Shown here one piece after another: positions 1-64,000 of a stretch of 64,000 bases of DNA (position 1 is the first letter of the stretch; each line of letters starts with the position of its first letter). The notes beneath the pieces were generated by a model. That model made no database searches. It was not told the DNA's origin and saw only the letters and a program-made list of their open reading frames with translations. The stretch covers positions 186,001 through 250,000 of the forward strand of contig NZ_CP047897.1 of the NCBI RefSeq assembly GCF_009913235.1, given 5' to 3'. This DNA comes from Nibribacter ruber. Lineage in GTDB: Bacteria > Bacteroidota > Bacteroidia > Cytophagales > Hymenobacteraceae. The position numbers and the translations under genes were made by a program.

Positions 1-716
1 ATGTCTGGGAGCATGCGGTGCTCGGTGCCTCCCAGTTTCTCCACGCCCTCAATGATGAGCATGTTAGAACCAATGCCGGAGATTTTAGCGCCCATACGGT
101 TGAGCATCTTGCAGAGTTGCTGCAGATACGGCTCACAGGCGGCGTTGTAGATGGTGGTAATGCCTTCGGCTAACACGGCGGCCATGGCCAGGTTGGCGGT
201 TCCAGTCACGGAAGCCTCATCCAAAAGCATGTACGTGCCTTTCAGGTGCTTACCCTCCAGATGGTAGAAGCTGTCCTGCGCGTCATACTTGAAGGTGGCG
301 CCCAGTTTCTCGAACCCGATGAAGTGGGTATCCAGTCTTCTTCTTCCAATCTTGTCACCGCCGGGTTTGGGCAGCTTGGCCATGCCAAAACGGGCCAACA
401 AAGGTCCCATGATCATGACAGAACCTCTAATGGCGCGTGCCTGCTCTATGAAAGACTGCGTGGAAAGGTAATCCAGGTTTACATCCTGGGCTTTAAACGT
501 GTAGGTATCTGGCGCATTCTGCTCCACCTGTACGCCCATGTCGCGCAACAGCTCAATGAGTTTGTTGACGTCCCGGATGTTGGGAATATTAGAAATAACC
601 ACAGGCTCAGACGTTAAGAGCACTGCGCAAAGAATCTGTAAGGCCTCGTTCTTCGCCCCTTGCGGGATAATCTCGCCGTTTAATGGGCGGCCACCCAATA
701 CTTCAAAAGAAGCCAT
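1..716 (-). CDS. murA: UDP-N-acetylglucosamine 1-carboxyvinyltransferase (MurA), C-terminus off the window
   Basis: Transfers enolpyruvate from PEP to UDP-GlcNAc, the first committed step of cytoplasmic peptidoglycan synthesis. About 238 N-terminal residues of an enzyme usually near 430 are visible; the rest lies left of base 1. The start is the ATG at 714-716. Lys22 and Asn23 in QGAKNEAL match the substrate-binding Lys22/Asn23 of E. coli MurA. The loop that holds the catalytic Cys115 in E. coli (PGGC) reads PGGDKIG here, with Asp121 in the Cys position (codon at 354-356). Cys-to-Asp MurA enzymes are active and are known to be insensitive to fosfomycin. The DUF4290 gene lies 6 bp upstream on the same strand, so the two are probably co-transcribed. 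Identification is secure; resistance is an inference from one residue. Confidence 0.96.
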
Positions 717-722
717 GCGTAC

Positions 723-1379
723 TTATTTATTCTTGTGTCTGTTGTTCTGATACTTGTTCTGCTGCCCGCCTTTGTTCTTCTGGTTGCTGCTGCTGCTGTT
801 GCTAGGTCCCTGCGGGGTTTTGATGGTGCTGTCAAACAGGCCTCCTTTTTCCACCAGGGCCGTGTCCAGGTCCAGCTGTCCTTTGGACAGGTCTCTCATG
901 TTCTCCAGAATGACCATGTCAGACACGCTGTCTTTGTTGTAGGTGCGGTACAACACCTTCATGAGCTTGCCCACTGAGATGATGGCGGCCTCTTTCTCTA
1001 CCGGGTCTTGAATCTGGGTGGCCTTTTCAATGAGGCTTTCCAGGTTAGAACCATAGTGCATGTACTTGGGCGTGTTCTTAGGGTAGTCTACGCGCTGGGG
1101 TTTATCATTGAGATACTCCATGGCGCTCAAGGTGAACGGTGCGTCTACATCCAGTTGCCCGTCGGCCATCACGTACAAATGGTTCCAGAGGGTCTGCTGC
1201 GCATCCTGAATGTCTTTCACGTTCGGGTTGAGCCTGCCCATGAGGTTGACCAACAGCTGTGCCAACTGCGTGCGCTTGGTACGGTCTTCTACGGTTAAGA
1301 TGTACTGCACAATGTTCTGGACGTTGCGGCCGTACTCTCTCAATAAAAGCTCTTGTTTAAATGTAGAACTGGCTACCAT
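723..1379 (-). CDS. DUF4290 domain-containing protein
   Basis: A 218-residue protein whose N-terminal two thirds has the hallmarks of the Bacteroidota DUF4290 family: LREYGRN near residue 14, then VEDRTKR and NLMGRLNP, then the LWNHLYVMADGQLDVD stretch. The last 35 residues are a Ser/Asn/Gln/Lys-rich, probably disordered and strongly basic tail. No signal peptide or membrane segment is seen, so it is predicted to be cytoplasmic. Its biochemical function is not known. It sits directly upstream of murA, an arrangement common in this phylum, which suggests a link to cell-wall synthesis but does not prove one. The ATG at 1377-1379 is the only sensible start. Confidence 0.85.
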   Translation of the reverse strand: MVASSTFKQELLLREYGRNVQNIVQYILTVEDRTKRTQLAQLLVNLMGRLNPNVKDIQDAQQTLWNHLYVMADGQLDVDAPFTLSAMEYLNDKPQRVDYPKNTPKYMHYGSNLESLIEKATQIQDPVEKEAAIISVGKLMKVLYRTYNKDSVSDMVILENMRDLSKGQLDLDTALVEKGGLFDSTIKTPQGPSNSSSSNQKNKGGQQNKYQNNRHKNK

Positions 1380-1419
1380 ATAGATGGGATGAATTGCTTA
1401 GTCAAAATTAGGAATTAAT

Positions 1420-1566
1420 ATTAGATGCTAGACACTAGATGCTAGACTTTAGACTTCAATGTTGAAGGAATAACAATATAATTTTGTTTTTGGCTTGTTT
1501 TCTAGAAAACAAGCCAAAAACAAAATTGAGAATCTAGCTACTAACGTCTAGAATCTAATATCTAAG
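1420..1566. repeat. TAGA-rich degenerate inverted arms around a palindrome
   Basis: Two AT-rich arms made of variations on CTAGAT/TAGAC (1420-1455 and 1531-1566) are roughly inverted copies of each other and flank the perfect palindrome at 1481-1526. Similar TAGA-rich tracts occur at 34763-34795 and 57751-57786. The function is unknown. It lies between the uvrD stop and the DUF4290 start, both on the minus strand. Confidence 0.5.
1481..1526. repeat. Palindromic repeat copy 1
   Basis: A perfect 46-bp palindrome in which the usual CG ends of the family have become TG/CA (core GTTTTTGGCTTG...CAAGCCAAAAAC). It lies between uvrD and DUF4290. Confidence 0.85.
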
Positions 1567-3802
1567 AAGCGTGCACCTTGAGCTTGGCGAAACTCAAAAG
1601 CAGGGTTTTCTCACCCACGCCCTCAAATTCAATGATGGCCTTGGTAGAGTTGCCCTGGGTGTCCATTTTGGTGACCGTGCCAAACCCGAATTTAGGGTGC
1701 TCTACGCGCATACCGGCCTGCAGGTTAGAAGTATCGCTGGGCGTGAAGTCAGCCGAAGGCGTATAATTGGGCGCAACGGTAGGTTTTTTGGCCGGCGTGA
1801 TGAGCTGACTTACCGGGGTTTTGCGCTGCAACACCTTCTCAAACGGGCCACGCTCATCGCCGAACTTGAAGTTAAGGTAGGTAGGATCAATCTCGTCCAC
1901 AAAACGGCTTTTTTCAGCGCTGCGCAGGTTGCCCCACTGGTAGCGGCTGGTAGCGTAGGAGAGGGTCAGCTTCTTTTCGGCGCGGGTGATGGCCACGTAG
2001 AACAGACGGCGTTCCTCTTCCAGGTCAGCGCGCGAAGAAAGCATCATCTGGCTCGGGAACAGGTTTTCTTCCATGCCCACAATGAACACGTTCCTAAACT
2101 CCAGACCCTTCGCCGAGTGAATGGTCATCATGGTCACGTATTCGCCTTCTTCCTCTTTCTTGGTGTCTGCATCCGTCAACAAGGCAATGTCTTGCAAGAA
2201 GGCTGGTAGGCTCTTGTCTTCTTTTTCAGGGTCATCCACAAACTCTTTGATGGCGTTCAGAAGCTCCTGGATGTTCTCGTAGCGGGCCAGGCCTTCCACG
2301 GTCTTATCAGCGTACAAATCATCTACCAGACCCGAATGCTTGGCAATGTAGGTGGCGGCCTCAAAGGCGTCCTTTTGCTGGGCTACCACGGCAAAGCTCT
2401 TGATCTTGGTCGCGAACTCGTCAATGGCCACGCCGGCACGGCCCATGCCCAACTGCGTGGCATGGCTCACCACTTCCCAGATGCTGTGGTTGGTGTCATT
2501 GGCCGTCACAATGAGTTTCTCTACCGTGGTGTCACCAATACCGCGTTTTGGGTAGTTGATGATGCGGCGCAAGGCCTGCTCGTCATTGTGGTTGATGGAA
2601 AGCCGCAGGTAGGAAATCAAATCCTTAATCTCTTTCCGCTGGTAGAACGACAAGCCGCCCACAATACGGTACTTGATGTTCATCTTGCGTAAGGCCTCTT
2701 CCATGGCCCTTGACTGGGCGTTGGTGCGGTACAAGATGGCGAAGTCCTCATAAGAGAGGTGCTGGTTCATCTTCTCCTCAAAGATGGCGTGCGCCACCAG
2801 TTTGCCTTCCTCATTGTCTGAGCTGGCTTTGATGACGTCTACCAGATTACCTTCTTCGTTCTCAGAGAAAACGTCCTTGCGCAGCTGCGCTTTATTGTTC
2901 TTGATGACAGAGTTAGCCGCTTTTACAATGTGCTGGGTAGAGCGGTAATTCTGCTCCAGCTTGAATACGGCCAGCTCTGGATAGTCACGCTCAAAGTTGA
3001 GAATGTTGGTAATGTCCGCACCCCTGAACGCATAGATACTTTGGGCATCATCACCCACCACGCAGATGTTCCTGTCTTTGGCGGCAAGTTTTCTGGTGAT
3101 AAGGTACTGGCTGTAGTTGGTATCCTGATACTCATCTACCATCACGTACTTGAAGATGTTCTGGTATTTGTTCAGGACATCCACGTGATCTCTGAAGAGC
3201 ACGTTTGTGTTGAACAGCAAATCGTCAAAGTCCATGGCACCGGCCTTAAAGCAACGCTCCTGGTAGGTTTTGAAAATCTGGCCAATCTTCGGTCTTAAGG
3301 CCGCCTCATCGTCTGCCTGAATAGAAGCATCCCGCAGGTACTGCGCCACTGATATGAGTTTGTTCTTCGCCCCAGAGATTCGGCCCAGCACCACGTTTGG
3401 TTTGTAGAGCTTGTCGTCTAGGTTCATCTCCTTCACAATGTTTCTGATGAGCGTCTTGGAGTCATCAGAATCATAGATGGTGAAGTGGCTAGGGTAACCT
3501 ATTTTGGTGGCCTCGGCGCGCAGAATACGGGAGAAAACGGAGTGAAACGTACCCATCCAGAGGTTCTTCGCCTCAGGGCCTACCACTTTCTCAATACGGC
3601 CGCGCATCTCTTTGGCGGCGCGGTTGGTAAAGGTGAGGGACAAGATATTGAACGGGTCCACGCCCTTCTCCAGCAAATGCGCAATGCGGTAGGTGAGTAC
3701 CCGGGTTTTGCCGGAGCCCGCACCGGCAATGATCATACAAGGGCCTTCAGTATTTAAAACAGCGGCGCGCTGTGACTCATTTAGGAGTTTAAGATAATCC
3801 AT
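1562..3802 (-). CDS. UvrD/PcrA-type superfamily 1A DNA helicase
   Basis: ATP-dependent 3'-5' helicase of 746 residues, the usual size for PcrA/UvrD, which acts in nucleotide excision repair and clearing of recombination intermediates. Visible motifs: Q motif LNESQRAAV at the N-terminus; Walker A AGAGSGKT at residues 26-33; Walker B VMVDEYQDTN; motif IV QNYRST; motif V TIHSAKGLEF; motif VI VAITRAEKKL. A C-terminal segment, GMRVEHPKFGFGTVT, resembles the Tudor-like tail by which PcrA binds RNA polymerase. The ATG at 3800-3802 was chosen over a GTG at 3835 because a perfect -7 promoter box (3835-3842) overlaps that GTG. PcrA and UvrD cannot be separated by eye. Confidence 0.95.
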   Translation of the reverse strand: MDYLKLLNESQRAAVLNTEGPCMIIAGAGSGKTRVLTYRIAHLLEKGVDPFNILSLTFTNRAAKEMRGRIEKVVGPEAKNLWMGTFHSVFSRILRAEATKIGYPSHFTIYDSDDSKTLIRNIVKEMNLDDKLYKPNVVLGRISGAKNKLISVAQYLRDASIQADDEAALRPKIGQIFKTYQERCFKAGAMDFDDLLFNTNVLFRDHVDVLNKYQNIFKYVMVDEYQDTNYSQYLITRKLAAKDRNICVVGDDAQSIYAFRGADITNILNFERDYPELAVFKLEQNYRSTQHIVKAANSVIKNNKAQLRKDVFSENEEGNLVDVIKASSDNEEGKLVAHAIFEEKMNQHLSYEDFAILYRTNAQSRAMEEALRKMNIKYRIVGGLSFYQRKEIKDLISYLRLSINHNDEQALRRIINYPKRGIGDTTVEKLIVTANDTNHSIWEVVSHATQLGMGRAGVAIDEFATKIKSFAVVAQQKDAFEAATYIAKHSGLVDDLYADKTVEGLARYENIQELLNAIKEFVDDPEKEDKSLPAFLQDIALLTDADTKKEEEGEYVTMMTIHSAKGLEFRNVFIVGMEENLFPSQMMLSSRADLEEERRLFYVAITRAEKKLTLSYATSRYQWGNLRSAEKSRFVDEIDPTYLNFKFGDERGPFEKVLQRKTPVSQLITPAKKPTVAPNYTPSADFTPSDTSNLQAGMRVEHPKFGFGTVTKMDTQGNSTKAIIEFEGVGEKTLLLSFAKLKVHAS

Positions 3803-4110
3803 GCTCACAAGTATTCTTTCTGTCTGGGAGAACACAAAATTACGGATAAAAGCTCACAATCTTTGGTGATTGGCTAAGGTCTTTAGCAGAAAGGGAATTA
3901 ACCCATGCTTTGGGCCTTCTCTTGGTAGTTTTGGCTTGGGTTGACTAGGGGCAATCCTATGAGTGACGCAATGCCTTTACCTGTCATGCTACGAAGGAAC
4001 GAAGGTTATTAAAAAAAACTTAGCAGATTTCGTGTTTGTACATCTAATCGATATTTTTACGGAGTGATCAGATACGTGAAAGGCAATTTTGCCAGTTCGG
4101 GGGAACCACT
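3803..4110. other. Gene-free stretch between divergent genes
   Basis: About 300 bp between the helicase gene (minus) and the 132-residue gene (plus). Apart from the minus-strand -7 box, nothing recognisable is seen: no palindromic repeat copy, terminator or RNA motif. Confidence 0.5.
3835..3842 (-). promoter_or_regulatory. -7 box of the uvrD/pcrA promoter
   Basis: Reads TAATTTTG on the minus strand, an exact match to the Bacteroidota -7 consensus TAnnTTTG, about 33 bp before the chosen ATG. No clear TTTG is seen 20 bp upstream. Confidence 0.4.
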
Positions 4111-4509
4111 ATGATTTATTTTGAAGACGACATCATTTCCATCCAGTATAACGAGGCGCATGAGCTGGTATACACAGAATGGCGTGATTTTGCCAACAGT
4201 GAGGAATACCGGAGCATCCTGAATCTTTACTTGCAGCTGGTGCAGGAGAAATCCGTGACCAGATGGATTGGCAACAATACCAAAGCCAAGGCCATCCGGC
4301 CGGCAGATCAGGAGTGGACCGCCAGAGAATGGGCCCTTCAGTTTGCCCAGGCAGGGCAGGTGCGCCGCATGGCCGTGGTGGTGGCCGAGGACATTTTCAA
4401 CAAGATGGCGGTAGAGAACATGTTCATTCAGAGTGCCGGTCTCATTCCCTTTGACACCAGGTATTTCCAGAACGTGCCAGACGCTGAGGCGTGGGTTTTG
4501 GAGGTATAA
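4111..4509 (+). CDS. Hypothetical protein, possibly STAS/SpoIIAA-like
   Basis: A 132-residue soluble protein with no signal peptide or membrane segment. It opens with alternating hydrophobic strands (IYFEDDIISIQYN, ELVYTEWRDF), followed by helical segments and the pattern RRMAVVVAEDIFNKMAVENMF. This pattern resembles small STAS/SEC14-like proteins common in Hymenobacter-type genomes, but the match is from memory and weak. It is probably a single-gene unit: a terminator formed partly from a palindromic repeat begins 2 bp after the stop. The function is not known. Confidence 0.7.
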   Translation: MIYFEDDIISIQYNEAHELVYTEWRDFANSEEYRSILNLYLQLVQEKSVTRWIGNNTKAKAIRPADQEWTAREWALQFAQAGQVRRMAVVVAEDIFNKMAVENMFIQSAGLIPFDTRYFQNVPDAEAWVLEV

Positions 4510-4510
4510 G

Positions 4511-4550
4511 CCGTTTTTGGCCTATTTTCTGGAAAGCAGCCCAAAAACGG
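4511..4550. repeat. Palindromic repeat copy 2
   Basis: Starts 2 bp after the stop of the 132-residue gene. Its right arm doubles as the left part of the terminator at 4533-4566. Confidence 0.85.
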
Positions 4551-4566
4551 CTGCTTTTTCTTTTTG
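4533..4566 (+). terminator. Intrinsic terminator built on a repeat arm
   Basis: Stem AAAGCAGCC (4533-4541) with GGCTGCTTT (4549-4557), loop CAAAAAC, followed by TTCTTTTTG. The loop and part of the stem are the right arm of repeat copy 2, so two alternative hairpins share these bases. Confidence 0.7.
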
Positions 4567-4587
4567 CCTCAGCCACCCGCGCCTAGG

Positions 4588-4619
4588 TTTGCGGCCGAAC
4601 TTAATTACCGGTACTTTTG
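4588..4619 (+). promoter_or_regulatory. Bacteroidota-type promoter for the DUF3109 gene
   Basis: TTTG at 4588-4591, a 20-bp spacer and TACTTTTG at 4612-4619, matching TTTG-N20-TAnnTTTG exactly. The predicted transcript begins about 15-20 bases before the ATG at 4644. Confidence 0.65.
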
Positions 4620-4643
4620 TACTCCTGCTGAAATTGATTTGTA

Positions 4644-5219
4644 ATGATAGTACTACAGAATACCGTCCTTTCTGACGACCTGAAAGATAAGTTCTTCGTC
4701 TGCAACCTGGACAAGTGCAAAGGGGCCTGCTGCGTGGAAGGTGATTTGGGCGCTCCTTTGGAGAAGGAGGAACTTTCCATCCTATCTGAAGTCTACGATC
4801 ATGTGAAGCCCTACATGTCTGCCGAAGGAGTGAAGGCCATTGAGGAGCAGGGCTTGTACGTGGAAGATTTTGAGGGCGATTACAGCACCACCACCATTGG
4901 GGACCGCGAATGCGCCTACGCCATCTATGATGAGAACCTCACCCTCAAGTGCGCCATTGAACAGGCCTACCTGGAAGGAAAAATATCCTGGAAGAAACCC
5001 ATCTCCTGCCATCTGTACCCTATCAGGATCACCAAATATGATGGGTTTGAAGCCCTGAATTATGATCGTTGGGAAATCTGCAACCCTGCCTGTTCCTTCG
5101 GGGCAGAATTAGGCGTGCCGGTCTACAAATTTCTGCGCGAACCGTTGATTAGAAGATACGGCGAAGAATGGTTCAACGAGCTGGATGCCATGGTGGCCAA
5201 TGAAGCCTTGGCCAAGTAG
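4644..5219 (+). CDS. DUF3109 family Cys-rich protein
   Basis: A 191-residue cytoplasmic protein of the DUF3109 family, related to the YkgJ-type proteins thought to bind zinc or iron-sulfur. The N-terminal cluster [11 protein letters not shown], followed by [11 protein letters not shown], and further Cys residues in [29 protein letters not shown] and CNPACSFG give about ten cysteines placed as expected for metal coordination. The role in the cell is not established. It has its own well-formed promoter and ends before a convergent terminator shared with accC. Length and the complete Cys set argue that the gene is intact. Confidence 0.88.
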
Positions 5220-5240
5220 TTTTCTATGTTAAGTTGTCTA

Positions 5241-5281
5241 ATCGTTTTTGGCCTGATTCCCAGAAAACAAACCAAAAACGA
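5241..5281. repeat. Palindromic repeat copy 3
   Basis: Reads ATCGTTTTTGGCC at the left and CAAAAACGAT at the right. Lies between the DUF3109 stop and the bidirectional terminator. Confidence 0.85.
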
Positions 5282-5305
5282 TTCTTAAACAGACTTATTT
5301 AAATG

Positions 5306-5356
5306 CCCTTAAAAGAAAAGGCCCTGCTATACTAGCAGGGCCTTTTCTTTTAAGGG
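5306..5356. terminator. Bidirectional terminator between DUF3109 gene and accC
   Basis: Inverted arms CCCTTAAAAGAAAAGGCCCT and AGGGCCTTTTCTTTTAAGGG around a short loop, flanked by A and T tracts, so it can stop transcription from both converging genes. Confidence 0.85.
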
Positions 5357-5367
5357 GTTGTTCAGAA

Positions 5368-6711
5368 TTACAACTTGGTGAAGTCGTAGCTGTCTAGGTA
5401 GCTGGTCGTGAACTCACCAGACTTGAATCCTTCATCATCCATCATGGCTAAGTGGAATGGAATGGTGGTTTTTACGCCCTCAATCACAAACTCACTCAAA
5501 GCCCGCTTCATCTTCACAATCGCCTCTTCGCGCGTTTGGGCGCTTACAATCAGTTTGGCAATCATGGAGTCATAGTTGGCTGGAATGGTGTAGCCCGCAT
5601 ACACGTGCGTATCTACGCGCACGCCGTGGCCGCCAGGTATGTGCAGAACGTTGATTTTGCCTGGGCTTGGGCGGAAGCCTGCCTTCGGGTCCTCTGCGTT
5701 GATGCGGCACTCAATGGCATGCATCTGCGGATAATAGTTCTTACCAGAGATTGGAATACCGGCGGCTACTTTGATTTGTTCTTTGATCAAGTCATAGTTC
5801 ACCACTTCTTCCGTGATAGGATGCTCCACCTGAATACGGGTGTTCATCTCCATGAAGTAGAAGTCCTTGTGCTTGTCTACCAGGAACTCAATAGTACCCA
5901 CACCTTCATAGTTGATGGCGGCGGCACCGGCAATGGCGGCTTGGCCCATGCGCTCACGCAGGTCCTCATCAATGAACGGCGAAGGCGTTTCCTCAATCAA
6001 TTTCTGGTGACGGCGCTGGATAGAACAGTCACGCTCAGAGAGGTGACATACCGTTCCAAACTGGTCGCCTACAATCTGGATTTCAATGTGACGGGGCTCC
6101 TCCACAAATTTCTCCAGGTACATGCCATCGTTCCCGAAAGCTGCCTTGGCTTCCTGACGGGCGTCGTTCCAGGCTTTGTCAAACTCGTCCTCAGACTTGA
6201 TAATGCGCATACCGCGTCCACCACCACCAGCGGTGGCCTTGATGATGACCGGGTATTTGATTTTGGCGGCTAGTTTCTTGCCTTGCTCGGCAGAGGACAA
6301 AAGACCTTCAGAACCAGGAATGGTAGGCACGCCGGCCTTCTTCATGTACTCCTTGGCAGACGACTTGTCGCCCATGGAGTTGATCATTTCTGGGGCCGCG
6401 CCAATGAACTTAATGCCGTTTTCAGCACAGATTCTGGAGAACTCCGCGTTTTCTGAAAGGAAACCGTAGCCCGGGTGAATGGCGTCGGCGTTGGTGATTT
6501 CTGCCGCGGCGATCAGGTTGGGGATGTTCAGGTAAGACTGGGCGCTAGGGGCGGGGCCAATACATACTGCCTCATCCGCGAAGCGTACGTGCAAGCTCTC
6601 CTTGTCTGCGGTAGAGTAAACGGCTACCGTCTTAATGCCCATCTCTTTGCAGGTACGAATGATCCGCAACGCAATCTCGCCCCGGTTAGCGATTAGTATC
6701 TTTTTAAACAT
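5368..6711 (-). CDS. accC: Acetyl-CoA carboxylase, biotin carboxylase subunit
   Basis: Carboxylates the biotin of AccB with bicarbonate and ATP, the first half-reaction of malonyl-CoA synthesis. The 447 residues match the family length. Seen in order: N-terminal Rossmann-like domain [16 protein letters not shown]-grasp glycine loop [11 protein letters not shown]; catalytic segment [18 protein letters not shown]-terminal barrel with ECRINAEDP. Last gene of the DUF177-rpmF-plsX-fabH-efp-accB-accC run, separated from accB by a 117-bp spacer with degenerate inverted repeats, unlike the 4-bp efp-accB junction. The carboxyltransferase subunits are not in this window. Confidence 0.97.
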
Positions 6712-6717
6712 TGTTGT

Positions 6718-6830
6718 CTAATTTGGAGATTTGAAGATTTGGAGATGTGAAGATGCAATGAAGAAAAAGGAGACACGGTTAAGCATCTCCATTCTCAAAT
6801 CATCTCATTTTCAAATTTTCAAATTTGATT
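6718..6830. repeat. ATTTGAAGAT-type degenerate inverted repeat in the accB-accC spacer
   Basis: The left part (6719-6756) repeats ATTTGGAGATTTGAAGAT-like units. The right part (6782-6830) has the inverted form (CATCTCCATTCTCAAATC, TTTTCAAATTTTCAAATTTG). The transcript could fold into a long imperfect hairpin inside the operon. Confidence 0.6.
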
Positions 6831-7320
6831 AACTAGGATCTACCAGGAACAGGGGTTGGTCATACTCAACCGGGGTGGCATTGTCTGTTAAGACTTTCAC
6901 AATGCGGCCAGACACTTCAGACTCAATCTCGTTGAAGAGTTTCATGGCTTCAATGATGCAGATCACCTGTCCTTTTTTGATTTCATCGCCTACGTTCACA
7001 AACGCCGGAGACTCTGGGTTGGCTGAACGGTACAGGGTGCCAATCATAGGCGCCTTGATGGTTACGTAGCGGCTGCTGTCATCTGCGGCGGCGGCCGGTG
7101 CTGCTGGGGCAGCCGGAGCAGGGGCAGACGCTTGCGGAGCAGCCTGGGCGGCTGGAGCAGGCGCGGCTTGTTGCGCAGGAGCGCCACCCGTTACGTAGCT
7201 TACTTTTTGGTTAGGCTCACGTTGTACAGAAATTTTGAATTCCTCTGTTTCAATGTCTACTTTGTTCAGACCAGATTTCGCGATGAAATCAATGAGTTCT
7301 TGTAGTTCCTTAGCTTTCAT
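6829..7320 (-). CDS. accB: Biotin carboxyl carrier protein of acetyl-CoA carboxylase
   Basis: Carries the carboxybiotin between AccC and the carboxyltransferase. The 163-residue protein has an N-terminal helical region (about 1-40), an Ala/Pro-rich flexible linker (about 46-80) and a C-terminal biotinyl domain with the attachment motif [10 protein letters not shown]; the biotinylated residue is Lys127. The ATG at 7318-7320 is 4 bp after the efp stop, so translation is probably coupled with efp. All expected parts of the family are present. Confidence 0.97.
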
Positions 7321-7324
7321 AGGT

Positions 7325-7888
7325 TTATTTTACTCGTTCGGCGTATGAATAGGTACGCGTGTCTACCTTAATTTTTTCGTCCATGCCAATGAACAAGGGA
7401 ACGGTGATGGTGGCTCCTGTTTCTACAATGGCTGGTTTGGAGGCGTTGGTGGCCGTGTCTCCCTTGATGCCCGGCTCTGTATACGTAACGGTTAGTTCTA
7501 CATACGTAGGAAGTTCAGCCGTCAGGGGCGTTTCTGTCTCTGCGTGGAACAAGATAGTAACTTCCTGGCCTTCTTTCATCAAATCTGCGAAAGGCACCAA
7601 TTTATCATTCAATGTTACCTGCTCAAAGGTGTTGGCGTCCATGAAATTGTAGCCATAATCATCTTTGAAAATGAACTGGTGCGGACGCTGCTCTACGCGG
7701 GCAGTGGTCACCTTGATGCCGGCGGTAAAGGTGTTGTCCACTACTTTGCCGGTTTTGATGTTCTTTAACTTGGTACGAACGAAAGCGGGACCCTTGCCTG
7801 GTTTCACGTGCTGAAACTCAGAGATGAGCCACAAGTCGCCGTTGAATTCAATGCATAGCCCGTTGCGGAAATCAGCGGTAGTTGCCAT
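7325..7888 (-). CDS. efp: Translation elongation factor P
   Basis: Relieves ribosome stalling at polyproline by entering the E site. The 187 residues match the family and fold as three beta-barrel domains; the C-terminal signature [14 protein letters not shown] is present. The loop that is modified in other bacteria reads KPGKGPAF, with Lys32 at the tip. This is compatible with a lysine-modified EF-P but also with an unmodified one; no EpmA/EpmB gene is in the window. It is transcribed with fabH upstream and accB downstream. Confidence 0.97.
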
Positions 7889-8011
7889 AGTAATGCGTTA
7901 TTTTCAAAAAATGGGAAGCCGAAATGCTTCGTATTTACACAAAAAAAATTCGGCCAAAGATAGCCGAATTTCTTGATTTATATAGGAAAACTGTATAAAA
8001 ACACTGCGTGA

Positions 8012-9010
8012 TTACTTAGGGTCATACGCCCATTTCAGGTAGATGGCACCCCAGGTAAAGCCGCCACCAAAGGCCGCCAGAATAAGGTTGTCGCCTTTCT
8101 TAAGCTGTGGCTCATACTCCCATAGACATAAAGGAATGGTGCCGCTTGTGGTGTTGCCGTATTTCTGGATGTTGAGCATCACTTTCTCAGAGCCCACGCC
8201 CATGCGGTTGGCCGTAGCGTCAATGATGCGCTTGTTGGCTTGGTGCGGCACCAACCAGGCCACATCATCTGCGGTGAGGTTGTTGCGTTCCATGACCTCG
8301 GCAGATACGTCTGCCATGCCCTTCACGGCAAACTTGAATACCTGCTGTCCTTCCTGGTAGGCGTAATGCTCACGGGCGGCTACGGTCTCCTGCGTGGCTG
8401 GTCTGCGGCTACCGCCGGCTTTCATGTGCAGGAACTGGGCACCGGTTCCGTCAGACTTCAATAGGCTGTCCTGAATGCCCAGGCCTTCTGTGTTAGGCTC
8501 CAGCATCACGGCGCCGCCGCCATCTCCGAAGATGATGCACGTGGCCCGGTCTGTATAGTCTACAATGGCAGACATTTTATCAGCGCCTACTACTATTATT
8601 TTCTTGTATTTGCCCGTCTCTATGAATTGAGAGCCGGTGGCCAACGCAAACAGGAACCCAGAGCAGGCGGCTTGCAGGTCATAGCCAAAGGCATTCACCA
8701 AACCCGTCTCTGCGGCAATGATGTTGGCCGTAGCCGGAAACACCATGTCTGGGGTGGTAGTGGCGCAGATGATGAGGTCCACTTCCTCTGGCTTGGTATT
8801 GGTTTTCTTGAGAAGGTCCAACACTGCCGGAATGGCAATGGCTGAGGTTCCCTGGTTTTCGCCCTTCAGAATGCGTCTTTCGCTGATACCCGTCCTGCTG
8901 ACAATCCACTCATCATTGGTGTCTACCATGGTCTCCAACTCTTGGTTGGTCAAGACATAGTCAGGGGCATACCCGCTTACGCCCGTGATTGCAGCGGTTA
9001 TCTTACTCAT
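8012..9010 (-). CDS. fabH: Beta-ketoacyl-ACP synthase III
   Basis: Condenses acetyl-CoA (or a branched acyl-CoA) with malonyl-ACP to start fatty-acid synthesis. It has 332 residues, a normal length. The catalytic triad is visible: Cys116 in [13 protein letters not shown], His in VPHQANKRI, and Asn in [11 protein letters not shown]. The C-terminal glycine-rich [11 protein letters not shown] is typical. It lies between plsX (30 bp upstream) and efp, in the same direction. The primer preference cannot be read from the sequence, although branched-chain primers are usual in this phylum. Confidence 0.97.
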
Positions 9011-9040
9011 AATCTTCTGAAGCTAGAAATGGGAGCGCGC

Positions 9041-9985
9041 TTATCTGGCGCTGAAACTTTTTTTGAGTCGCTCTGCAATCTTGGCCTCTGCCATTCTGTT
9101 GGCCAGGTGCACCATGTTGCAGATTGCGGTAGGGGTGGAGACGCCGTGGCCAATGATGGCATTGCCGTTCACGCCCAGGATAGGACTGCCGCCCACTGCC
9201 TCATAATTAAAGCGGTCAAAGAACGGATCAGTGATTTTCTTTTCATGGATGATGTCAAAGATAGACTCAGCCATTTTAAGGATGACGTTACCGGTAAAGC
9301 CGTCACAGACAATCACGTCTGCTTTGTCATTGAACAGGTCGCGCCCTTCAATGTTCCCGATAAAGTGGATGTGCTTGTTTTCTTTAAGAAGCTTGTGGGT
9401 GGGCTGGGTAAGCATGGTGCCTTTCCCTTCTTCTTCCCCTAGGTTCATGAGGCCTACACGCGGCTTGTCTATGTTAAAGACGTACTGGGCGTACAGAGAA
9501 CCTATTAAACCGAACTGGTCCAGGATCTCTGGCTTGCAGTCGGCAATGGCGCCTACGTCCAGCATGATGCCGTAGCCGCCAGACAGTTTAGGAATAAAGC
9601 TGGCAAGGGCAGGGCGTAAAATCCCTTCCACTTGCTTTACGCTAAATACAGCGCCTACCAGCATGGCCCCGGTGTTCCCGGCGCTGCAGAAGGCGTCTGC
9701 TTTTTTGGAGGCGAGCATGCCATACCCCACGGCAATGCTCGAATCCGGTTTTTGTGTCAACGCTTTGGTAGGGTGCTCACCCATCTCAATTACTTGAGAG
9801 GCGTGTACTACCTTAATTCTGGAGCCGGTATAACCGTGCTTTTGCAGGAGAGGGTGAATGAGGTCTTCTTGTCCTATAAGGATAATCTGTACCTCGTCTT
9901 TCAGTGTCTCAGCGGCTAAAATGGCGCCTTCTACAACAGCTTCGGGGGCAAAGTCGCCGCCCATCGCATCCAGAGCTATTTTCAT
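9041..9985 (-). CDS. plsX: Phosphate acyltransferase PlsX
   Basis: Converts acyl-ACP to acyl-phosphate, the first step of the PlsX/PlsY route to phosphatidic acid, and acts as a peripheral membrane enzyme. The 314-residue protein opens with [19 protein letters not shown] and carries [12 protein letters not shown] and [13 protein letters not shown], the family signatures. It follows rpmF by about 65 bp and is followed by fabH, an arrangement that couples phospholipid and fatty-acid start-up. Confidence 0.97.
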
Positions 9986-10049
9986 GTAAAGGGTATTTGC
10001 GTAACTATCCTACAAGTAACTAAAATAAAGCCTGAAAAGACAAGCTTTA

Positions 10050-10244
10050 TTAAGCAACAGAGGCGTAATTTTTAATAGCCACTTTACCGTTGTGGTATAA
10101 GTCACCGTCCACTACATAGGCTCTGTGGTATTGGTGAACCTCGCCGGTAGTTGGGCAGGTAGCAATAGCCTTTTCAGTAAGCTTGTCGTGCGTTCTTCTC
10201 TTATCTCTTCTGGTTTTGGAGATTTTTCGCTTAGGATGTGCCAT
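10050..10244 (-). CDS. rpmF: 50S ribosomal protein L32
   Basis: A 64-residue basic protein starting [19 protein letters not shown], the L32 signature, then [12 protein letters not shown]. Only one Cys is present, so this is not the four-cysteine zinc-ribbon form. It sits between DUF177 and plsX, as in many bacteria, so expression of a ribosomal protein is tied to lipid synthesis genes. The ATG at 10242-10244 is unambiguous. Confidence 0.97.
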
Positions 10245-10280
10245 CTCAGGTATTTATTACAAATTGGTTTAAAAACTTAT

Positions 10281-10832
10281 TTACTTAATCTTTCGCAAGG
10301 CTTCAAAACGAGGGTCCACTGGGCCGTCTTCGTCATCGTCGTCTTCTTCCTCTTCTGCTGTGCCAGTGGAGTAGATCAAAAGGCCTTCTGCCTCATCTCC
10401 CTCTTCGTCCTCGTCTACCTCCTCCATAAACCGAGGGTGCAGCTTTTTCATGGGTACTGCCAGACCTATGAAATCATAGAGATGCTGGGCAATATTAATG
10501 AATTGAGTCTCTGGTACAATCTGCAGTACGTTCTCGTCCATTTCTAAATCTTCTGGACCAAAGCGCACCAATAAAACTCTTTCTATGTCCAGAGGCATGT
10601 TGAACTCCTCCAGGCTGCGGTCACAGGTAACGCGTACCTCACCGGTAATGTAGAAAGTGAAATGCAGTAAAAGCTCCGACTTCTTGAGCACTACGCGCGC
10701 CTTCAAGCTGCCGCCATGAATCAACTCCTGGCTGAACATCTCAAAGAAACTGTTACCCAATTCAAACTCATACTCATGCGTCTTGTTGCTGAGCTTGGTC
10801 AGATGGATATAGTATTTCTTAATCTCCTTCAC
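10281..10832 (-). CDS. DUF177 (YceD) family protein
   Basis: A member of the DUF177/YceD family, known to accompany rpmF and linked in other organisms to 23S rRNA metabolism. The GTG at 10830-10832 (giving MKEIKKYYIHLTKL, 183 residues) is preferred over a TTG at 10868 because family members start with a similar MK... strand. The C-terminus, PVDPRFEALRKIK, is typical and is preceded by a long Glu/Asp-rich stretch. It ends about 36 bp before rpmF. The precise biochemical role is unknown. Confidence 0.88.
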   Translation of the reverse strand: MKEIKKYYIHLTKLSNKTHEYEFELGNSFFEMFSQELIHGGSLKARVVLKKSELLLHFTFYITGEVRVTCDRSLEEFNMPLDIERVLLVRFGPEDLEMDENVLQIVPETQFINIAQHLYDFIGLAVPMKKLHPRFMEEVDEDEEGDEAEGLLIYSTGTAEEEEDDDDEDGPVDPRFEALRKIK

Positions 10833-10920
10833 AGTGCCGACTTTTTTTGCAAGTCGCAAAATTAGCAAGAATATTGGTATAATAAAATACAGGTGCCTTT
10901 TTTGCGAGCTTTCCTATTTC

Positions 10921-10958
10921 TGTTTTTGCCTTGTTTTGCTGAAAACAGACCAAAAACG
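10921..10958. repeat. Palindromic repeat copy 4
   Basis: Lies between pdxA and DUF177 inside a same-strand run, so it may attenuate or separate the two transcripts. The left arm is altered (TGTTTTTGCCTTG). Confidence 0.75.
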
Positions 10959-10971
10959 CTACTAGTTCATT

Positions 10972-11982
10972 CTATACCAACGGGGTACGGGCTTTTAAGA
11001 TGTCAATGGCCGTGAAGAGCGCTTCTCTCAAGGAGGTTTCGTCTGCCTTGCCTTGGCCTGCTATGTTATAGGCCGTTCCATGGTCTGGCGAGGTGCGCAC
11101 CACCGGCAGACCGGCCGTGAAATTGACGCCTCGCTCAAACGCCAGCGTTTTAAAGGGGATTAGGCCTTGGTCATGGTACAGCGCCAGGGTGGCATCAAAC
11201 TTCTGGTAGCTGCGCGTACCAAAGAAACCGTCTGCCGGAAAAGGCCCGAATACCAGGTTTCCCTTGGCCTTCAACTGTTCAATGACTGGCGAGATAATCT
11301 CTGCCTCCTCAGCGCCAAGCAAGCCATTCTCACCGGCGTGTGGGTTCAGACCCAACACGGCAATCTTAGGTTTCTGAATGCCAAAGTCCTTGCGCAGGGA
11401 GCTGTCCAGAATAGAAAGTTTCCGGATGAGCAATTCTGGCGTGATCCGGCCGGCTATTTCTTTTACGGGTATGTGACCGGTGGCCGTAGCTACTCTTAGT
11501 TTGTCGGCTACCAGGAACATGAGGCTCTCTGGCGCGTCAAAATACTGCGTGAAGAACTCGGTATGCCCCGGAAATTGAAAACCTTCGCCCTGGGTATTGT
11601 CTTTGTCAATGGGCGCAGTCACTACGGCTTCAATATGACCAGCCTTTAAATCCTCGGCGGCTTTGAGTAAAGCTGCTCTGGCCAAGGCGCCGGTTTCTGC
11701 AGAAGGAGTGCCAGGGGTAAAGGTGATTTCTTCTTCCAGGCAGTTGACCACGTTCACCTTGCGGGGCAATGCCTGGTCACTGGCGGGTATGATCTGGAAG
11801 TTGAAATTCTCCAGACCCAGCTGCTTGCGGTAAAAGTTAACCGCGGCCCCCGTGCCGTAAATGATGGGCGTGCAGTGGTGTAATATGCGGTTGTCTGCCA
11901 AGGTCTTTAAAACTACCTCGGGGCCAATGCCGGCTATGTCGCCTATGGTAATGCCAATCTTTGCTTTGTATTTAGGATCCAT
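10972..11982 (-). CDS. pdxA: 4-hydroxythreonine-4-phosphate dehydrogenase
   Basis: NAD-dependent oxidation of 4-phosphohydroxy-L-threonine in DXP-dependent pyridoxal phosphate synthesis. The 336 residues match the family. Signatures: GITIGDIAGIGPEVVLK at the N-terminus, APIDKDN, FPGHTEF (metal-ligand His), GLNPHAGENG, and ALYHDQGLIPFK with the second metal-binding His. The start is 3 bp downstream of the aminopeptidase stop, so the two genes are probably one transcript. Confidence 0.96.
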   Translation of the reverse strand: MDPKYKAKIGITIGDIAGIGPEVVLKTLADNRILHHCTPIIYGTGAAVNFYRKQLGLENFNFQIIPASDQALPRKVNVVNCLEEEITFTPGTPSAETGALARAALLKAAEDLKAGHIEAVVTAPIDKDNTQGEGFQFPGHTEFFTQYFDAPESLMFLVADKLRVATATGHIPVKEIAGRITPELLIRKLSILDSSLRKDFGIQKPKIAVLGLNPHAGENGLLGAEEAEIISPVIEQLKAKGNLVFGPFPADGFFGTRSYQKFDATLALYHDQGLIPFKTLAFERGVNFTAGLPVVRTSPDHGTAYNIAGQGKADETSLREALFTAIDILKARTPLV

Positions 11983-11985
11983 AGA

Positions 11986-13422
11986 TTAGGCTGAGGCCAG
12001 AGAAGATAAGAAGTGGTATAACAAGCGCACACTGGTACCGGTGGCATTTTTGCCGCGGTAGCTGTCTGGGCTTAATAAATAGGCGGTGCCGGCAATGTCC
12101 AGGTGTACCCAAGGGTAGTTGGTGAAAAACTCCAAAAACTTACCCGCCGAGATGGCTCCGGCTTCGGCGCCGCCAATGTTTTTCAGGTCGGCTATGTCAG
12201 ATTTTAAATGGTCCTGGTACTCTTCCCAAAGCGGGAATTCTACTAGACGTTCATGGGCTAAATCTCCAGCTAGTTTCAAATCCGTCTTCACCAGGTCATC
12301 AGCTGTTCCCATCATCACAATGCCTTCGCGGCCAATGGCTCTTGCGGCAGCACCAGTGAGGGTGGCTATGTCTATTACGAGTGAAGGATTGTATTTCTTA
12401 GCGAAGTGTAGGGCATCTGCCAGAATCAGACGGCCTTCGGCGTCTGTGTTCAAGACCTCCACGGTATGGCCGCTGTGCATGGTAATGACATCACCCGGCG
12501 CGAATCCTTTGCCACTGATCAGGTTGTCTGTAGCAGGTATCAAACCGATTACATGTAACGGAACTTTGTTTTTAGCCAGGGCAGTGATAGTACCCGCTAC
12601 GGCCGCCGCACCTGACATGTCTGACTTCATGAAGTCCATGGAGTTAGGCGTAGGCTTCAAGCTCAATCCGCCGGTGTCATACACCACGCCTTTGCCTACC
12701 AGTACCACCGGTTGCTCGTTGGTAGCGTTCTCTGGCTTCCATTCTAAAATAGAAAAGGTAGGAGACTCGTCGCTGGCTTGGCTTACGCTTAGCAAACCGC
12801 CCATTTTCAAGGATTGAATCTGCACTTCGTCCAAAACTTCCACTTGTACGCCGGTACCTTCCAGCATCTCCTGAATCTGCTCGGTGAGCAATGTGGCGGT
12901 CTGTTGGTTGTGCGGGGTGTTAATAAGGTCGCGGGTCTGGTACACAGCGTGCAACAGGTTAGCCGTTTCCTTTATTTGCGTTTCTGTATAGCCTTCACCG
13001 GTCACTGTTACCTTTTTCAAGGCAGGAGGAGTGGCTTTTTCGGTTTTATAGGTCAGGAAGGAATAGTTGCTCAGTACCAAGCCTTCGGCTACAAATAGGG
13101 CAGCGTCAGTGTTGGTGGCGTCCTGTAAAACCACGTGCTCTACTTTATCTGCGGCCAGGCGCTGTTGCAGGGCGTGACCCGCTTTGCGCCAGGCTTCATT
13201 GGTGTCTGTCTGTTTCTTCTTGGCTTCTGTGAAGACCAAATACACCTGGTGCGTATACTTGGTTAGCGTCACCAGATTGCTTTTGAGCTCTAACTGCCGT
13301 AGAATAAACGTGCGTTCCTCCTCAGAGAAGAGATCCTGGGGGAGTTGGTCACGGCCTGAAACCAAAACAGCCATGCTGGTTTGCCCGGCTAATGTTGAAG
13401 AGTATGTCAGTTCTGTGCGCAT
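11986..13422 (-). CDS. Leucyl aminopeptidase (peptidase family M17)
   Basis: Dimetal cytosolic exopeptidase that removes N-terminal residues from peptides. The 478-residue reading starts at the ATG at 13420-13422 (MRTELTYSSTL); an upstream extension would run into ksgA on the other strand. The C-terminal catalytic domain shows VGKGVVYDTGGLSLKP (metal and catalytic Lys), KSDMSGAAAV and the M17 hallmark NTDAEGRL, followed by DIATLTGA. The N-terminal 150 residues form the variable M17 N-domain. Transcribed with pdxA. Confidence 0.95.
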   Translation of the reverse strand: MRTELTYSSTLAGQTSMAVLVSGRDQLPQDLFSEEERTFILRQLELKSNLVTLTKYTHQVYLVFTEAKKKQTDTNEAWRKAGHALQQRLAADKVEHVVLQDATNTDAALFVAEGLVLSNYSFLTYKTEKATPPALKKVTVTGEGYTETQIKETANLLHAVYQTRDLINTPHNQQTATLLTEQIQEMLEGTGVQVEVLDEVQIQSLKMGGLLSVSQASDESPTFSILEWKPENATNEQPVVLVGKGVVYDTGGLSLKPTPNSMDFMKSDMSGAAAVAGTITALAKNKVPLHVIGLIPATDNLISGKGFAPGDVITMHSGHTVEVLNTDAEGRLILADALHFAKKYNPSLVIDIATLTGAAARAIGREGIVMMGTADDLVKTDLKLAGDLAHERLVEFPLWEEYQDHLKSDIADLKNIGGAEAGAISAGKFLEFFTNYPWVHLDIAGTAYLLSPDSYRGKNATGTSVRLLYHFLSSLASA

Positions 13423-13431
13423 AAGATTATG

Positions 13432-13439
13432 TATCTTTG
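13432..13439 (+). promoter_or_regulatory. Candidate -7 box for ksgA
   Basis: TATCTTTG matches TAnnTTTG exactly in the 55-bp divergent gap, about 40 bp before the GTG start. No proper TTTG is seen 20 bp upstream, so this is tentative. Confidence 0.35.
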
Positions 13440-13477
13440 GCTGCAATATAGCCTTAACAAACGGAAACCGAAAACCA

Positions 13478-14260
13478 GTGAAGCTCGTCCAGCCCAAGAA
13501 ACACCTAGGTCAGCATTTTCTAACTGATCTTAAGATAGCGCAAGATATTGTGGAAGCCCTGCGCCTGCCCAATGGTGCCAAGCAGGTGCTGGAGGTAGGC
13601 CCCGGCATGGGCGTGCTCACGCAGTTTCTCCTTCAGCATACAGAGTACCAGACCACCATCGTGGACATTGACCGCGAGTCCATTGCCTGGCTCAATGAGC
13701 ATTTCCCGCAACTGGAAGGCCGCGTTCTTTTAGCCGATTTCCTGAAAACCGACCTAAAAACGCTGTTTGACGGACCTTTCTGCGTGATTGGCAACTTCCC
13801 GTACAACATCTCTACGCAGATTCTTTTCAAGGTCCTGGACCATAGAAACCAGGTGCCCGAGGTGGTGGGTATGTTGCAGAAAGAAGTGGCAGAGCGTATT
13901 GCGGCTCCGCACGGCTCCAAGACCTACGGCATAATGAGCGTGCTCTTGCAGGCCTTCTATGACATTGAGTACCTGTTCACGGTGCATGAGAACGTGTTCA
14001 ATCCGCCACCCAAGGTAAAGTCTGCGGTGATTAGATTAACGCGTAACAACATTGAGACCCTGCCCGTGGATGAGAAGCTGTTTGTGAAGGTGGTGAAGGC
14101 CAGCTTTGCCACCAGACGTAAAACCCTGAGAAACTGCCTGAAGCCCTTCAACCTGCCCGAGGAGATGACCAAAGAACCTTTGTTTGACAAACGCGCCGAG
14201 CAGCTCTCCGTACAGGATTTCATTCAACTGACCCACCAGATACAGCAACATGCAGTCTGA
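13478..14260 (+). CDS. rsmA: 16S rRNA (adenine1518/1519-N6)-dimethyltransferase
   Basis: KsgA/RsmA dimethylates two adjacent adenines in helix 45 of 16S rRNA late in small-subunit assembly. The GTG at 13478-13480 gives 260 residues starting MKLVQPKKHLGQHFLTD, exactly where the family begins; longer readings overlap the divergent aminopeptidase gene. The SAM-binding motif LEVGPGMGVLT and the catalytic NFPYNIS (motif IV) are clear, and the C-terminal helical domain is complete. It overlaps mgtE by 11 bp, which implies coupled translation. Confidence 0.96.
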   Translation: MKLVQPKKHLGQHFLTDLKIAQDIVEALRLPNGAKQVLEVGPGMGVLTQFLLQHTEYQTTIVDIDRESIAWLNEHFPQLEGRVLLADFLKTDLKTLFDGPFCVIGNFPYNISTQILFKVLDHRNQVPEVVGMLQKEVAERIAAPHGSKTYGIMSVLLQAFYDIEYLFTVHENVFNPPPKVKSAVIRLTRNNIETLPVDEKLFVKVVKASFATRRKTLRNCLKPFNLPEEMTKEPLFDKRAEQLSVQDFIQLTHQIQQHAV

Positions 14261-15602
14261 GATTACCCGCGAGTTCATTGACCAGATAGAAGACGCCGTA
14301 GAGCGCCGTGACGGGGAGTTCATCCTCTCCAACATGGAAGACATGTACGCGGCAGACATCACCACGGTCCTTTATGAGCTCAACACGGAGCAGAGCAAAT
14401 ATGTGGTAGACCTGCTTCCTTCAGACGTGGGCGCCGAGATTCTCTCTGACCTGGACTCAGACGTGCGTACCAGCTTCCTCAAGAATTTCACCACTGAGGA
14501 AATTGCCCGTTACATTGGTCAGATGGATTCTGATGATGCCGTGGATTTGCTCAATGAGCAGCCCGTGCAGCGTAAAGAGGAAATCATTGCCCTCTTAGAC
14601 GATCAGGAGCAGGTAGCTGACATCATTGACCTCTTGCATTATGACCAGGACTGCGCCGGCGGTCTCATGGCCAAGGAGTTGATTAAGGTCAACATCAATT
14701 GGCGGGTAGGGCAGTGCATTGAAGAAATACGGCGCCAGGCCGAGGAAGTGGAGAAAGTCTACGCTATTTACGTGGTGGACGACCGCGACAAACTGGTAGG
14801 CAGGTTGGGCATGAAAACGCTCATCCTCACCAGTGACCACACGCCCATCTCCCAGATTTATGACGATGACGTCATTGCCATAGAGTCTTACAAAGACGAG
14901 CAGGAGGTAGCCACCGTCATGCAGAAATATGACCTGGACGCCATTCCGGTGGTCAACATCCAAGGCCGTTTATTGGGCCGCATCACCATTGACGACGTCA
15001 TTGACGTGATTCAGGAGCAGGCCGAGTTGAGCCGCCAGTTGATGACCGGTATCACCGAGAGCATTGAGGAAGACGATAGCGTGTTCAGGTTGTCCAGAGC
15101 ACGGTTGCCCTGGCTCACCGTAGGAATGGTAGGCGGTTTGCTAGGTGCGCGCTTTATTGGGTTGTTTGAAGGCGACATCGCCATCATACCGGCGCTGGCC
15201 ATGTTCACGCCATTAATCACTGCCACCGGCGGCAATGTGGGCATTCAGTCCTCGTCCATCATCATTCAGACGCTGGCCAACAAGACGGTCATGTTTGACA
15301 ACTTCGGCCAACGAATCATAAAGGTATTGTTGGTGGCCATCATTAACGGGTTGGTCATGTCTGGTCTGGTGATGGGGTTCAATTTTCTGTTTAACGTGGA
15401 GCTGACCCTATCTGTGGTGGTTGCAGTGGCTTTGTTCAGCGTGGTGTTGCTGGCCTCGTTCATGGGGACGGTCACGCCCATGATCCTGGATCGGTTCGGG
15501 GTGAACCCAGCGGTGGCCGCCGGACCCTTCATAACCACTGCCAATGACCTGCTGGGGTTGGGCGTCTATTTTCTGGTGGCCCACATGCTCTATAATTTGT
15601 AA
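14250..15602 (+). CDS. mgtE: Magnesium transporter MgtE
   Basis: Mg2+ channel of the inner membrane, gated by intracellular Mg2+. The 450 residues show the full plan: an N-terminal acidic superhelical domain (about 20-130), a CBS pair (about 135-260, with DAIPVVNIQGRLLGRITIDD), a plug helix, then five membrane segments from about residue 285 to the end, including the conserved MFTPLITATGGNVGIQSS region. The ATG at 14250 lies inside the end of ksgA; the pairing is common in Bacteroidota. Its stop is 5 bp before the dehydrogenase gene, so the three form one operon. Confidence 0.95.
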   Translation: MQSEITREFIDQIEDAVERRDGEFILSNMEDMYAADITTVLYELNTEQSKYVVDLLPSDVGAEILSDLDSDVRTSFLKNFTTEEIARYIGQMDSDDAVDLLNEQPVQRKEEIIALLDDQEQVADIIDLLHYDQDCAGGLMAKELIKVNINWRVGQCIEEIRRQAEEVEKVYAIYVVDDRDKLVGRLGMKTLILTSDHTPISQIYDDDVIAIESYKDEQEVATVMQKYDLDAIPVVNIQGRLLGRITIDDVIDVIQEQAELSRQLMTGITESIEEDDSVFRLSRARLPWLTVGMVGGLLGARFIGLFEGDIAIIPALAMFTPLITATGGNVGIQSSSIIIQTLANKTVMFDNFGQRIIKVLLVAIINGLVMSGLVMGFNFLFNVELTLSVVVAVALFSVVLLASFMGTVTPMILDRFGVNPAVAAGPFITTANDLLGLGVYFLVAHMLYNL

Positions 15603-15607
15603 GAACT

Positions 15608-16573
15608 ATGTCTACTCCTGCTGCTGCACCCTTCCGCTGTTTAATTATTGACCAGATGCATGAGAGCCTGTTTCCTATGCTGGACGGAATGTTGGTGGAA
15701 GTGACCTACGTGCCAGATGTGAAGAAGGACGAGGTGCCAGACTTGTTGCCAGACTATGACATGCTCATGGTGCGCAGCAAACTGCGGGTGACTGAAGCCT
15801 TGGTTTCTGCCGCCCCGCGCCTGAAGGTGGTGGCCCGGGCCGGCGCCGGCGTGGACAACATAGACGAGGGCGTCCTGGAACGGCACAACATCACGCTCCT
15901 CAACGCCCCTGAAGGGAACCGCGATGCCGTAGGCGAGCATACCCTGGGACTGTTGCTAAGCCTCTTCCGGAAGATTAATTCTGGAGACGCGCAGATTCGG
16001 AAAGGACTCTGGCTGCGCGAAGAAAACCGAGGGGAGGAGATAGGCGGCAAGACCATAGGCATCATTGGCTACGGCAACATGGGCAAGGCCTTCGCCAAGC
16101 GGTTGGCCGGGTTTGATTGCCAGGTGCTGGCGTATGATCAACAAGCTGTCACCAATCCCCTTTCTTATGTTAAGCTGTGTGTGCTGGAAGAGATTCTGGA
16201 GAAGGTAGATGTGCTGAGTTTGCACATTCCCTACACCAAAGAGAACCACGCCTTTGTAAGCCAGAAATTCATAGACAGTTTCCAGAACGCGTTCTGGCTG
16301 CTGAATACTGCCCGTGGCGAAGTGGTGGACCATGCCGCCTTAGTGCAAGGGCTCAAAAGCGGCAAGGTGTTGGGCGCCGCCCTGGACGTTCTTGAGAATG
16401 AAAAGCTTTCTACGCTCACCTCAGATCAAAAAGACAGGCTGGATGTTTTACTAGAGCACCCCCGTGTAGTGCTTACGCCCCACATTGCCGGCTGGACGCA
16501 TGAGTCTTACCAGCGCATCAATGAAGTATTGGTGGCTAAACTGCAAACCTATCTTTCCCAGCACCGCAGCTAA
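15608..16573 (+). CDS. D-2-hydroxyacid dehydrogenase (phosphoglycerate dehydrogenase-like)
   Basis: NAD(H)-dependent oxidoreductase of the D-isomer-specific 2-hydroxyacid dehydrogenase family, 321 residues. Visible: VVARAGAGVDNID; the nucleotide-binding IGIIGYGNMGKAFAKRL; LNTARGEVVDHAAL with the substrate-binding Arg; and TPHIAGWTHES with the catalytic His. There is no C-terminal ACT domain, so it is not a classical feedback-regulated SerA; 3-phosphoglycerate is only one possible substrate. Last gene of the ksgA-mgtE operon. A palindromic repeat starts 3 bp after its stop. Confidence 0.88.
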   Translation: MSTPAAAPFRCLIIDQMHESLFPMLDGMLVEVTYVPDVKKDEVPDLLPDYDMLMVRSKLRVTEALVSAAPRLKVVARAGAGVDNIDEGVLERHNITLLNAPEGNRDAVGEHTLGLLLSLFRKINSGDAQIRKGLWLREENRGEEIGGKTIGIIGYGNMGKAFAKRLAGFDCQVLAYDQQAVTNPLSYVKLCVLEEILEKVDVLSLHIPYTKENHAFVSQKFIDSFQNAFWLLNTARGEVVDHAALVQGLKSGKVLGAALDVLENEKLSTLTSDQKDRLDVLLEHPRVVLTPHIAGWTHESYQRINEVLVAKLQTYLSQHRS

Positions 16574-16575
16574 TT

Positions 16576-16613
16576 CGTTTTTGGCCTCTTTTCCAGAAAA
16601 TAACCCAAAAACG
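16576..16613. repeat. Palindromic repeat copy 5
   Basis: Begins 3 bp after the dehydrogenase stop. One of two copies in this spacer, 152 bp apart and in the same orientation. Confidence 0.85.
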
Positions 16614-16727
16614 AAGAGCTCTGCACTTATTCTTCTGTTTTAAAAGACCGCGTACCCATAACTATTAGTGGAATCTATAAGGTTGGTCCCAACAGAAAAG
16701 CGTTTAGTGTGCTTTTAATATAAGTTT

Positions 16728-16765
16728 CGTTTTTAGGCTGTTTTCCAGGAAATAGGCCAAAAACG
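16728..16765. repeat. Palindromic repeat copy 6
   Basis: The arms read CGTTTTTAGGCTG and AGGCCAAAAACG, with A/C changes in the left arm. It lies just before the bidirectional terminator at 16789. Confidence 0.85.
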
Positions 16766-16788
16766 GAAAGAATATGGAGTTCTAAATA

Positions 16789-16827
16789 AGAAGCGCCTCT
16801 CTTGCATAAGGGAGGCGCTTCTGTTTT
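16789..16827. terminator. Bidirectional terminator between convergent genes
   Basis: AGAAGCGCCTC paired with GAGGCGCTTCT around a short loop, followed by GTTTTT on the plus strand and preceded by an A-rich tract. Serves the dehydrogenase gene and the plug-protein gene. Confidence 0.85.
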
Positions 16828-18161
16828 TACCGTTGCGGATTGAAGGTGATGGTGGAGTAGCCAATGATCAGGTCTGTCCTGGACCCCGGCGGACGATAAT
16901 ACACTAGCACATCATACACGTTTTCGGTAGCGAAGTGGCTGCCTTCAAAGTATTGGGCATTTGCCTGTCCGTCGGCATCCTTCACTGCGAAGTAATAGTT
17001 ATAGTAGCCTTGTTTTAAGAGGGCAGAGGCCGTGTACTGTTTCTTTTCAGCGTCATAGCTCATTTTAAACGGTTCCTGCATTTGCCAGTCGCTTAGGCCG
17101 CCAAACACGTACACGGGGCCTGGCGCCGGCTCAGGGGCGTGCAAAGAAAAGAGGACCTGCTGGTAATCTGCGTTTAAGGGCGCATTGCCATACTCCCGGC
17201 TCCCAAACAAAAATTTACCATTGGCATCTGGTTGCGTGCTGTAGGCGTCTCTGGCCCTGGACTTACCCGTTTGGGCATACACCCGGTCTGGCGAGGTGGT
17301 GACGTCTCTCCGTTCCACGCCCACTCCGCTGAAGCGCTCACTTCTGGTGTCCAGCGCCCTGAATTCACTTAATCCCAGAAAAGCCTGGTCCACGTCAAAT
17401 AATTGATACTCAAGCCGGCGCTGGGCCTCCTGCACAAACGTAGGACGGCTGAACTGCTTGGCATTGTCCCAGCGGTGGTTCTGGCGCATGACCACCTTCA
17501 CGTCCTGGCTGGGATTGACCAGCGGATATTGGGCGTAGAAGATGTTAAAGTCTAATTGCTGGCGTTGGTACCGGTCGCCGGCGCCGGGAGTTGCCGTTGG
17601 TTTGAGACCTACGTTCACCAGTTCTTCATACACCACAAACCGTCTGCTCAGCAAGAGCCCGCCGCCTTCCTGGGCCACTTCCAGTAGATAATTTCCGCTA
17701 ATCTTCACTGATGGCACTTGAAAACGATAATGCCAGTACGGTACCTTGGTCGCCGCAGAGGCATTCATATCTCTAATAAAAAACTCATTGAAATCTTGTA
17801 GGTACTGCAAAGAAGCCAGCTGCGAGGGTTGCCAATTCACGTCACAATGATGGATCTTTACCACCACCCGGCTACCGTTGGCATTGAGCCGGTCAAACTC
17901 CAGAATAAGCGGCGCGCCTTGGTTCAAAGGCACCACTGCCGGGGCCAGGACGTCTGCCGCATTGTAATTCTGCGTGTACAACTGCACAGATTTCACGTCT
18001 GGCGCATACACAGCGTCTTCATAGCGGAGTGCGGCGGCAGAACTGCCAGAAACGCCAGAGGCTCCAGAGCTGGTAGATTCTACGGGTACGCAGCTGGTTA
18101 AAGAAGTAGTGGCTAGACCTACCAGAAGGGCATATAGCTTACAGGTTTTGGAGAACGTCAT
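16827..18161 (-). CDS. DUF5103 type IX secretion system plug-like lipoprotein
   Basis: A 444-residue protein of the DUF5103 family, whose members include the Plug protein that closes the periplasmic side of the SprA translocon in type IX secretion. It starts at the ATG at 18159-18161, with a lipoprotein signal peptide ending LTSC (Cys near residue 24). DUF5103 features: YAPDVKSVQLYTQ, LEFDRL, VKIHHCDVNWQPSQL, FNEFFIRDM, and a C-terminal beta-rich half ending with YRPPGSRTDLIIGYSTITF. It is terminated jointly with the convergent dehydrogenase gene. Family assignment is good; the plug role is by family analogy. Confidence 0.85.
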   Translation of the reverse strand: MTFSKTCKLYALLVGLATTSLTSCVPVESTSSGASGVSGSSAAALRYEDAVYAPDVKSVQLYTQNYNAADVLAPAVVPLNQGAPLILEFDRLNANGSRVVVKIHHCDVNWQPSQLASLQYLQDFNEFFIRDMNASAATKVPYWHYRFQVPSVKISGNYLLEVAQEGGGLLLSRRFVVYEELVNVGLKPTATPGAGDRYQRQQLDFNIFYAQYPLVNPSQDVKVVMRQNHRWDNAKQFSRPTFVQEAQRRLEYQLFDVDQAFLGLSEFRALDTRSERFSGVGVERRDVTTSPDRVYAQTGKSRARDAYSTQPDANGKFLFGSREYGNAPLNADYQQVLFSLHAPEPAPGPVYVFGGLSDWQMQEPFKMSYDAEKKQYTASALLKQGYYNYYFAVKDADGQANAQYFEGSHFATENVYDVLVYYRPPGSRTDLIIGYSTITFNPQR

Positions 18162-18225
18162 GCAAATCAAGTTGGGAAGGAAATGAAGAAGGGCGCTAAG
18201 TAAATTTATAAGAGCCTTTTAGTTT

Positions 18226-19320
18226 TTAGTTTTGCAGATACAGGTAGTGGGTGGGAATGATAAACTGCCGGTCCACCACTAATACTGAAAAGTAGATGCT
18301 GGAGTTGATTGGGTTTGAATGTAGCTTGGCCGTCTTCCAGCCTTTCATAGAAGATAACTGGTCATAGACGTAGGTTTCCAGATTGGTGTCGTTTAAGGAG
18401 GAATAGACATGGACCTTAGAAAGCTGGTTGTTGGCCAAAAGGTCTACTCCAATAATGAGCCATTGGTCCTTTACCGGCGCCGGATAAGCATTCAACTGTT
18501 GCGTGAATGCCGGGTAAAATGACTGTTGTAGATCTTCGTTCTTGTATTGCCACTCCACCACACTCCATCCGGGGCAGTTTAAACTGTTTTCTGTGAGCCT
18601 AAGGTTTTCATTGGGCGAAAATTGGGTTATGCCCACGTAAGCTTTGTCTGTGTAGACTTGTCTGTTAGACTTACCTGAAACGAACCTCCCGTTTTCATAT
18701 ACTTCAAAGTCTCCGGAAGAGGCCCCGTCATACCCTAGATACCATTTGCCGTGCATGAGGCCGTTTTTTACTTCGCCAGAGACGGCAAACGGTGAACAGC
18801 CCAGGTTAGGGTTGAAGAAGTTTCTGTACGTCCCGTTGCCTGCAATTACTTCGGGCTTGCCATTTTGTGCAAAAGATTCAAGGATGTGAGGGTACCCGTT
18901 TACAAAGTCAAGGATTTTCTCTGGCTGTCCGGTTTCATAAAAATAGGCCCACTTTCCGTTCCTGAGGCCAGCTTTGTATTGACCCTGTTCTTTGATGGAG
19001 CCATTGGGGTGATAGAAAGTGGCTTCTCCCTCTAGCCTATTCTGGACCATTGAGGCCTTTAGAGAGACGCCGCCGTTCTTATAAAAATCAGTGAAAGTCC
19101 CTACAACATTGATAATGTCCCGGTCAATCTTGCCAATTCTGTAATAGTCTGCGCAACTTTTATCTGAGATGGTACCCGTACAATTAAAGTACACTTTGAG
19201 GCTGTCTCCTGGCAGGATCTCTAAAAAATTACCTACCGTAAACTGGTTGGGGAGGGGAGCCTGCGCCTTCACTTGAATGCTAAAAACCAGCAACAGCAGC
19301 CCAAGGTATTTCTTTCTCAT
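18226..19320 (-). CDS. Secreted MORN/YwqK-type repeat protein
   Basis: A 364-residue exported protein. The ATG at 19318-19320 gives MRKKYLGLLLLVFSIQVKAQ, a clean Sec signal peptide; a longer reading would put residues before it. The middle (about 90-210) holds MORN-like units such as FYKNGGVSLKA, FYHPNGSIKEQGQYKAGLRNGKW and FYETGQPEKI, as in the toxin-antitoxin YwqK-like antitoxin repeat family. The C-terminal 110 residues resemble a TonB-C-like or unassigned domain (VVEWQYKN..., STVNLETYV-like region). Codon use looks somewhat AT-richer than neighbours. The function is not known. Confidence 0.75.
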   Translation of the reverse strand: MRKKYLGLLLLVFSIQVKAQAPLPNQFTVGNFLEILPGDSLKVYFNCTGTISDKSCADYYRIGKIDRDIINVVGTFTDFYKNGGVSLKASMVQNRLEGEATFYHPNGSIKEQGQYKAGLRNGKWAYFYETGQPEKILDFVNGYPHILESFAQNGKPEVIAGNGTYRNFFNPNLGCSPFAVSGEVKNGLMHGKWYLGYDGASSGDFEVYENGRFVSGKSNRQVYTDKAYVGITQFSPNENLRLTENSLNCPGWSVVEWQYKNEDLQQSFYPAFTQQLNAYPAPVKDQWLIIGVDLLANNQLSKVHVYSSLNDTNLETYVYDQLSSMKGWKTAKLHSNPINSSIYFSVLVVDRQFIIPTHYLYLQN

Positions 19321-19386
19321 AGTCCTTTTATAATCTCTTAACCAGAATAGGATAGTTGCGGGAGCACCATCACTCAACACAGCAAT

Positions 19387-19426
19387 CCGTTTTTGGCCTG
19401 ATTTCCTAAAAATAGCCTAAAAACGG
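19387..19426. repeat. Palindromic repeat copy 7
   Basis: Lies between the ABC-F gene's terminator and the start region of the MORN-repeat gene. The arms are CCGTTTTTGGCC and GCCTAAAAACGG. Confidence 0.85.
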
Positions 19427-19461
19427 AAAAACCTCACCAACATTTACGCCGGTGAGGTTTT
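19427..19461 (-). terminator. Terminator of the ABC-F gene
   Basis: AAAACCTCACC paired with GGTGAGGTTTT, followed on the minus strand by a T-rich run that merges with repeat copy 7. Confidence 0.8.
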
Positions 19462-19467
19462 CATTGA

Positions 19468-21396
19468 CTATTTGAGTTGGTTTTCTAGGGTGTCTACCTG
19501 TTCCATGAGCTGTTCCCAGAGGGTTTGTTCCTTGTCTAGCTGGCCTTTGATTTTGTCAAACTGCTGGGTGGCTTCGTGGAGGGCGTTGGGGTCTGAGTAG
19601 GTGCTAGGCAGGGCTAGTTTGTCTTCACAGCCTTTCAGTTTTTTCTCCAGGTCCTGCACCAAGCCTTCTACCTGTTTCAGTTTTTGGTTAGCTTTTTTTA
19701 ATTCCTGTTCCAGGTTTTGGCGCTGGCTGGGCGTGGCTTGTACTTTGGGCTGGGCTTTGGGAGCAGAGGCTTGTACCTGCACATTGCGTTTAAAGTCACG
19801 CTCGCGCTGTTCCTGCCAGTATTCATACTCATGGTAGGTGCCCGGGTATTCCTTGAGCTCATGGTCTTCAATGTACCAGATCTTGTTGGCCACGTTCTCT
19901 ACGAAGTACCGGTCGTGGGAGATGACCACAAACGTACCTTCATATTGCTGCAGGGCCTGAATGAGGATGTTCACACTCTGCATGTCCAAGTGGTTGGTAG
20001 GCTCATCCAGTAGCAGGAAGTTGGCTTCTGAAATCAATGTCTTAGCCAAAGCCACACGGCTTTTCTCGCCTCCAGATAGGACTTTGATTTTCTTGAAAAC
20101 CGTGTCTCCGGTGAACAGGAAGGAACCCAGAACGCCGCGCAGTTCCATTTCGGTGCGGCGGCTACCGGCCTGTACCATCTCTTGCAGAATCTCGTTTTCT
20201 ACCGTGAGGCTTTCCAACTGGTGCTGGGCGTAGAAGGCCATAATCACGTTGTGGCCCAGCTGGCGGTCTCCCTGAATGGGTTCATCTCCGGAGATGATGC
20301 GCATGAGCGTAGACTTACCTTTACCGTTGGCACCAATGAGGGCAATCTTGTCACCGCGTTCAATGTTCACGCTGGTTTTCTGGAAAATCAGCTTGTCACC
20401 GTAGCTCTTGCTCATGTTCTCCAGGCGAAGGATGTTGCGGCCCGGTTGCACTGTGAACTGGAATTTGAAGTTAACCACAGGTGCATCGCCGGCCACGTCT
20501 TCAATGCGCTCCATCTTGTCCAGGGCCTTCATGCGGCTCTGGGCCTGCTTGGCCTTGGTGGCCTTGGCCTTGAAACGGGCAATGAACTGCTCGGCTTGTT
20601 TTATCTGCTGTTGCTGGTTTTCATAAGCGCCTTTCTGGATTTCGTTTCTGAGCTCTTTCTCTTCCAGGTAGAAGCTGTAGTTACCAGCGTAGACATTCAG
20701 TTTCTGGCCAGACACCTCTACGGTCATGTTGGTGGTCTTGTCCAGGAATTCCCTATCATGGGACACAATTACCACGGCTCCCTCATAACCGGCCAGATAG
20801 GTTTCCAGCCATTTGATGGAAGGTAAGTCCAAGTGGTTGGTAGGCTCATCCAAAAGCAGGAGCGATGGTTTCTGCAAAAGGATCTTGGCCAGCATCACGC
20901 GCATGCGCCAGCCCCCTGAGAAGGTGCGCAGCGGTTGCTGCAATTCCTCGGTGGTGAAGCCCAGACCTTCCAGAATCTCCTCAGCCTTCACTTGTATGTT
21001 GTACCCATCCATGGCTTCAAACTGCTCCTGCAGCCTGGCCAGTTGATCAATGTGCTCGTCTTTGTAATCGGTTTCCATGGCATGCAGCACGGCGTCAATC
21101 TTGTGCTGCACCTGGATGGCCTCCTCAAACGCCTGCATGGCCACCTTCAAGATGCTCTCATGGGTGTCATAAGACAGCAAATCCTGGTTCAGGAAGCCCA
21201 GCGTGGTGTCACGGCTCATCTGGATGCTGCCGCGGTCTGGCTTGTACTCGCCCACCAACAGGCGCAGGAGCGTGGACTTTCCGGTTCCGTTCAAGCCCAC
21301 CAGGCCAATCTGGTCCTTGGGTTTGATGTGCAGGTTGGCGTCTTCGTACAGGGTGCGGCTCCCGAAATGGAAGTCCAGGTTGTTAATGGAAATCAT
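19468..21396 (-). CDS. ABC-F family ATPase (ribosome-associated)
   Basis: Soluble twin-ATPase of 642 residues with no membrane part, like EttA, Uup and YbiT, which act on the ribosome. Start at the ATG at 21394-21396 (MISINNLDFHFG). First domain: Walker A GLNGTGKST and signature RTFSGGWRMR. Inter-domain linker rich in Lys/Gln with ARFKAKATKAKQAQSR. Second domain: GANGKGKST and LSGGEKSRVALA. It ends in a long coiled coil (about 560-642), as in Uup. A perfect -7 box lies upstream. Target and exact subtype are not decidable by eye; antibiotic resistance is not implied. Confidence 0.93.
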   Translation of the reverse strand: MISINNLDFHFGSRTLYEDANLHIKPKDQIGLVGLNGTGKSTLLRLLVGEYKPDRGSIQMSRDTTLGFLNQDLLSYDTHESILKVAMQAFEEAIQVQHKIDAVLHAMETDYKDEHIDQLARLQEQFEAMDGYNIQVKAEEILEGLGFTTEELQQPLRTFSGGWRMRVMLAKILLQKPSLLLLDEPTNHLDLPSIKWLETYLAGYEGAVVIVSHDREFLDKTTNMTVEVSGQKLNVYAGNYSFYLEEKELRNEIQKGAYENQQQQIKQAEQFIARFKAKATKAKQAQSRMKALDKMERIEDVAGDAPVVNFKFQFTVQPGRNILRLENMSKSYGDKLIFQKTSVNIERGDKIALIGANGKGKSTLMRIISGDEPIQGDRQLGHNVIMAFYAQHQLESLTVENEILQEMVQAGSRRTEMELRGVLGSFLFTGDTVFKKIKVLSGGEKSRVALAKTLISEANFLLLDEPTNHLDMQSVNILIQALQQYEGTFVVISHDRYFVENVANKIWYIEDHELKEYPGTYHEYEYWQEQRERDFKRNVQVQASAPKAQPKVQATPSQRQNLEQELKKANQKLKQVEGLVQDLEKKLKGCEDKLALPSTYSDPNALHEATQQFDKIKGQLDKEQTLWEQLMEQVDTLENQLK

Positions 21397-21417
21397 GGAA
21401 CTTAGGCGTATGAGCCG

Positions 21418-21445
21418 CAAAGATACGGAATTTCCGGCTGCCAAA
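21418..21445 (-). promoter_or_regulatory. Candidate promoter of the ABC-F gene
   Basis: On the minus strand, TTTG (21442-21445) and TATCTTTG (21418-21425), with a 16-bp spacer, shorter than the usual 19-21. About 22 bp upstream of the ATG. Confidence 0.4.
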
Positions 21446-21558
21446 TGGGACGCTCTCTTGTATGGGACTTGGCTGAAGAGCTAAGAAACAGCGCAGGGCA
21501 GGAAAAATTATTCCTTCAAAAGAGGTGGTGCCTTGGCAAAGAACTCCTACCTTTTCTT

Positions 21559-21596
21559 TGTTTTTAGCCCATTTCTCAGAAAAGAGGCTAAAAACG
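21559..21596. repeat. Palindromic repeat copy 8
   Basis: Left arm TGTTTTTAGCCC, right arm GGCTAAAAACG. First of two copies in the divergent ABC-F/ligase spacer. Confidence 0.8.
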
Positions 21597-21696
21597 GAAT
21601 AGGGAAGGTTCCAGTGCCGGCCTACCGGAGGTTATTTTTGGCTGAGGCCGCGTGACCACTCTGTAGGCGGAGTACCTGGTAGACAATTAGGGGAAT

Positions 21697-21734
21697 CGTT
21701 TTTGGCTTATTTTCACCAAAACAGACTAAAAACG
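21697..21734. repeat. Palindromic repeat copy 9
   Basis: Second copy in this spacer, ending 13 bp before the ATG of the 2'-5' RNA ligase-like gene, so it would sit in that gene's leader. Confidence 0.8.
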
Positions 21735-21747
21735 TAAACGAGTAACT

Positions 21748-22323
21748 ATGGTAGCAATTGTTTCTTTGTTGGATGCCGAGCATACGCTCCGGATGAACCA
21801 TCTGATTTCACTTTTGGAGCAGGAGTTTGGGTTGAAAGGTGTGCAGACTACGCCAGACCCGCACCTTACCTGGTTAACCGCGAGTGACTCCAGCCTACCC
21901 TACATCAAAGAGGCCATGCTGCATGCCGCCAGCCTGTGCTGCAAACTTCCCATCAAGACCACGGGGCTGGGTATTTTTCCGGGAGAGAAACCGGTGCTTT
22001 ACATTCCGGTCATCCGGACGGCGGTCATTAATCATTTCCAGTGCCATCTGTATGAGGCCATTAGACAGATAAGCCCCGAGGTAGGTCATATTTACCAGCC
22101 TGACTCCTGGCTGCCGCACTTAACGTTGGCTTTGGCAGACACTACGCCCTTGCTGGTGGGCCAGGCGGTTCAATTCCTGAACACGCTCAGTTTCAACTGG
22201 GAAATCAATTTGGACAACCTCTCTCTGCTTACCAAGCACGGCGACAAGTTCCTAAGCGAATGTTCCTTCCCGCTGGAGGAAGCCAAAGAAGAGCCCAGAG
22301 TAAAACTGTTCAGCAAGTACTAG
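21748..22323 (+). CDS. 2'-5' RNA ligase / 2H phosphoesterase-like protein
   Basis: A 191-residue protein of the 2H phosphoesterase superfamily, which handles 2',3'-cyclic or 2'-5' phosphodiester bonds. Two H-x-T motifs are in place: HLT at residues 39-41 and HLT at 124-126, about 85 residues apart as in LigT. No signal peptide. The gene's stop codon interlocks with that of the convergent decarboxylase (shared CTAG at 22320-22323), leaving no room for a terminator between them. The natural substrate is unknown. Confidence 0.85.
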   Translation: MVAIVSLLDAEHTLRMNHLISLLEQEFGLKGVQTTPDPHLTWLTASDSSLPYIKEAMLHAASLCCKLPIKTTGLGIFPGEKPVLYIPVIRTAVINHFQCHLYEAIRQISPEVGHIYQPDSWLPHLTLALADTTPLLVGQAVQFLNTLSFNWEINLDNLSLLTKHGDKFLSECSFPLEEAKEEPRVKLFSKY

Positions 22324-23792
22324 GCCTCTTGCCAGGAAGCCGTAATTTCCTTAGCCTTCTCCTGTAAAATTTCCAGCGCAAGATCTAGGGTAGCCTTGTG
22401 CGTTCTAAAAGACAGAATAGCGAACCTGATCATGAACTGCCCGTCCAGCAGGGTAGAGGACAAGAACACCCGCCCGTCTTTCTGCACCGCCTGAATCAGT
22501 TTTTGGTTAAAGGCATTGGCATCTATGGCAGCTTCTGGCAAATACCTGAAAATAACCACTGACAAGTCTGGCGCTACCGGCACCTCAAACCCTGGCAACC
22601 CCTGCAGTTTCTGATAAGTGTATTGGGCCAACAGTAATTTCTCTTCCAAAGCGCTCCGGAAGGCGGCTACGCCGTGCAATTTCAAGGGAAGCCAGATGCG
22701 CAATCCCCTGAAATGTTTGCTGAGCTCCGGAGAGACATCAGCGGGAGAGACTTCGCCCGTCACGGAGAGCGTGTCCTGCATGTAACTGGCTTGGTAATGA
22801 TGGCTCTCTGTCAACTGCTGTGAATTCTTGATGAGCACCGCCCCAGAACCATATGGAATGAACAGGCCCTTGTGCGGATCCATCACTACGGAGTCTGCGC
22901 GCTCTATGCCCTTTAATTTCTGCTTTCCGGTAGGCGAAAGCGCAAAGAAACCACCGTACGCCGCATCTACATGGTACCAGAGGCCATGCTGCTGGGCAAG
23001 GTCTGCCAGCGCCGCCAGCGGGTCTACGGCGCCCACGTCTGTGGTGCCGGCAGAGGCGATCAGCAGCCAGGGTTTTAAACCCTTTGCCTTGTCTTGTTCA
23101 AGCTGCATTTGCAAGGCTTTTGGGTCCATGCGGTACTGGGCGTCCATGGGCACGTGCCGCAACTGGCATTCGCCTAGGCCAGCAATGCGCAGGGCTTTGT
23201 CCAGGCAATGGTGGGTATGAGAGGTACAATAGATGACACTGTCTGGAATGATGCGACAGGTAATGTTTTGGGCGTCTCGGGCGGTGACCAAGGCAATTAG
23301 ACTAGCAATACTTCCGCCAGAGGTCAGGTTACCGGCCGTGTCCTGCGGAAACCCTATTTCCTGGGCCATCCACCTGATGAGCATGTTCTCCATGCGCACC
23401 GCCCCCGGTGAGGAGTAGAAGATGCCGGCATACCGGTTGGTTACCGCGGCCAGGTAGTCTCCCAGCCCAGAGTAATACAAACTACCCCCCGGAATGTAGC
23501 CCATGTGCCCCCCTGAGGCTGGGTTGATGCCGGGCGTGTCCACCTGCTCCTTTAACAAGCCCAAGGCTTCTTGCACAGGTATGCCTTCTTCCTCAATGGG
23601 ACTCTGCAACAGGCCTGCTCCTTTGTCTGGCGTGTCTACAAAAACGGGCAGTTGGGGCAGGTCTTCCAGAAAAGCTTGGGCGTACTGCTCCACGGCCTGT
23701 TGCACCGGCAAACGGTCTGTAGCGGAGGGTTCCAGAAGAAGAGATTGTTGCTCCAGGTGATGAAGCCGCTGTTCTAAATGCAGAGTGTCCAT
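22320..23792 (-). CDS. PLP-dependent decarboxylase, group II (aromatic/glutamate type)
   Basis: Amino-acid decarboxylase of 490 residues. The ATG at 23790-23792 is chosen over a TTG at 23807. The PLP Lys is Lys308 in VVMDPHKGLF, and HVDAAYGG (274-281) holds the cofactor-binding Asp. TSGGSIASLIAL and SHTHHCLDKA are family motifs. The overall pattern (NPASGGHMGYIPGG, VTNRYAG) fits aromatic-L-amino-acid/aspartate decarboxylase-like enzymes of environmental Bacteroidota. The substrate cannot be fixed from sequence alone. Its end overlaps the convergent 2H phosphoesterase gene by 4 bp. Confidence 0.92.
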   Translation of the reverse strand: MDTLHLEQRLHHLEQQSLLLEPSATDRLPVQQAVEQYAQAFLEDLPQLPVFVDTPDKGAGLLQSPIEEEGIPVQEALGLLKEQVDTPGINPASGGHMGYIPGGSLYYSGLGDYLAAVTNRYAGIFYSSPGAVRMENMLIRWMAQEIGFPQDTAGNLTSGGSIASLIALVTARDAQNITCRIIPDSVIYCTSHTHHCLDKALRIAGLGECQLRHVPMDAQYRMDPKALQMQLEQDKAKGLKPWLLIASAGTTDVGAVDPLAALADLAQQHGLWYHVDAAYGGFFALSPTGKQKLKGIERADSVVMDPHKGLFIPYGSGAVLIKNSQQLTESHHYQASYMQDTLSVTGEVSPADVSPELSKHFRGLRIWLPLKLHGVAAFRSALEEKLLLAQYTYQKLQGLPGFEVPVAPDLSVVIFRYLPEAAIDANAFNQKLIQAVQKDGRVFLSSTLLDGQFMIRFAILSFRTHKATLDLALEILQEKAKEITASWQEA

Positions 23793-23837
23793 GGGTGGGT
23801 TTTTCAACCCCCAAGATACGCAATGGCGCCGTGAATT

Positions 23838-24440
23838 TTAATTATGGTTGTAGGATTCGCGCAGGTAGCCTTGCCTGAACACGCGGTACTGGTCAAAGAT
23901 GGTGCGCACGGCCCGGTTCAGGTACACGGTGCTCTCTGCGTTCTTATCTGCCAGCACGCCAGACGTGTACCCCTGCCAAACCGCGTTTTGCCGCTTCTGG
24001 TCTAATAAGGTTACCATAAGAGTGCCTTGGCTCATGTAGATTTTAATGGGTTTGTACGGGTCTTTTGACTTCACCCCCTCGCCGTTGTCAGCGTTTTCAG
24101 CCAGCCACACGTCAAACTCTTCCTGCTCATAGCCCTTCATGTTGAGGTCATCAAAGAAGATGAAGTAGCTCACCAGCAAGTCGGGCTTCTTTTCAGTGTA
24201 GGTATAGCCCTGAATCTCTAGCCTCTCTCTGATGAACTTGCGCAGGACCTCATAGTTCTTGAGAGTGGCGGTATCCTCGTTAGAAGCATGGGTAATGAAA
24301 TTGAAAGTCTTGTACTTGTTGAACATGCCAGAATAGCTGTAATCTGAGCCATATTTCTGTTTGCCGAAAATCATGCAGCCACTCAGCAACAAGGCCAGCG
24401 GAAGAATCAGAAGAACTTGGATACCGTAGGTTTTTCTCAT
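23838..24440 (-). CDS. DUF4136 domain lipoprotein
   Basis: A 200-residue predicted lipoprotein. The ATG at 24438-24440 gives MRKTYGIQVLLILPLALLLSGC, with the lipobox LLSGC. The rest has the DUF4136 pattern: SYSGMFNKYKTFNF near the start, LLVSYFIFFDD in the middle, YMSQGTLMVTLLDQKRQNAVWQGYTSG near the end, and a C-terminal VRTIFDQYR. Members are periplasmic or outer-membrane lipoproteins of unknown function. A single gene with no partner in this stretch. Confidence 0.88.
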   Translation of the reverse strand: MRKTYGIQVLLILPLALLLSGCMIFGKQKYGSDYSYSGMFNKYKTFNFITHASNEDTATLKNYEVLRKFIRERLEIQGYTYTEKKPDLLVSYFIFFDDLNMKGYEQEEFDVWLAENADNGEGVKSKDPYKPIKIYMSQGTLMVTLLDQKRQNAVWQGYTSGVLADKNAESTVYLNRAVRTIFDQYRVFRQGYLRESYNHN

Positions 24441-24631
24441 CACATTCAGTTTTAAATAAAACTCTATCACTCTTCTACTTACGATGCCCAGCCTTGGAAG
24501 GATTCTACGTGCATATAAGAATATTGAAATGGTGTGAACTAGCTTGAATCAAGGCAATGAACAAGGATTGTGGCGTGGTAGTACCGTAATGTTCAAGCTG
24601 CCAGCCTCCATATTTCATGAGAACCGGGCAT

Positions 24632-24662
24632 AAAAAAAGGAGCGGTGTTTTCCGCTCCTTTT
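24632..24662 (-). terminator. Terminator of the deoxyhypusine-synthase-like gene
   Basis: On the minus strand AAAGGAGCGG, loop, CCGCTCCTTT, then a run of T. It sits about 37 bp after the stop codon of the gene. Confidence 0.85.
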
Positions 24663-24684
24663 CCAAAAAATAGCCTAAAAACGG
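24661..24684. repeat. Half copy of the palindromic repeat
   Basis: Only the centre and right arm (AATAGCCTAAAAACGG) remain; the left arm is replaced by the terminator stem at 24632-24662. Confidence 0.6.
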
Positions 24685-24698
24685 CTCAAAAGATATTC

Positions 24699-25670
24699 TT
24701 AGTAATCTAACACGATGGCGAAAATCAGCGGTGCCACAATGGTAGCATCTGACTCGATTACATACTTAGGTGTGTCTACACCCAGTTTACCCCACGTGAT
24801 TTTCTCGTTCGGCACGGCGCCTGAGTACGAACCATAAGAGGTAGTAGAGTCAGAAATCTGCGCGAAGTAGCCCCACAATGGAACACCCGTACGCTGAAGA
24901 TCCTGATGCAGCATTGGCACCACGCAGATAGGGAAGTCGCCGGCAATACCTCCGCCAATCTGGAAAAAGCCTATGGTGGAGGCATCCGTAGCAGTTTGCG
25001 TGTACCACTCAGCCAACTCCATCATGTACTGGATACCCGTACGCATGGTGTGCACGTTTTTGATGTCGCCAGAAATAACGTGGCCAGTATAGATGTTACC
25101 CAGCGTAGAGTCTTCCCAGCCTGGTACGAAGATAGGAAGGTTCTTCTTGGCCGCTTCCAGCATCCAGCTGTTCTTCGGGTCGATCTGGTAGTATTGCTCC
25201 AACTCGCCTGAGTTCAGGATCTGGTAGAAGAACTGGTGCGGGAAATAGGCTTCGCCGGCTTGATCGGCTTTCTGCCAGTACTTCAAAACCACATGCTCCA
25301 GGCGGCGCATGGCCTCTTCCTCTGGAATACAAGTATCGGTTACGCGGTTCAGGTGACGGTCCAACAGGTCTTGCTCGTCCTGCGGGGTCAAGTCGCGGTA
25401 GTTAGGGATGCGCTCATAGAAGTCATGGGCCACCAGGTTGAAAATGTCTTCCTCCAGGTTGGCTCCGGTACAGGTAATGGCCTGCACTTTGTCCTGACGA
25501 ATCATTTCTGCAAGGATGATGCCCAACTCAGCAGTACTCATGGCACCCGCCAGGGTGATCATCATTTTACCACCGTTGTTCAAGTGGAGTTTGTATCCTT
25601 CAGCGGCGTCAATGACGGCGGCCGCGTTAAAATGCTTGTAATGGTCTTTCAGGAACTGCGTTACCTTCAT
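24699..25670 (-). CDS. Deoxyhypusine synthase-like protein
   Basis: A 323-residue NAD-dependent spermidine-type aminobutyl transferase homologue. The sequence has GGKMMITLAGAMSTAELG and AITCTGANLEED near the N-terminus (NAD fold), and the C-terminal ITWGKLGVD with Lys295, which corresponds to the catalytic Lys of human deoxyhypusine synthase (Lys329 in SWGK). Bacteria have no eIF5A, so a protein target is not expected; bacterial members are thought to act in polyamine metabolism (for example homospermidine formation), but the reaction here is unknown. EF-P, the eIF5A homologue, is encoded 17 kb away. Confidence 0.9.
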   Translation of the reverse strand: MKVTQFLKDHYKHFNAAAVIDAAEGYKLHLNNGGKMMITLAGAMSTAELGIILAEMIRQDKVQAITCTGANLEEDIFNLVAHDFYERIPNYRDLTPQDEQDLLDRHLNRVTDTCIPEEEAMRRLEHVVLKYWQKADQAGEAYFPHQFFYQILNSGELEQYYQIDPKNSWMLEAAKKNLPIFVPGWEDSTLGNIYTGHVISGDIKNVHTMRTGIQYMMELAEWYTQTATDASTIGFFQIGGGIAGDFPICVVPMLHQDLQRTGVPLWGYFAQISDSTTSYGSYSGAVPNEKITWGKLGVDTPKYVIESDATIVAPLIFAIVLDY

Positions 25671-25778
25671 GTCGTTACTGTTCTTTTAAAAAGCGTGTTA
25701 TTACTTAATTTATGGTGCTTTTACGGGTCTTAAGCAGGTATACTGCCGGACCGAAAAGCAAACCGAAATGCCTTCAGG

Positions 25779-26318
25779 TTAGTTCGGTTTTTCAATAATG
25801 AGATTGTGATTGGTATAGATACAGATGTCAGCGGCAATGGTTAAGGCTTCGCGTACCATTTCCTCTGCCGTCAAATGCGGAGCGTGCTTCTTCAAAGCCA
25901 AGGCCGCCGACTGTGCATAGGTACTTCCTGACCCGATAGCCGCAATCTGATGGTCTGGTTCCAGCACATCACCGGTGCCCGAAATAATCAAGAGTTCTTC
26001 TTTGTTGGCGACTACCATCATAGCCTCCAACTTGCGCAGGTACTGGTCTTTGCGCCAGTCTTTCGCCAGTTCAATGGCCGCGCGTTTCATGTTGTTGCCG
26101 TAAGCGTTGAGTTTCTCCTCAAAGCGCTCCAGCAGGGTAAACGCATCTGCGGTGGAACCGGCAAAGCCCGTTACAATTTTGCCATCTTGCAGCACCCGTA
26201 CCTTGCGCACGTTGCTCTTGGCAATGTATTTATCCATGGTGGCCTGCCCATCTGCCCCTAAGGCTACTTCGCCGTTGTGGTAAATGCCTAGCACCGTGGT
26301 AGAACGTATTTTAGCCAT
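25779..26318 (-). CDS. hslV: ATP-dependent protease subunit HslV
   Basis: Threonine peptidase of the HslUV complex, a bacterial proteasome relative. The 179-residue precursor starts MAKIRSTTVLGIYHNG; removal of the first six residues would expose Thr7-Thr8 as in the E. coli enzyme (mature TTIV). GADGQATM, GFAGSTADAFTLLERFE and GSGSTYAQSAA are typical. The ATPase partner gene hslU is not adjacent, unlike in proteobacteria, and must lie elsewhere. The ATG at 26316-26318 is the only sensible start. Confidence 0.96.
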   Translation of the reverse strand: MAKIRSTTVLGIYHNGEVALGADGQATMDKYIAKSNVRKVRVLQDGKIVTGFAGSTADAFTLLERFEEKLNAYGNNMKRAAIELAKDWRKDQYLRKLEAMMVVANKEELLIISGTGDVLEPDHQIAAIGSGSTYAQSAALALKKHAPHLTAEEMVREALTIAADICIYTNHNLIIEKPN

Positions 26319-26447
26319 ATATCTTCTAATTAACTTCTCTTCCGGGACCAGCCGCGAAACTACGACATTCTTTCTGAAATGCCACGCCCGCCTCCATTAC
26401 TGGTGTTTGGTCAGTTGTTAGAAAGGGTATACGCAGGAAATACAAAT

Positions 26448-26485
26448 CGTTTTTGACCTGTTTTTGGGAATTGATGCCAAAAACG
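26448..26485. repeat. Palindromic repeat copy 10
   Basis: Left arm CGTTTTTGACCTG, right arm GCCAAAAACG; the centre is altered (TTTTTGGGAATTGAT). Lies upstream of hslV on the minus-strand side. Confidence 0.75.
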
Positions 26486-27097
26486 GATTTATGTTTAAAT
26501 CCTAAGTGCCATCTTTAATTACGGATTCTCCCCTTTAGGATTACCCAAACGAGAGTTTGAGGTAGCGAGCGCAGCTTTGTAGAGGGGTGTTTACATAAGC
26601 TGGTCAATACCTGGCGCCGTTGTTGGTGTTATCACCAACGACAAACTTTCCGTCTCTGCCACTCAATACCTTACCCCAACTTCTCCTTTCTTACTTTCTG
26701 CTCAGGTTTGTCACTTTTCTCCTTGATGAGAAAAGTAACCAAAAGAATCAAGAAGAAAAGAAACTCGCTGCCGCTCAGACAGCTTTTCTTCGGATTATGC
26801 ACCTGGCTGGCGTGATTCGTTTCATAGTAGACTTATGCCTTTACCGTTTGAAAAGACACTGCTTGCTCCCTGCCCATGCTCCGGGCGCACAGCCAAGGCT
26901 GCCCTGCGCAAGGTCGGTCGGTGGGCTTTGTTGCTTTTGGAGGCGTTGCAATTCCTATATGCGCTTGCGCGGTGAGTTTTGTAGAGACAACGGCACCGCC
27001 TTGTTTCCTGCTCATTGGTTTGCCAGTCTGACCATCTGCCTCTGCTCCAAAGACCTCGTAGTGTCCGAGAGGACCTGCGAGCGTCTGTGCCAAGGAC

Positions 27098-27135
27098 CGC
27101 TTTTAGCCTGATTCCCAGAAAATAGGCCAAAAACG
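27098..27135. repeat. Palindromic repeat copy 11
   Basis: Left arm CGCTTTTAGCCTG, right arm AGGCCAAAAACG. It lies just beyond the pdhC terminator on the minus strand. Confidence 0.8.
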
Positions 27136-27140
27136 AAGAA

Positions 27141-27164
27141 AGCCGCCAGATTTCTCCAGCGGCT
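27141..27164 (-). terminator. Terminator of the pyruvate dehydrogenase E2 gene
   Basis: On the minus strand a 10-bp stem AGCCGCTGGA / TCTGGCGGCT closed by a GAAA tetraloop, then TTTCTTCGTTTTT. The T-rich tail is supplied in part by repeat copy 11. Confidence 0.75.
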
Positions 27165-27190
27165 CACTTTTATAAGCAAGTGCTTAGTAA

Positions 27191-28939
27191 TTACACTAGC
27201 ATTCTAACCGGGTCTTCAAGGAAGTCTTTCAAGGTCTGCAAGAAGGCAGAACCAACGGCGCCGTCTACTACGCGGTGGTCGCAAGACAAGGTCACTTTCA
27301 TGATGTTGCCAATCTGGATCTGACCGTTCTTCACTACGGGCGTCTGCTTGATACCACCAACGGCTAAGATACACGCATCTGGTGGGTTGATGATGGCGGT
27401 GAACTCGTCAATACCGAACATGCCCAAGTTAGAGATGGTGAAGGTATTGCCTTCCCAGTCTGATGGCTGAAGTTTTTTGCTCTTGGCTTTTCCGCCCAGG
27501 TCTTTCACTTCCGCTGAGATGGCAGACAGTGACTTCTGGTCAGCGTTGCGCACTACAGGTACCAGCAATCCGTCTTCTACCGCTACTGCCACACCAATGT
27601 TGATGACGTTGTTGTAACGGATTTTATCTCCTAACCAGGATGAGTTCACGGCAGGGTGCTTACGAAGGGCGGCAGCAGCGGCTTTAATGACCAGGTCATT
27701 GAACGACACTTTCACCGGAGACACTTCATTCATGCTCGCGCGGGCTTCCATGGCTTTGTCCATGTCAATCTCCATGGTCAGGTAGAAGTGCGGGGCAGAG
27801 AATTTGCTTTCGGCTAGACGTTTCGCAATGATTTTGCGCATCTGCGACACCGGTACCTCTGAGTAGGCTTCTCCAGGCGCAGCTACCGGAGCGGCAGATG
27901 GAGCAGGAGTAGAGGCCGCTGGGGCCTGTGCTTTTGGAGCGGCAGCTGATGGCGTGAAGTTCTCCACGTCACGCAGTACAATACGGCCGTTCTCGCCAGA
28001 GCCTTTCACGTCTGCCAAGCTGATGCCTTTCTCTTGGGCTACTTTCTTGGCCAATGGCGATGCCAATACACGTCCCTGGTTAGCAGCGGCAGGCGCTGGA
28101 GCAGAAGCGTTTGAAGCAGGAGCAGGAGTTGGCAAGCTTGGAGTTGGACCAACGCCGTCAGCAGACTGAGACTGGGCTTCGGTTTTATGTTCTTCTAAGC
28201 GAGTGGCTTGTTCCTGGGTTGGGGCAGTGGTTGGGTTGGCGTTTCCACCGCCTTGGCTACCTCCGTTCAATAAAGCCTTGTAGTCAGCGCCTTCTTCCCC
28301 GATGATGCAAAGAACACCGTCTACGGCTACAGAGGCACCGGCTTCTACACCAATGTATAATAAAGTACCGTCTTCATAAGACTCTAACTCCATGGTGGCT
28401 TTGTCGGTCTCTACTTCGGCTAGCAGGTCGCCAGATTTTACTTTGTCGCCTACTTTTTTGTGCCAAGCCACAATAGTACCATCCGTCATGGTGTCGCTCA
28501 TCTTAGGCATGGTCACCAAAGAGGCGTTCACATTTGCGGCTGGGGTAACTGGAGCAGCGGCGGAAGCTGGTTGGGCGGCAGGAGCGGCCTTTTCTTTCTT
28601 AGGCTCTTCTTTGGGAGCTTCGGTCTTGGGGGCTTCTTCTGCTTTAGGGGCAGGGGCAGCACTGCCGTTTACCTCGGCCATAAGGCCAGAAATATCTTCG
28701 CCTTCTTTTCCTATAATGGCCAGAACGCCGTCTACTGGGACAGACTCGCCATTTTTAGGTCCAATATATAATAAGGTTCCGTCTTCGTAAGACTCTAGTT
28801 CCATGGTCGCCTTGTCGGTTTCCACTTCGGCGAGAACGTCCCCAGATTTCACAGAATCACCAACTTTCTTTAACCAGCTGGCAATCACGCCATCGGTCAT
28901 AGTGTCGCTCATCTTGGGCATTCGGATGATTTCAGCCAT
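27191..28939 (-). CDS. pdhC: Pyruvate dehydrogenase complex E2, dihydrolipoamide acetyltransferase
   Basis: Core of the pyruvate dehydrogenase complex: accepts the acetyl group on lipoyl-lysine and passes it to CoA. The 582 residues contain two nearly identical lipoyl domains (about 3-75 and 140-215), each with the lipoylated Lys in ETDKATMELESYEDG. They are followed by Ala/Pro linkers, a subunit-binding domain (ASPLAKKVAQEKGISLADVKGSG) and the catalytic domain ending with SCDHRVVDGAVGSAFL, where His and Asp are catalytic. It has its own strong promoter. E1 and E3 genes are not in the window. Confidence 0.95.
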   Translation of the reverse strand: MAEIIRMPKMSDTMTDGVIASWLKKVGDSVKSGDVLAEVETDKATMELESYEDGTLLYIGPKNGESVPVDGVLAIIGKEGEDISGLMAEVNGSAAPAPKAEEAPKTEAPKEEPKKEKAAPAAQPASAAAPVTPAANVNASLVTMPKMSDTMTDGTIVAWHKKVGDKVKSGDLLAEVETDKATMELESYEDGTLLYIGVEAGASVAVDGVLCIIGEEGADYKALLNGGSQGGGNANPTTAPTQEQATRLEEHKTEAQSQSADGVGPTPSLPTPAPASNASAPAPAAANQGRVLASPLAKKVAQEKGISLADVKGSGENGRIVLRDVENFTPSAAAPKAQAPAASTPAPSAAPVAAPGEAYSEVPVSQMRKIIAKRLAESKFSAPHFYLTMEIDMDKAMEARASMNEVSPVKVSFNDLVIKAAAAALRKHPAVNSSWLGDKIRYNNVINIGVAVAVEDGLLVPVVRNADQKSLSAISAEVKDLGGKAKSKKLQPSDWEGNTFTISNLGMFGIDEFTAIINPPDACILAVGGIKQTPVVKNGQIQIGNIMKVTLSCDHRVVDGAVGSAFLQTLKDFLEDPVRMLV

Positions 28940-28963
28940 ATTCTTTGCTCGGTTTTAGAACCT

Positions 28964-28995
28964 CAAAAATAGAGGCAAAATTGGTGTAATACAAA
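28964..28995 (-). promoter_or_regulatory. Promoter of pdhC
   Basis: On the minus strand TTTG (28992-28995), a 20-bp spacer and TATTTTTG (28964-28971): an exact TTTG-N20-TAnnTTTG promoter about 25 bp before the ATG. Confidence 0.65.
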
Positions 28996-29019
28996 TACGA
29001 GGGAAATTGATTCTGCATC

Positions 29020-29057
29020 AGTTTTTGGGCTAGTTTCTTAAAAAGAGGCCAAAAACG
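29020..29057. repeat. Palindromic repeat copy 12
   Basis: In the 133-bp gap upstream of pdhC and downstream of the phosphatase gene. Left arm AGTTTTTGGGCT, right arm AGGCCAAAAACG. Confidence 0.8.
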
Positions 29058-29072
29058 AAATTAGGCATGGGG

Positions 29073-29687
29073 TTAAGACAGGTGTGACACGTCGGCGAAC
29101 TTCTCCACCCACAGCATACTGCCCGTAAAGTTAAGCTGGTACAAGCACAGATTGTAATGGATGAAACGGTCCATCTGGCTTAAGGGGTAATGCAATAACT
29201 GCGACAGAAAAACGCGCATGGCCCGGCCGTGCATGCAGATGAGGATTGTTTCTTCCTCAGGCCGGGACAAGATCAAATCAATGACCGGTTTCTGACGTTC
29301 TGCTACTTGCACGGGGCTTTCTCCGCCCTCAATGGGCAGGTCAATCTCGCCTTGTTGCCAGCGGCCCAACACCTCATAGTAATAAGCGTCCTCTTCGGGT
29401 GATATTTTGGTGCCCTCGCGCCAGCCCCAGCAAATCTCATTCAAGCCAGCGTGCGCCTCATGCGGCAAACCCAAGTCCAGAAATCCCTGCACGGATTGTT
29501 GCGCGCGCTGAAGAACAGAGGTATAGACTTTGTCAAATTTGATGTGCTGGTATGCCTGGAAGAATTTCTCTGCCTGCCACCGGCCAGTCTCATTCAACGG
29601 CGAGTCCACACCGCTTCCCTGAACAATGCCTTGCAGGTTCAGGTCAGTTTGGCCATGCCGGATAAGGTAGATTTTTTTGAGGCTCAA
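29073..29687 (-). CDS. Histidine phosphatase (phosphoglycerate mutase-like)
   Basis: A 204-residue member of the histidine phosphatase superfamily. The phosphoacceptor motif LIRHGQTDLN places His11 as the nucleophile; the second conserved His is in CMHGRAMR. No ATG fits, so the start is taken as the TTG at 29685-29687, which puts the RHG motif at the usual residues 10-12. The substrate is unknown: phosphoglycerate mutase, alpha-ribazole phosphatase and broad-specificity members share these motifs. Divergent from the thioesterase gene with a 53-bp gap. Confidence 0.87.
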   Translation of the reverse strand: MSLKKIYLIRHGQTDLNLQGIVQGSGVDSPLNETGRWQAEKFFQAYQHIKFDKVYTSVLQRAQQSVQGFLDLGLPHEAHAGLNEICWGWREGTKISPEEDAYYYEVLGRWQQGEIDLPIEGGESPVQVAERQKPVIDLILSRPEEETILICMHGRAMRVFLSQLLHYPLSQMDRFIHYNLCLYQLNFTGSMLWVEKFADVSHLS

Positions 29688-29740
29688 TTTTACGCTAATT
29701 TGCAGGCCCTAAAGGTAGGGGATAAATACGAAAAGTAGCC

Positions 29741-30163
29741 ATGAAAAGACGCGCTGACGTTTCTTTAGAGCAGTTAAACGCCTGGAACAAAAACACCATG
29801 GGCGAGCACATAGGCATTGAATACACTGAGATTGGCGACGATTACTTGATAGGCAAAATGCCAGTTGACCATCGCACCCACCAGCCCATGGGCCTCTTGC
29901 ACGGCGGTGCCTCTGTGGCCTTAGCTGAGACCTTGGGAAGCGTGGGCGCCACCATGTTTTTGGATTTAGAGAAGCAATATTGCGTGGGGCTGGAAATTAA
30001 CGCCAACCACATAAAGAGTGCGCGAAGCGGGTTTGTCTACGGCAAAGCCACAGCCATTCACGTGGGAAGAAAGACCCAAGTATGGGAAATTCGTATCACC
30101 ACAGAATCCGGCGATTTGGTGTGCATCAGTCGCATTACCATGGCAGTTTTGGATAGAGGCTAG
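29741..30163 (+). CDS. menI: Hotdog-fold acyl-CoA thioesterase, probable DHNA-CoA hydrolase
   Basis: A 140-residue PaaI-type hotdog thioesterase. The active-site pattern HGGASVALAETLGSVGA is present; the Glu is the expected catalytic acid. The position directly before menF-menD-menB-menE suggests that it hydrolyses 1,4-dihydroxy-2-naphthoyl-CoA, the step after MenB. That assignment rests on context; the fold assignment rests on sequence. The ATG at 29741 gives a full-length protein. Confidence 0.82.
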   Translation: MKRRADVSLEQLNAWNKNTMGEHIGIEYTEIGDDYLIGKMPVDHRTHQPMGLLHGGASVALAETLGSVGATMFLDLEKQYCVGLEINANHIKSARSGFVYGKATAIHVGRKTQVWEIRITTESGDLVCISRITMAVLDRG

Positions 30164-30224
30164 AACCTAATTCTAAGCCTTCTTTTTAGTAAGAACTAGC
30201 TGTAAAAGCTTAATTATATATTGA

Positions 30225-31448
30225 ATGCCAGACCCCAGTACTGCGGCTCATCTTATACAGAACGCCTTGCCTATAGAGAATGCCTATTCGCTTTTTTTGG
30301 CGGGTGTAGAGACGCAATTACCGTCTGTGCTATGGCGTCTGCCGAACCAAAAAGAAGTGCAGTTGCTGGTGGCCACCTCCGGAGCTCAAACCCAACTTCC
30401 TCCATTAGAGGGACCTATTGCGGGATTTGCCTTTTGTCCTTTTGAGGCTTCCGAAGACATACACAATCAGTTTTTGCCCGCAGACATCTATTATTGCGGC
30501 AAAGCCGATGCTCAAATACAAGTAAACTCCGCTTCTGTACCCGATCATTTTTGGCCTCTTTTCCAGGAAATAGCCCAAAAACGACAACCTCAACTTCCTG
30601 GCAATTGGCCAGTGCATCCGGAAGGATCAAATTCAGAAATAGAAAGGACTGTTTTTGAAGAAACCGTGGCTATAGCCGTGAGTGCCATGCAGGCGGGCTG
30701 TCTGGAGAAAGTAGTCTTGTCGCGGACTAAGACCTTGCCTCTGGCGAAGGAGGTAGATCTAATCCAACAGTTCACCCGACTTACCCAATTATATCCCACG
30801 GCCTTTGTGTCTTTGATCGCTATTCCAGGGGTAGGGACGTGGTTAGGCGCTACGCCAGAGTTGTTAGTACAAATAAACAAGCACAAGGTGTTCAGGACTG
30901 TGGCCTTGGCCGGGACGCAACCCTTGACTGATGGCCTCACCCCCGCAGATGCCATCTGGCGGCAGAAAGAGATTGAAGAACAAGCCTTGGTGCAACGCTA
31001 CATTGTCAGCTGTTTCCGGCATCTGCGCCTGCGCGAGTATGTAGAGATGGGACCGCGTACCATTCTGGCGGGTAACTTACTGCACCTGCGTACCGATTTC
31101 AGTGCGGCCATGGATGAAGTGGGCTTCCCGAAACTGGGCACCCAGATGCTGGAGCTGTTGCATCCCACTTCGGCGGTGGGCGGCATGCCTAGAGCCGCGG
31201 CCTTGAAAATGATTAGCCAACTGGAGCCCCACCAGAGACGTTATTACAGCGGTTATCTGGGGCCGGTACAGATAGAAGGGGAGACCAATCTATTTGTCAA
31301 CCTACGATGCGTGGAGCTGGGCAAAGACACCGTGACGGCCTACGCCGGCGCAGGCATGACACCCGACTCAGACCCGGCCAAAGAGTGGCTAGAAACCGAA
31401 ATGAAGATGCAGACAGTCCTGCGCCTTTTCCAAGATTCTCATTCATGA
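30225..31448 (+). CDS. menF: Isochorismate synthase
   Basis: Converts chorismate to isochorismate, entering menaquinone synthesis. The 407 residues have a variable N-terminal half and the chorismate-binding C-terminal domain with WLGATPELLVQ, AGTQPLTDG and LHPTSAVGGMPR. Residues 108-120 (HFWPLFQEIAQKR) are encoded by a near-perfect copy of the interspersed palindromic repeat, placed in the variable linker before the catalytic domain, apparently without harm to the frame. The last four bases overlap menD (ATGA, 31445-31448). Entry to siderophore synthesis (EntC) is less likely because menD and menB follow. Confidence 0.94.
   Translation: MPDPSTAAHLIQNALPIENAYSLFLAGVETQLPSVLWRLPNQKEVQLLVATSGAQTQLPPLEGPIAGFAFCPFEASEDIHNQFLPADIYYCGKADAQIQVNSASVPDHFWPLFQEIAQKRQPQLPGNWPVHPEGSNSEIERTVFEETVAIAVSAMQAGCLEKVVLSRTKTLPLAKEVDLIQQFTRLTQLYPTAFVSLIAIPGVGTWLGATPELLVQINKHKVFRTVALAGTQPLTDGLTPADAIWRQKEIEEQALVQRYIVSCFRHLRLREYVEMGPRTILAGNLLHLRTDFSAAMDEVGFPKLGTQMLELLHPTSAVGGMPRAAALKMISQLEPHQRRYYSGYLGPVQIEGETNLFVNLRCVELGKDTVTAYAGAGMTPDSDPAKEWLETEMKMQTVLRLFQDSHS
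30546..30583. repeat. Palindromic repeat copy 13, inside menF
   Basis: Matches the family consensus at all but one base while lying inside an open, conserved coding sequence. It is read in frame as HFWPLFQEIAQKR (residues 108-120). Confidence 0.85.
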
Positions 31449-33166
31449 TTTTACAATCTGTCATTGATATAGCTGAAATCTGTGCCCGTAAAGGCGTGCA
31501 GAACATTGTCTTGTCGCCGGGCTCACGGTGCGCCCCCTTGGTGCTGGCCTTTGCGCGTCATCCACAACTGCGTGTGCGCACGGTGTCAGATGAAAGAAGT
31601 GCCGCCTTCATTGGCTTGGGCATTGCCCAGCAGACCCAGAAGCCGGTGGTGTTGGTATGTACCTCAGGTACAGCAGCCTATAACTACGCGCCTGCCGTGG
31701 CCGAGGCGTTTTACCAGCACATTCCCTTGTTGGTGTTAACCGCAGACCGTCCGCCTGAATGGGTAGACCAACTGGACGGACAGACCATCAAACAATCGCA
31801 CATCTATGGAGGGCATGTGAAGCGAAGTCTGGATTTTCCGGTGGAGACGCATCACGCAGACTCCCAATGGCATGCCACCCGGCTCATCAATGAAGCGCTC
31901 AATGAAACAGTGGCTTTCCCCGAAGGCCCTGTGCACATCAACATCCCGTTGCGCGAGCCTTTTTACCCAGAGGAAGGGGAGAGCTTTACTTATAGTTCAG
32001 ATGTGAAAATCATTGAAGAATTGCCATCCTCGGCTCAAATGTCACAGGATACTCTTGCCGCATTACAAGCAGAGTTGAAGAACTTCAACCGTATTCTGGT
32101 GGTTGCGGGACAAGGAAGAAAAGACCAGGCTTTGCAAGAAACGGTGCAGAACTTTTGCCGGGCCACAGGCGCTATTTTTGTCACAGACACTATCAGCAAC
32201 CAGCAGGCAGAAGGCGCGACCATCAATTACCATGACGTGTTCTTGGCGGCCAAATCGGCCAAAACTGAACCTACCCTTCAACCCGACCTGCTCATCACCT
32301 TCCATAAATCGCTTATCTCCAAAAACCTGAAACTGTACCTGAGAGGCCAGCAGAGCATGCAGCATTGGCACGTGCAGCCGGCAGGTCAAGTGGCAGATAC
32401 ATTCCAAGCTTTGACGCGCATCATTAGGGCAGAGCCGAAGGCGTTCTTTCAGCAAATCAACTCGACTGAGTTGAATACGCAAGTTGCACCTGTCTTCGCC
32501 AATGCTTGGTTTGAATTGAATGCGCAGGGCAAGTCAGTTTTGGAGCGTTTTCAGGAAAATAGCCCATTTTCGGAGTTCAAAGCGTGTCATCAAGTACTTA
32601 GGAATCTACCGGCTAATAGTTTGCTGCACTTGGCCAACAGCATGAGCGTACGCTACGCCAACCTCATTGGCGTCTCTGAACTAGAGAATGTAGAGGTGAT
32701 GGCCAATCGCGGCACCAGCGGCATTGACGGAAGCACCAGCACGGCCGTGGGTGCGGCCCTCAGCACTGACAAACTCGTAATCCTGCTCACTGGTGACATG
32801 GCCTTCTTGTATGACCGCAATGCGCTGTGGCACAACTACCTTCCGAAGAACCTCAGGATAGTTGTCTTGAACAACCACGGCGGTGGCATCTTCAGGATGA
32901 TTGAAGGTCCGCGCAGCCAGCCAGAACTACGGCCTTTCTTTGAAACCGACCAACGCCAGACTGCTCAGAAAACCGCCGAAGACATGGGCTTAGCCTATCT
33001 GAAAGTAATAGATGCCAAAGCATTGGCAACGGCCTTGCCTGCATTCTTCGACCTAACCGCTGGACCACAGTTATTGGAGGTAGAAACCAGCAGTCCCGAA
33101 AATTATGAGGTGTTTGCCGCGTACCGGGCCGCCGTGCAGGACAAAATTGGTCTTTCATCCAGCTAA
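31445..33166 (+). CDS. menD: 2-succinyl-5-enolpyruvyl-6-hydroxy-3-cyclohexene-1-carboxylate synthase
   Basis: Thiamine-diphosphate enzyme that adds succinic semialdehyde (from 2-oxoglutarate) to isochorismate. The 573-residue frame starts at the ATG overlapping the menF stop. The N-terminal domain has NIVLSPGSRCAPL and VCTSGTAAYNYAPAVAEA; the C-terminal domain has the ThDP site LTGDMAFLYDRNAL and NNHGGGIFRMIEG. Length is normal. Bases 32535-32572 resemble a diverged copy of the interspersed palindrome (29 of 38 positions by eye), but this region is also normal MenD sequence. Confidence 0.96.
   Translation: MILQSVIDIAEICARKGVQNIVLSPGSRCAPLVLAFARHPQLRVRTVSDERSAAFIGLGIAQQTQKPVVLVCTSGTAAYNYAPAVAEAFYQHIPLLVLTADRPPEWVDQLDGQTIKQSHIYGGHVKRSLDFPVETHHADSQWHATRLINEALNETVAFPEGPVHINIPLREPFYPEEGESFTYSSDVKIIEELPSSAQMSQDTLAALQAELKNFNRILVVAGQGRKDQALQETVQNFCRATGAIFVTDTISNQQAEGATINYHDVFLAAKSAKTEPTLQPDLLITFHKSLISKNLKLYLRGQQSMQHWHVQPAGQVADTFQALTRIIRAEPKAFFQQINSTELNTQVAPVFANAWFELNAQGKSVLERFQENSPFSEFKACHQVLRNLPANSLLHLANSMSVRYANLIGVSELENVEVMANRGTSGIDGSTSTAVGAALSTDKLVILLTGDMAFLYDRNALWHNYLPKNLRIVVLNNHGGGIFRMIEGPRSQPELRPFFETDQRQTAQKTAEDMGLAYLKVIDAKALATALPAFFDLTAGPQLLEVETSSPENYEVFAAYRAAVQDKIGLSSS
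32535..32572. repeat. Possible degenerate palindromic repeat inside menD
   Basis: Shares TTTTCAGGAAAATAGCCCA with the family and is read in the same frame as the copy in menF, but the outer arms differ and the encoded residues fit ordinary MenD sequence. Confidence 0.3.
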
Positions 33167-33257
33167 ATTCGTGTAGCAATATTCTGTTTTCTGGTTTGCA
33201 TCTTTTTGAGTACCAACGTATAAGAAGGTAGGGCGCTACAGTAACGGCGTAAAGAAG

Positions 33258-33731
33258 ATGGCATGGACAAACAATGTAGATTCTTGGCAAACCAAACATC
33301 ATCCTATCATCTATGACATTGGCAGAGTGGCCCTGGGGCTGTTCCTGCTCTACAAAGGGTTGATGTTTATTGCAGATACCACGGCACTGTCTCAAATCAT
33401 GGAAAAGAGTCAGTTTGAGTTTGTGGCCCTGGGCCTGGCGCACTTGGTGGCCTTCGCGCACTTGGTGGGTGGTCCTTTCATTGCGTTGGGACTCAAAACC
33501 CGTTTTTCAGCGGCGGTACAAATTCCAATTCTGCTTGGCGCAGTTTTGTTTGTGAACCCTAATAGAGGTTTTTACTCAGAAAACACCGAACTCTGGATTT
33601 CCATCATAGTCCTGCTGCTGTTGGTGGTGTATTTGGTGGGAGGCTCCGGCTATTATTCCCTTGACCGCAAAATGGACGAACACGCCACCAGAACAGATCC
33701 TTTGTGGCACCATGACACGCACAGCTATTAA
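33258..33731 (+). CDS. DoxX family membrane protein
   Basis: A 157-residue protein with four hydrophobic segments: about 18-38 (PIIYDIGRVALGLFLLYKG), 60-80 (LGLAHLVAFAHLVGGPFIALG), 85-102 and 112-132. The pattern, with GRVALGLFLLYKG near the start, matches the DoxX/DUF417-like quinone-associated membrane proteins. It sits between menD and menB on the same strand. A link to quinone chemistry is suggested by location only. The ATG at 33258 is well placed. Confidence 0.83.
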   Translation: MAWTNNVDSWQTKHHPIIYDIGRVALGLFLLYKGLMFIADTTALSQIMEKSQFEFVALGLAHLVAFAHLVGGPFIALGLKTRFSAAVQIPILLGAVLFVNPNRGFYSENTELWISIIVLLLLVVYLVGGSGYYSLDRKMDEHATRTDPLWHHDTHSY

Positions 33732-33755
33732 CTAATGTAAAACTTTTAGAACTGC

Positions 33756-33793
33756 CGTTTTTGGCCTGTTTCCTGAGAAATAGTCCAAAAACG
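33756..33793. repeat. Palindromic repeat copy 14
   Basis: Follows the DoxX stop by about 24 bp inside the men cluster. The arms are CCGTTTTTGGCC and GTCCAAAAACG. Confidence 0.85.
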
Positions 33794-33860
33794 ATATGTC
33801 TCCGGCAGAGTGTGGCCTTCCTGATTTTCCATTCCCTGGTAGCCTTCCTGTTTCATATCC

Positions 33861-33898
33861 GTAGAAAGTCCTTGCATTCACGTGCCAGGACTTTCTAC
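33861..33898. repeat. 12-bp-stem hairpin upstream of menB
   Basis: GTAGAAAGTCCT and AGGACTTTCTAC are exact inverted arms around a 14-base loop, 36 bp before the menB ATG. It lacks a T-run, so it is not an obvious terminator; a leader structure or mRNA-end stabiliser is possible. Confidence 0.5.
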
Positions 33899-33933
33899 CT
33901 TTACGGCGCATTGTTTTACTAACGTAAGATTTC

Positions 33934-34758
33934 ATGAAGAGCAATTATAACTGGACTACCCTCAAAGAATACCAGGAAATCCTTTTTCAATTCCATAACG
34001 GCATCGCTAAAATCAGCATTAACCGCCCGCAGGTGCATAACGCGTTCACGCCCCGCACCGTGTCTGAAATGATTGATGCCATGAACATCTGCCGTGACAA
34101 CCCAGACATCGGGGTGATTGTCTTCACCGGCGAAGGCGGAAAAGCGTTCTGCTCGGGTGGCGACCAAAGCGTGCGCGGCCACGGCGGCTACATTGGCGAG
34201 GACACCGTTCCCCGCCTGAACGTGCTGGACCTGCAGATGCAAATCAGACGCATTCCTAAGCCCGTGATTGCCATGGTGGCTGGTTGGGCCATTGGCGGCG
34301 GCCACGTGCTGCACGTAGTCTGCGACCTGACTATTGCCGCTGAGAACGCCCGCTTCGGGCAGACGGGTCCTAAAGTAGGTTCTTTTGATGGTGGTTTCGG
34401 GGCCTCGTATCTGGCACGCATTGTAGGCCAGAAAAAAGCCCGCGAAATCTGGTACCTCTGCGACCAGTACAACGCCCAGGAAGCTCTGGACATGGGCTTG
34501 GTGAACAAAGTAGTGCCTTTGGAAAAACTGGAAGAAACCACCGTAGAGTGGTGCGAAAAAATTCTGGAGAAAAGCCCACTGGCGTTGCGCATGCTCAAAG
34601 CCTCTTTCAACGCCGAACTGGACGGACAGGCTGGCGTGCAACAACTAGCCGGAGACGCCACCTTGCTGTACTATCTCTCAGACGAGGCCAAAGAAGGCAA
34701 GAACGCCTTCCTTGAAAAACGCAAGCCAGATTTCTCTAAATATCCTAAATTTCCTTAA
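33934..34758 (+). CDS. menB: 1,4-dihydroxy-2-naphthoyl-CoA synthase
   Basis: Crotonase-fold enzyme that closes the naphthalene ring of o-succinylbenzoyl-CoA. The 274 residues match MenB and not generic enoyl-CoA hydratases: ITINRPQ-like [31 protein letters not shown] (oxyanion hole), [19 protein letters not shown] and [16 protein letters not shown]. It is followed by a terminator and then menE. The start ATG at 33934 gives the normal N-terminal length. Confidence 0.97.
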
Positions 34759-34762
34759 AGGG

Positions 34763-34795
34763 GATGCTAGTATTTAGACGCTAGATGTTAGACAA
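34763..34795. repeat. TAGA-rich degenerate repeat after menB
   Basis: Variations of CTAGTATTTAGACGCTAGATGTTAGAC; the same vocabulary is seen at 1420-1566 and 57751-57786. Confidence 0.45.
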
Positions 34796-34832
34796 AAGCC
34801 CTGCTACATACTCTGTAGTAGGGCTTTTTTTT
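34794..34832 (+). terminator. Terminator after menB
   Basis: AAAAGCCCTGCTACA and TGTAGTAGGGCTTTT around a 5-base loop, followed by more T. It separates menB from menE. Confidence 0.85.
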
Positions 34833-34860
34833 GGTGTAAACTTTAATGGTGCCTAACCAG

Positions 34861-34868
34861 TAAGTTTG
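34861..34868 (+). promoter_or_regulatory. Candidate -7 box for menE
   Basis: TAAGTTTG matches TAnnTTTG, about 55 bp before the chosen ATG. A TTTG lies upstream at 34830-34833 but with a long 27-bp spacer. Confidence 0.35.
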
Positions 34869-34922
34869 CATACAAGTCTTCTGATTATTTATTGCCGACA
34901 TTTAACATTTAGCGTCCCCGCC

Positions 34923-36017
34923 ATGCCTGACCACCTGCTGCTCAACGGAAAGAAGTTCTTTTATGATGAAATCCAGCATTACTCGTTTAGGGAGAGCATT
35001 CCTTTGAACGGGTATGAGATGAAGACGCTGGAGTTCTGTAAAAGCTGGTTGCAGGGAGTGCAGGAGTTTCCGGTGATGACCTCGGGCAGTACGGGCGCGC
35101 CTAAAGTGATTACCCTCACGCGGGAACAGATGGAAGCCAGCGCCCGGCGCACCTTGCGTATTTTCAACCTTCAGCCCGAAGAGAAAGCACTGGTCTGTTT
35201 GAACACTGAATACATTGCCGGCATGATGATGCTGGTGCGCGGTTTAGTAGGCAATTTGCACATGACCATCATTGAACCCATCGGGAACCCGTTGGCCAGT
35301 GTTGAGCCGGCTGCCCATTTTGACTTCGTGGCCATGGTACCCTTGCAGTTGCAAACGCTTCTGGAGCAAACCCCGGAGAAAGTTGACCAGCTCAACCAAA
35401 TGAAAGCCGTTCTCCTGGGCGGTGCCGCTATTCATAAAAACCTGGAAGAGGCCGTGCAACAGCTCACGGTGCCTGTTTACCAAAGCTACGGCATGACGGA
35501 AACCGTCTCGCATGTAGCGGTTAGGCAGTTGAATGGGTCAGCCAGAAGCGACTTTTATGTGGCTCCTGAGGAGGTAACGCTGGGGCAGGATGAAAGAGGC
35601 TGCCTCACCATTTCAGCCGAAGTCACCAATCATGAAACCCTGATCACCAATGACCTGGTGGAACTGCGCGATGCTCATTCCTTTCAATGGCTGGGCCGGG
35701 CTGACAATACCATCAATACCGGCGGCGTGAAAGTGCAGCTGGAGAAAGTAGAAAACGCCCTGGGCAACGCGATGGCCACGCTGGGCATGAACCGCCGTTT
35801 CTTCGCGGCCGCGCTACCTGATGAAACGCTGGGAGACAAGCTGATTGCCGTCTTGGAAGGCTCACCACTCACCGTGGAGGAAGAGCATAACCTCAAAGGC
35901 ATGTTAAGGGAGCACTTGGGCAAATATGAAATTCCCAAACAGTTCGGCTACCTGCCGCGCCTGCCAGAAACCGCTACCGGTAAAGTAGATAGAAGAGGCG
36001 GCATGGCCCTGTTATAA
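34923..36017 (+). CDS. menE: o-Succinylbenzoate-CoA ligase
   Basis: Adenylate-forming enzyme that activates o-succinylbenzoate before MenB. The ATG at 34923 (MPDHLLLNGKKF, 364 residues) is chosen; an earlier start at 34866 would begin inside the -7 box. AMP-binding motifs: VMTSGSTGAPKVI, QSYGMTETVSHVA and the C-terminal FQWLGRADNTINTGGVKV, followed by TGKVDRRG with the C-terminal Lys. The protein is shorter than typical MenE because of a reduced N-terminal part, which is usual in Bacteroidota. The menC and menA genes are absent from this cluster. Confidence 0.94.
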   Translation: MPDHLLLNGKKFFYDEIQHYSFRESIPLNGYEMKTLEFCKSWLQGVQEFPVMTSGSTGAPKVITLTREQMEASARRTLRIFNLQPEEKALVCLNTEYIAGMMMLVRGLVGNLHMTIIEPIGNPLASVEPAAHFDFVAMVPLQLQTLLEQTPEKVDQLNQMKAVLLGGAAIHKNLEEAVQQLTVPVYQSYGMTETVSHVAVRQLNGSARSDFYVAPEEVTLGQDERGCLTISAEVTNHETLITNDLVELRDAHSFQWLGRADNTINTGGVKVQLEKVENALGNAMATLGMNRRFFAAALPDETLGDKLIAVLEGSPLTVEEEHNLKGMLREHLGKYEIPKQFGYLPRLPETATGKVDRRGGMALL

Positions 36018-36018
36018 A

Positions 36019-36058
36019 CCGTTTTTGGGATGTTTCCTAGAAAACAGGCCAAAAACGG
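36019..36058. repeat. Palindromic repeat copy 15
   Basis: Begins 2 bp after the menE stop and fills most of the 56-bp gap to the convergent gene, so it probably serves as the terminator for both. Confidence 0.85.
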
Positions 36059-36073
36059 CTCAATCTTCTTAGG

Positions 36074-36742
36074 CTAGTTTTTGGTGGTTTGCACCTTGTT
36101 GTATTCCAGTAAGGCCTTGTAAGGACTGCCTTTCTTCAAGTAGTTCTTCGCCTTTTCACTATCCTGCATCATGACCAGTAAAGAGTCTTGCTGGAGTACC
36201 TGCAACTTTCCATCGCCCTTCTGGAAGAATTTGAAATAGTCACTGTTCGCTCCAGCAGAATTCTGGGGAAGAGGCAGGTAAGAATAGCCGTTTATTTTCC
36301 CTTCCACAGATTTGAACAGCCAGCAGCTGTCGGCTGGCAAACCCGGCACCGACTGCTTTTTATTGGTGAAGACTTTTGTAATAGAACGGGTGTTTTTAGG
36401 ATAGATTTTCAGATGACGAGCAGGGTCCTTCGGCCTTTTAGATAAATCCAGCGTCTCTAGGTAACTGACCTTAAAGACATCAAACTTGATTTTGCCCTGC
36501 ACCTTTATTACAGTGCTGTCCTTCATCACCACCATATAAGTAGCCAGAGGGTTGCTAAGCGTAGAACTTCTTTCGCCCATAGACATGGTATGCAGCATTT
36601 GCATCTGCCGCTGCATGTGAAACTGGTTATGCTGGTTGGCCACCATCCGGGCGGCTTGAGCAGGCATATTCTGCCCATGTACAGCAAGGACGGAACCGGT
36701 GAGGCACGTGGTGAGCAAGGCAAGAAGGAGCTTATTTTTCAT
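36074..36742 (-). CDS. Hypothetical secreted protein
   Basis: A 222-residue exported protein with a Sec signal peptide (MKNKLLLALLTTCLTGSVLAVHGQ). The following stretch is Gln/Met/His-rich (about 25-55: HNQFHMQRQMQMLHTMSMGE), which could bind metals but may also be low complexity. The rest is mixed, with YMVVMKDSTVIKVQGKIKFD suggesting a beta-rich fold and two Lys-rich segments. No family is recognised. It converges on menE and ends just beyond repeat copy 15. Confidence 0.75.
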   Translation of the reverse strand: MKNKLLLALLTTCLTGSVLAVHGQNMPAQAARMVANQHNQFHMQRQMQMLHTMSMGERSSTLSNPLATYMVVMKDSTVIKVQGKIKFDVFKVSYLETLDLSKRPKDPARHLKIYPKNTRSITKVFTNKKQSVPGLPADSCWLFKSVEGKINGYSYLPLPQNSAGANSDYFKFFQKGDGKLQVLQQDSLLVMMQDSEKAKNYLKKGSPYKALLEYNKVQTTKN

Positions 36743-36894
36743 AGAACATTTGGGTGAGGGAAAGGCCTAACCGTAAAAACAGAGGAGATTGTGTTGGCTT
36801 AATAGCGAATGGCTCATAAAAGTAAGCACTGGTCCAGAAAATTAAATGATCTTTTTCCCCAAGTTTAAAAGACCAGGAAGACATGCCGTTTTTG

Positions 36895-36926
36895 GCTTGT
36901 TTTCTGGAAAATAGCCCAAAAACGGC
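36895..36926. repeat. Palindromic repeat copy 16
   Basis: Reads GCCGTTTTTGGCTTG on the left and CCCAAAAACGGC on the right, with a slightly shortened centre. Confidence 0.8.
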
Positions 36927-37055
36927 AGAGAAAACGATTGAAATTAAGTCTTCAGGAAGAGGTGCGGATATTATGAATTTCAAAACCAGATGTAAAAATA
37001 TCTGTTCTTATTTATGAAAAGTGCAATGGAAAAATAAGTTTATTGCTAAAATGAA

Positions 37056-37063
37056 TACTTTTG
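37056..37063 (+). promoter_or_regulatory. Candidate -7 box for pyruvate carboxylase
   Basis: TACTTTTG matches TAnnTTTG about 110 bp before the ATG; no clear TTTG 20 bp upstream. Confidence 0.3.
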
Positions 37064-37171
37064 GCAGCTTCTTACGTATTGGGGGAAATCTAGCCAGAAG
37101 CCCTCTCTAGGCACAGACGTGACGGATTGAATGGGGCAGGCAGATTTCTAACCTCCACTACAGCACGCTCC

Positions 37172-40100
37172 ATGAAAATCAAAAAACTGTTGGTCGCCAA
37201 CCGCGGCGAAATCGCTATTCGTGTCCTCAGAGCCTGTAATGAGCTGGGCATCCAGACGGTGGCCATCTACACCTATGAAGACCGTTACTCGCTACACCGC
37301 TACAAGGCAGACGAGGCCTACCAGATAGGCAAAGAAAACCAACCGCTTCAGCCGTATCTCAACATTGAGGAAATCATAAGAATTGCCAAGGAAAACGCGG
37401 TAGACGCCATTCACCCGGGCTACGGTTTTCTGTCTGAGAACAAAGATTTTGCGCAGGCTTCCGTAGACAACGGCATTACCTTTATTGGGCCCAAACCACA
37501 GGCCATGGCGGCGCTGGGAGACAAGATTGCCGCCAAGAAAGTAGCCTTGGAGCAAAACGTACCGCTCATCCAAAGCAACACCATAGACCTTACCAGTAAA
37601 GAAATTGCCCTGGCCGAGGCGCACCGCATAGGCTACCCGGTCATGCTCAAAGCAGCGGCCGGCGGGGGAGGCCGCGGCATGCGCGTGATCCGGGACGATG
37701 ACCAACTGGAGAGAGGATTCTTTGAGGCCAAAAATGAAGCCAGCAAGGCCTTTGGGGATGATACGCTGTTCCTGGAGAAGTTTGTGGAGCGCCCCAAGCA
37801 CATTGAGGTGCAGGTGGTGGCAGACACGCACGGCAACATTACCCACCTGTTTGAGCGTGACTGCTCGGTGCAGCGCCGTTTCCAGAAAGTGGTAGAAGTG
37901 GCACCGGCGTTGGGTCTTTCTGACCGGGTAAAAGAAGAACTCTACGACTACGCGCTGCGCATCTGCAAGGCAGTGAACTACACCAACGTGGGTACCGTGG
38001 AGTTTCTAGTGAACCCAGAGAATGAAGAAATCTATTTCATTGAGGTCAATCCCCGCATACAGGTAGAGCATACCGTCACCGAGATGGTAACGGGGGTGGA
38101 CTTAATCAAAACCCAGATTTACATAGCTGACGGCTACAACCTCTCTGATCCTGAAATCAACCTGGGTCCTGAGCGGAAGATTGCACCCACGGGCTTCGCC
38201 ATTCAATGCCGCGTCACTACTGAGGACCCTGAAAACGACTTCAAACCCGATTATGGAACCATCATTGCCTACCGCAGTGCGGGTGGTTTTGGCATACGCC
38301 TGGACCAAGGCAGTGTGTACCAGGGTGCCAAGGTGAGCCCGTTTTTTGATTCGCTTTTGGTAAAGGTGTCGGCGCATGACAATACCCTGCAGGGCGCAGC
38401 CGTGAAGATGCAGCGTACCTTAGATGAGTTCAGGCTGCGCGGCGTGCGGCACAACATGGCCTTCTTGCACAACATTGTGAGCCACCCGGTTTTCATTCAG
38501 GGCAACGCCACGGTAGATTTTGTGAAGGACCATCCAGAGCTATTCAAATTCCAGAAAAGCCAGGACCGCGCCACGCGTTTGCTCGGTTTTGTGGCAGACA
38601 CCATTGTGAACGGCAACCCAGACATCAAGATAAGCCCGCCGTACCGCAACCTGGAAAAACCGCACATTCCCGCCTTTCCCAAGCACGGGGAATACCCCAA
38701 AGGCACCAAAGACCTGCTCACCGACCTGGGTCCAGACAAGTTCTCGCAGTGGTTGCGGCAGGACAAGCAGATTCACTACACAGACACCACCTTTAGAGAT
38801 GCGCACCAAAGCCTGTTGGCTACCCGCATGCGAACCTTTGACCTCATGAAAGTGGCAGAGGCCTACGCCAAAATGCATCCGCAGACCTTCAGTATGGAAG
38901 TCTGGGGCGGTGCCACCTTTGACGTTTGCCTCCGCTTCCTGCATGAAGACCCGTGGGACAGATTGCGCCAATTGCGCCAGGCCATTCCCAACATCCTGCT
39001 GCAAATGCTCATCAGGGGCTCCAACGGGGTGGGGTACAAGGCGTATCCAGACAATTTGATTGAGGCGTTCGTGGAGAAAAGCTGGGAGACGGGCGTAGAC
39101 CTTTTCCGGATTTTTGACTCCCTCAACTGGATGCCGGGCATGGAATCCTGTATTAACTTCGTGCGTAAGCGTACCCAAGGCTTAGCTGAAGGCTCCATTT
39201 GCTACACCGGTGACATTCTCAACCCCGCCAAAACCAAATACACCCTGGACTATTACCTGCGCCTGGGCAAACAACTGGAAGACGCCGGCGCGCACATTAT
39301 TGCCATCAAAGACATGGCCGGCCTGCTTAAGCCGTACGCCGCCAAAGAACTGGTAACCGCCTTGCGTGATACCGTCAAGCTGCCCATTCACCTGCACACC
39401 CATGACACGGCCTCTATTCAGGCGGCCACGTACATGAAAGCCATTGAAGCCGATGTAGATGTGATTGACGTGTGCCTGGGTTCTATGTCGGGATTGACGT
39501 CTCAGCCTAACTTCAACTCAGTAGTGGAGATGATGCAGTTCCAGGACCGCCACCGCGACTTTGACATGAAGAGCCTCAACGAGTTCTCCAACTACTGGGA
39601 AACCGTGCGCGAGTACTACTATCCGTTTGAAAGCGGCCTGAAAGCCGGCACCGCCGAAGTATACCGCCATGAGATTCCGGGAGGGCAGTATTCTAACCTG
39701 CGTCCGCAGGCACAAGCACTGGGCTTAGGCGAAAAATGGGAACAGATCAAGGAGACGTACACTGAGGTGAATCAACTCTTCGGGGATGTCATCAAAGTGA
39801 CGCCTAGTTCTAAAGTGGTAGGCGACATGGCGCTGTATTTGGTCAGCAACAACCTCACCACCGTAGACGTGCTGGAGAAAGGCGACCAGATTTCATTCCC
39901 AGAGAGCGTGCAGTCGTTCTTTAAAGGAGACATTGGCCAACCCGAAGGTGGATTCCCTAAGAAATTGCAAAAATTGGTCTTGAAAGATGAGCAGCCCTAC
40001 ACCGACCGTCCCAATGACCACCTGCCGCCGCTGGACATTGACGCCACATATGAGGAGTTCAGAGAAAAGTTTGGCCGTAACCGCAACTTCCTGGATTATC

Positions 40101-40615
40101 TTTCCTATCAGCTGTACCCTAAAGTTTGGGAAGGCTACTGCCAGCACGAGGCCCAGTACGGCGATGTCTCCAAACTACCTACCCGCGTGTTCTTCTACGG
40201 CATGCGCCAAGGCGAGGAGTACATCATTGACATGGCCAAGGGCAAGTCCATCATTGTGCAGTACATGTCCATGACCGAGCCCGACCAGGACGGAAACCGG
40301 ACGGTGTTCTTCAAGCTCAACGGCCAGACCCGCAACATTGAGGTGCGGGACAAATCCATCAAGGTGGAGAGCCGGGAGAACCGTAAAATAGAGAAAGGCA
40401 ATGCCAAGCAATTGGGTGCCCCGTTGCAAGGGCTTTTGTCTAAGGTGTTGGTGCAGAAAGACCAGCAAGTGAAACGCAATACGCCTCTGTTCATCATTGA
40501 AGCCATGAAAATGGAAACCACCATCACGGCCCCTGAAGACATGGTGGTGGCAGACGTGCACCTCACAGACGGCACCCTGGTGCAGGCAGATGATCTGGTG
40601 ATCAGTTTGAACTAG
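37172..40615 (+). CDS. pyc: Pyruvate carboxylase
   Basis: Carboxylates pyruvate to oxaloacetate (anaplerosis) using biotin. The ATG at 37172 (MKIKKLLVANRGEIAIRVLR) gives 1147 residues, the usual single-chain length. Order: biotin carboxylase (about 1-460) with [13 protein letters not shown] and FIEVNPRIQVEHTVTE; carboxyltransferase (about 535-850) starting with YTDTTFRDAHQSLLATRMRT and containing GLTSQP; allosteric/linker region; biotinyl domain with EAMKMETTI, the biotinylated residue being Lys1113. It shares the biotin carboxylase fold with accC in this window but is the fused form. Confidence 0.97.
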   Translation: MKIKKLLVANRGEIAIRVLRACNELGIQTVAIYTYEDRYSLHRYKADEAYQIGKENQPLQPYLNIEEIIRIAKENAVDAIHPGYGFLSENKDFAQASVDNGITFIGPKPQAMAALGDKIAAKKVALEQNVPLIQSNTIDLTSKEIALAEAHRIGYPVMLKAAAGGGGRGMRVIRDDDQLERGFFEAKNEASKAFGDDTLFLEKFVERPKHIEVQVVADTHGNITHLFERDCSVQRRFQKVVEVAPALGLSDRVKEELYDYALRICKAVNYTNVGTVEFLVNPENEEIYFIEVNPRIQVEHTVTEMVTGVDLIKTQIYIADGYNLSDPEINLGPERKIAPTGFAIQCRVTTEDPENDFKPDYGTIIAYRSAGGFGIRLDQGSVYQGAKVSPFFDSLLVKVSAHDNTLQGAAVKMQRTLDEFRLRGVRHNMAFLHNIVSHPVFIQGNATVDFVKDHPELFKFQKSQDRATRLLGFVADTIVNGNPDIKISPPYRNLEKPHIPAFPKHGEYPKGTKDLLTDLGPDKFSQWLRQDKQIHYTDTTFRDAHQSLLATRMRTFDLMKVAEAYAKMHPQTFSMEVWGGATFDVCLRFLHEDPWDRLRQLRQAIPNILLQMLIRGSNGVGYKAYPDNLIEAFVEKSWETGVDLFRIFDSLNWMPGMESCINFVRKRTQGLAEGSICYTGDILNPAKTKYTLDYYLRLGKQLEDAGAHIIAIKDMAGLLKPYAAKELVTALRDTVKLPIHLHTHDTASIQAATYMKAIEADVDVIDVCLGSMSGLTSQPNFNSVVEMMQFQDRHRDFDMKSLNEFSNYWETVREYYYPFESGLKAGTAEVYRHEIPGGQYSNLRPQAQALGLGEKWEQIKETYTEVNQLFGDVIKVTPSSKVVGDMALYLVSNNLTTVDVLEKGDQISFPESVQSFFKGDIGQPEGGFPKKLQKLVLKDEQPYTDRPNDHLPPLDIDATYEEFREKFGRNRNFLDYLSYQLYPKVWEGYCQHEAQYGDVSKLPTRVFFYGMRQGEEYIIDMAKGKSIIVQYMSMTEPDQDGNRTVFFKLNGQTRNIEVRDKSIKVESRENRKIEKGNAKQLGAPLQGLLSKVLVQKDQQVKRNTPLFIIEAMKMETTITAPEDMVVADVHLTDGTLVQADDLVISLN

Positions 40616-40635
40616 CCTGTTTCTTGGGTAAGGTT

Positions 40636-40687
40636 AATCTTCCGTTTTTGGCCTCTTTTCCAGAAAAGAGGCCAAAAACGGAAGATT
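40636..40687. repeat. Palindromic repeat copy 17, extended
   Basis: The palindrome is extended to 52 bp with 25-bp exact arms (AATCTTCCGTTTTTGGCC...GGCCAAAAACGGAAGATT) and is followed by TTTT, so it looks like a functional intrinsic terminator of pyc. Confidence 0.9.
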
Positions 40688-40756
40688 TTTTACAAGCGGG
40701 CCGTAGGGGTGAAAAGCGCGTAAAAGGTCTTATACACTCACGCATAAATTACTTCT

Positions 40757-41359
40757 ATGAAAAAGATCTTCGTGTTGTTTTCTTTTCTGGTGGTCACCGC
40801 AGCCACGGCACAAGCGCAGATTTCGCTGGGGCTAAAAGCCGGTATCAGTTCCTCTAGCGTTGACATCAAGAATGCGTCCAGCAATACGGCGCAGTTCAAG
40901 GAAGATGACAACATCACCGGCTTTCATGCCGGGGCCTTCGCCCGCATCCAGTATATGGGCTTTCATGTGCAGCCAGAGGCCGTTTTCTCTGCGTCTGGCG
41001 GTAAGGTAGAAATTCAGGAGGCAGTTTCAGGAGACAAGACCGTAGAGGAGATTGGCTTTTCGCACTTAGACGTTCCGGTGTTGTTTGGCTATACCTTCCT
41101 GAAAGTGGCCAGAGTGTACGCCGGTCCGGTGGCTTCCATTCTCATCAACAGTGACTTTGGCGATGAAAAAGTAGACAAGTACTTTGATTCTGCTGACTGG
41201 GGTTTTCAGGTGGGCGCGGGTCTTGACATTTCCAGACTCTCCGCCGATGTGCGCTACGAGCGTCTTTCCCGTTCCTACGCAGATGACGCCAGCAATAAAT
41301 TTGATGTGGCCGGTCAGCAGATCATTCTCAGCCTGGGCTACAAGTTCATTGGCAAATAA
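40757..41359 (+). CDS. Outer-membrane beta-barrel (porin family) protein
   Basis: A 200-residue exported protein. Signal peptide MKKIFVLFSFLVVTAATAQAQ, then alternating strands (ISLGLKAGISSSSVD, FHAGAFARIQYMGFHVQPEAVFSASGG, FGFQVGAGLDISRLSADVRYERL) ending with SLGYKFIGK, whose final aromatic-rich strand fits a barrel end. It matches the small PorT/OMP_b-brl_2-type proteins of Bacteroidota. The function is not known; it appears to be a single gene with its own terminator. Confidence 0.85.
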   Translation: MKKIFVLFSFLVVTAATAQAQISLGLKAGISSSSVDIKNASSNTAQFKEDDNITGFHAGAFARIQYMGFHVQPEAVFSASGGKVEIQEAVSGDKTVEEIGFSHLDVPVLFGYTFLKVARVYAGPVASILINSDFGDEKVDKYFDSADWGFQVGAGLDISRLSADVRYERLSRSYADDASNKFDVAGQQIILSLGYKFIGK

Positions 41360-41390
41360 TCCCCTAGCACATCCCAACCTAAATTTTGAA

Positions 41391-41421
41391 GGAAGAGCCC
41401 CAAAAAGGCTCTTCCTTTTTT
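41391..41421 (+). terminator. Terminator of the outer-membrane barrel gene
   Basis: GGAAGAGCC paired with GGCTCTTCC around CCAAAAA, then TTTTTTT. Confidence 0.9.
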
Positions 41422-41533
41422 TATGGCTTAGTCCTGAGGATGGAAAATGAAAGTACCTAACATATCAACTTTTACCTTGATAAAACCCAAACAAAAATAA
41501 ATAGTATACAGAATTTTGCCACTTTGCCGTTGC

Positions 41534-41565
41534 TTTCCTTTCTTTAGTAAAAAGTAGTAATTTTG
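41534..41565 (+). promoter_or_regulatory. Promoter of the TPR-PorE-like operon
   Basis: TTTC at 41534-41537, 20-bp spacer and TAATTTTG at 41558-41565: one mismatch to TTTG-N20-TAnnTTTG. Confidence 0.45.
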
Positions 41566-41769
41566 TTTCTTCTACCTGGTCATTCTGGTAGAAAGAATCC
41601 TTTCCTCTTTCCAGCATCCCCCACAAAAAGAGGCTTTTAAGCGTTTGCCGGGCATTTTCCTTTCCATGGCAGGCAGTGTACAGTTAAGGTGTTATGAAGC
41701 ATGGCTGACGTGTAATGCCTGGTCTGCAGCATGACCTTTTTGATATCCCTTGTTCAAACCATTCATTTT

Positions 41770-42861
41770 ATGATGAAAAGACTACTTCTTCTCTTTTTGG
41801 GCTGTGTTGGCTACTTCACCAGCCAGGCGCAGATTGCCCAGGTAAACCCTGCTGCTGCGCCGGTGGAGGACAGCGCGGCCCTTGCCAAGGCCGCCGACCT
41901 AGCGTTGCTGGCAGACAAGCTGTACAAAGCCGGGTTGGAGGCCATAAGCCAGAAGGAATACCGCACGGCAGTAATTGACCTGGATTCAGCCATTGCCCTG
42001 CAACCCACCTTTGAGCAGGCGTTCATGGGCCGCGCCGCCGCTTATTTAGAACTGAAGGAAGTGCAGCGCGCCATTGACGACTACAGCAAAGTAGTTGCCT
42101 TGAATGAAAAGAACGCGCAAGCCTACTTCAGCCGGGGCCGGGCTAAATATCAGTTGCAGGACAAGGCCGGTGCCGCTGCAGATTATCAATTATCCCTGGC
42201 CGCTGATCTCAACTTTTACCAGGCCCTTTACCATCGGGGTGGTCTGCACTTTGAAAACGGAGACTACAAGGCCGCTGTGGAAGACTATTCCGGGGTTATA
42301 AAAATCAATGCAAGGAACGGGTACGCCTATCATGACCGGGGCACTGCCAAACGCTTGCTGAATGACCAGGAGGGCGCTTTGGCAGATTACCGAAAGGCCA
42401 TTGAGGTAAACCCAGACATCGCCATTGCCTACGTGAGCCTGGGAAATTACAAGTTGGGCAAGAAGGACTACATGGGAGCCATAGAGGAGTTCTCCCGCGC
42501 CATTGAGCGCAAGAAAGACTATTCCCTGGCGTACAACAACCGCGGCAGGGCCAAGTTTGAAACCGGTGATTACAGCGGAGCGTTGGCAGACTTCACCAAG
42601 GCCGTGCAGCTGAACCCGCAGTCTGCGTTTGCCTTCAATAACCGGGCGGCCGCTAAATACAAGCTGCAGGATTACCGAGGGGCGCTGGAAGACTGCAACT
42701 CAGCGGTGCAATTGAACCCAGAATACGGCTACGCCTATTTTAATAGGGGCAACGCCAAAGAAATGCTGCGCGATGCCAGCGCGTGTCAGGATTGGGAAAA
42801 GGCTGTTACCCTCAAAGTACCCGCTGCCCAAGCGTATCTGTTGTTTTGCCCAGAAAAATAG
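41770..42861 (+). CDS. Exported TPR protein
   Basis: A 363-residue periplasmic tetratricopeptide protein. Start is ATG ATG at 41770/41773 after the long leader; the signal peptide MMKRLLLLFLGCVGYFTSQAQ follows. From about residue 65 to 350 there are eight or so TPR units with the regular 34-residue spacing, such as AYFSRGRAKYQLQDKAGAAADY, AYHDRGTAKRLLNDQEGALADY and AYNNRGRAKFETGDYSGALADF. It probably acts as a protein-protein scaffold. It is followed 33 bp later by the PorE-like gene, with which it may be co-transcribed. Confidence 0.88.
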   Translation: MMKRLLLLFLGCVGYFTSQAQIAQVNPAAAPVEDSAALAKAADLALLADKLYKAGLEAISQKEYRTAVIDLDSAIALQPTFEQAFMGRAAAYLELKEVQRAIDDYSKVVALNEKNAQAYFSRGRAKYQLQDKAGAAADYQLSLAADLNFYQALYHRGGLHFENGDYKAAVEDYSGVIKINARNGYAYHDRGTAKRLLNDQEGALADYRKAIEVNPDIAIAYVSLGNYKLGKKDYMGAIEEFSRAIERKKDYSLAYNNRGRAKFETGDYSGALADFTKAVQLNPQSAFAFNNRAAAKYKLQDYRGALEDCNSAVQLNPEYGYAYFNRGNAKEMLRDASACQDWEKAVTLKVPAAQAYLLFCPEK

Positions 42862-42894
42862 TCTTTCCAAACACCTCTAGCTAAATCCCCAGAC

Positions 42895-44958
42895 ATGAAG
42901 AAATTACCTTTTCTACTGGCTTGCGCCTTGAGTGCGCACCTGGCCACGGCCCAGAACGTGGAGTTTGTGAAAGAGAACTTCCCCCAGAACAAAGAAGGCT
43001 TTAAAGAAGCCAAAAAGCGGCTGGACGAAGGGAATGATATTTTTGCCGCCACCTCTAAGAAAACAGATGACGCCTACCGTAAAAAGTTTTACAAAGACGC
43101 CATTGCTCCTTACCTGGACGCTTACGCGGTCAACCCCAACAATGCCGTCCTCAATTACCGGTTGGGTGTGGCCTATCTGTTTTCAGACCAGAAAGCGAAG
43201 GCCCTGCCTTACCTGGAGAAAGCCAAAAAACTGAACCCTGCCATTGATCCAGAACTGAGTTTCTATCTGGCCAGAGCCTACCAGATGAACCTGGAATGGC
43301 AGAAAGCAACCACAGATTACAAGAAATACCTGGCCACGCTCTCTACAGACAAAGGCAGGGCCAAGGTAGACGTGGTGAATAAATACATAAGGGAATGCCT
43401 GTCTGGCGAAAAACTGCAGAAAAAGCCGGTACGGGTGTTTATTGACAACGCCGGCGAGGCACTCAACTCCAAGTTCGCGGACACGCAACCCGTGGTCTCC
43501 GCAGATGAAACCGTGCTTCTGTTCTCTTCGCGTAGAGAGATGATGCCAGACGGCAAAGCCCAGCCAGAGAAGCCAAAGGTGCCCCATGATGACATTTACA
43601 TCTCTACCAAAGTGAACGGTCAATGGACGGCAGCCAAACCCCTGGATTCTAAGATCAACACAGACAAGAACGAGCAGGTGGTGGCCATATCACCAGACGG
43701 GCAGCGCTTTCTGTTTGTGAGCGATGAGAATGAGGGCAACGTGTTTGAGTGCGTGCTCAAAGGAAAAGAGTGGGACAAGCCAGAAGGATTTGGGAAGGAG
43801 ATCAATTCCAACGGCAGAGAATCTTGGGCTACTTATTCTTATGACGGCAAGACCATCTACTTTGTAAGCGACCGCGAAAACGGCATTGGCAAGGGAGACA
43901 TTTACTTTACCACGCTAGACGCCAAAGGCAACTGGAGCAAACCGGTCAATGCGGGTCCCAAGATCAATACGGCCTATGAAGAAGGATCAGTGTTCATGAT
44001 GCCAGACGGCAAAACGCTGTATTTTAGTTCTGAGGGCCACAACTCCATGGGTGGCTTTGATCTCTTCAAAAGTGTGCTGGAAAACGGACAATGGTCTGAA
44101 CCGGAGAACCTGGGTTACCCCATCAACACGCCAGATGATGACGTTTTCCTGAGCATCACCGCCAACGGCCGTTACGGGTACATGGCCTCTAACCGCCTGG
44201 AGAAGAGTCAGGGCGAAAGCGACCTCTACCGCATCACGTTCTTAGGCGCAGAAAAGCACATGGTCCTGAGCACCGAGGATGACCTTATTGCCAGCACCTC
44301 TTTGCAAGTGGCCCAACCGGTGCAGCTGCCTGCCCTTGACTTAAAAACGCCCCAGAGCATTCTGGTGGAAGGGGCCGTGCTAGATGCCAAAACGCAAAAG
44401 CCCCTGGAGGCCACCGTAGAAGTGATTGACAACGCCCGCAAGGAAGTTATTGCCACCTTTACCACCAACAGCGCCACTGGAAAGTATCTGGTCTCATTGC
44501 CGGCAGGAAAGAACTATGGCCTGGCCATTAGGAAAGACGATTATGTGTTCTATTCAGAGAATTTCCAGTTGCCGGCCGCCAGCACGTTTAGACAAGTGCA
44601 CCAGCCGGTAAAACTTCAACCCTTGGAACCGGGTAGCACCCTGGCTATGCAAAACATTTTCTTTGAGGAAGGAAAAGCCATCCTGCTGCCCGAGTCTACC
44701 CATGAGCTGAAAGCGTTGGTGGCCTTGCTGAATGACAAGAAAAGCCTTAGAGTAGAGGTTGCCGGTCTTACCTTATCCAAAGACGCACCTCAGCCTTTGT
44801 CTGAAAGTAGGGCCAAAGCCATTCTTGATTATTTGGTAGCCAACGGCATCAATGTCAAACGTTTGCAAGCCAAAGGGTATGCGTATGGAGAGCCTGCCGC
44901 AGAAACCCCAGGCACTGCAAAAGACGTAAGGCTAGAGTTACGGTTTTTAAGCAAGTAA
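42895..44958 (+). CDS. PorE-like TPR/PD40-propeller/OmpA-domain protein
   Basis: A 687-residue exported protein. Signal peptide MKKLPFLLACALSAHLATAQ; then TPR-like helices (about 35-170: YAVNPNNAVLNYRLGVAYLFSDQ), WD40-like PD40 propeller blades (about 190-440: QPVVSADETVLLFSSRRE, PDGKTLYFSSEGHNSMGGFDLF), a carboxypeptidase-regulatory-like domain (about 480-570) and an OmpA C-terminal domain (about 590-687) with LSESRAKAILDYLVANGI. This order is that of PorE, which anchors the type IX secretion system to peptidoglycan. The classical peptidoglycan-binding Asp before the LS..RA helix (TD motif) is not seen, so binding is uncertain. Confidence 0.87.
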   Translation: MKKLPFLLACALSAHLATAQNVEFVKENFPQNKEGFKEAKKRLDEGNDIFAATSKKTDDAYRKKFYKDAIAPYLDAYAVNPNNAVLNYRLGVAYLFSDQKAKALPYLEKAKKLNPAIDPELSFYLARAYQMNLEWQKATTDYKKYLATLSTDKGRAKVDVVNKYIRECLSGEKLQKKPVRVFIDNAGEALNSKFADTQPVVSADETVLLFSSRREMMPDGKAQPEKPKVPHDDIYISTKVNGQWTAAKPLDSKINTDKNEQVVAISPDGQRFLFVSDENEGNVFECVLKGKEWDKPEGFGKEINSNGRESWATYSYDGKTIYFVSDRENGIGKGDIYFTTLDAKGNWSKPVNAGPKINTAYEEGSVFMMPDGKTLYFSSEGHNSMGGFDLFKSVLENGQWSEPENLGYPINTPDDDVFLSITANGRYGYMASNRLEKSQGESDLYRITFLGAEKHMVLSTEDDLIASTSLQVAQPVQLPALDLKTPQSILVEGAVLDAKTQKPLEATVEVIDNARKEVIATFTTNSATGKYLVSLPAGKNYGLAIRKDDYVFYSENFQLPAASTFRQVHQPVKLQPLEPGSTLAMQNIFFEEGKAILLPESTHELKALVALLNDKKSLRVEVAGLTLSKDAPQPLSESRAKAILDYLVANGINVKRLQAKGYAYGEPAAETPGTAKDVRLELRFLSK

Positions 44959-44973
44959 AAGGATCATCTTTAT

Positions 44974-45020
44974 AAAACGGAAAGGCGGCGCCCTGCTACA
45001 GGGCGCCGCCTTTCCGTTTT
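44974..45020. terminator. Terminator between convergent genes
   Basis: AAAACGGAAAGGCGGCGCCC and GGGCGCCGCCTTTCCGTTTT around a 7-base loop. Its right arm is shared with the left arm of repeat copy 18. Confidence 0.9.
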
Positions 45021-45052
45021 TGGCCTGTTTCCTGGAAAAGAAGCCAAAAACG
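45014..45052. repeat. Palindromic repeat copy 18
   Basis: The left arm CCGTTTTTGGCC overlaps the terminator stem; the right arm is GCCAAAAACG. Lies just after the stop of the minus-strand gene. Confidence 0.85.
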
Positions 45053-45055
45053 AAC

Positions 45056-45841
45056 TTATTTAGGCAATCTCACGCTCACCCCGCCGCCTACAAAGAAATC
45101 AGGCGCGGAGCTGGAAAGGCCTAAGCCCACGGAGGTGTCCAGTTGCAGGTTGGGCAAAATCTGGAACGTAAAGCCGCCGTCCAGTTGGTGTTGCCAGTTC
45201 TCCTGCTTCGGTTTCTGGCCAAACACTTCTATAAACGCGCCCAGCCTGTCTGTCACCTCACGAGCCAGTGACAAGGTGTAAATGGCTTGGCCCGCCGCTT
45301 TGTCTGGGGCCCATTCATAGCCCACGTTGTACCCAAGGCTTAGCTTTTCTGACAAGGTATGCGACAGGGAGAACCTGAAATCTGGCACTACATACGCGGG
45401 CCGGAACTCTGGTTTGCCCGTTCGTAGGGTGAGATGCCCAATGAAGGCCATTTCTGGTAGGAGCCCTTGCTCTTCGGCTATCTTTATCTTGGTGCCCACA
45501 GCCACCGGACCCATGCCGTTTATGCTGCCCGCATGAGAGTCTTTTCCTTTAATAGAGAGGTGTTCCACCAACAGGCGGAGTTCCAAGGAAGGCAGGAGGC
45601 CGTACCGTACCAGAATGGTAGGTACCAGTTGTGAAACAGTGGTGATGCCTTCCTGTTTGTTCACCTGCCTGAGCCAGCCGGCCTCAATCTGTACAAAGCC
45701 TTTAGGGACCAGGCTGGAGGCTTCCGTCTGGTCTGGCCGGTCCGTTTCAATTGACTTTAAAGAGTCCGCCGGAATAGCTTGTCCCTTAGCCAAACTTATT
45801 GAAATTAAAAGCCAAAATAGAAAAGCCAAAATCTTTTTCAT
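45056..45841 (-). CDS. Phenol-MetA-degradation-type outer-membrane protein
   Basis: A 261-residue exported protein with signal peptide MKKILAFLFWLLISISLAKGQ. SIETDRPDQTEASSLVPKGFVQIEAGW is the hallmark of the Phenol_MetA_deg / transporter family of small outer-membrane barrels in this phylum. The rest is beta-rich and ends with FFVGGGVSVRLPK. No substrate can be inferred. Its promoter region at 45870-45901 contains a 6-4-6 inverted repeat placed between the -33 and -7 boxes, which suggests repression by a DtxR/MntR-type metal regulator and hence a link to metal supply. Confidence 0.83.
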   Translation of the reverse strand: MKKILAFLFWLLISISLAKGQAIPADSLKSIETDRPDQTEASSLVPKGFVQIEAGWLRQVNKQEGITTVSQLVPTILVRYGLLPSLELRLLVEHLSIKGKDSHAGSINGMGPVAVGTKIKIAEEQGLLPEMAFIGHLTLRTGKPEFRPAYVVPDFRFSLSHTLSEKLSLGYNVGYEWAPDKAAGQAIYTLSLAREVTDRLGAFIEVFGQKPKQENWQHQLDGGFTFQILPNLQLDTSVGLGLSSSAPDFFVGGGVSVRLPK

Positions 45842-45869
45842 ACGTACAAGCGGATGGTTTTACTTCCCG

Positions 45870-45901
45870 CAAACCTAGGTAAATTTAGATACGTCTAAAA
45901 A
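45870..45901 (-). promoter_or_regulatory. Promoter of the 45056-45841 gene
   Basis: On the minus strand TTTT (45898-45901), 20-bp spacer and TAGGTTTG (45870-45877), close to TTTG-N20-TAnnTTTG. About 30 bp before the ATG. Confidence 0.45.
45884..45899. promoter_or_regulatory. Candidate DtxR/MntR-like operator
   Basis: TTTAGATACGTCTAAA, a 6-bp inverted repeat around 4 bases, lying between the -33 and -7 boxes. Another half-site-like GTCTAA is at about 45916. The resemblance to DtxR-family operators is by eye. Confidence 0.4.
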
Positions 45902-46070
45902 TAAAAATCAGTTCGTCTAATTCTCATTTAATCAATTTTTTCTTGCCAAAGTGGAAGTCCGGCCTTAATTTGCTTTTTGAATAATGCCCGTCATACCAGC
46001 GAAAACCTTCTTATAAGGCACTTTCTGGAGGCTTTTGACACCGTGGGCCACAGTTTTAGCCAATCCGTAA

Positions 46071-46370
46071 ATGTTTATAGCACTCAGTACTTTTACTATA
46101 GCCAATGACATGGCACCGGCGGTGAAAGAGGCCTTTGTGAACCGCCCTGGTTTAGTGGAAGGAGCCCCCGGATTCATTCGCCTGCAGGTAATTTCGCCCA
46201 CAGACAATCCCCAGGAAATCTGGCTCATTACCCAATGGACAGATGAGGAAAGTTATAAGGTCTGGCACCGCAGCCACCTGTACCATGCCTCGCACAGCGG
46301 GATTCCCAAAGGTTTGAAGCTGGTGCCAAGATCGGCGAAGGTCAGGTTTTTTGAACATATCTGCGAATAG
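46071..46370 (+). CDS. IsdG-like antibiotic biosynthesis monooxygenase domain protein
   Basis: A 99-residue single-domain ABM-family protein. The core GFIRLQVISP and the WLITQWTDEESYKVWHRSHLYHASHSG region match heme-degrading IsdG/HmoB-type monooxygenases. Trp65 and His75 have the same ten-residue spacing as the heme-pocket Trp67/His77 of S. aureus IsdG; a partner for its Asn7 is not clearly seen (Asn12 is a candidate). It stands 17 bp before the cobalamin-photosensor gene and is probably co-transcribed with it. Heme degradation is possible but not established; many ABM proteins have other roles. Confidence 0.78.
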   Translation: MFIALSTFTIANDMAPAVKEAFVNRPGLVEGAPGFIRLQVISPTDNPQEIWLITQWTDEESYKVWHRSHLYHASHSGIPKGLKLVPRSAKVRFFEHICE

Positions 46371-46387
46371 AAGAGAGGAAAGCAGAC

Positions 46388-47440
46388 ATGCCAGAAAACA
46401 GAAGAAAAGCAGCGGCGTTACTAAAGCGTCTGGAACCCGAGTTGGTGGAGCAAACCCTGGCCCTGGTCTATGCCCAGAACCCAGACATGGAGGCCCGCTA
46501 CGGCGAGTACGGCAAAGAGAAGTGCCGGCAAGACACCCACTACCATTTCTCCTACCTGATAGAATCTGTGGGTTCTGGCAGTTCGGCGTTGTTCAATGAT
46601 TATGTGTTGTGGGCCCAGCAGGTGCTGGAAACCCGCCATTTGCCTGTTAAAGACCTGCACGCGCATTTGGGTGCGCTCAAAGACGTGGTTACTCAGAACC
46701 TGCCCATAGACCATTATGTGCTGGTGGCCAACCACCTCAATAGCGCCTTGCACGTGCTGGAAGAGAGACACGGCCTTCCGCCAGAGACAGAACCGATTCT
46801 TAGTGATGTGGCCCAACAATACCTTGACTTTCTGCTAAATGGAAAGCGCCACCAGGCCATTGAACTGGTTTTAAATGAAGTGGAGAAGGGCGTGCCTATA
46901 AAAGAAATTTACCTCACGGTGTTTCAGGCGGTGCAGCACCAGATTGGCCGGCTCTGGCAACTAAACAAGATAAGCGTGGCCCAGGAACATTTTTGTACCG
47001 CTGCCACGCAGTGGGCCATGTCGCAACTATATCCGCAGGTCTTCGGCTCAGAAAGGAACGGCTTGAAACTGGTGTCTACCTGCGCCTCCGGCGATTTGCA
47101 TGAACTGGGCGTGCGCATGGTCAGCGACTTTTTTGAAATGGAAGGCTGGGATACGTACTACCTGGGTTCTAACGTGCCGGTGCATAGCCTGCTCAGCGCC
47201 CTAAGGGACCAAAAACCAGACCTCTTGCTTTTGTCAGCCACCATGACCTACCACGTGCCTGCGGTAGAAGCAGCCATTGAGGCGGTAAAAAAAGCCCAGG
47301 ACTTGCAGGACATTAAAATAATGGTGGGCGGCTATCCGTTTAATACCGCAGAAGGGCTCTGGCAACAAGTAGGCGCAGACGGACACAGTAAAAACGCCCA
47401 GGAGGCGCTGGAATTGGCGCAGGAGCTAATAAAAAAGTAA
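46388..47440 (+). CDS. CarH-type cobalamin-binding photosensor-like protein without DNA-binding domain
   Basis: A 350-residue cytoplasmic protein. Residues 1-140 form an all-helical sensor-like region (YGEYGKEKCRQDTHYHFSYL) that I do not recognise with confidence. About 145-215 is the four-helix cobalamin cap, with the CarH signature W-x9-EH (Trp190, Glu200-His201), which in CarH puts Trp and His over the adenosyl group. About 225-350 is the Rossmann B12-binding domain with D-x-H-x-x-G (Asp236, His238, Gly241) and VGGYPFN (Gly314-315). There is no MerR DNA-binding domain. A light- and adenosylcobalamin-sensing role is inferred; the output is unknown. Flanked by the ABM gene and the PAS-like gene. 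Confidence 0.85.
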   Translation: MPENRRKAAALLKRLEPELVEQTLALVYAQNPDMEARYGEYGKEKCRQDTHYHFSYLIESVGSGSSALFNDYVLWAQQVLETRHLPVKDLHAHLGALKDVVTQNLPIDHYVLVANHLNSALHVLEERHGLPPETEPILSDVAQQYLDFLLNGKRHQAIELVLNEVEKGVPIKEIYLTVFQAVQHQIGRLWQLNKISVAQEHFCTAATQWAMSQLYPQVFGSERNGLKLVSTCASGDLHELGVRMVSDFFEMEGWDTYYLGSNVPVHSLLSALRDQKPDLLLLSATMTYHVPAVEAAIEAVKKAQDLQDIKIMVGGYPFNTAEGLWQQVGADGHSKNAQEALELAQELIKK

Positions 47441-47479
47441 CTCAAAAGAGAAGGAGAGGGTTTGGAAAGAAAGAACGGG

Positions 47480-47977
47480 ATGGTGTGGCGATGTTCACTG
47501 GAAGGGACGGTTTTGGAGGTGGTCTCCACAGATTTTCCCAATCTTGCTCCAGAGCCTGCAGGCAAATCGTTTATGGAAGGTCTCAGCAAGTCTTCAAGGG
47601 ACTTGGCCAGCGTCTGGTTCCAGAAGTTTCCAGCCAGTGTCAGCCTTCTGCCCAACGTCCGGTTTGCCAATGATCCCACGGGGCAGGCATTTACAGTAGG
47701 CCTTACCAAAGTGGGCGAGGAGTTCTGGATGTTCTGGAGTACTGCGCAGGCCATGCTCCCGCTACCACCACAATTGTCTGGCACCCATTACCAGGAGGAC
47801 GAGCAGGCAAATACCCAACCCCATAAAATCTGGGAACCAGACCTGCAGCACGTAGAACTGCTGGAGGAACTGAGCCGCGTGAACAATGAACTGGTCAACG
47901 CCCGCCGCGAGCTGATACGGCAGAACATAGAGCTGCACCGCATTCACCGCAAGTCAAGTGAGAACAAACCTACCTGA
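47480..47977 (+). CDS. PAS-like domain plus coiled coil, no output domain
   Basis: A 165-residue protein (ATG at 47480; a TTG at 47462 behind AAGGAG is an alternative giving 171). Residues 1-95 have the strand-rich pattern of PAS domains found in histidine kinases (GTVLEVVSTDFPNL, GKSFMEGLS, VRFANDPTGQAFTVGL, EEFWMFWSTA). The C-terminus is a signalling coiled coil, LSRVNNELVNARRELIRQN, of the type that normally runs into a histidine kinase or GGDEF domain. Here the chain stops after RIHRK, so no output is attached. Repeat copy 19 starts 2 bp after the stop. It may be a stand-alone signal partner of the B12 photosensor or a truncated kinase. Confidence 0.75.
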   Translation: MVWRCSLEGTVLEVVSTDFPNLAPEPAGKSFMEGLSKSSRDLASVWFQKFPASVSLLPNVRFANDPTGQAFTVGLTKVGEEFWMFWSTAQAMLPLPPQLSGTHYQEDEQANTQPHKIWEPDLQHVELLEELSRVNNELVNARRELIRQNIELHRIHRKSSENKPT

Positions 47978-47978
47978 A

Positions 47979-48018
47979 CCGTTTTTGGGCTTTTTTCTGG
48001 AAAAGAAGCCAAAAACGG
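47979..48018. repeat. Palindromic repeat copy 19
   Basis: Begins 2 bp after the stop of the PAS-like gene. The arms are CCGTTTTTGGGC and GCCAAAAACGG. Confidence 0.85.
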
Positions 48019-48068
48019 GTGGATTGAAGCTTTCATTCTTTCTCACCTGACCTTCAAAAATTCCCTTC

Positions 48069-48503
48069 CTACAATCCCTGCTCTTTCAGAATCCTGAACA
48101 CTTTCTTGCGCATGTAGAAGAGGCGGCCCGTCATCACCCCAAAGATGATGGCATACGTGAACGCAGACAACATCTGGCCATGAAACCAATGCCCGAACAC
48201 CCACTTCTTAGAAAATGTGAACAGCAGATAAACCAGCAGCGTGATGATGCTGATGCGGTCAAAGGGTGCTATGATTCTGTTGCTCTCCTCATGCCATTCA
48301 ATGGTAGAAAGATTGCCCACCAACAAGCCAATAATCTCTCCCAACACCAATCCGCTCATGGCCAGTGGCCAGCCTATGTGATGCGTGTACACATGATAGC
48401 TCAGTAACAGGAGCATGAGGCTGGAGAGGCAGGTGAACATGAAAACGCGCACCAGTAATTTGCGCTGGAAGTGTCTATGCAGGGAGAGAGACAATTTGGG
48501 CAT
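48069..48503 (-). CDS. Hypothetical membrane protein, four segments
   Basis: A 144-residue integral membrane protein. The ATG at 48501-48503 (MPKLSLSLHRHFQRK) is chosen because an upstream reading would run through the repeat at 48508. Four hydrophobic segments follow the basic N-terminus: about 19-42 (FTCLSSLMLLLLSYHVYTHHI), 45-66 (WPLAMSGLVLGEIIGLLVGNL), 84-103 and 115-135 (LSAFTYAIIFGVMTGRLFYM). Positively charged loops are consistent with both ends inside. No family is recognised. Confidence 0.72.
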   Translation of the reverse strand: MPKLSLSLHRHFQRKLLVRVFMFTCLSSLMLLLLSYHVYTHHIGWPLAMSGLVLGEIIGLLVGNLSTIEWHEESNRIIAPFDRISIITLLVYLLFTFSKKWVFGHWFHGQMLSAFTYAIIFGVMTGRLFYMRKKVFRILKEQGL

Positions 48504-48507
48504 ATAG

Positions 48508-48534
48508 CGTTTTTGGCCTGTTTTCTGGAAAAGA
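48508..48534. repeat. Truncated palindromic repeat in a 5' leader
   Basis: Left arm and centre are present (CGTTTTTGGCCTG, TTTTCTGGAAAA); the right arm is lost. It ends 5 bp before the ATG of the minus-strand membrane-protein gene, so it forms part of that gene's leader. Confidence 0.7.
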
Positions 48535-48573
48535 ATGAAAAAATGACAATTTAGTATGCATGCCAACTAAATT

Positions 48574-48912
48574 TTAGTCATCTTCGTAATCCAAACCCAT
48601 CATCTTGTTGTACGCCCCTTGGAGCTCAGAGAAGGCGTGCAACTGACCCTGCTGGCGGCTTACCTGCATGCCTTTCTGGTAAGCCTGCTGGGCCAGGGTG
48701 GGTTCGTCTAACTGTAAGTAAAGGCTGGCGGCATGGTAGTAAGTTCCCACGTAGTCCGGGTGCTCTGCCAGAAGTTTCTCGTAGAAAAAACGGGCTTTCT
48801 CCACGTCAAAAGCACGGTATTCCGTAGCAATGGCGTAGAGCGTGAACGGGTCCTGCGGGTCATCCTGGTAAAAGGCCAGGAGTTGAGCCAATCTGCTGTT
48901 AGACGTTTCCAT
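48574..48912 (-). CDS. Small TPR protein
   Basis: A 112-residue cytoplasmic protein consisting of about three tetratricopeptide units: PFTLYAIATEYRAFDVEKARFFYEKLLAEHP, then TYYHAASLYLQLDEPTLAQQAYQKG, then a partial third. The C-terminus is acidic (GLDYEDD). Probably an adaptor. It is transcribed divergently from etfB, and a perfect -7 box (TAAATTTG on the minus strand, 48940-48947) lies 28 bp upstream of the ATG. Confidence 0.82.
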   Translation of the reverse strand: METSNSRLAQLLAFYQDDPQDPFTLYAIATEYRAFDVEKARFFYEKLLAEHPDYVGTYYHAASLYLQLDEPTLAQQAYQKGMQVSRQQGQLHAFSELQGAYNKMMGLDYEDD

Positions 48913-48974
48913 TTGATGAATTATTCTTTAAATTGCCCACAAATTTAATGTAAAATCCACTAACCTTAAGTGAG

Positions 48975-49712
48975 ATGAAATTCTTAGTTTGCATTAGTAA
49001 CGTACCAGACACCACCACTAAAATCTCGTTTACCCCAGATGGTAAGGATTTTAATACGGCAGGTGTTCAATTCGTGATCAACCCATATGATGAGTACGCG
49101 CTAACCCGCGCCATTGAGCTGAAAGAAGCTTTGGGTGGAACAGTAACCGTTTTAAACGTAGGAGAGGCTGACGCCGAACCAAATATCCGCAAGGCCCTGG
49201 CCATTGGCGCCGATGACGCCATTAGAGTAAACATCAAACCTACCGACGCTTTCCTTGTTTCTACCCAGATAGCGCACTACGCCAAAGAAGGCGGGTATGA
49301 CCTTATCCTGATGGGCCGCGAGTCTATTGACTACAACGGTTTTCAGGTGCACGGCATGGTAGGCGAGCTGTTGGGCATTCCAACCATCGCGCCGGCCATG
49401 AAGCTGGACATCAACGGCACTACGGCTACCGTAGAGCGTGAGATTGAAGGCGGCAAGGAAATCATTGAAGCCGCTTTGCCATTAGTGGTGAGCGCGCAGC
49501 AGCCTATGACCGAGCCAAGAATCCCGAACATGCGTGGTATCATGACGGCCCGTACCAAGCCTTTGCAAGTGGTGGAAGCGGTTGGTCAGGATTCCAAGAC
49601 GCAGGTGCAGGGGTACCAGTTGCCACCGGCCAAGTCTGGCGTGAAGATGATTGACGCAGAGAATGCCGGTGACTTGATTAAATTATTACGCAACGAAGCT
49701 AAAGTTCTATAA
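48975..49712 (+). CDS. etfB: Electron transfer flavoprotein, beta subunit
   Basis: Beta subunit of ETF, which carries electrons from acyl-CoA dehydrogenases towards the quinone pool. The 245 residues contain the AMP-binding region and the ETF beta hallmark VEREIEGGKEIIEAALPLVVSAQQPM; DLILMGRESIDYNGFQVHGMVGELL is also typical. It lies 2 bp before etfA in one operon with the bifunctional nuclease and the nucleoside transporter. Both ETF subunits together with menaquinone genes point to quinone-linked fatty-acid oxidation. Confidence 0.95.
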   Translation: MKFLVCISNVPDTTTKISFTPDGKDFNTAGVQFVINPYDEYALTRAIELKEALGGTVTVLNVGEADAEPNIRKALAIGADDAIRVNIKPTDAFLVSTQIAHYAKEGGYDLILMGRESIDYNGFQVHGMVGELLGIPTIAPAMKLDINGTTATVEREIEGGKEIIEAALPLVVSAQQPMTEPRIPNMRGIMTARTKPLQVVEAVGQDSKTQVQGYQLPPAKSGVKMIDAENAGDLIKLLRNEAKVL

Positions 49713-49714
49713 GC

Positions 49715-50689
49715 ATGTCAGTTTTAGTAGTGATAGAATGCGCGAACGGCGAGGTGAAGAAGTCTTCTTTGGAAGCCGCTTCGTACGGAAGCAAAGTAGC
49801 GTCTACCTTAGGCACCACCGCTACGGCTGTGGCCATTGGAGACGTACAGGCCAATGCGTTGACTTCTTTAGGGGAGCAAGGCATTACCAAAGTATTGTTG
49901 GACAATGACAGCCGCCTGACCAATTTTGTGGGTGCTGCCTATGTGAAAGTGATTGCCGCCGCCGCTCAACAAGAGAACAGCAGCGTGATCATTGCCTCTA
50001 ACTCTAACATTGGTGCCGCCATTGGCTCTAGGTTAGCCGTGCAGTTGGGTGCATCTTTGGCGACTAACGTAGTGGCGTATCCAGAGATTTCTGGTTCTTC
50101 TTTTAAAGTGCGCCGCGGGGTATTTTCTGGCAAGGCATTCTCTGACGTAGAGTTGACTTCTGACAAGAAAATCATCCTGGTGAAGAAAAACGCAGTAGAT
50201 ATTGAAACGTCTGCTGGTGCAACTGCCAACGTAGAGAACTTCTCTGCTTCTTTGACAGACGCTGACTTTGCCGCCGCTCCCAAAGAGACCATCAAACAGT
50301 CTGGTGACATCCTGTTAACCGAGGCGGATCTGGTAGTTTCTGGTGGTAGAGGTTTGAAAGGACCAGAGAACTGGCATTTAATTGAAGATTTAGCCAAGGC
50401 TTTGGGCGCGGCAACGGCCTGCTCTAAACCAGTGGCAGACGTGGGCTGGAGACCTCACCATGAGCACGTTGGCCAAACTGGTATCACCGTGAGCCCTAAC
50501 TTATACATTGCCGTGGGTATCTCTGGTGCCATCCAACACCTGGCCGGGGTTAACTCTTCTAAAGTAATTGTCGTTATCAATAAAGATCCAGAAGCTCCGT
50601 TCTTCAAAGCCGCCGATTATGGCATTGTAGGAGACGCGACTGAGGTTGTTCCTAAATTGATAGAAGCCGCCAAGGCTTTAGACAAATAG
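49715..50689 (+). CDS. etfA: Electron transfer flavoprotein, alpha subunit
   Basis: FAD-binding partner of EtfB, 324 residues. The N-terminal half is ETF-like; the C-terminal half has the FAD-binding signature: [24 protein letters not shown], then [32 protein letters not shown] and [11 protein letters not shown]. It starts 2 bp after the etfB stop and is followed 10 bp later by the bifunctional-nuclease gene. Confidence 0.95.
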
Positions 50690-50699
50690 AAGAGATATT

Positions 50700-51326
50700 G
50701 TGAAGAAAATTGAGCTAGAGATTCTGGGTTTGTCCTCCAGTCAGTCCCAGTCAGGGTCGTTTGCGCTGGTGCTGGGGGAGAAAGACGGAAGCCGCCGGTT
50801 GCCCATCATCATTGGTATGTTTGAGGCACAGTCCATTGCCATACAGATAGAGAAAATCAATCCCACCCGTCCTCTGACGCATGATCTGTTTAAGACCTTC
50901 GCCCAGCAAATGGACGTGTCTGTGCAAGAGATCATGATCTCAGACTTAAAGGAAGGGGTGTTTTTCTCCAAGATTGTCTGCCACGCCGGCGAGAAGGAGT
51001 TTGAGCTGGACGCCCGTCCCTCAGACGCCATTGCCATTGGTCTGCGCTTTGGGGTGCCCATTTATACGGTAGAGTCTGTTCTTTCTGAGGCCGGCATCAT
51101 CTTAAGTGACCTGGAGGATGAAGAGGAGGAGGACGATGAAGAAACCGATGAAATCCCTACTTCCTCAGGGGCGGGGAGCAGCAGTTCTGCCAGTTCTTCT
51201 TCTAGCAAAGCCAAACTCACGGAGGTATCTGTAGACGAGCTGAACCAGATGCTGAATGAAGCGCTGGAGAAGGAAGACTATGAGAAGGCCGCTAAAATAC
51301 GTGATGAGTTGAACAAGCGGAATTAA
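50700..51326 (+). CDS. Bifunctional nuclease (DUF151) with UVR motif
   Basis: A 208-residue two-part protein. Residues 1-130 are the bifunctional nuclease/DUF151 domain (SLVLGEKDGSRRLPIIIG-like region with FALVLGEKDG, MFEAQSIAIQIE, RPSDAIAIGLRFGVPIYT). After an acidic, Ser-rich linker (about 135-165) comes a UvrB/UvrC-type UVR helix pair, LEKEDYEKAAKIRDELNK. The start is a GTG at 50700 (MKKIELEILGLS). In plants the domain is reported as DNase/RNase; activity here is an inference. Part of the etfBA operon and followed by a terminator. Confidence 0.9.
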   Translation: MKKIELEILGLSSSQSQSGSFALVLGEKDGSRRLPIIIGMFEAQSIAIQIEKINPTRPLTHDLFKTFAQQMDVSVQEIMISDLKEGVFFSKIVCHAGEKEFELDARPSDAIAIGLRFGVPIYTVESVLSEAGIILSDLEDEEEEDDEETDEIPTSSGAGSSSSASSSSSKAKLTEVSVDELNQMLNEALEKEDYEKAAKIRDELNKRN

Positions 51327-51348
51327 GCTTTTTAACAGATTTGAAAAT

Positions 51349-51378
51349 AAAGTCCTGGGGCAACTCAGGACTTTTTCT
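51349..51378 (+). terminator. Terminator after the bifunctional nuclease gene
   Basis: AAAGTCCTG and CAGGACTTT around a 7-9 base loop, followed by TTCTTTTT. Confidence 0.75.
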
Positions 51379-51420
51379 TTTTATGTGAAATTTGGCTTAT
51401 TTTTGAAAAATTTGTTTTCT

Positions 51421-52722
51421 ATGTTCAGTGTCCTTCAGGGAGCCATCGGCTATTTTGTCCTCATCGCGATTGCCATTCTTTTCTCTACCAACCGCAAAGC
51501 CATCAGCTGGAAACTGGTAGGGGTAGGTATCTTAATACAGATTATTTTTGGCGTGCTGGTTACAGAGGTAGACTTTGTAAAAGCGGGGTTTGAGGCCGTG
51601 AGTGAAGGTTTTGTGAAGTTGCTTAGTTTCTCCAGCGCTGGTTCTCAGTTCCTATTCGGGGAGTTAGCCAACCCTGCCTCTAAGACGGGCATAGGTTATA
51701 TTTTTGCGTTCAACGTGTTGCCTACCATCATCTTCTTCTCAACGGTAACGTCTGGTCTTTATTATCTGGGCGTGTTGCAGAAAATAGTGTACGGCATTGC
51801 CTGGGTAATGTCAAAAGGGATGCGTTTGTCTGGGGCCGAGAGCCTTTCAGCGGCCGGTAACATCTTCTTGGGGCAGACAGAGGCTCCTTTGTTGGTGAGA
51901 CCTTTTATCCAGCACATGACCCGTTCTGAGTTAATGTGTTTGATGACGGGTGGTATGGCCACTCTGGCAGGCGGGGTACTGGCAGCCTATGTAGCCTTTT
52001 TAGGGGGCGGCGATCCTGCGCAGCAAGCCATCTTTGCGGCGCACTTGTTAACGGCGTCGGTAATGAACGCCCCGGCAGGTATTGTCATGGCCAAAATCTT
52101 GGTGCCAGAAACGGAAGGTGACAAAATCAATACTGAGCTGCAGGTGAACAAAGAGCAGCTGGGCGTGAACATCATTGACGCCATGTCTACCGGTGCCGCA
52201 GACGGCTTAAAACTTGCCTTGAACGTGGGCGGTATGTTGTTAGCCTTTATTGCCGTGATTGCATTGCTTAACTATATCTTATTGAGCCTGGGCAACTTCT
52301 CTGGCTTGAATCAAATCATTGTGGACAGCACCGGCGGCAGGTTTGAAGGTCTGAACTTCCAGTATCTTTTGGGACAGGTGTTTAGAGGGTTCGCTTTCTT
52401 GATGGGCAGCCCGTGGGACGATACTTTGCAGGTAGGTAGCTTGCTGGGCCAGAAGACGGCCATCAATGAATTTGTGGCCTACCTTGATCTGGCTAGCATG
52501 AAGGAGAAAGGCACCATTTCGCCTAAGTCCATCATTCTGGCCACGTATGCCTTGTGCGGTTTCTCTAACTTCAGCTCCATTGCCATTCAGATTGGTGGTA
52601 TTGGCGGGATGGCACCTAGCCAGCAAGGGAACCTGTCCATCCTGGGCCTAAGAGCCCTGTTGGGAGCTTCCATTGCTTGTATGATGACGGCAACTATTGC
52701 TGGTATCTTGTTTGAATTATAG
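51421..52722 (+). CDS. Concentrative nucleoside transporter (CNT family)
   Basis: Na+- or H+-coupled uptake of nucleosides across the inner membrane. The ATG at 51421 (433 residues) is preferred over a GTG at 51385 that lies within the terminator tail. Multiple hydrophobic segments and CNT signatures: FAFNVLPTIIFFSTVTSGLYYLG, GQTEAPLLVRPF (core binding motif), LTASVMNAPAGIVMAKIL and a C-terminal LCGFSNFSSIAIQIGGIG. It lies 94 bp after the nuclease terminator and ends at the extended repeat copy 20. Confidence 0.95.
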   Translation: MFSVLQGAIGYFVLIAIAILFSTNRKAISWKLVGVGILIQIIFGVLVTEVDFVKAGFEAVSEGFVKLLSFSSAGSQFLFGELANPASKTGIGYIFAFNVLPTIIFFSTVTSGLYYLGVLQKIVYGIAWVMSKGMRLSGAESLSAAGNIFLGQTEAPLLVRPFIQHMTRSELMCLMTGGMATLAGGVLAAYVAFLGGGDPAQQAIFAAHLLTASVMNAPAGIVMAKILVPETEGDKINTELQVNKEQLGVNIIDAMSTGAADGLKLALNVGGMLLAFIAVIALLNYILLSLGNFSGLNQIIVDSTGGRFEGLNFQYLLGQVFRGFAFLMGSPWDDTLQVGSLLGQKTAINEFVAYLDLASMKEKGTISPKSIILATYALCGFSNFSSIAIQIGGIGGMAPSQQGNLSILGLRALLGASIACMMTATIAGILFEL

Positions 52723-52745
52723 GAGATAGAAAATCTCCTTAAAAG

Positions 52746-52797
52746 AAGAGCCCGTTTTTGGCCTGTTTCCTAGAAAACAGGCCAAAAACGGGCTCTT
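52746..52797. repeat. Palindromic repeat copy 20, extended
   Basis: A 52-bp palindrome with a single mismatched pair (AAGAGCCCGTTTTTGGCC...GGCCAAAAACGGGCTCTT) between convergent genes, with T and A runs outside. It probably terminates both the transporter gene and the ABC ATPase gene. Confidence 0.9.
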
Positions 52798-52820
52798 TCA
52801 GTTGAAGGGTAGGAGTGCGG

Positions 52821-53621
52821 CTACTCGTTGTTTTGGCGCTCTTCTTCCTGGCGTTCGTCTTCCTCAATCTGCTCCACTTTCTTGGCATCACGCATGAGGC
52901 GGTTGGAGAAGATGAAGTCATTGAGTTCACGTACCTTGGTGTCCATGATGGTAGAACTGTGGCCCTCCCAGAGTTTCTTGCCCTGGTACATGAACATCAC
53001 ATTGTCACCGTACTCCAGCACGGAGTTCATGTCATGGGTCACCACAATGGTGGTGATGTCATACTCTTCCGTGATTTCCTTGATGAGTTCGTCAATCTTG
53101 ATGGCCGTCAAAGGGTCCAGACCAGAGTTGGGCTCATCGCAGAAAAGATAGGTGCAGTGCGGGGCAATGGCCCGGGCAATGCCCACGCGCTTTTTCATCC
53201 CGCCGCTCAGTTCAGAAGGCATCAGCTTACCGGCATTTTCCAGGCCCACGCGCTTGAGACAGAACTCCACGCGCTCTCTGCGCTCTTGCCTGTCCATGTC
53301 TGTGAGCATCTTGAGGGGGAATTCCACGTTCTCGTTCACGTTCATAGAGTCAAACAAGGCACTGCCCTGGAAGAGCATGCCAATCTTGCGACGTATTTCC
53401 TGCCGGATGTCTAGTTTGTTGTTGGTGAACACGCGGCCGTCATAGGTGATGCTGCCCACGTCTGGCTTTACCAAACCCACTATGCATTTCAAGAGCACGC
53501 TTTTACCGGTACCACTGGCGCCCAGCAGCATGTTCATTTTGCCAGATTCAAAGACACCGCTAATGCCGTCCAGCACTTTCTTGTCATTGAAGGTTTTATG
53601 AATGTTGTGTATTTCAATCAT
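52821..53621 (-). CDS. MlaF-type ABC transporter ATPase
   Basis: ATPase of a phospholipid/lipid ABC transporter of the MlaFED family, at the inner-membrane cytoplasmic face. The 266 residues contain Walker A GASGTGKS (34-41), signature LSGGMKKRVGIARAI, and Walker B with FCDEPNSGLDP. It forms a pair with the permease gene 34 bp upstream; no MlaD or MlaA gene is in the window. The C-terminus is charged (EERQNNE). Confidence 0.92.
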   Translation of the reverse strand: MIEIHNIHKTFNDKKVLDGISGVFESGKMNMLLGASGTGKSVLLKCIVGLVKPDVGSITYDGRVFTNNKLDIRQEIRRKIGMLFQGSALFDSMNVNENVEFPLKMLTDMDRQERRERVEFCLKRVGLENAGKLMPSELSGGMKKRVGIARAIAPHCTYLFCDEPNSGLDPLTAIKIDELIKEITEEYDITTIVVTHDMNSVLEYGDNVMFMYQGKKLWEGHSSTIMDTKVRELNDFIFSNRLMRDAKKVEQIEEDERQEEERQNNE

Positions 53622-53655
53622 GTGTAATCAAATCAAATAAGAAACTGCCGCGCTT

Positions 53656-54384
53656 CTACAGCAATACCTGGGCACAGACATAGTCGGCTATGAGAACCGC
53701 AATGACGCTGTTGGTAACGGCCTTGGTACTGGCCTCGCCAACTTCCAGGGCTCCGCCGGTGGTAAAATAGCCTTTATAGGAGGAGATGGAGGCAATGATG
53801 AACGCAAACACCAAAGACTTGATTAGGGCGAACGTAATGTTAAACGGGATGAACGCGGTTCTAAGCCCTGTAATGTACTCTTGCCCGGTCAAGGCGTTAG
53901 TTAACGTACCCGCCACGTAGCCGCCCAGAATGGATAAGAACATGGCAATGATCACCAGCATGGGAAATACCAGGATGGAAGCCAGGATTTTAGGCATGAC
54001 CAGGTATGAAGTGGAGTTGATTCCCATCACTTCCAGGGCATCTACCTGTTCCGTAATTTTCATGGTTCCCAGACCGCCGGCAATGTTGGAGCCCACCTTG
54101 CCCGCCAATACTATGGAGGTAATGGTTGGGGCCAGCTCCAGTACCGTCATCTCGCGCACCATAAAGCCAATGGTGGAGCGGGGAATAAGGGCGCTGGTCA
54201 GGTTGTAGGAAATCTGGACGCAGGTTACGGCGCCAATGAAGGTGGCCACCACAGCCACAATGAAGATAGAGTCTATGCCAATCAAGATGGCTTCGTCAAT
54301 GGTTCTTTTGAAGATGATTTTAGGAGATTCCCCGCGCCTGAAGAGCGAGCCTAAAAAGAGGAGGTATGCACCAAAGTTTTTCAT
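53656..54384 (-). CDS. MlaE-type ABC transporter permease
   Basis: Permease of the MlaFED/Mce-type lipid transporter. The 242 residues have five to six hydrophobic segments and the family pattern: PRSTIGFMVREMTVLELAPTITSIVLAGKVGSN (permease coupling region), QVDALEVMGIN and YFTTGGALEVGEAST near the C-terminus. Upstream of and in the same direction as the ATPase gene. The transported lipid is not known; maintenance of outer-membrane asymmetry is the usual role. Confidence 0.92.
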   Translation of the reverse strand: MKNFGAYLLFLGSLFRRGESPKIIFKRTIDEAILIGIDSIFIVAVVATFIGAVTCVQISYNLTSALIPRSTIGFMVREMTVLELAPTITSIVLAGKVGSNIAGGLGTMKITEQVDALEVMGINSTSYLVMPKILASILVFPMLVIIAMFLSILGGYVAGTLTNALTGQEYITGLRTAFIPFNITFALIKSLVFAFIIASISSYKGYFTTGGALEVGEASTKAVTNSVIAVLIADYVCAQVLL

Positions 54385-54492
54385 GAATGGGAACGTAGGC
54401 CGTAGCTGGTTCTGCCCTTGCCAGAGCGGAAATAGGCACTTCTTGTTTTCAAATGCCTATATTACGTTGAAATAAGATAAAACATCTATCCC

Positions 54493-55200
54493 ATGCAAAA
54501 ATATATAGTGGTAACCGGTGGGACCAAGGGGATTGGGCGGGCCATCGTGGATAAATTTGCGGTCGAAGGATTTCACATCATCACCTGCGCGCGCAATGAG
54601 AAGGATCTGCAAAAACTGAAGCTAGAGATAGAACAGGACTACACTTTCTCCAAGGTTTTTTACCAGGCCGTAGACGTGAGCCTACCCGGCGAAGTGCAGC
54701 GGTTCATCAACTACATACAGTCCCTGAAAGTGAAGATTGACGTGCTGGTGAACAATGCCGGCTTTTTCATACCCGGCACCATTCATGAGGAAAGCGACAC
54801 GGTGCTGCGAGAGATGATCAACACCAACCTTTACAGCGCCTATGACCTGACCAAAGGACTGGTAGGGGAGATGATTAAGCGCAAGGACGGCTACATCTTC
54901 AACATCTGTTCTACCGCCAGCATCACGGCCTATACCAATGGCGGTTCTTACTGCATAGCCAAACACGCGCTTTACGGCATGACCCGCGTCCTGCGCGAAG
55001 AACTGAAAGGGCACGGCGTACGAGTGACTGCGGTCATTCCTGGAGCCACGCTCACGGCTAGCTGGGAAGGCGTAGATTTGCCGCATGACCGCTTCATGAA
55101 GCCCGAGGACGTGGCCAATGCCATCTGGAGTGCCAACTGCCTTTCCAGGCAGACGGTCATAGAAGAACTGGTGCTTCGGCCACAGCTAGGCGATATTTAA
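54493..55200 (+). CDS. Short-chain dehydrogenase/reductase
   Basis: A 235-residue NAD(P)-dependent SDR of classical type. Cofactor motif TGGTKGIGRAI at the N-terminus, NNAGF, and the catalytic Ser-Tyr-x-x-x-Lys set in SYCIAKHAL with the upstream STASIT. The substrate is unknown. It has divergent transcription from the MlaE gene; a weak promoter (TTG-N17-TACGTTGA) may lie at 54443-54470. Confidence 0.92.
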   Translation: MQKYIVVTGGTKGIGRAIVDKFAVEGFHIITCARNEKDLQKLKLEIEQDYTFSKVFYQAVDVSLPGEVQRFINYIQSLKVKIDVLVNNAGFFIPGTIHEESDTVLREMINTNLYSAYDLTKGLVGEMIKRKDGYIFNICSTASITAYTNGGSYCIAKHALYGMTRVLREELKGHGVRVTAVIPGATLTASWEGVDLPHDRFMKPEDVANAIWSANCLSRQTVIEELVLRPQLGDI

Positions 55201-55252
55201 GTTGGTTGTTGGCTGTTTGTTGTGAGATACACGTTTATTAAAAAATCTGAAT

Positions 55253-55291
55253 CTGTTTTTGGTCTTATTCCTGAAAAACATCCCAAAAACG
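55253..55291. repeat. Palindromic repeat copy 21
   Basis: Left arm CTGTTTTTGGTC, right arm CCCAAAAACG, in the gap between the two SDR genes. Confidence 0.8.
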
Positions 55292-55422
55292 ACCAGTCTT
55301 GGCTGCAAGTAAATGGTAGCCGAGCTTAAAATTTTAGTAAAAAGATTTATACCCTAAAAATCGAGCAAGCAACAACCCCGCAACGAATAACATATTCATT
55401 AAATTTGAGCAAAATCTTTGAT

Positions 55423-56139
55423 ATGGAACTAGAAGGAAAAGTAGTGGTGATTACGGGTGCCAGCAGCGGCATTGGTTTGGCGGCGGCCAAGATGTTATTA
55501 GAGAAAGGTGCCACCGTTGTGAGCTGGAGCCGCTCTAAACCCAAAATCTCCCATCCTGACTTTTACTATTTTGAATGTGACGTGCGCCATGAGCAGTCCG
55601 TATGGTCTGCGTATGAGCAAACCGTGGAGCGCCTGCGCCAGAACATCTCTGTATTGATCAACAATGCCGGCTTGGGCATTCAAGGCGCGCTGGACACCAT
55701 GAGTCCCAAAGACTGGCACACTATGATGGAGACCAATGTGAACGGTATTTTCTACTGCACGCGCCTGGTGTTGCCGCAAATGAAAAAGCAGCTGGAAGGC
55801 CACATCATCAACATCTCTTCCATTGCCGGTTTGACGGGTATTGAGAACATGAGCGGCTACTGCGCCACCAAGTTTGCCGTGCGGGGTATTTCGCATTCCT
55901 TGTTCAAAGAGGTGAGACCATTTGGCATCAAAGTGACGTGCATCTACCCAGGCTCTACGGCCACGCACTTCTTTGATGGTTTTGAAGGCACCGGCACCGC
56001 GCCAGAAAATATGATGCAGCCAGAAGATATTGCCTCCACCATTCTGCACGTTCTGCAATCGCCGCCCAACTACCACCACGTAGACATAGAGGTGCGCCCG
56101 TTAATGCCGAAGGGCAGACCAGAGAAAAAGAAAGCCTAA
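55423..56139 (+). CDS. Short-chain dehydrogenase/reductase
   Basis: A second classical SDR, 238 residues from the ATG at 55423 (a TTG at 55405 would lie in the promoter box at 55400-55407). Motifs: ITGASSGIGLAAA, NNAGLG, ISSIAGLTG, and SGYCATKFAV with the catalytic Tyr and Lys. It belongs to the YdfG/serine-dehydrogenase-like group; the substrate is unknown. Its stop is 9 bp before gldA, so it may share a transcript with gldA. Confidence 0.92.
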   Translation: MELEGKVVVITGASSGIGLAAAKMLLEKGATVVSWSRSKPKISHPDFYYFECDVRHEQSVWSAYEQTVERLRQNISVLINNAGLGIQGALDTMSPKDWHTMMETNVNGIFYCTRLVLPQMKKQLEGHIINISSIAGLTGIENMSGYCATKFAVRGISHSLFKEVRPFGIKVTCIYPGSTATHFFDGFEGTGTAPENMMQPEDIASTILHVLQSPPNYHHVDIEVRPLMPKGRPEKKKA

Positions 56140-56148
56140 CCCAGAAGA

Positions 56149-57069
56149 ATGGGAATTGAAATAAAAGATTTGACCAAAGTATATGGTCCGCAGGCGGCTG
56201 TGGACCATATCTCATTTACGGTAGGCACTGGTGAGATTGTAGGCTTCTTAGGCCCCAACGGAGCCGGCAAGTCCACCACCATGAAGATTGCCACCTGCTA
56301 CCTTCCGCCCACCAGCGGCACCGTTCTGGTAAATGGCTACAACGTAGTAGATGACCCCAAACAGGTGCGTAGACAAGTAGGCTACCTACCCGAGCACAAC
56401 CCCTTGTATCTGGACATGTACGTGCGCGAATACCTGCACTTTGTAGGCAAGCTGCACGGCCTGGGCGGTAGTGGGTTGCAAGCCCGCACTGAAGAAATGA
56501 TTCAGCTCTGCGGCCTGGATCGCGAAAAACACAAGAAAATTGGGGCCTTGTCCAAAGGTTATCGTCAAAGAGTAGGATTGGCCCAGGCCATGATCCATGA
56601 TCCGGCGGTGTTGATCCTGGATGAGCCCACCACAGGCTTGGACCCGAACCAGATTGTAGAGATTAGGCAATTAATTAAAACCGTTGGCCAAGAAAAAACG
56701 GTGTTGTTCTCCACGCACATCATGCAAGAAGTGAGCGCCCTCTGTGACCGGGTGCTCATCATCAACCAAGGCAAACTGGTAGCGGATAGTCCCGTGGCCG
56801 AGCTCAAAAACATGGGCCGCAAAGAGATGCGCATCTTAGCAGAGTTTGAAGCCGAGGTAGACACGTCGGCTATTCTTACCTTGCCACAGGTTCAGCGCAT
56901 TGAACCCGCCGGATTGCACAAATTTAGAATCATTGCCACTTCAGGGTCAGATTTACGATCCGCTATTTTCAGGTTGGCAGGAGAGCAAGGCTGGCCATTG
57001 GTAGGACTTCAGCAGGAAGAAAATTCTTTGGAAAAGCTCTTCCAGGACTTGACGCAGAACAAGAAATAA
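56149..57069 (+). CDS. gldA: Gliding motility ABC transporter ATPase GldA
   Basis: ATPase of the GldAFG transporter required for gliding in many Bacteroidota. The 306 residues contain Walker A GPNGAGKST (35-43), signature LSKGYRQRVGLAQAM and Walker B ILDEPTTGLDPNQ. A C-terminal domain of about 90 residues (EFEAEVDTSAILTLPQV) fits gliding-type GldA. Context with gldF and gldG downstream supports the name. An AT-rich gene (57121-57699) separates it from gldF, and repeat copy 22 lies 6 bp after its stop. Confidence 0.92.
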   Translation: MGIEIKDLTKVYGPQAAVDHISFTVGTGEIVGFLGPNGAGKSTTMKIATCYLPPTSGTVLVNGYNVVDDPKQVRRQVGYLPEHNPLYLDMYVREYLHFVGKLHGLGGSGLQARTEEMIQLCGLDREKHKKIGALSKGYRQRVGLAQAMIHDPAVLILDEPTTGLDPNQIVEIRQLIKTVGQEKTVLFSTHIMQEVSALCDRVLIINQGKLVADSPVAELKNMGRKEMRILAEFEAEVDTSAILTLPQVQRIEPAGLHKFRIIATSGSDLRSAIFRLAGEQGWPLVGLQQEENSLEKLFQDLTQNKK

Positions 57070-57074
57070 GAATT

Positions 57075-57113
57075 CCGTTTTTGGCTTGTTTTCTGGGAAA
57101 CAGGCTAAAAACG
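57075..57113. repeat. Palindromic repeat copy 22
   Basis: CCGTTTTTGGCTTG and GGCTAAAAACG arms, between gldA and the AT-rich insert. Confidence 0.85.
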
Positions 57114-57120
57114 AAGATGG

Positions 57121-57699
57121 ATGTACTTTCACTTCCTTATGCAAGACTTTTTATTTTATCTCCTTTTAGGACTCGCTATATCAGGCCTGACTTTTTATTT
57201 AAATAAAGGTGCAGCAAAGAGCATCAATCAGGATGATGAAGGGTTTACAAACTTGAAGATGCCTAAATTGTATGCAATTATTGGGGTATTAGGACTAGTT
57301 GGCGGCGCAATTTTTCTAGGGTCCTTCCTAGTGGTGGAGGATATAGATGTAGTAACGACAGTAATATCACTAATTCTGTGCTTAAGTATTCTTTGGGGAC
57401 TAGGAATAATCTGTTTACTCTGGTATTTCAACCATACGTTGAAATTTGATGAATTTTCTTTAGAGGTTGTGAATGTCTACGGAAAACAAACTAAGATTTA
57501 TTGGCAGGATATAACATTCATGAAGTTCAAGCCATTTTCAGGACTTTTAATTTTAAAAGATGAAAACAACCAAAAAATAGCAATCCATCAGCATTTGGTT
57601 GGTTTAAGTGCCTTTACATCCATGATAGACTTAAAGACCTCTTTTAATTCTGAGGAATTAAAAATGCCAGTTTCAAAGCCTTTTATTAAGGGATTCTAA
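57121..57699 (+). CDS. Hypothetical membrane protein with PH-like domain (AT-rich insert)
   Basis: A 192-residue protein that interrupts gldA-gldF. Three hydrophobic segments (about 8-25, 48-70 and 75-100) are followed by a soluble C-terminal region of about 80 residues (LKFDEFSLEVVNVYGKQTKIYWQD, GLLILKDENNQKIAIHQH) resembling bacterial PH-like domains such as YcxB. The coding region is visibly AT-richer than its neighbours, with many TTT/AAA codons, which suggests recent acquisition. TAGA-rich repeats follow at 57751-57786. No function is known. Confidence 0.7.
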   Translation: MYFHFLMQDFLFYLLLGLAISGLTFYLNKGAAKSINQDDEGFTNLKMPKLYAIIGVLGLVGGAIFLGSFLVVEDIDVVTTVISLILCLSILWGLGIICLLWYFNHTLKFDEFSLEVVNVYGKQTKIYWQDITFMKFKPFSGLLILKDENNQKIAIHQHLVGLSAFTSMIDLKTSFNSEELKMPVSKPFIKGF

Positions 57700-57750
57700 C
57701 AAGAGGCAGATCTGATTTTTACGCATTTTATATAGTACATACTAAACCCC

Positions 57751-57786
57751 AAAATCTAGATACTAGCGTCTAACCTCTAGTGTCTC
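57751..57786. repeat. TAGA-rich degenerate repeat before gldF
   Basis: Contains CTAGATACTAGCGTCTAACC and CTCTAGTGTCTC-like units, the same vocabulary as at 1420-1566 and 34763-34795. It sits directly upstream of the gldF ATG. Confidence 0.45.
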
Positions 57787-57792
57787 ACCAAT

Positions 57793-58521
57793 ATGTTAGC
57801 AATCTTATCAAAAGAGTTTAACTCCTACCTCAACTCGCTCATCGGGTACATCGTCATTGGGGTGTTTCTGGTGGCAACGGGCCTGTTTATGTGGGTCTTC
57901 CCAGACAGCAGCGTGCTGGACTATGGCTACGCCGATTTGCAGAGCGTTTTCTCCCTGGCGCCCTGGCTGTTCTTGTTTTTGATTCCGGCTATTACCATGC
58001 GGGCCTTCGCCGAAGAGCGCAAGGCTGGCACCATGGAACTGCTCCTGACCAAACCGCTCTCTGATACGCAGTTGCTGTTGGGCAAGTACTTTGCGTGTCT
58101 GCTATTGGCCTTGTTCGCGCTGTTGCCTACGCTATTGTACTATGTGAGCGTGTACTTGTTGGGAGATCCGGTGGGAAACATTGATTCGGCAGCGGTAGCA
58201 GGTTCTTACTTGGGCTTGATTTTCTTGGCGGCGGTTTTTGTGGCCATGGGCATTTTTGCGTCTTCGCTGACTGAGAATCAGATTGTGGCCTTTATTCTGG
58301 CGGTGTTTCTGTGCTATCTGGTGTACACTGGCTTTGACCTGCTGGCCTCTATTGATGCCTGGGGAACGGCCTCGTATTACATTGCGCAATTAGGTATTTC
58401 GTATCACTACAGCTCCATCTCAAAAGGATTGATTGACTCCAGAGACGTGCTGTATTTCTTGAGTGTGATCACCATTATGTTATTAGGAACCAAACTGGTA
58501 TTGGAGAGCAGAAAATGGTAG
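57793..58521 (+). CDS. gldF: Gliding motility ABC transporter permease GldF
   Basis: A 242-residue inner-membrane permease with six hydrophobic segments (first YIVIGVFLVATGLFMWVF). Family pattern: ILSKEFNSYLNSLIGYIVIGVFL near the start, MRAFAEERKAGTMELLLTKP and a C-terminal GTKLVLESRKW. It partners GldA and GldG. The ATG at 57793 follows the TAGA-rich repeat; the end overlaps gldG by 7 bp, implying translational coupling. Confidence 0.93.
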   Translation: MLAILSKEFNSYLNSLIGYIVIGVFLVATGLFMWVFPDSSVLDYGYADLQSVFSLAPWLFLFLIPAITMRAFAEERKAGTMELLLTKPLSDTQLLLGKYFACLLLALFALLPTLLYYVSVYLLGDPVGNIDSAAVAGSYLGLIFLAAVFVAMGIFASSLTENQIVAFILAVFLCYLVYTGFDLLASIDAWGTASYYIAQLGISYHYSSISKGLIDSRDVLYFLSVITIMLLGTKLVLESRKW

Positions 58522-60230
58522 AGCAGACACATCCAACTCCAGAAAACCAGGCAACCGTAGCAGAAAGCCGAAGACGCCAGGATTGGACTTTCTTTCTGGT
58601 AGCCGTGGGCCTATTGCTGGTCCTCAACTTTGTGGCCAGCCGTTATTTCTTCAGAATTGACCTCACCGAAGACCAGCGGTATACCATCTCTGACAAGACC
58701 AAGAACTTGCTGGGCAACCTCAAGGAACCGGTACAAGTGACGGTGTACCTGGAGGGTGAATTCCCGGCGGGCTTTAGACGTTTGCAGAATTCCACCCGCG
58801 AGATGCTGGAGGAATTCAGGCTCTACAGTGACGGCAAACTGGACTATAATTTCGTGGACCCCAGCGCCAACACCAATGAGGAGGCCCGCAACCAGTTTTA
58901 CATGCAACTGGTCCAGCTGGGCCTGCAACCTACCAACCTGTTCGCGCAGGAAGGCGATAAAAAGGTAGAAAAGATTGTCTTTCCGGGCGCCATTGTAGCC
59001 GGGGCTGGCAAGCAAACCGCCGCTACGCTTTTAAAAGGCAACCAGGCCGCGCCACCCGATGAGCGCCTCAACCAATCCATAGAAGGGTTGGAGTATGAAC
59101 TGGCCTCGGCGGTACGTAAAGTGGCGGCTGCCAGCAGCGGCCGCATTGGCGTTTTGCAGGGCCACGGTGAACTGTGGGTACCCAAAGCGGCTGACTTTCT
59201 GGGCACGCTCTCGGAATACTACACCGTGAACCGCGTGGAATTGTCTCAAGTACCGGATTTGCATTCGTTTAACCTGGTGGTGATGATGAAGCCCACCCAG
59301 CCCTATACAGAGCAGGACAAATACAAGCTGGACCAGTTTGTGATGCGCGGCGGCAAAATTTTATTCTTACTGGATGGCGTACGCGCTGAGTTGGACAGCA
59401 TCAGGAACGAAGGCATGTTGGCTCTGCCCAATGATGTGAACCTGCAGGACTTGTTGTTTAAGTACGGCGCTCGCGTGAATCCAGACTTGGTGCAGGATTT
59501 GAACGCCAGCTTCATACCAATGGTCACGGGCTACATGGGCAATCAACCCCAGACGCAACTGGTGCCTTGGCGGTATTACCCGCTTATCAACAGCTTCAGC
59601 AAACTGCCCATGACCCGCAACTTAGACGCGGTGCAGGCCAAGTTTGTAAGCTCCATTGATACCGTGAAGGCCGTGGGCATTAAGAAGACGCCCTTGCTGT
59701 GGTCCTCGCAATACTCGCGCAAGCGCCCGGCGCCGGTGTCTTTGTCCTTGAACGACCCCAGAATTGACCGAGATCCCAAATTGTTCGGGGAGCAGGCCGT
59801 GCCTATGGGCTACCTGCTGGAAGGCAGCTTTAAGTCGTTGTGGACCAACCGTCAACCTCCGGCCGGTTCTTCCATTCCGTTTATGGGAACCAGCAAGCCC
59901 ACCAAACTAGTGATTTTCTCAGACGGCGACCTTGGCGCCAATGAAGTGGACCCTAAAACCGGAAGGCCCATGGAACTGGGGTATGACCGCTTCACGCGCC
60001 TGCGCTACGCTAACAAGGAACTCCTTAAAAACACGGTAGATTTTCTCTTGGATGAAAAAGGCCTTATTGAGCTTCGCGGCAAGGAAATCAAACTACGCCC
60101 CCTGGATAAAGCTAAACTGCGCGATGAGCGTACCCAATGGCAGGTGTTGAACCTGGGCATTCCCTTGGTGCTGCTGTTACTGTTTGGCGTGTTTAAATTC
60201 TGGTTCCGGAAACGGAAATACGCTAGGTAG
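58515..60230 (+). CDS. gldG: Gliding motility protein GldG
   Basis: A 571-residue component of the GldAFG transporter. One N-terminal membrane segment (about 25-44: FFLVAVGLLLVLNFVASRYFF), a large ABC-type extracytoplasmic domain with IDLTEDQRYTISDKTKNLL and EYTVNRVELSQ-like segments, and a C-terminal membrane anchor (about 545-566: WQVLNLGIPLVLLLLFGVFKF). The start codon overlaps the end of gldF. The domain order matches DUF4350-type/GldG proteins. A terminator and repeat copy 23 follow. Confidence 0.93.
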   Translation: MVEQTHPTPENQATVAESRRRQDWTFFLVAVGLLLVLNFVASRYFFRIDLTEDQRYTISDKTKNLLGNLKEPVQVTVYLEGEFPAGFRRLQNSTREMLEEFRLYSDGKLDYNFVDPSANTNEEARNQFYMQLVQLGLQPTNLFAQEGDKKVEKIVFPGAIVAGAGKQTAATLLKGNQAAPPDERLNQSIEGLEYELASAVRKVAAASSGRIGVLQGHGELWVPKAADFLGTLSEYYTVNRVELSQVPDLHSFNLVVMMKPTQPYTEQDKYKLDQFVMRGGKILFLLDGVRAELDSIRNEGMLALPNDVNLQDLLFKYGARVNPDLVQDLNASFIPMVTGYMGNQPQTQLVPWRYYPLINSFSKLPMTRNLDAVQAKFVSSIDTVKAVGIKKTPLLWSSQYSRKRPAPVSLSLNDPRIDRDPKLFGEQAVPMGYLLEGSFKSLWTNRQPPAGSSIPFMGTSKPTKLVIFSDGDLGANEVDPKTGRPMELGYDRFTRLRYANKELLKNTVDFLLDEKGLIELRGKEIKLRPLDKAKLRDERTQWQVLNLGIPLVLLLLFGVFKFWFRKRKYAR

Positions 60231-60290
60231 GATTAAACTTACAGTATAGAGATAGTTATTGTGAGTGCAGCCAATGAGGTAACCAAAAAG

Positions 60291-60328
60291 CGTTTTTAGC
60301 CTATTTCCCAGAAAACTGCCCAAAAACA
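60291..60328. repeat. Palindromic repeat copy 23
   Basis: Left arm GCGTTTTTAGCC, right arm CCCAAAAACA; the final bases form the left part of the terminator that follows. Confidence 0.8.
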
Positions 60329-60356
60329 GAGTCACCGTCGTGGCTCTGTTTTTTTA
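60326..60356 (+). terminator. Terminator after gldG
   Basis: ACAGAGTCAC paired with GTGGCTCTGT (one G-T pair) around CGTC, then TTTTTTT. Confidence 0.85.
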
Positions 60357-60476
60357 TGCGAAAATGGTAAGGACATGGGCTTCAGGAAAATAAAATCTTG
60401 GGATGGGCCGACCGGGGGAAGAGATTTGCGTAAACACGCGAAAAGATAATTATTCACCCCTTAAGAGTCCTCCAGC

Positions 60477-61211
60477 ATGAAGCGTCTATTAATTTTTTCC
60501 TATATCGGCTTGATCGTGCCCTTCTTGATTTCCTGCGATAGTGAGTTGGTAGCGCCAGCGGGTGCGGCCCAGGTGCAGACCCAGGCGGCCTACGGTTCCT
60601 GCAGAACGTACCAGTACATTTCCAAAGGCGGCGAGGAAACCAACTACGGTGCAGCGTATGGAGAAGTATTGCTGGTAGGCTTCAGAGAAGGAATGACGCT
60701 GAAAGAAAAAGAAAAGCTGGTACGCCAGAGCAGCCTGTACAAAAGCATAGCCGGTGAAGTGGCCATGGAGTCTGGCCTGATCACCCTGGTGCAATTAAAA
60801 CCCAGAAGCACCTGCGCCGATGTGGAGCTTTTGAGAGACCAGTTGCAGCGCCATCCAGACGTACTGTTTGCCAACCCGGCGTTTAAGGCTCAGCCGGGGC
60901 AGGAGGGAGAAGTTGCCTGGCTGGGGCTTTCCAACGAATTTCTGGTGTTTATTGAGCCGGGTACGCAAGCTCAGTTAGAGGCCCTGGTTGCCCAAACCAA
61001 TTCCACGCTGGTGTTTTCCCTTTCAGAAGAATTGCACCTGATCAGTGTCACCAAAACTTCTCAAGGCGATGCCCTGGCCCTAAGCAACCTGTTCAACCAG
61101 CAGGCCTTTGTGGTAACGGCAGAGCCTAATTTTGTCTTGCAGGCCGTGAACGGAAGTATGCAGGACGCCGCCTCGCAGACGGTGCTCAAAAAGATGAAAC
61201 AGTCTAGATAG
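60477..61211 (+). CDS. Lipoprotein with tandem subtilase-propeptide-like domains and no protease
   Basis: A 244-residue lipoprotein: MKRLLIFSYIGLIVPFLISC with lipobox Cys20. After a linker come two repeats of the same plan, about 45-140 and 150-225. Each has a hydrophobic strand (VLLVGFREG; FLVFIEPG), a helix with KEKEKLVRQ or AQLEALVAQT, a second strand (LITLVQLKP; LHLISVTK), a helix with DVELLRDQL or DALALSNLF, and a closing FANPAF or AEPNFV. This is the pattern of the fervidolysin-like/I9 propeptides of subtilisin-type proteases, which end in such A-E/N-P-N motifs. No catalytic domain follows. A secreted inhibitor, chaperone or anchoring module is possible; function unknown. Confidence 0.75.
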   Translation: MKRLLIFSYIGLIVPFLISCDSELVAPAGAAQVQTQAAYGSCRTYQYISKGGEETNYGAAYGEVLLVGFREGMTLKEKEKLVRQSSLYKSIAGEVAMESGLITLVQLKPRSTCADVELLRDQLQRHPDVLFANPAFKAQPGQEGEVAWLGLSNEFLVFIEPGTQAQLEALVAQTNSTLVFSLSEELHLISVTKTSQGDALALSNLFNQQAFVVTAEPNFVLQAVNGSMQDAASQTVLKKMKQSR

Positions 61212-61234
61212 CCAAGCCGCTGAAGAAGCAAAAT

Positions 61235-61273
61235 CCGTTTTTGGCCATATTTCTGGAAAAGAGGCAAAAAACG
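61235..61273. repeat. Palindromic repeat copy 24
   Basis: CCGTTTTTGGCC on the left and GCAAAAAACG on the right, 24 bp after the propeptide-like gene and upstream of dnaN. Confidence 0.85.
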
Positions 61274-61274
61274 A

Positions 61275-61290
61275 TGTTCTATATAGAACA
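61275..61290. promoter_or_regulatory. 16-bp perfect palindrome upstream of dnaN
   Basis: TGTTCTATATAGAACA, an exact palindrome placed about 40 bp before the dnaN -7 box. Possible regulator operator; no known family matched. Confidence 0.45.
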
Positions 61291-61328
61291 ATCCTATGTT
61301 TGTACGTAGGAAAAGAGCCTTTTTTGGT

Positions 61329-61336
61329 TAACTTTG
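61329..61336 (+). promoter_or_regulatory. Candidate -7 box for dnaN
   Basis: TAACTTTG matches TAnnTTTG about 37 bp before the ATG; the nearest TTTG upstream (61299) is 26 bp away, longer than usual. Confidence 0.4.
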
Positions 61337-61372
61337 CTTTGTTATTGTCTTTTCCAAACCGAACTATATAGG

Positions 61373-62497
61373 ATGAAATTCATTGTATCTTCTACGGCGC
61401 TTTTAAAGCAGCTTACCAGCATCAACGGGGTAGTGGCTAACAACCCCGTTGTCCCGATTCTGGAGAACTTCTTGTTCGAGATCAACGATGGCGTTTTGAC
61501 CATCACCGCCAGTGACCTGGAGACATCCATGATCACAGAGATACACGTGGAGGCCCGCGAGAACGGTAGAATTGCCGCGCCGGCCAAAATATTGATTGAC
61601 ACCCTTAAAAACCTCCCAGACCAGCCGGTGACCTTCACCATTGACGAGGAGACCTATACCATTGAAATCAGCTCGTCTAACGGCCGCTACAAGTTGTCTG
61701 GTGAGAATGCCACAGACTTTCCTAAAGTGCCGGTAGTACGCGGCGGCAACGCCATTGAGATACCTTCTAACGTCTTGAGCCGCGCCATCAACAAAACCAT
61801 TTTTGCGGTGAGCAATGATGAGTTGCGCCCCGCCATGACCGGTATTTTTGTGCAGTTGGGCAGTGACAACATCACGTTTGTGGCCACAGACGGCCACCGC
61901 TTGCTGCGCTACAGACGCAAAGACGTGAGCAGCGAGAACGCCGCTTCTATCATCATCCCTAAAAAAGCCTTCAACCTGCTGAAGTCCACGTTACCTAGTG
62001 AGGCCACGGCGGTGAGAATGGAGTTTAACACCTCTAACGCGTTCTTCAGCTTTGACAATATTAAAATGATCTGCCGCCTCATTGATGAGCGCTACCCAGA
62101 TTATGAGAACGTGATTCCGGCGCAGAACCCTAACAAGTTGAGCATTGACCGTTATGACTTCCTGAGCTCTGTAAAACGTATCTCAATCTATTCCAACAAA
62201 ACTACGCACCAGGTTCGTCTGCGCATTACCGGAAGCGAACTGCAGATCTCTGCCGAGGACTTAGACTTCTCCAATGAGGCCAGCGAGCGCCTCACCTGCC
62301 AGTACGACGGCGAGGACATGGAGATTGGCTTCAACGCCAAGTTCCTGACGGAAATGCTCAGCAACATGGATTCAGATGAAATCACGCTGGAATTGTCTAC
62401 GCCCAACCGTGCCGGTCTTTTGATGCCAGCCAACAACGATGACGAAGAGAATATTTTGATGCTGGTGATGCCAGTGATGTTGAATAACTACGTATAG
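61373..62497 (+). CDS. dnaN: DNA polymerase III beta subunit (sliding clamp)
   Basis: Ring-shaped processivity clamp for chromosomal replication. The ATG at 61373 gives 374 residues, the normal length, and MKFIVSSTALLKQLTSING as the family start; earlier starts add non-family residues. Three clamp domains are evident: ASDLETSMITEI, then RPAMTGIFVQLG, then ISIYSNKTTHQVRL with SAEDLDFSNEASE, ending with LVMPVMLNNYV. No dnaA or oriC is seen nearby, so dnaN is not in the classical origin cluster here. A terminator follows. Confidence 0.97.
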   Translation: MKFIVSSTALLKQLTSINGVVANNPVVPILENFLFEINDGVLTITASDLETSMITEIHVEARENGRIAAPAKILIDTLKNLPDQPVTFTIDEETYTIEISSSNGRYKLSGENATDFPKVPVVRGGNAIEIPSNVLSRAINKTIFAVSNDELRPAMTGIFVQLGSDNITFVATDGHRLLRYRRKDVSSENAASIIIPKKAFNLLKSTLPSEATAVRMEFNTSNAFFSFDNIKMICRLIDERYPDYENVIPAQNPNKLSIDRYDFLSSVKRISIYSNKTTHQVRLRITGSELQISAEDLDFSNEASERLTCQYDGEDMEIGFNAKFLTEMLSNMDSDEITLELSTPNRAGLLMPANNDDEENILMLVMPVMLNNYV

Positions 62498-62521
62498 TTA
62501 TTTCTTCTTTTAGAATATTGG

Positions 62522-62556
62522 AAGCCTCCTCTGGAAACAGAGGAGGCTTTTTTCTT
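62522..62556 (+). terminator. Terminator after dnaN
   Basis: AAGCCTCCTCT and AGAGGAGGCTT around GGAAAC, followed by TTTTTCTTT. Confidence 0.9.
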
Positions 62557-62559
62557 TGG

Positions 62560-62597
62560 CGTTTTTGGCTGGTTTTCTGGAAATTAGGCTAAAAGCG
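62560..62597. repeat. Palindromic repeat copy 25
   Basis: CGTTTTTGGCTG and GGCTAAAAGCG arms, directly after the dnaN terminator. Confidence 0.8.
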
Positions 62598-62730
62598 AGT
62601 GCTGGTGTCTATCTCTATCAATTGAATTAAATCCGGATTCTGCTTTGGGGATGGGCAGATTCCTGGCGACAAAGAACTCATTACTTATACAGGCCTTATA
62701 GTGTGCGCGGTACCTACAATTACATTCATT

Positions 62731-62768
62731 CGTTTTTGGCCTGTTCCTCTCTAAATAGCCCAAAAACG
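62731..62768. repeat. Palindromic repeat copy 26
   Basis: CGTTTTTGGCCTG on the left and CCCAAAAACG on the right; the centre is altered (TTCCTCTCTAAATAG). Confidence 0.8.
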
Positions 62769-62958
62769 GATACGGAGTTCAGTACTCACAACTCACAAGC
62801 AACACGAACATTCCACCTTTCTATTTGCTTACACCATATCCTCCGCCCATAAGTATCACAAAGTGATTGGAATTCAAGTCTGTTCTAAACAAAAACACCA
62901 CCCATGGCAGAGATGGGGCAATTCAAGATGGAAGGCCGCTTGAATAAGAAAAAGCTGT

Positions 62959-62966
62959 TACCTTTG
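62959..62966 (+). promoter_or_regulatory. Candidate -7 box for gldC
   Basis: TACCTTTG matches TAnnTTTG, about 36 bp before the ATG, with TTG 16 bp upstream. Confidence 0.4.
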
Positions 62967-63001
62967 TGGCATGAACCAAGCGGCCCTCGGGCGCTAGAAC
63001 C

Positions 63002-63367
63002 ATGAAACAGATGAAGAAATCAGAAATACACTTTAGCATTGCCTTAGATGACCAGCGCGTACCAGAAGCCATCAGCTGGCGCGCTACAGATGCCGGGGAT
63101 GACATGCACTTCGCCAAGGCCATCAACATTGCCCTGTGGGACCGGAATGACACTGGCACCATGAAGATAGACCTCTGGACCAAAGACATGCCCGTTGATG
63201 AAATGAAATATTTTTACATTGACACGCTGGGAGCCATGGCGCAAAGCCTGGAGTCTGCCACCAATGACAAGGTAATGGCCGAGAAAATGCGTGCCCTTTG
63301 CCAGGAGTTGATGGCACACGTAGACGAGCAGCAGAAACGCAACGCCCAGAACAACCCGCAGGCGTAA
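63002..63367 (+). CDS. gldC: Gliding motility protein GldC
   Basis: A 121-residue protein of the GldC family, which is required for gliding and appears to be a periplasm-associated or cytoplasmic adaptor to the Gld machinery. Family features: KKSEIHFSIALDDQRVPEAISWRATDAGDD near the start, FAKAINIALWDRNDTGTMKIDLWTKDMPVDEMKYFY and a helical C-terminus. ATGs at 63002 and 63011 are both plausible. It stands alone, away from gldAFG, and is followed by the 64-bp palindrome. Confidence 0.92.
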   Translation: MKQMKKSEIHFSIALDDQRVPEAISWRATDAGDDMHFAKAINIALWDRNDTGTMKIDLWTKDMPVDEMKYFYIDTLGAMAQSLESATNDKVMAEKMRALCQELMAHVDEQQKRNAQNNPQA

Positions 63368-63372
63368 GCTTG

Positions 63373-63436
63373 CCTACTGCCTATAAACGAAGAAGCCGCT
63401 CTTGCAAGAGCGGCTTCTTCGTTTATAGGCAGTAGG
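63373..63436. terminator. 64-bp perfect palindrome between convergent genes
   Basis: Two exact 32-bp arms (start CCTACTGCC, centre CTTGCAAG, end GGCAGTAGG) with no unpaired loop. Unrelated in sequence to the 38-bp repeat family. Lies between gldC (plus) and the minus-strand gene and is the probable terminator of both. Confidence 0.85.
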
Positions 63437-63446
63437 ATAAAATCTT

Positions 63447-63923
63447 CTATTTGTTTACGCTAGAAGCAGGTTTTACTACGGCTACCTCAGGCTTAGGAAA
63501 ACTACGCTTGGCGTCTTCGTCAGACGGTGAAACCAAGGTCTTGGCCACCTTTCCGTTTCGTTTTTCTAACTGCAAGGCATATTGCTTGTCATGGGCCACC
63601 AAGGCTTTGCGTGAGCTATAGTATTGAGAATATTGAGCAGTGCTCAGCAGGCTCTCCAACTGAACATCACGGTCTTTACAAACTCCTTTGATACATTTGT
63701 CTAGTTCAGCCGGGTTGCTGGCAAACTTCTCCTCAAAGGCCACCATCTTTTTGGCGTTCTCTAAGTTAAGCGCCCGAAGCTTTCTGGATTGGAATTGGTT
63801 TAACTGAAGTTCCTTGATCATCTTGTCAGACAAGCTGGCGGCTCTCTGTTCTGCCGGTCCCTGGGCAAATGACGTTACACCGGTTAGGAGCATGATTACG
63901 AAGGCGAACACAAACTTTCTCAT
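63447..63923 (-). CDS. Small exported helical protein (Spy/CpxP-like)
   Basis: A 158-residue exported protein. The ATG at 63921-63923 gives signal peptide MRKFVFAFVIMLLTGVTSFAQ. The mature part is mostly helical with LSDKMIKELQLNQFQSRKL, as in Spy/CpxP-like LTxxQ proteins, followed by a CIKGVC motif whose two Cys could form a disulfide, and a Lys/Pro/Val-rich C-terminus. Function unknown; a periplasmic stress-chaperone role is conceivable but not supported beyond the helical pattern. Confidence 0.75.
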   Translation of the reverse strand: MRKFVFAFVIMLLTGVTSFAQGPAEQRAASLSDKMIKELQLNQFQSRKLRALNLENAKKMVAFEEKFASNPAELDKCIKGVCKDRDVQLESLLSTAQYSQYYSSRKALVAHDKQYALQLEKRNGKVAKTLVSPSDEDAKRSFPKPEVAVVKPASSVNK

Positions 63924-64000
63924 AACTTTATCAGTTTTTAGTGACAACAACACAATTCCCGTGCCATCTTCTTAGGAACAACGGCCTCGGTAAAAAAGTT

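Follow-up and report, generated by a model that had tools for sequence, protein, structure and literature searches.

The window analysed here is a stretch of 64,000 nucleotides from Nibribacter ruber (contig NZ_CP047897.1, positions 186,001 to 250,000). Within it, three open reading frames lie head to tail on the forward strand, as described in the initial annotation. Gene A (46071..46370) encodes a 99-residue protein of the ABM/IsdG fold that we propose to be a bilin-forming heme oxygenase; gene B (46388..47440) encodes a 350-residue putative photoreceptor of the photocobilin type, with a bilin globin first and B12 domains second; and gene C, which opens with a TTG start (47462..47977), encodes 171 residues comprising a PAS domain and a signal helix. 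The gaps are confirmed as 17 bp between A and B and 21 bp between B and C, the latter becoming 39 bp if C begins at its first in-frame ATG, 18 bp past the TTG. No Bacteroidota-type -7 box upstream of A is common to the eight genomic loci at which we found this trio.

The C-terminal part of B (residues 140-350; 46805..47437) comprises a helical and a Rossmann B12-binding module, matched by the Pfam families B12-binding_2 (9e-14) and B12-binding (1e-22), and carries W190-x9-E200-H201. B had been read as a CarH-type cobalamin protein bearing this motif and lacking a MerR domain. Both features hold, as the Pfam search found no MerR domain in B; what that reading overlooked is the bilin globin that stands in its place, and B thus lacks the N-terminal MerR DNA-binding domain that membership among CarH proteins entails. 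The light signature of B12-binding domains has been given as GxxW, EH, GxxH and GxxxP (PMC11796333), and by alignment the window protein has all four, as GRLW190, E200-H201, GDLH238 and GSNVP264.

Residues 2-126 (46391..46765) are matched by profiles as a five-helix photoglobin domain with a predicted bilin pocket. While the Pfam Phycobilisome match at the N-terminus (4.8e-4) falls below the family cut-off, a profile of B matches the allophycocyanin-type ApcF at 2e-6 and the globin domain of SasPcob at 2.4e-5; this profile was built from the window protein and 50 of its 80 named relatives, the 30 omitted including all four that lack the aspartate D49. The named relatives are the best 80 of 410 found by a profile scan of GTDB contigs, and many of these loci belong to metagenome bins. 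The globin carries a C46-R-Q-D49 sequence (46523-46534), an instance of the CXQD motif reported for photoglobins (PMC10151467), and a further predicted pocket residue, W75 (46610-46612). D49 and W75 align with Asp270 and Trp296 of SasPcob (in a numbering shifted by 5, as established manually from the alignments), the residues that hold biliverdin in that protein (PMC10979010). Across the 80 named loci, W75 is present in 80/80 and D49 in 76/80, with Cys46 in 32/80. An AlphaFold2 model of B (pLDDT 94.7, pTM 0.89) places five helices in the globin; over some 210 columns, which evidently belong to the B12 half, Foldseek matches the model to B12 light receptors, photocobilins and corrinoid proteins, and the photocobilins 8j2x, 8j2w and 8j2y are its top sequence matches in the PDB. 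Because it joins a phycobiliprotein-type globin with a CXQD motif to a C-terminal B12 light signature, B is, on sequence grounds, a photocobilin with the bilin globin at its N-terminus and the B12 light module at its C-terminus. In published photocobilins the B12 domain may stand first or last (PMC10979010), and so the globin-first order of B is not new.

For protein C, Pfam returned no match, and hence no kinase or GGDEF domain, and sequence searches gave no significant PAS match. The AlphaFold2 model (mean pLDDT 83) shows strands and helices in PAS order and, after them, a helix of 40 residues, and its top Foldseek matches are PAS domains (best E 1.5e-3 with probability 1.00, none reaching E<=1e-3). 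On this basis C comprises a PAS domain at about residues 5-94, a disordered linker at 101-122 and a signal helix at 128-167 (ELLEELSRVNNELVNARRELIRQNIELHRIH; 47843..47962), the most conserved part of the protein; neither HisKA nor HATPase_c is present. The proposal that C couples a PAS domain to a helix with no kinase or GGDEF output thus survives. It is in the neighbourhoods of other B genes that the origin of this architecture becomes apparent.

A search of 150 genomes of the host family, Hymenobacteraceae, detects B in 26 (at E 3.4e-52 or better), and in eight of these A and C flank it, always in the order A-B-C. Conservation of the trio, on which the initial annotation had staked its proposal, is thereby seen in 8/26 family B genomes. 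The other 18 B genes have no adjoining A or C, and 12 of these sit near the same electron-transfer-flavoprotein genes as the window trio. D49 is kept in 8/8 trio copies of B and in 0/18 of the lone copies. A quickly built tree covers 96 of 106 B sequences, without eight repeats, the fused L088 and the broken L107, and unites the 26 family proteins in one group (SH-aLRT 97). The presence of A changes 12 times on this tree and D49 three times; none of the groups lacking D49 (Hymenobacter-type, Pontibacter and Ginsengibacter) has an adjacent A, although three events cannot carry a test, and a paired comparison of D49 against A offers two to three usable pairs, too few for any statistical power.

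Beyond the family, the best 80 of the 410 relatives come from Acidobacteriota, several proteobacterial groups, Chloroflexota, Verrucomicrobiota, Planctomycetota, Bacillota, Lokiarchaeota and others. Eight entries among them (L057-L062, L077 and L110) appear to repeat loci of the family sample. Comparable gene sets, in which the kinase is usually complete, thus occur in many bacteria and on a few archaeal contigs. A C-type protein is encoded downstream of B on the same strand in 75/80, at a distance of up to about 420 bp and mostly no more than 30 bp, and L088 has the two as one fused protein; three Pontibacter loci and L126 have no such partner. That B and C belong together, as first suggested, is borne out by this pairing. 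There are 70 downstream partners that are not truncated, of which 68 contain HATPase_c and two GGDEF. The domain counts derive from 69 partners scanned together (HATPase_c in 67, HisKA in 61, GGDEF in two) and from that of L130, scanned apart, in which HATPase_c is present; the two GGDEF partners, L119 and L123, are both without HATPase_c. In many loci the gene after the kinase resembles a response regulator, and six of these, chosen by eye, were scanned and all contain a receiver domain. The truncated form of C was seen in these samples solely in the eight trio genomes, five of which are among the 80.

C is homologous to the N-terminus of the kinase encoded after B in other phyla, and since the downstream partners in other loci are mostly full kinases, C is, judging from these alignments, the front part of a histidine kinase whose catalytic half has been lost. 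The loss is old, as it is common to all eight trio genomes found in the family; the truncation confined to this strain that would have undercut the initial annotation is not what these genomes contain, output domains being absent in 8/8. The split signalling system envisaged there accordingly holds in its pairing of B with C, while the split itself is better described as a two-gene sensor/kinase system, as 68 of 70 non-truncated partners attest, that in this family lost its kinase. In six loci (L079, L088, L101, L106, L118 and L125) the C profile matches the helix alone, with the PAS part unmatched, so that the helix may be the part on which B acts.

KaiBC was also considered as the output and was rejected for the window genome, which has no KaiB at E<=0.001. 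Elsewhere in the family, G001 encodes KaiC and KaiB just downstream of its trio. KaiC and/or KaiB lie near B in six of the 80 named loci, with Pfam confirmation looked at for five of them (L129 excepted).

Protein A presents a different question, namely that of its chemistry. It is matched by the Pfam ABM family (8e-14) and, below cut-off, by the NCBIfam model HmuQ (4e-8), and its profile matches structures of the TT1380, HmoB, IsdI and MhuD type. All characterised IsdG enzymes require a catalytic Asn, Trp and His (PMC5557675). The tryptophan and the histidine of this triad are present in A as Trp65 (46263-46265) and His75 (46293-46295), and Ser6 (46086-46088) occupies the position of the asparagine. 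All three residues are found in 42/42 aligned rows (37 distinct loci) of A copies linked to B, and Ser6 is visible, as judged by eye, in 20 further copies. The original description of A as IsdG-like, with Trp65 and His75, therefore applies to its ABM fold and to both of these residues; as A has serine where the rule demands asparagine, it is not a formal member of the IsdG family.

The genomic company that A keeps is informative. Among the 150 family genomes, A occurs in 70, the canonical heme oxygenase PF01126 in 47 and a PHY domain in 129, and A and PF01126 are found together in 0/150. One or other synthase is present in 117 of the 131 genomes with PHY or a pocket-intact B, versus 0/19 of those without (Fisher p 1.5e-15, uncorrected for kinship and not reflecting independent events, since the A/PF01126 split follows genus to a large extent); neither was detected in 14 of the 131 receptor genomes. 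A occurs in genera g1-g4 and PF01126 in g4-g6, both being found only within g4, where three genomes have A, four have PF01126 and the overlap is zero. G001 and G007 are the sole phytochrome-less family genomes with A; neither has PF01126, and in both A adjoins a pocket-intact B. Phytochrome-less family genomes whose B lacks D49 have neither A nor PF01126, in 10/10 cases.

Gene position tells a similar story. In 46 of the 47 family genomes with PF01126, a PHY domain is found 6 kb or less from that gene. As many as 62 of the 70 A genomes carry A without the trio, and of the 63 A copies outside the trio at least 39 have PHY no more than 6 kb away, a count that does not include the second A of the window genome itself. 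This second copy (G000 C1:2807070) stands next to, and in divergent orientation from, the gene for a phytochrome with PAS_2-GAF-PHY-HATPase architecture. Inspection of 20 of the 63 non-trio loci placed 12 within 6 kb of a phytochrome, six in the electron-transfer-flavoprotein slot and two in neither setting.

If A serves bilin receptors, phytochrome-less genomes with A would be expected to carry a pocket-intact B. In a sample of 247 genomes across the phylum, A (at E<=1e-20) was found in five, one being the window genome; the other four have neither PHY nor PF01126, and 4/4 matched this expectation, with a cluster of A, a B retaining C46, D49 and W75, and a C-type protein that, at 402 residues, has the length of a kinase. 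PF01126 accompanies PHY in 15 of the 18 PHY genomes of this sample. The remaining three comprise the window genome, with A, and two in which neither synthase was found, G306 and G387, the latter having a weak PHY match with stops. Five of the 20 PF01126 genomes are without PHY, and so heme oxygenase across the phylum does not imply phytochrome. At the B loci themselves an A-type protein stands beside B in 34/80: upstream on the same strand within 208 bp in 33, and on the opposite strand in L070, a weak A match in L131 (E 0.005) having been left out. The other 46 have no A beside B on either strand, and 42 of these keep D49, so that in many cases B may draw its bilin from elsewhere or do without one. 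Clustering the genes upstream of such A-less B yielded kinase-like proteins, a few small groups and a recurrent PF01126 group of four loci, with the PF01126 gene beside B in L128 and in L111, L115 and L132, which are near relatives of each other. Taken for A itself, co-occurrence with bilin receptors and exclusion of PF01126 substantiate the tie to tetrapyrrole turnover once offered as a possibility. The genomic evidence points to bilin synthesis despite the missing triad asparagine, and A most likely makes the chromophore, as far as gene content can indicate.

In essence, we consider it probable that the trio is a light-sensing unit that provides its own pigment, in which C survives as a kinase-free adaptor. 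A, an ABM-fold and presumably O2-dependent enzyme, would cut heme to a biliverdin-like bilin. The globin of B is predicted from its residues to bind this bilin via D49, W75 and possibly Cys46, and the C-terminal domains would bind AdoCbl with His238 as the lower ligand. In SasPcob, AdoCbl and biliverdin lie side by side, and illumination with green or red light splits the Co-C bond, whereupon the dimer falls apart (PMC10979010). By analogy, green light via AdoCbl or red light via bilin would break the Co-C bond in B and change its oligomer and shape. Standalone photocobilins modulate a partner enzyme's activity through contact (PMC10979010), and B would hand its change to the PAS domain and signal helix of C through protein contact, which we infer from gene order and one natural fusion. 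In most relatives the helix runs on into a HisKA-HATPase kinase, often with a response regulator next. In the host family, where the kinase half has been lost, C would stay as a docking or adaptor subunit for another partner; for example, its helix may pair with another kinase.

Signal helices dimerise, and one form of this explanation, fully compatible with it, is that the helix of C pairs with a phytochrome kinase or other PAS kinase, such that a single kinase reads two photoreceptors. Both A copies of the window genome adjoin a predicted bilin receptor, and related genomes encode phytochrome sensor modules separately from the kinase protein. No candidate partner was found, however, the C profile having no second match in the window genome at E<=1, and we give this arrangement perhaps a one-in-four standing.

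A shade less probable, and in our view rather unlikely, is that C is a fading remnant, B working alone or with another protein since the kinase was lost. On this view the same course has already been run in Pontibacter- and Hymenobacter-type genomes, which have a solitary B. In its favour, 18 of the 26 family B genes have no adjoining A or C and are missing the bilin aspartate, and C evolves fastest among the three genes. Yet C is an open frame in 8/8 trio genomes, and of 13 positions invariant among the eight sequences, 12 fall in the signal-helix region. Its dN/dS is 0.17-0.28 in three of five pairs, the other two not being computable and dS being saturated in many gene pairs, and by this measure C looks functional. 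We therefore retain the adaptor reading for C.

Less favoured still is the notion that A is an iron/heme-housekeeping enzyme or a non-heme ABM oxygenase placed in the operon by chance. The invariant serine at the catalytic asparagine position and the 46 loci without A beside B would suit it, as would the expression of many IsdG relatives under low iron (PMC5557675), but mutual exclusion with PF01126, co-occurrence with bilin receptors, the second A copy beside a phytochrome and the four-for-four outcome in the phylum sample all weigh against it, and we regard it as improbable. A bilin-making A remains the better account of these patterns. Comparably doubtful is a B that senses AdoCbl or redox state in place of light, its globin a structural leftover: many of the organisms with B come from groups generally regarded as anaerobic and D49 is lost in 18/26 family copies, but the window protein has all four light-signature motifs intact, nearly all of the 80 named loci keep D49 and W75, and the characterised relatives that come nearest in sequence and fold, namely photocobilins and CarH, sense light. 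The weak binding of biliverdin by AbDPcob (PMC10979010) is a further point in favour of this option.

Several known systems share parts with the trio. CarH, a MerR-B12 repressor, resembles B in its B12 fold, W-x9-EH motif and lower histidine ligand, whereas B has no DNA-binding domain, an extra bilin globin and a partner of the PAS/kinase type. In purple bacteria, the AerR-CrtJ and AppA-PpsR pairs exemplify control of a PAS/helix protein through contact with a B12-binding or B12-like protein, PpsR and CrtJ carrying a DNA-binding output. C, among whose Foldseek matches AppA-PpsR structures appear, differs in lacking a DNA-binding output and in its descent from a histidine kinase. A shares with heme oxygenases of the IsdG/HmuQ type the ABM fold, the triad tryptophan and histidine, and a Trp56 at the spacing of LFO1 Trp91, and departs from them in its serine for the triad asparagine and its genetic link to bilin photoreceptors. 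Photoglobin is reportedly the subject of a study by Schneider in 2022.

The closest counterparts of B are the photocobilins SasPcob and AbDPcob (PMC10979010), which likewise unite a B12 light module with a bilin globin and conserve the Asp and Trp. They too act on a partner enzyme by contact, in standalone forms (PMC10979010), the partner of B being a PAS protein of kinase derivation encoded in the same operon. B differs from SasPcob in its N-terminal globin and in a Cys at the CXQD position that SasPcob lacks, and its locus differs from those of photocobilins in the ABM protein encoded upstream. Clusters of BBAG-2, a B12-binding protein and a heme oxygenase also bring bilin globin, B12 protein and heme oxygenase together, the globin and B12 protein being separate genes there and fused in B (PMC10151467).

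Photocobilins, photoglobins and a link to heme oxygenase are thus already known. The main text of PMC10151467 mentions neither IsdG, monooxygenase nor histidine kinase, and that of the 2024 photocobilin paper does not contain the terms "operon", "histidine kinase" or "heme oxygenase". The literature searched contained nothing that joins an antibiotic biosynthesis monooxygenase with phytochrome and biliverdin; nor did an ABM-fold bilin synthase, a conserved kinase partner or a truncated partner appear in it, the 2022 photoglobin paper lying outside its scope. On balance, we lean toward A representing a new clade of ABM-fold Ser-Trp-His bilin synthases that serve phytochromes and photocobilins in place of canonical heme oxygenase, and toward A, B and a PAS kinase constituting a widespread, self-supplied two-component light system that in this family has become a kinase-free switch operating by contact only.

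Should this prove correct, two missing pieces of the photocobilin system would be named: a PAS-histidine kinase whose gene immediately follows that of the receptor in many phyla and, in part of the loci, the upstream ABM-fold enzyme. The bilin source would be explained for those phytochrome-bearing members of the family that lack canonical heme oxygenase. The trio in the window would itself be a natural kinase-free switch, and as such useful in optogenetics.

Among relatives of the photocobilin-type photoreceptor, the output module of the partner protein, built on PAS and signal-helix regions, is, as judged from sequence, exchangeable, since at two loci (L119 and L123) a terminal GGDEF domain replaces the kinase, which is absent. 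In the window, a small protein encoded on the minus strand directly after the partner gene (48069-48566) is without a Pfam match, and a homologue is present in 2 of the 25 other family loci compared.

Next to the electron-transfer-flavoprotein genes lies a chromosomal slot at which the sensor may have been exchanged. Where the window genome carries the ABM/IsdG-fold gene, photoreceptor and PAS partner, one family genome (locus L155, 3495-6087) has a phytochrome and the ABM/IsdG-fold gene, so photoreceptors may have been swapped beside the same enzyme. At L039, L040 and L147, the slot is adjoined by a photolyase/cryptochrome-like gene, identified by eye, and by a short-chain dehydrogenase-like gene. 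In four family genome loci (L158, L160, L162 and L163), a phytochrome photosensory module and a CheB-CheR-PAS-kinase protein, whose domain make-up has a Pfam basis for L163 only, are separate genes, and the ABM/IsdG-fold gene adjoins the pair; the module spans 518 aa in L162, and in others it runs into the locus end. The window genome encodes a 531-aa PHY ORF outside the window (C1:75211).

Circadian-type KaiC and/or KaiB genes neighbor the photoreceptor in 6 of the 80 named loci, the best 80 of 410 relatives: L060 (6084-7915; also L036), L090, L095, L107, L114 and L129, from Bacteroidota, Chloroflexota and Gammaproteobacteria. In one family genome, Kai genes lie immediately downstream of a truncated partner gene. 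This proximity suggests that in some lineages the Kai clock receives light input.
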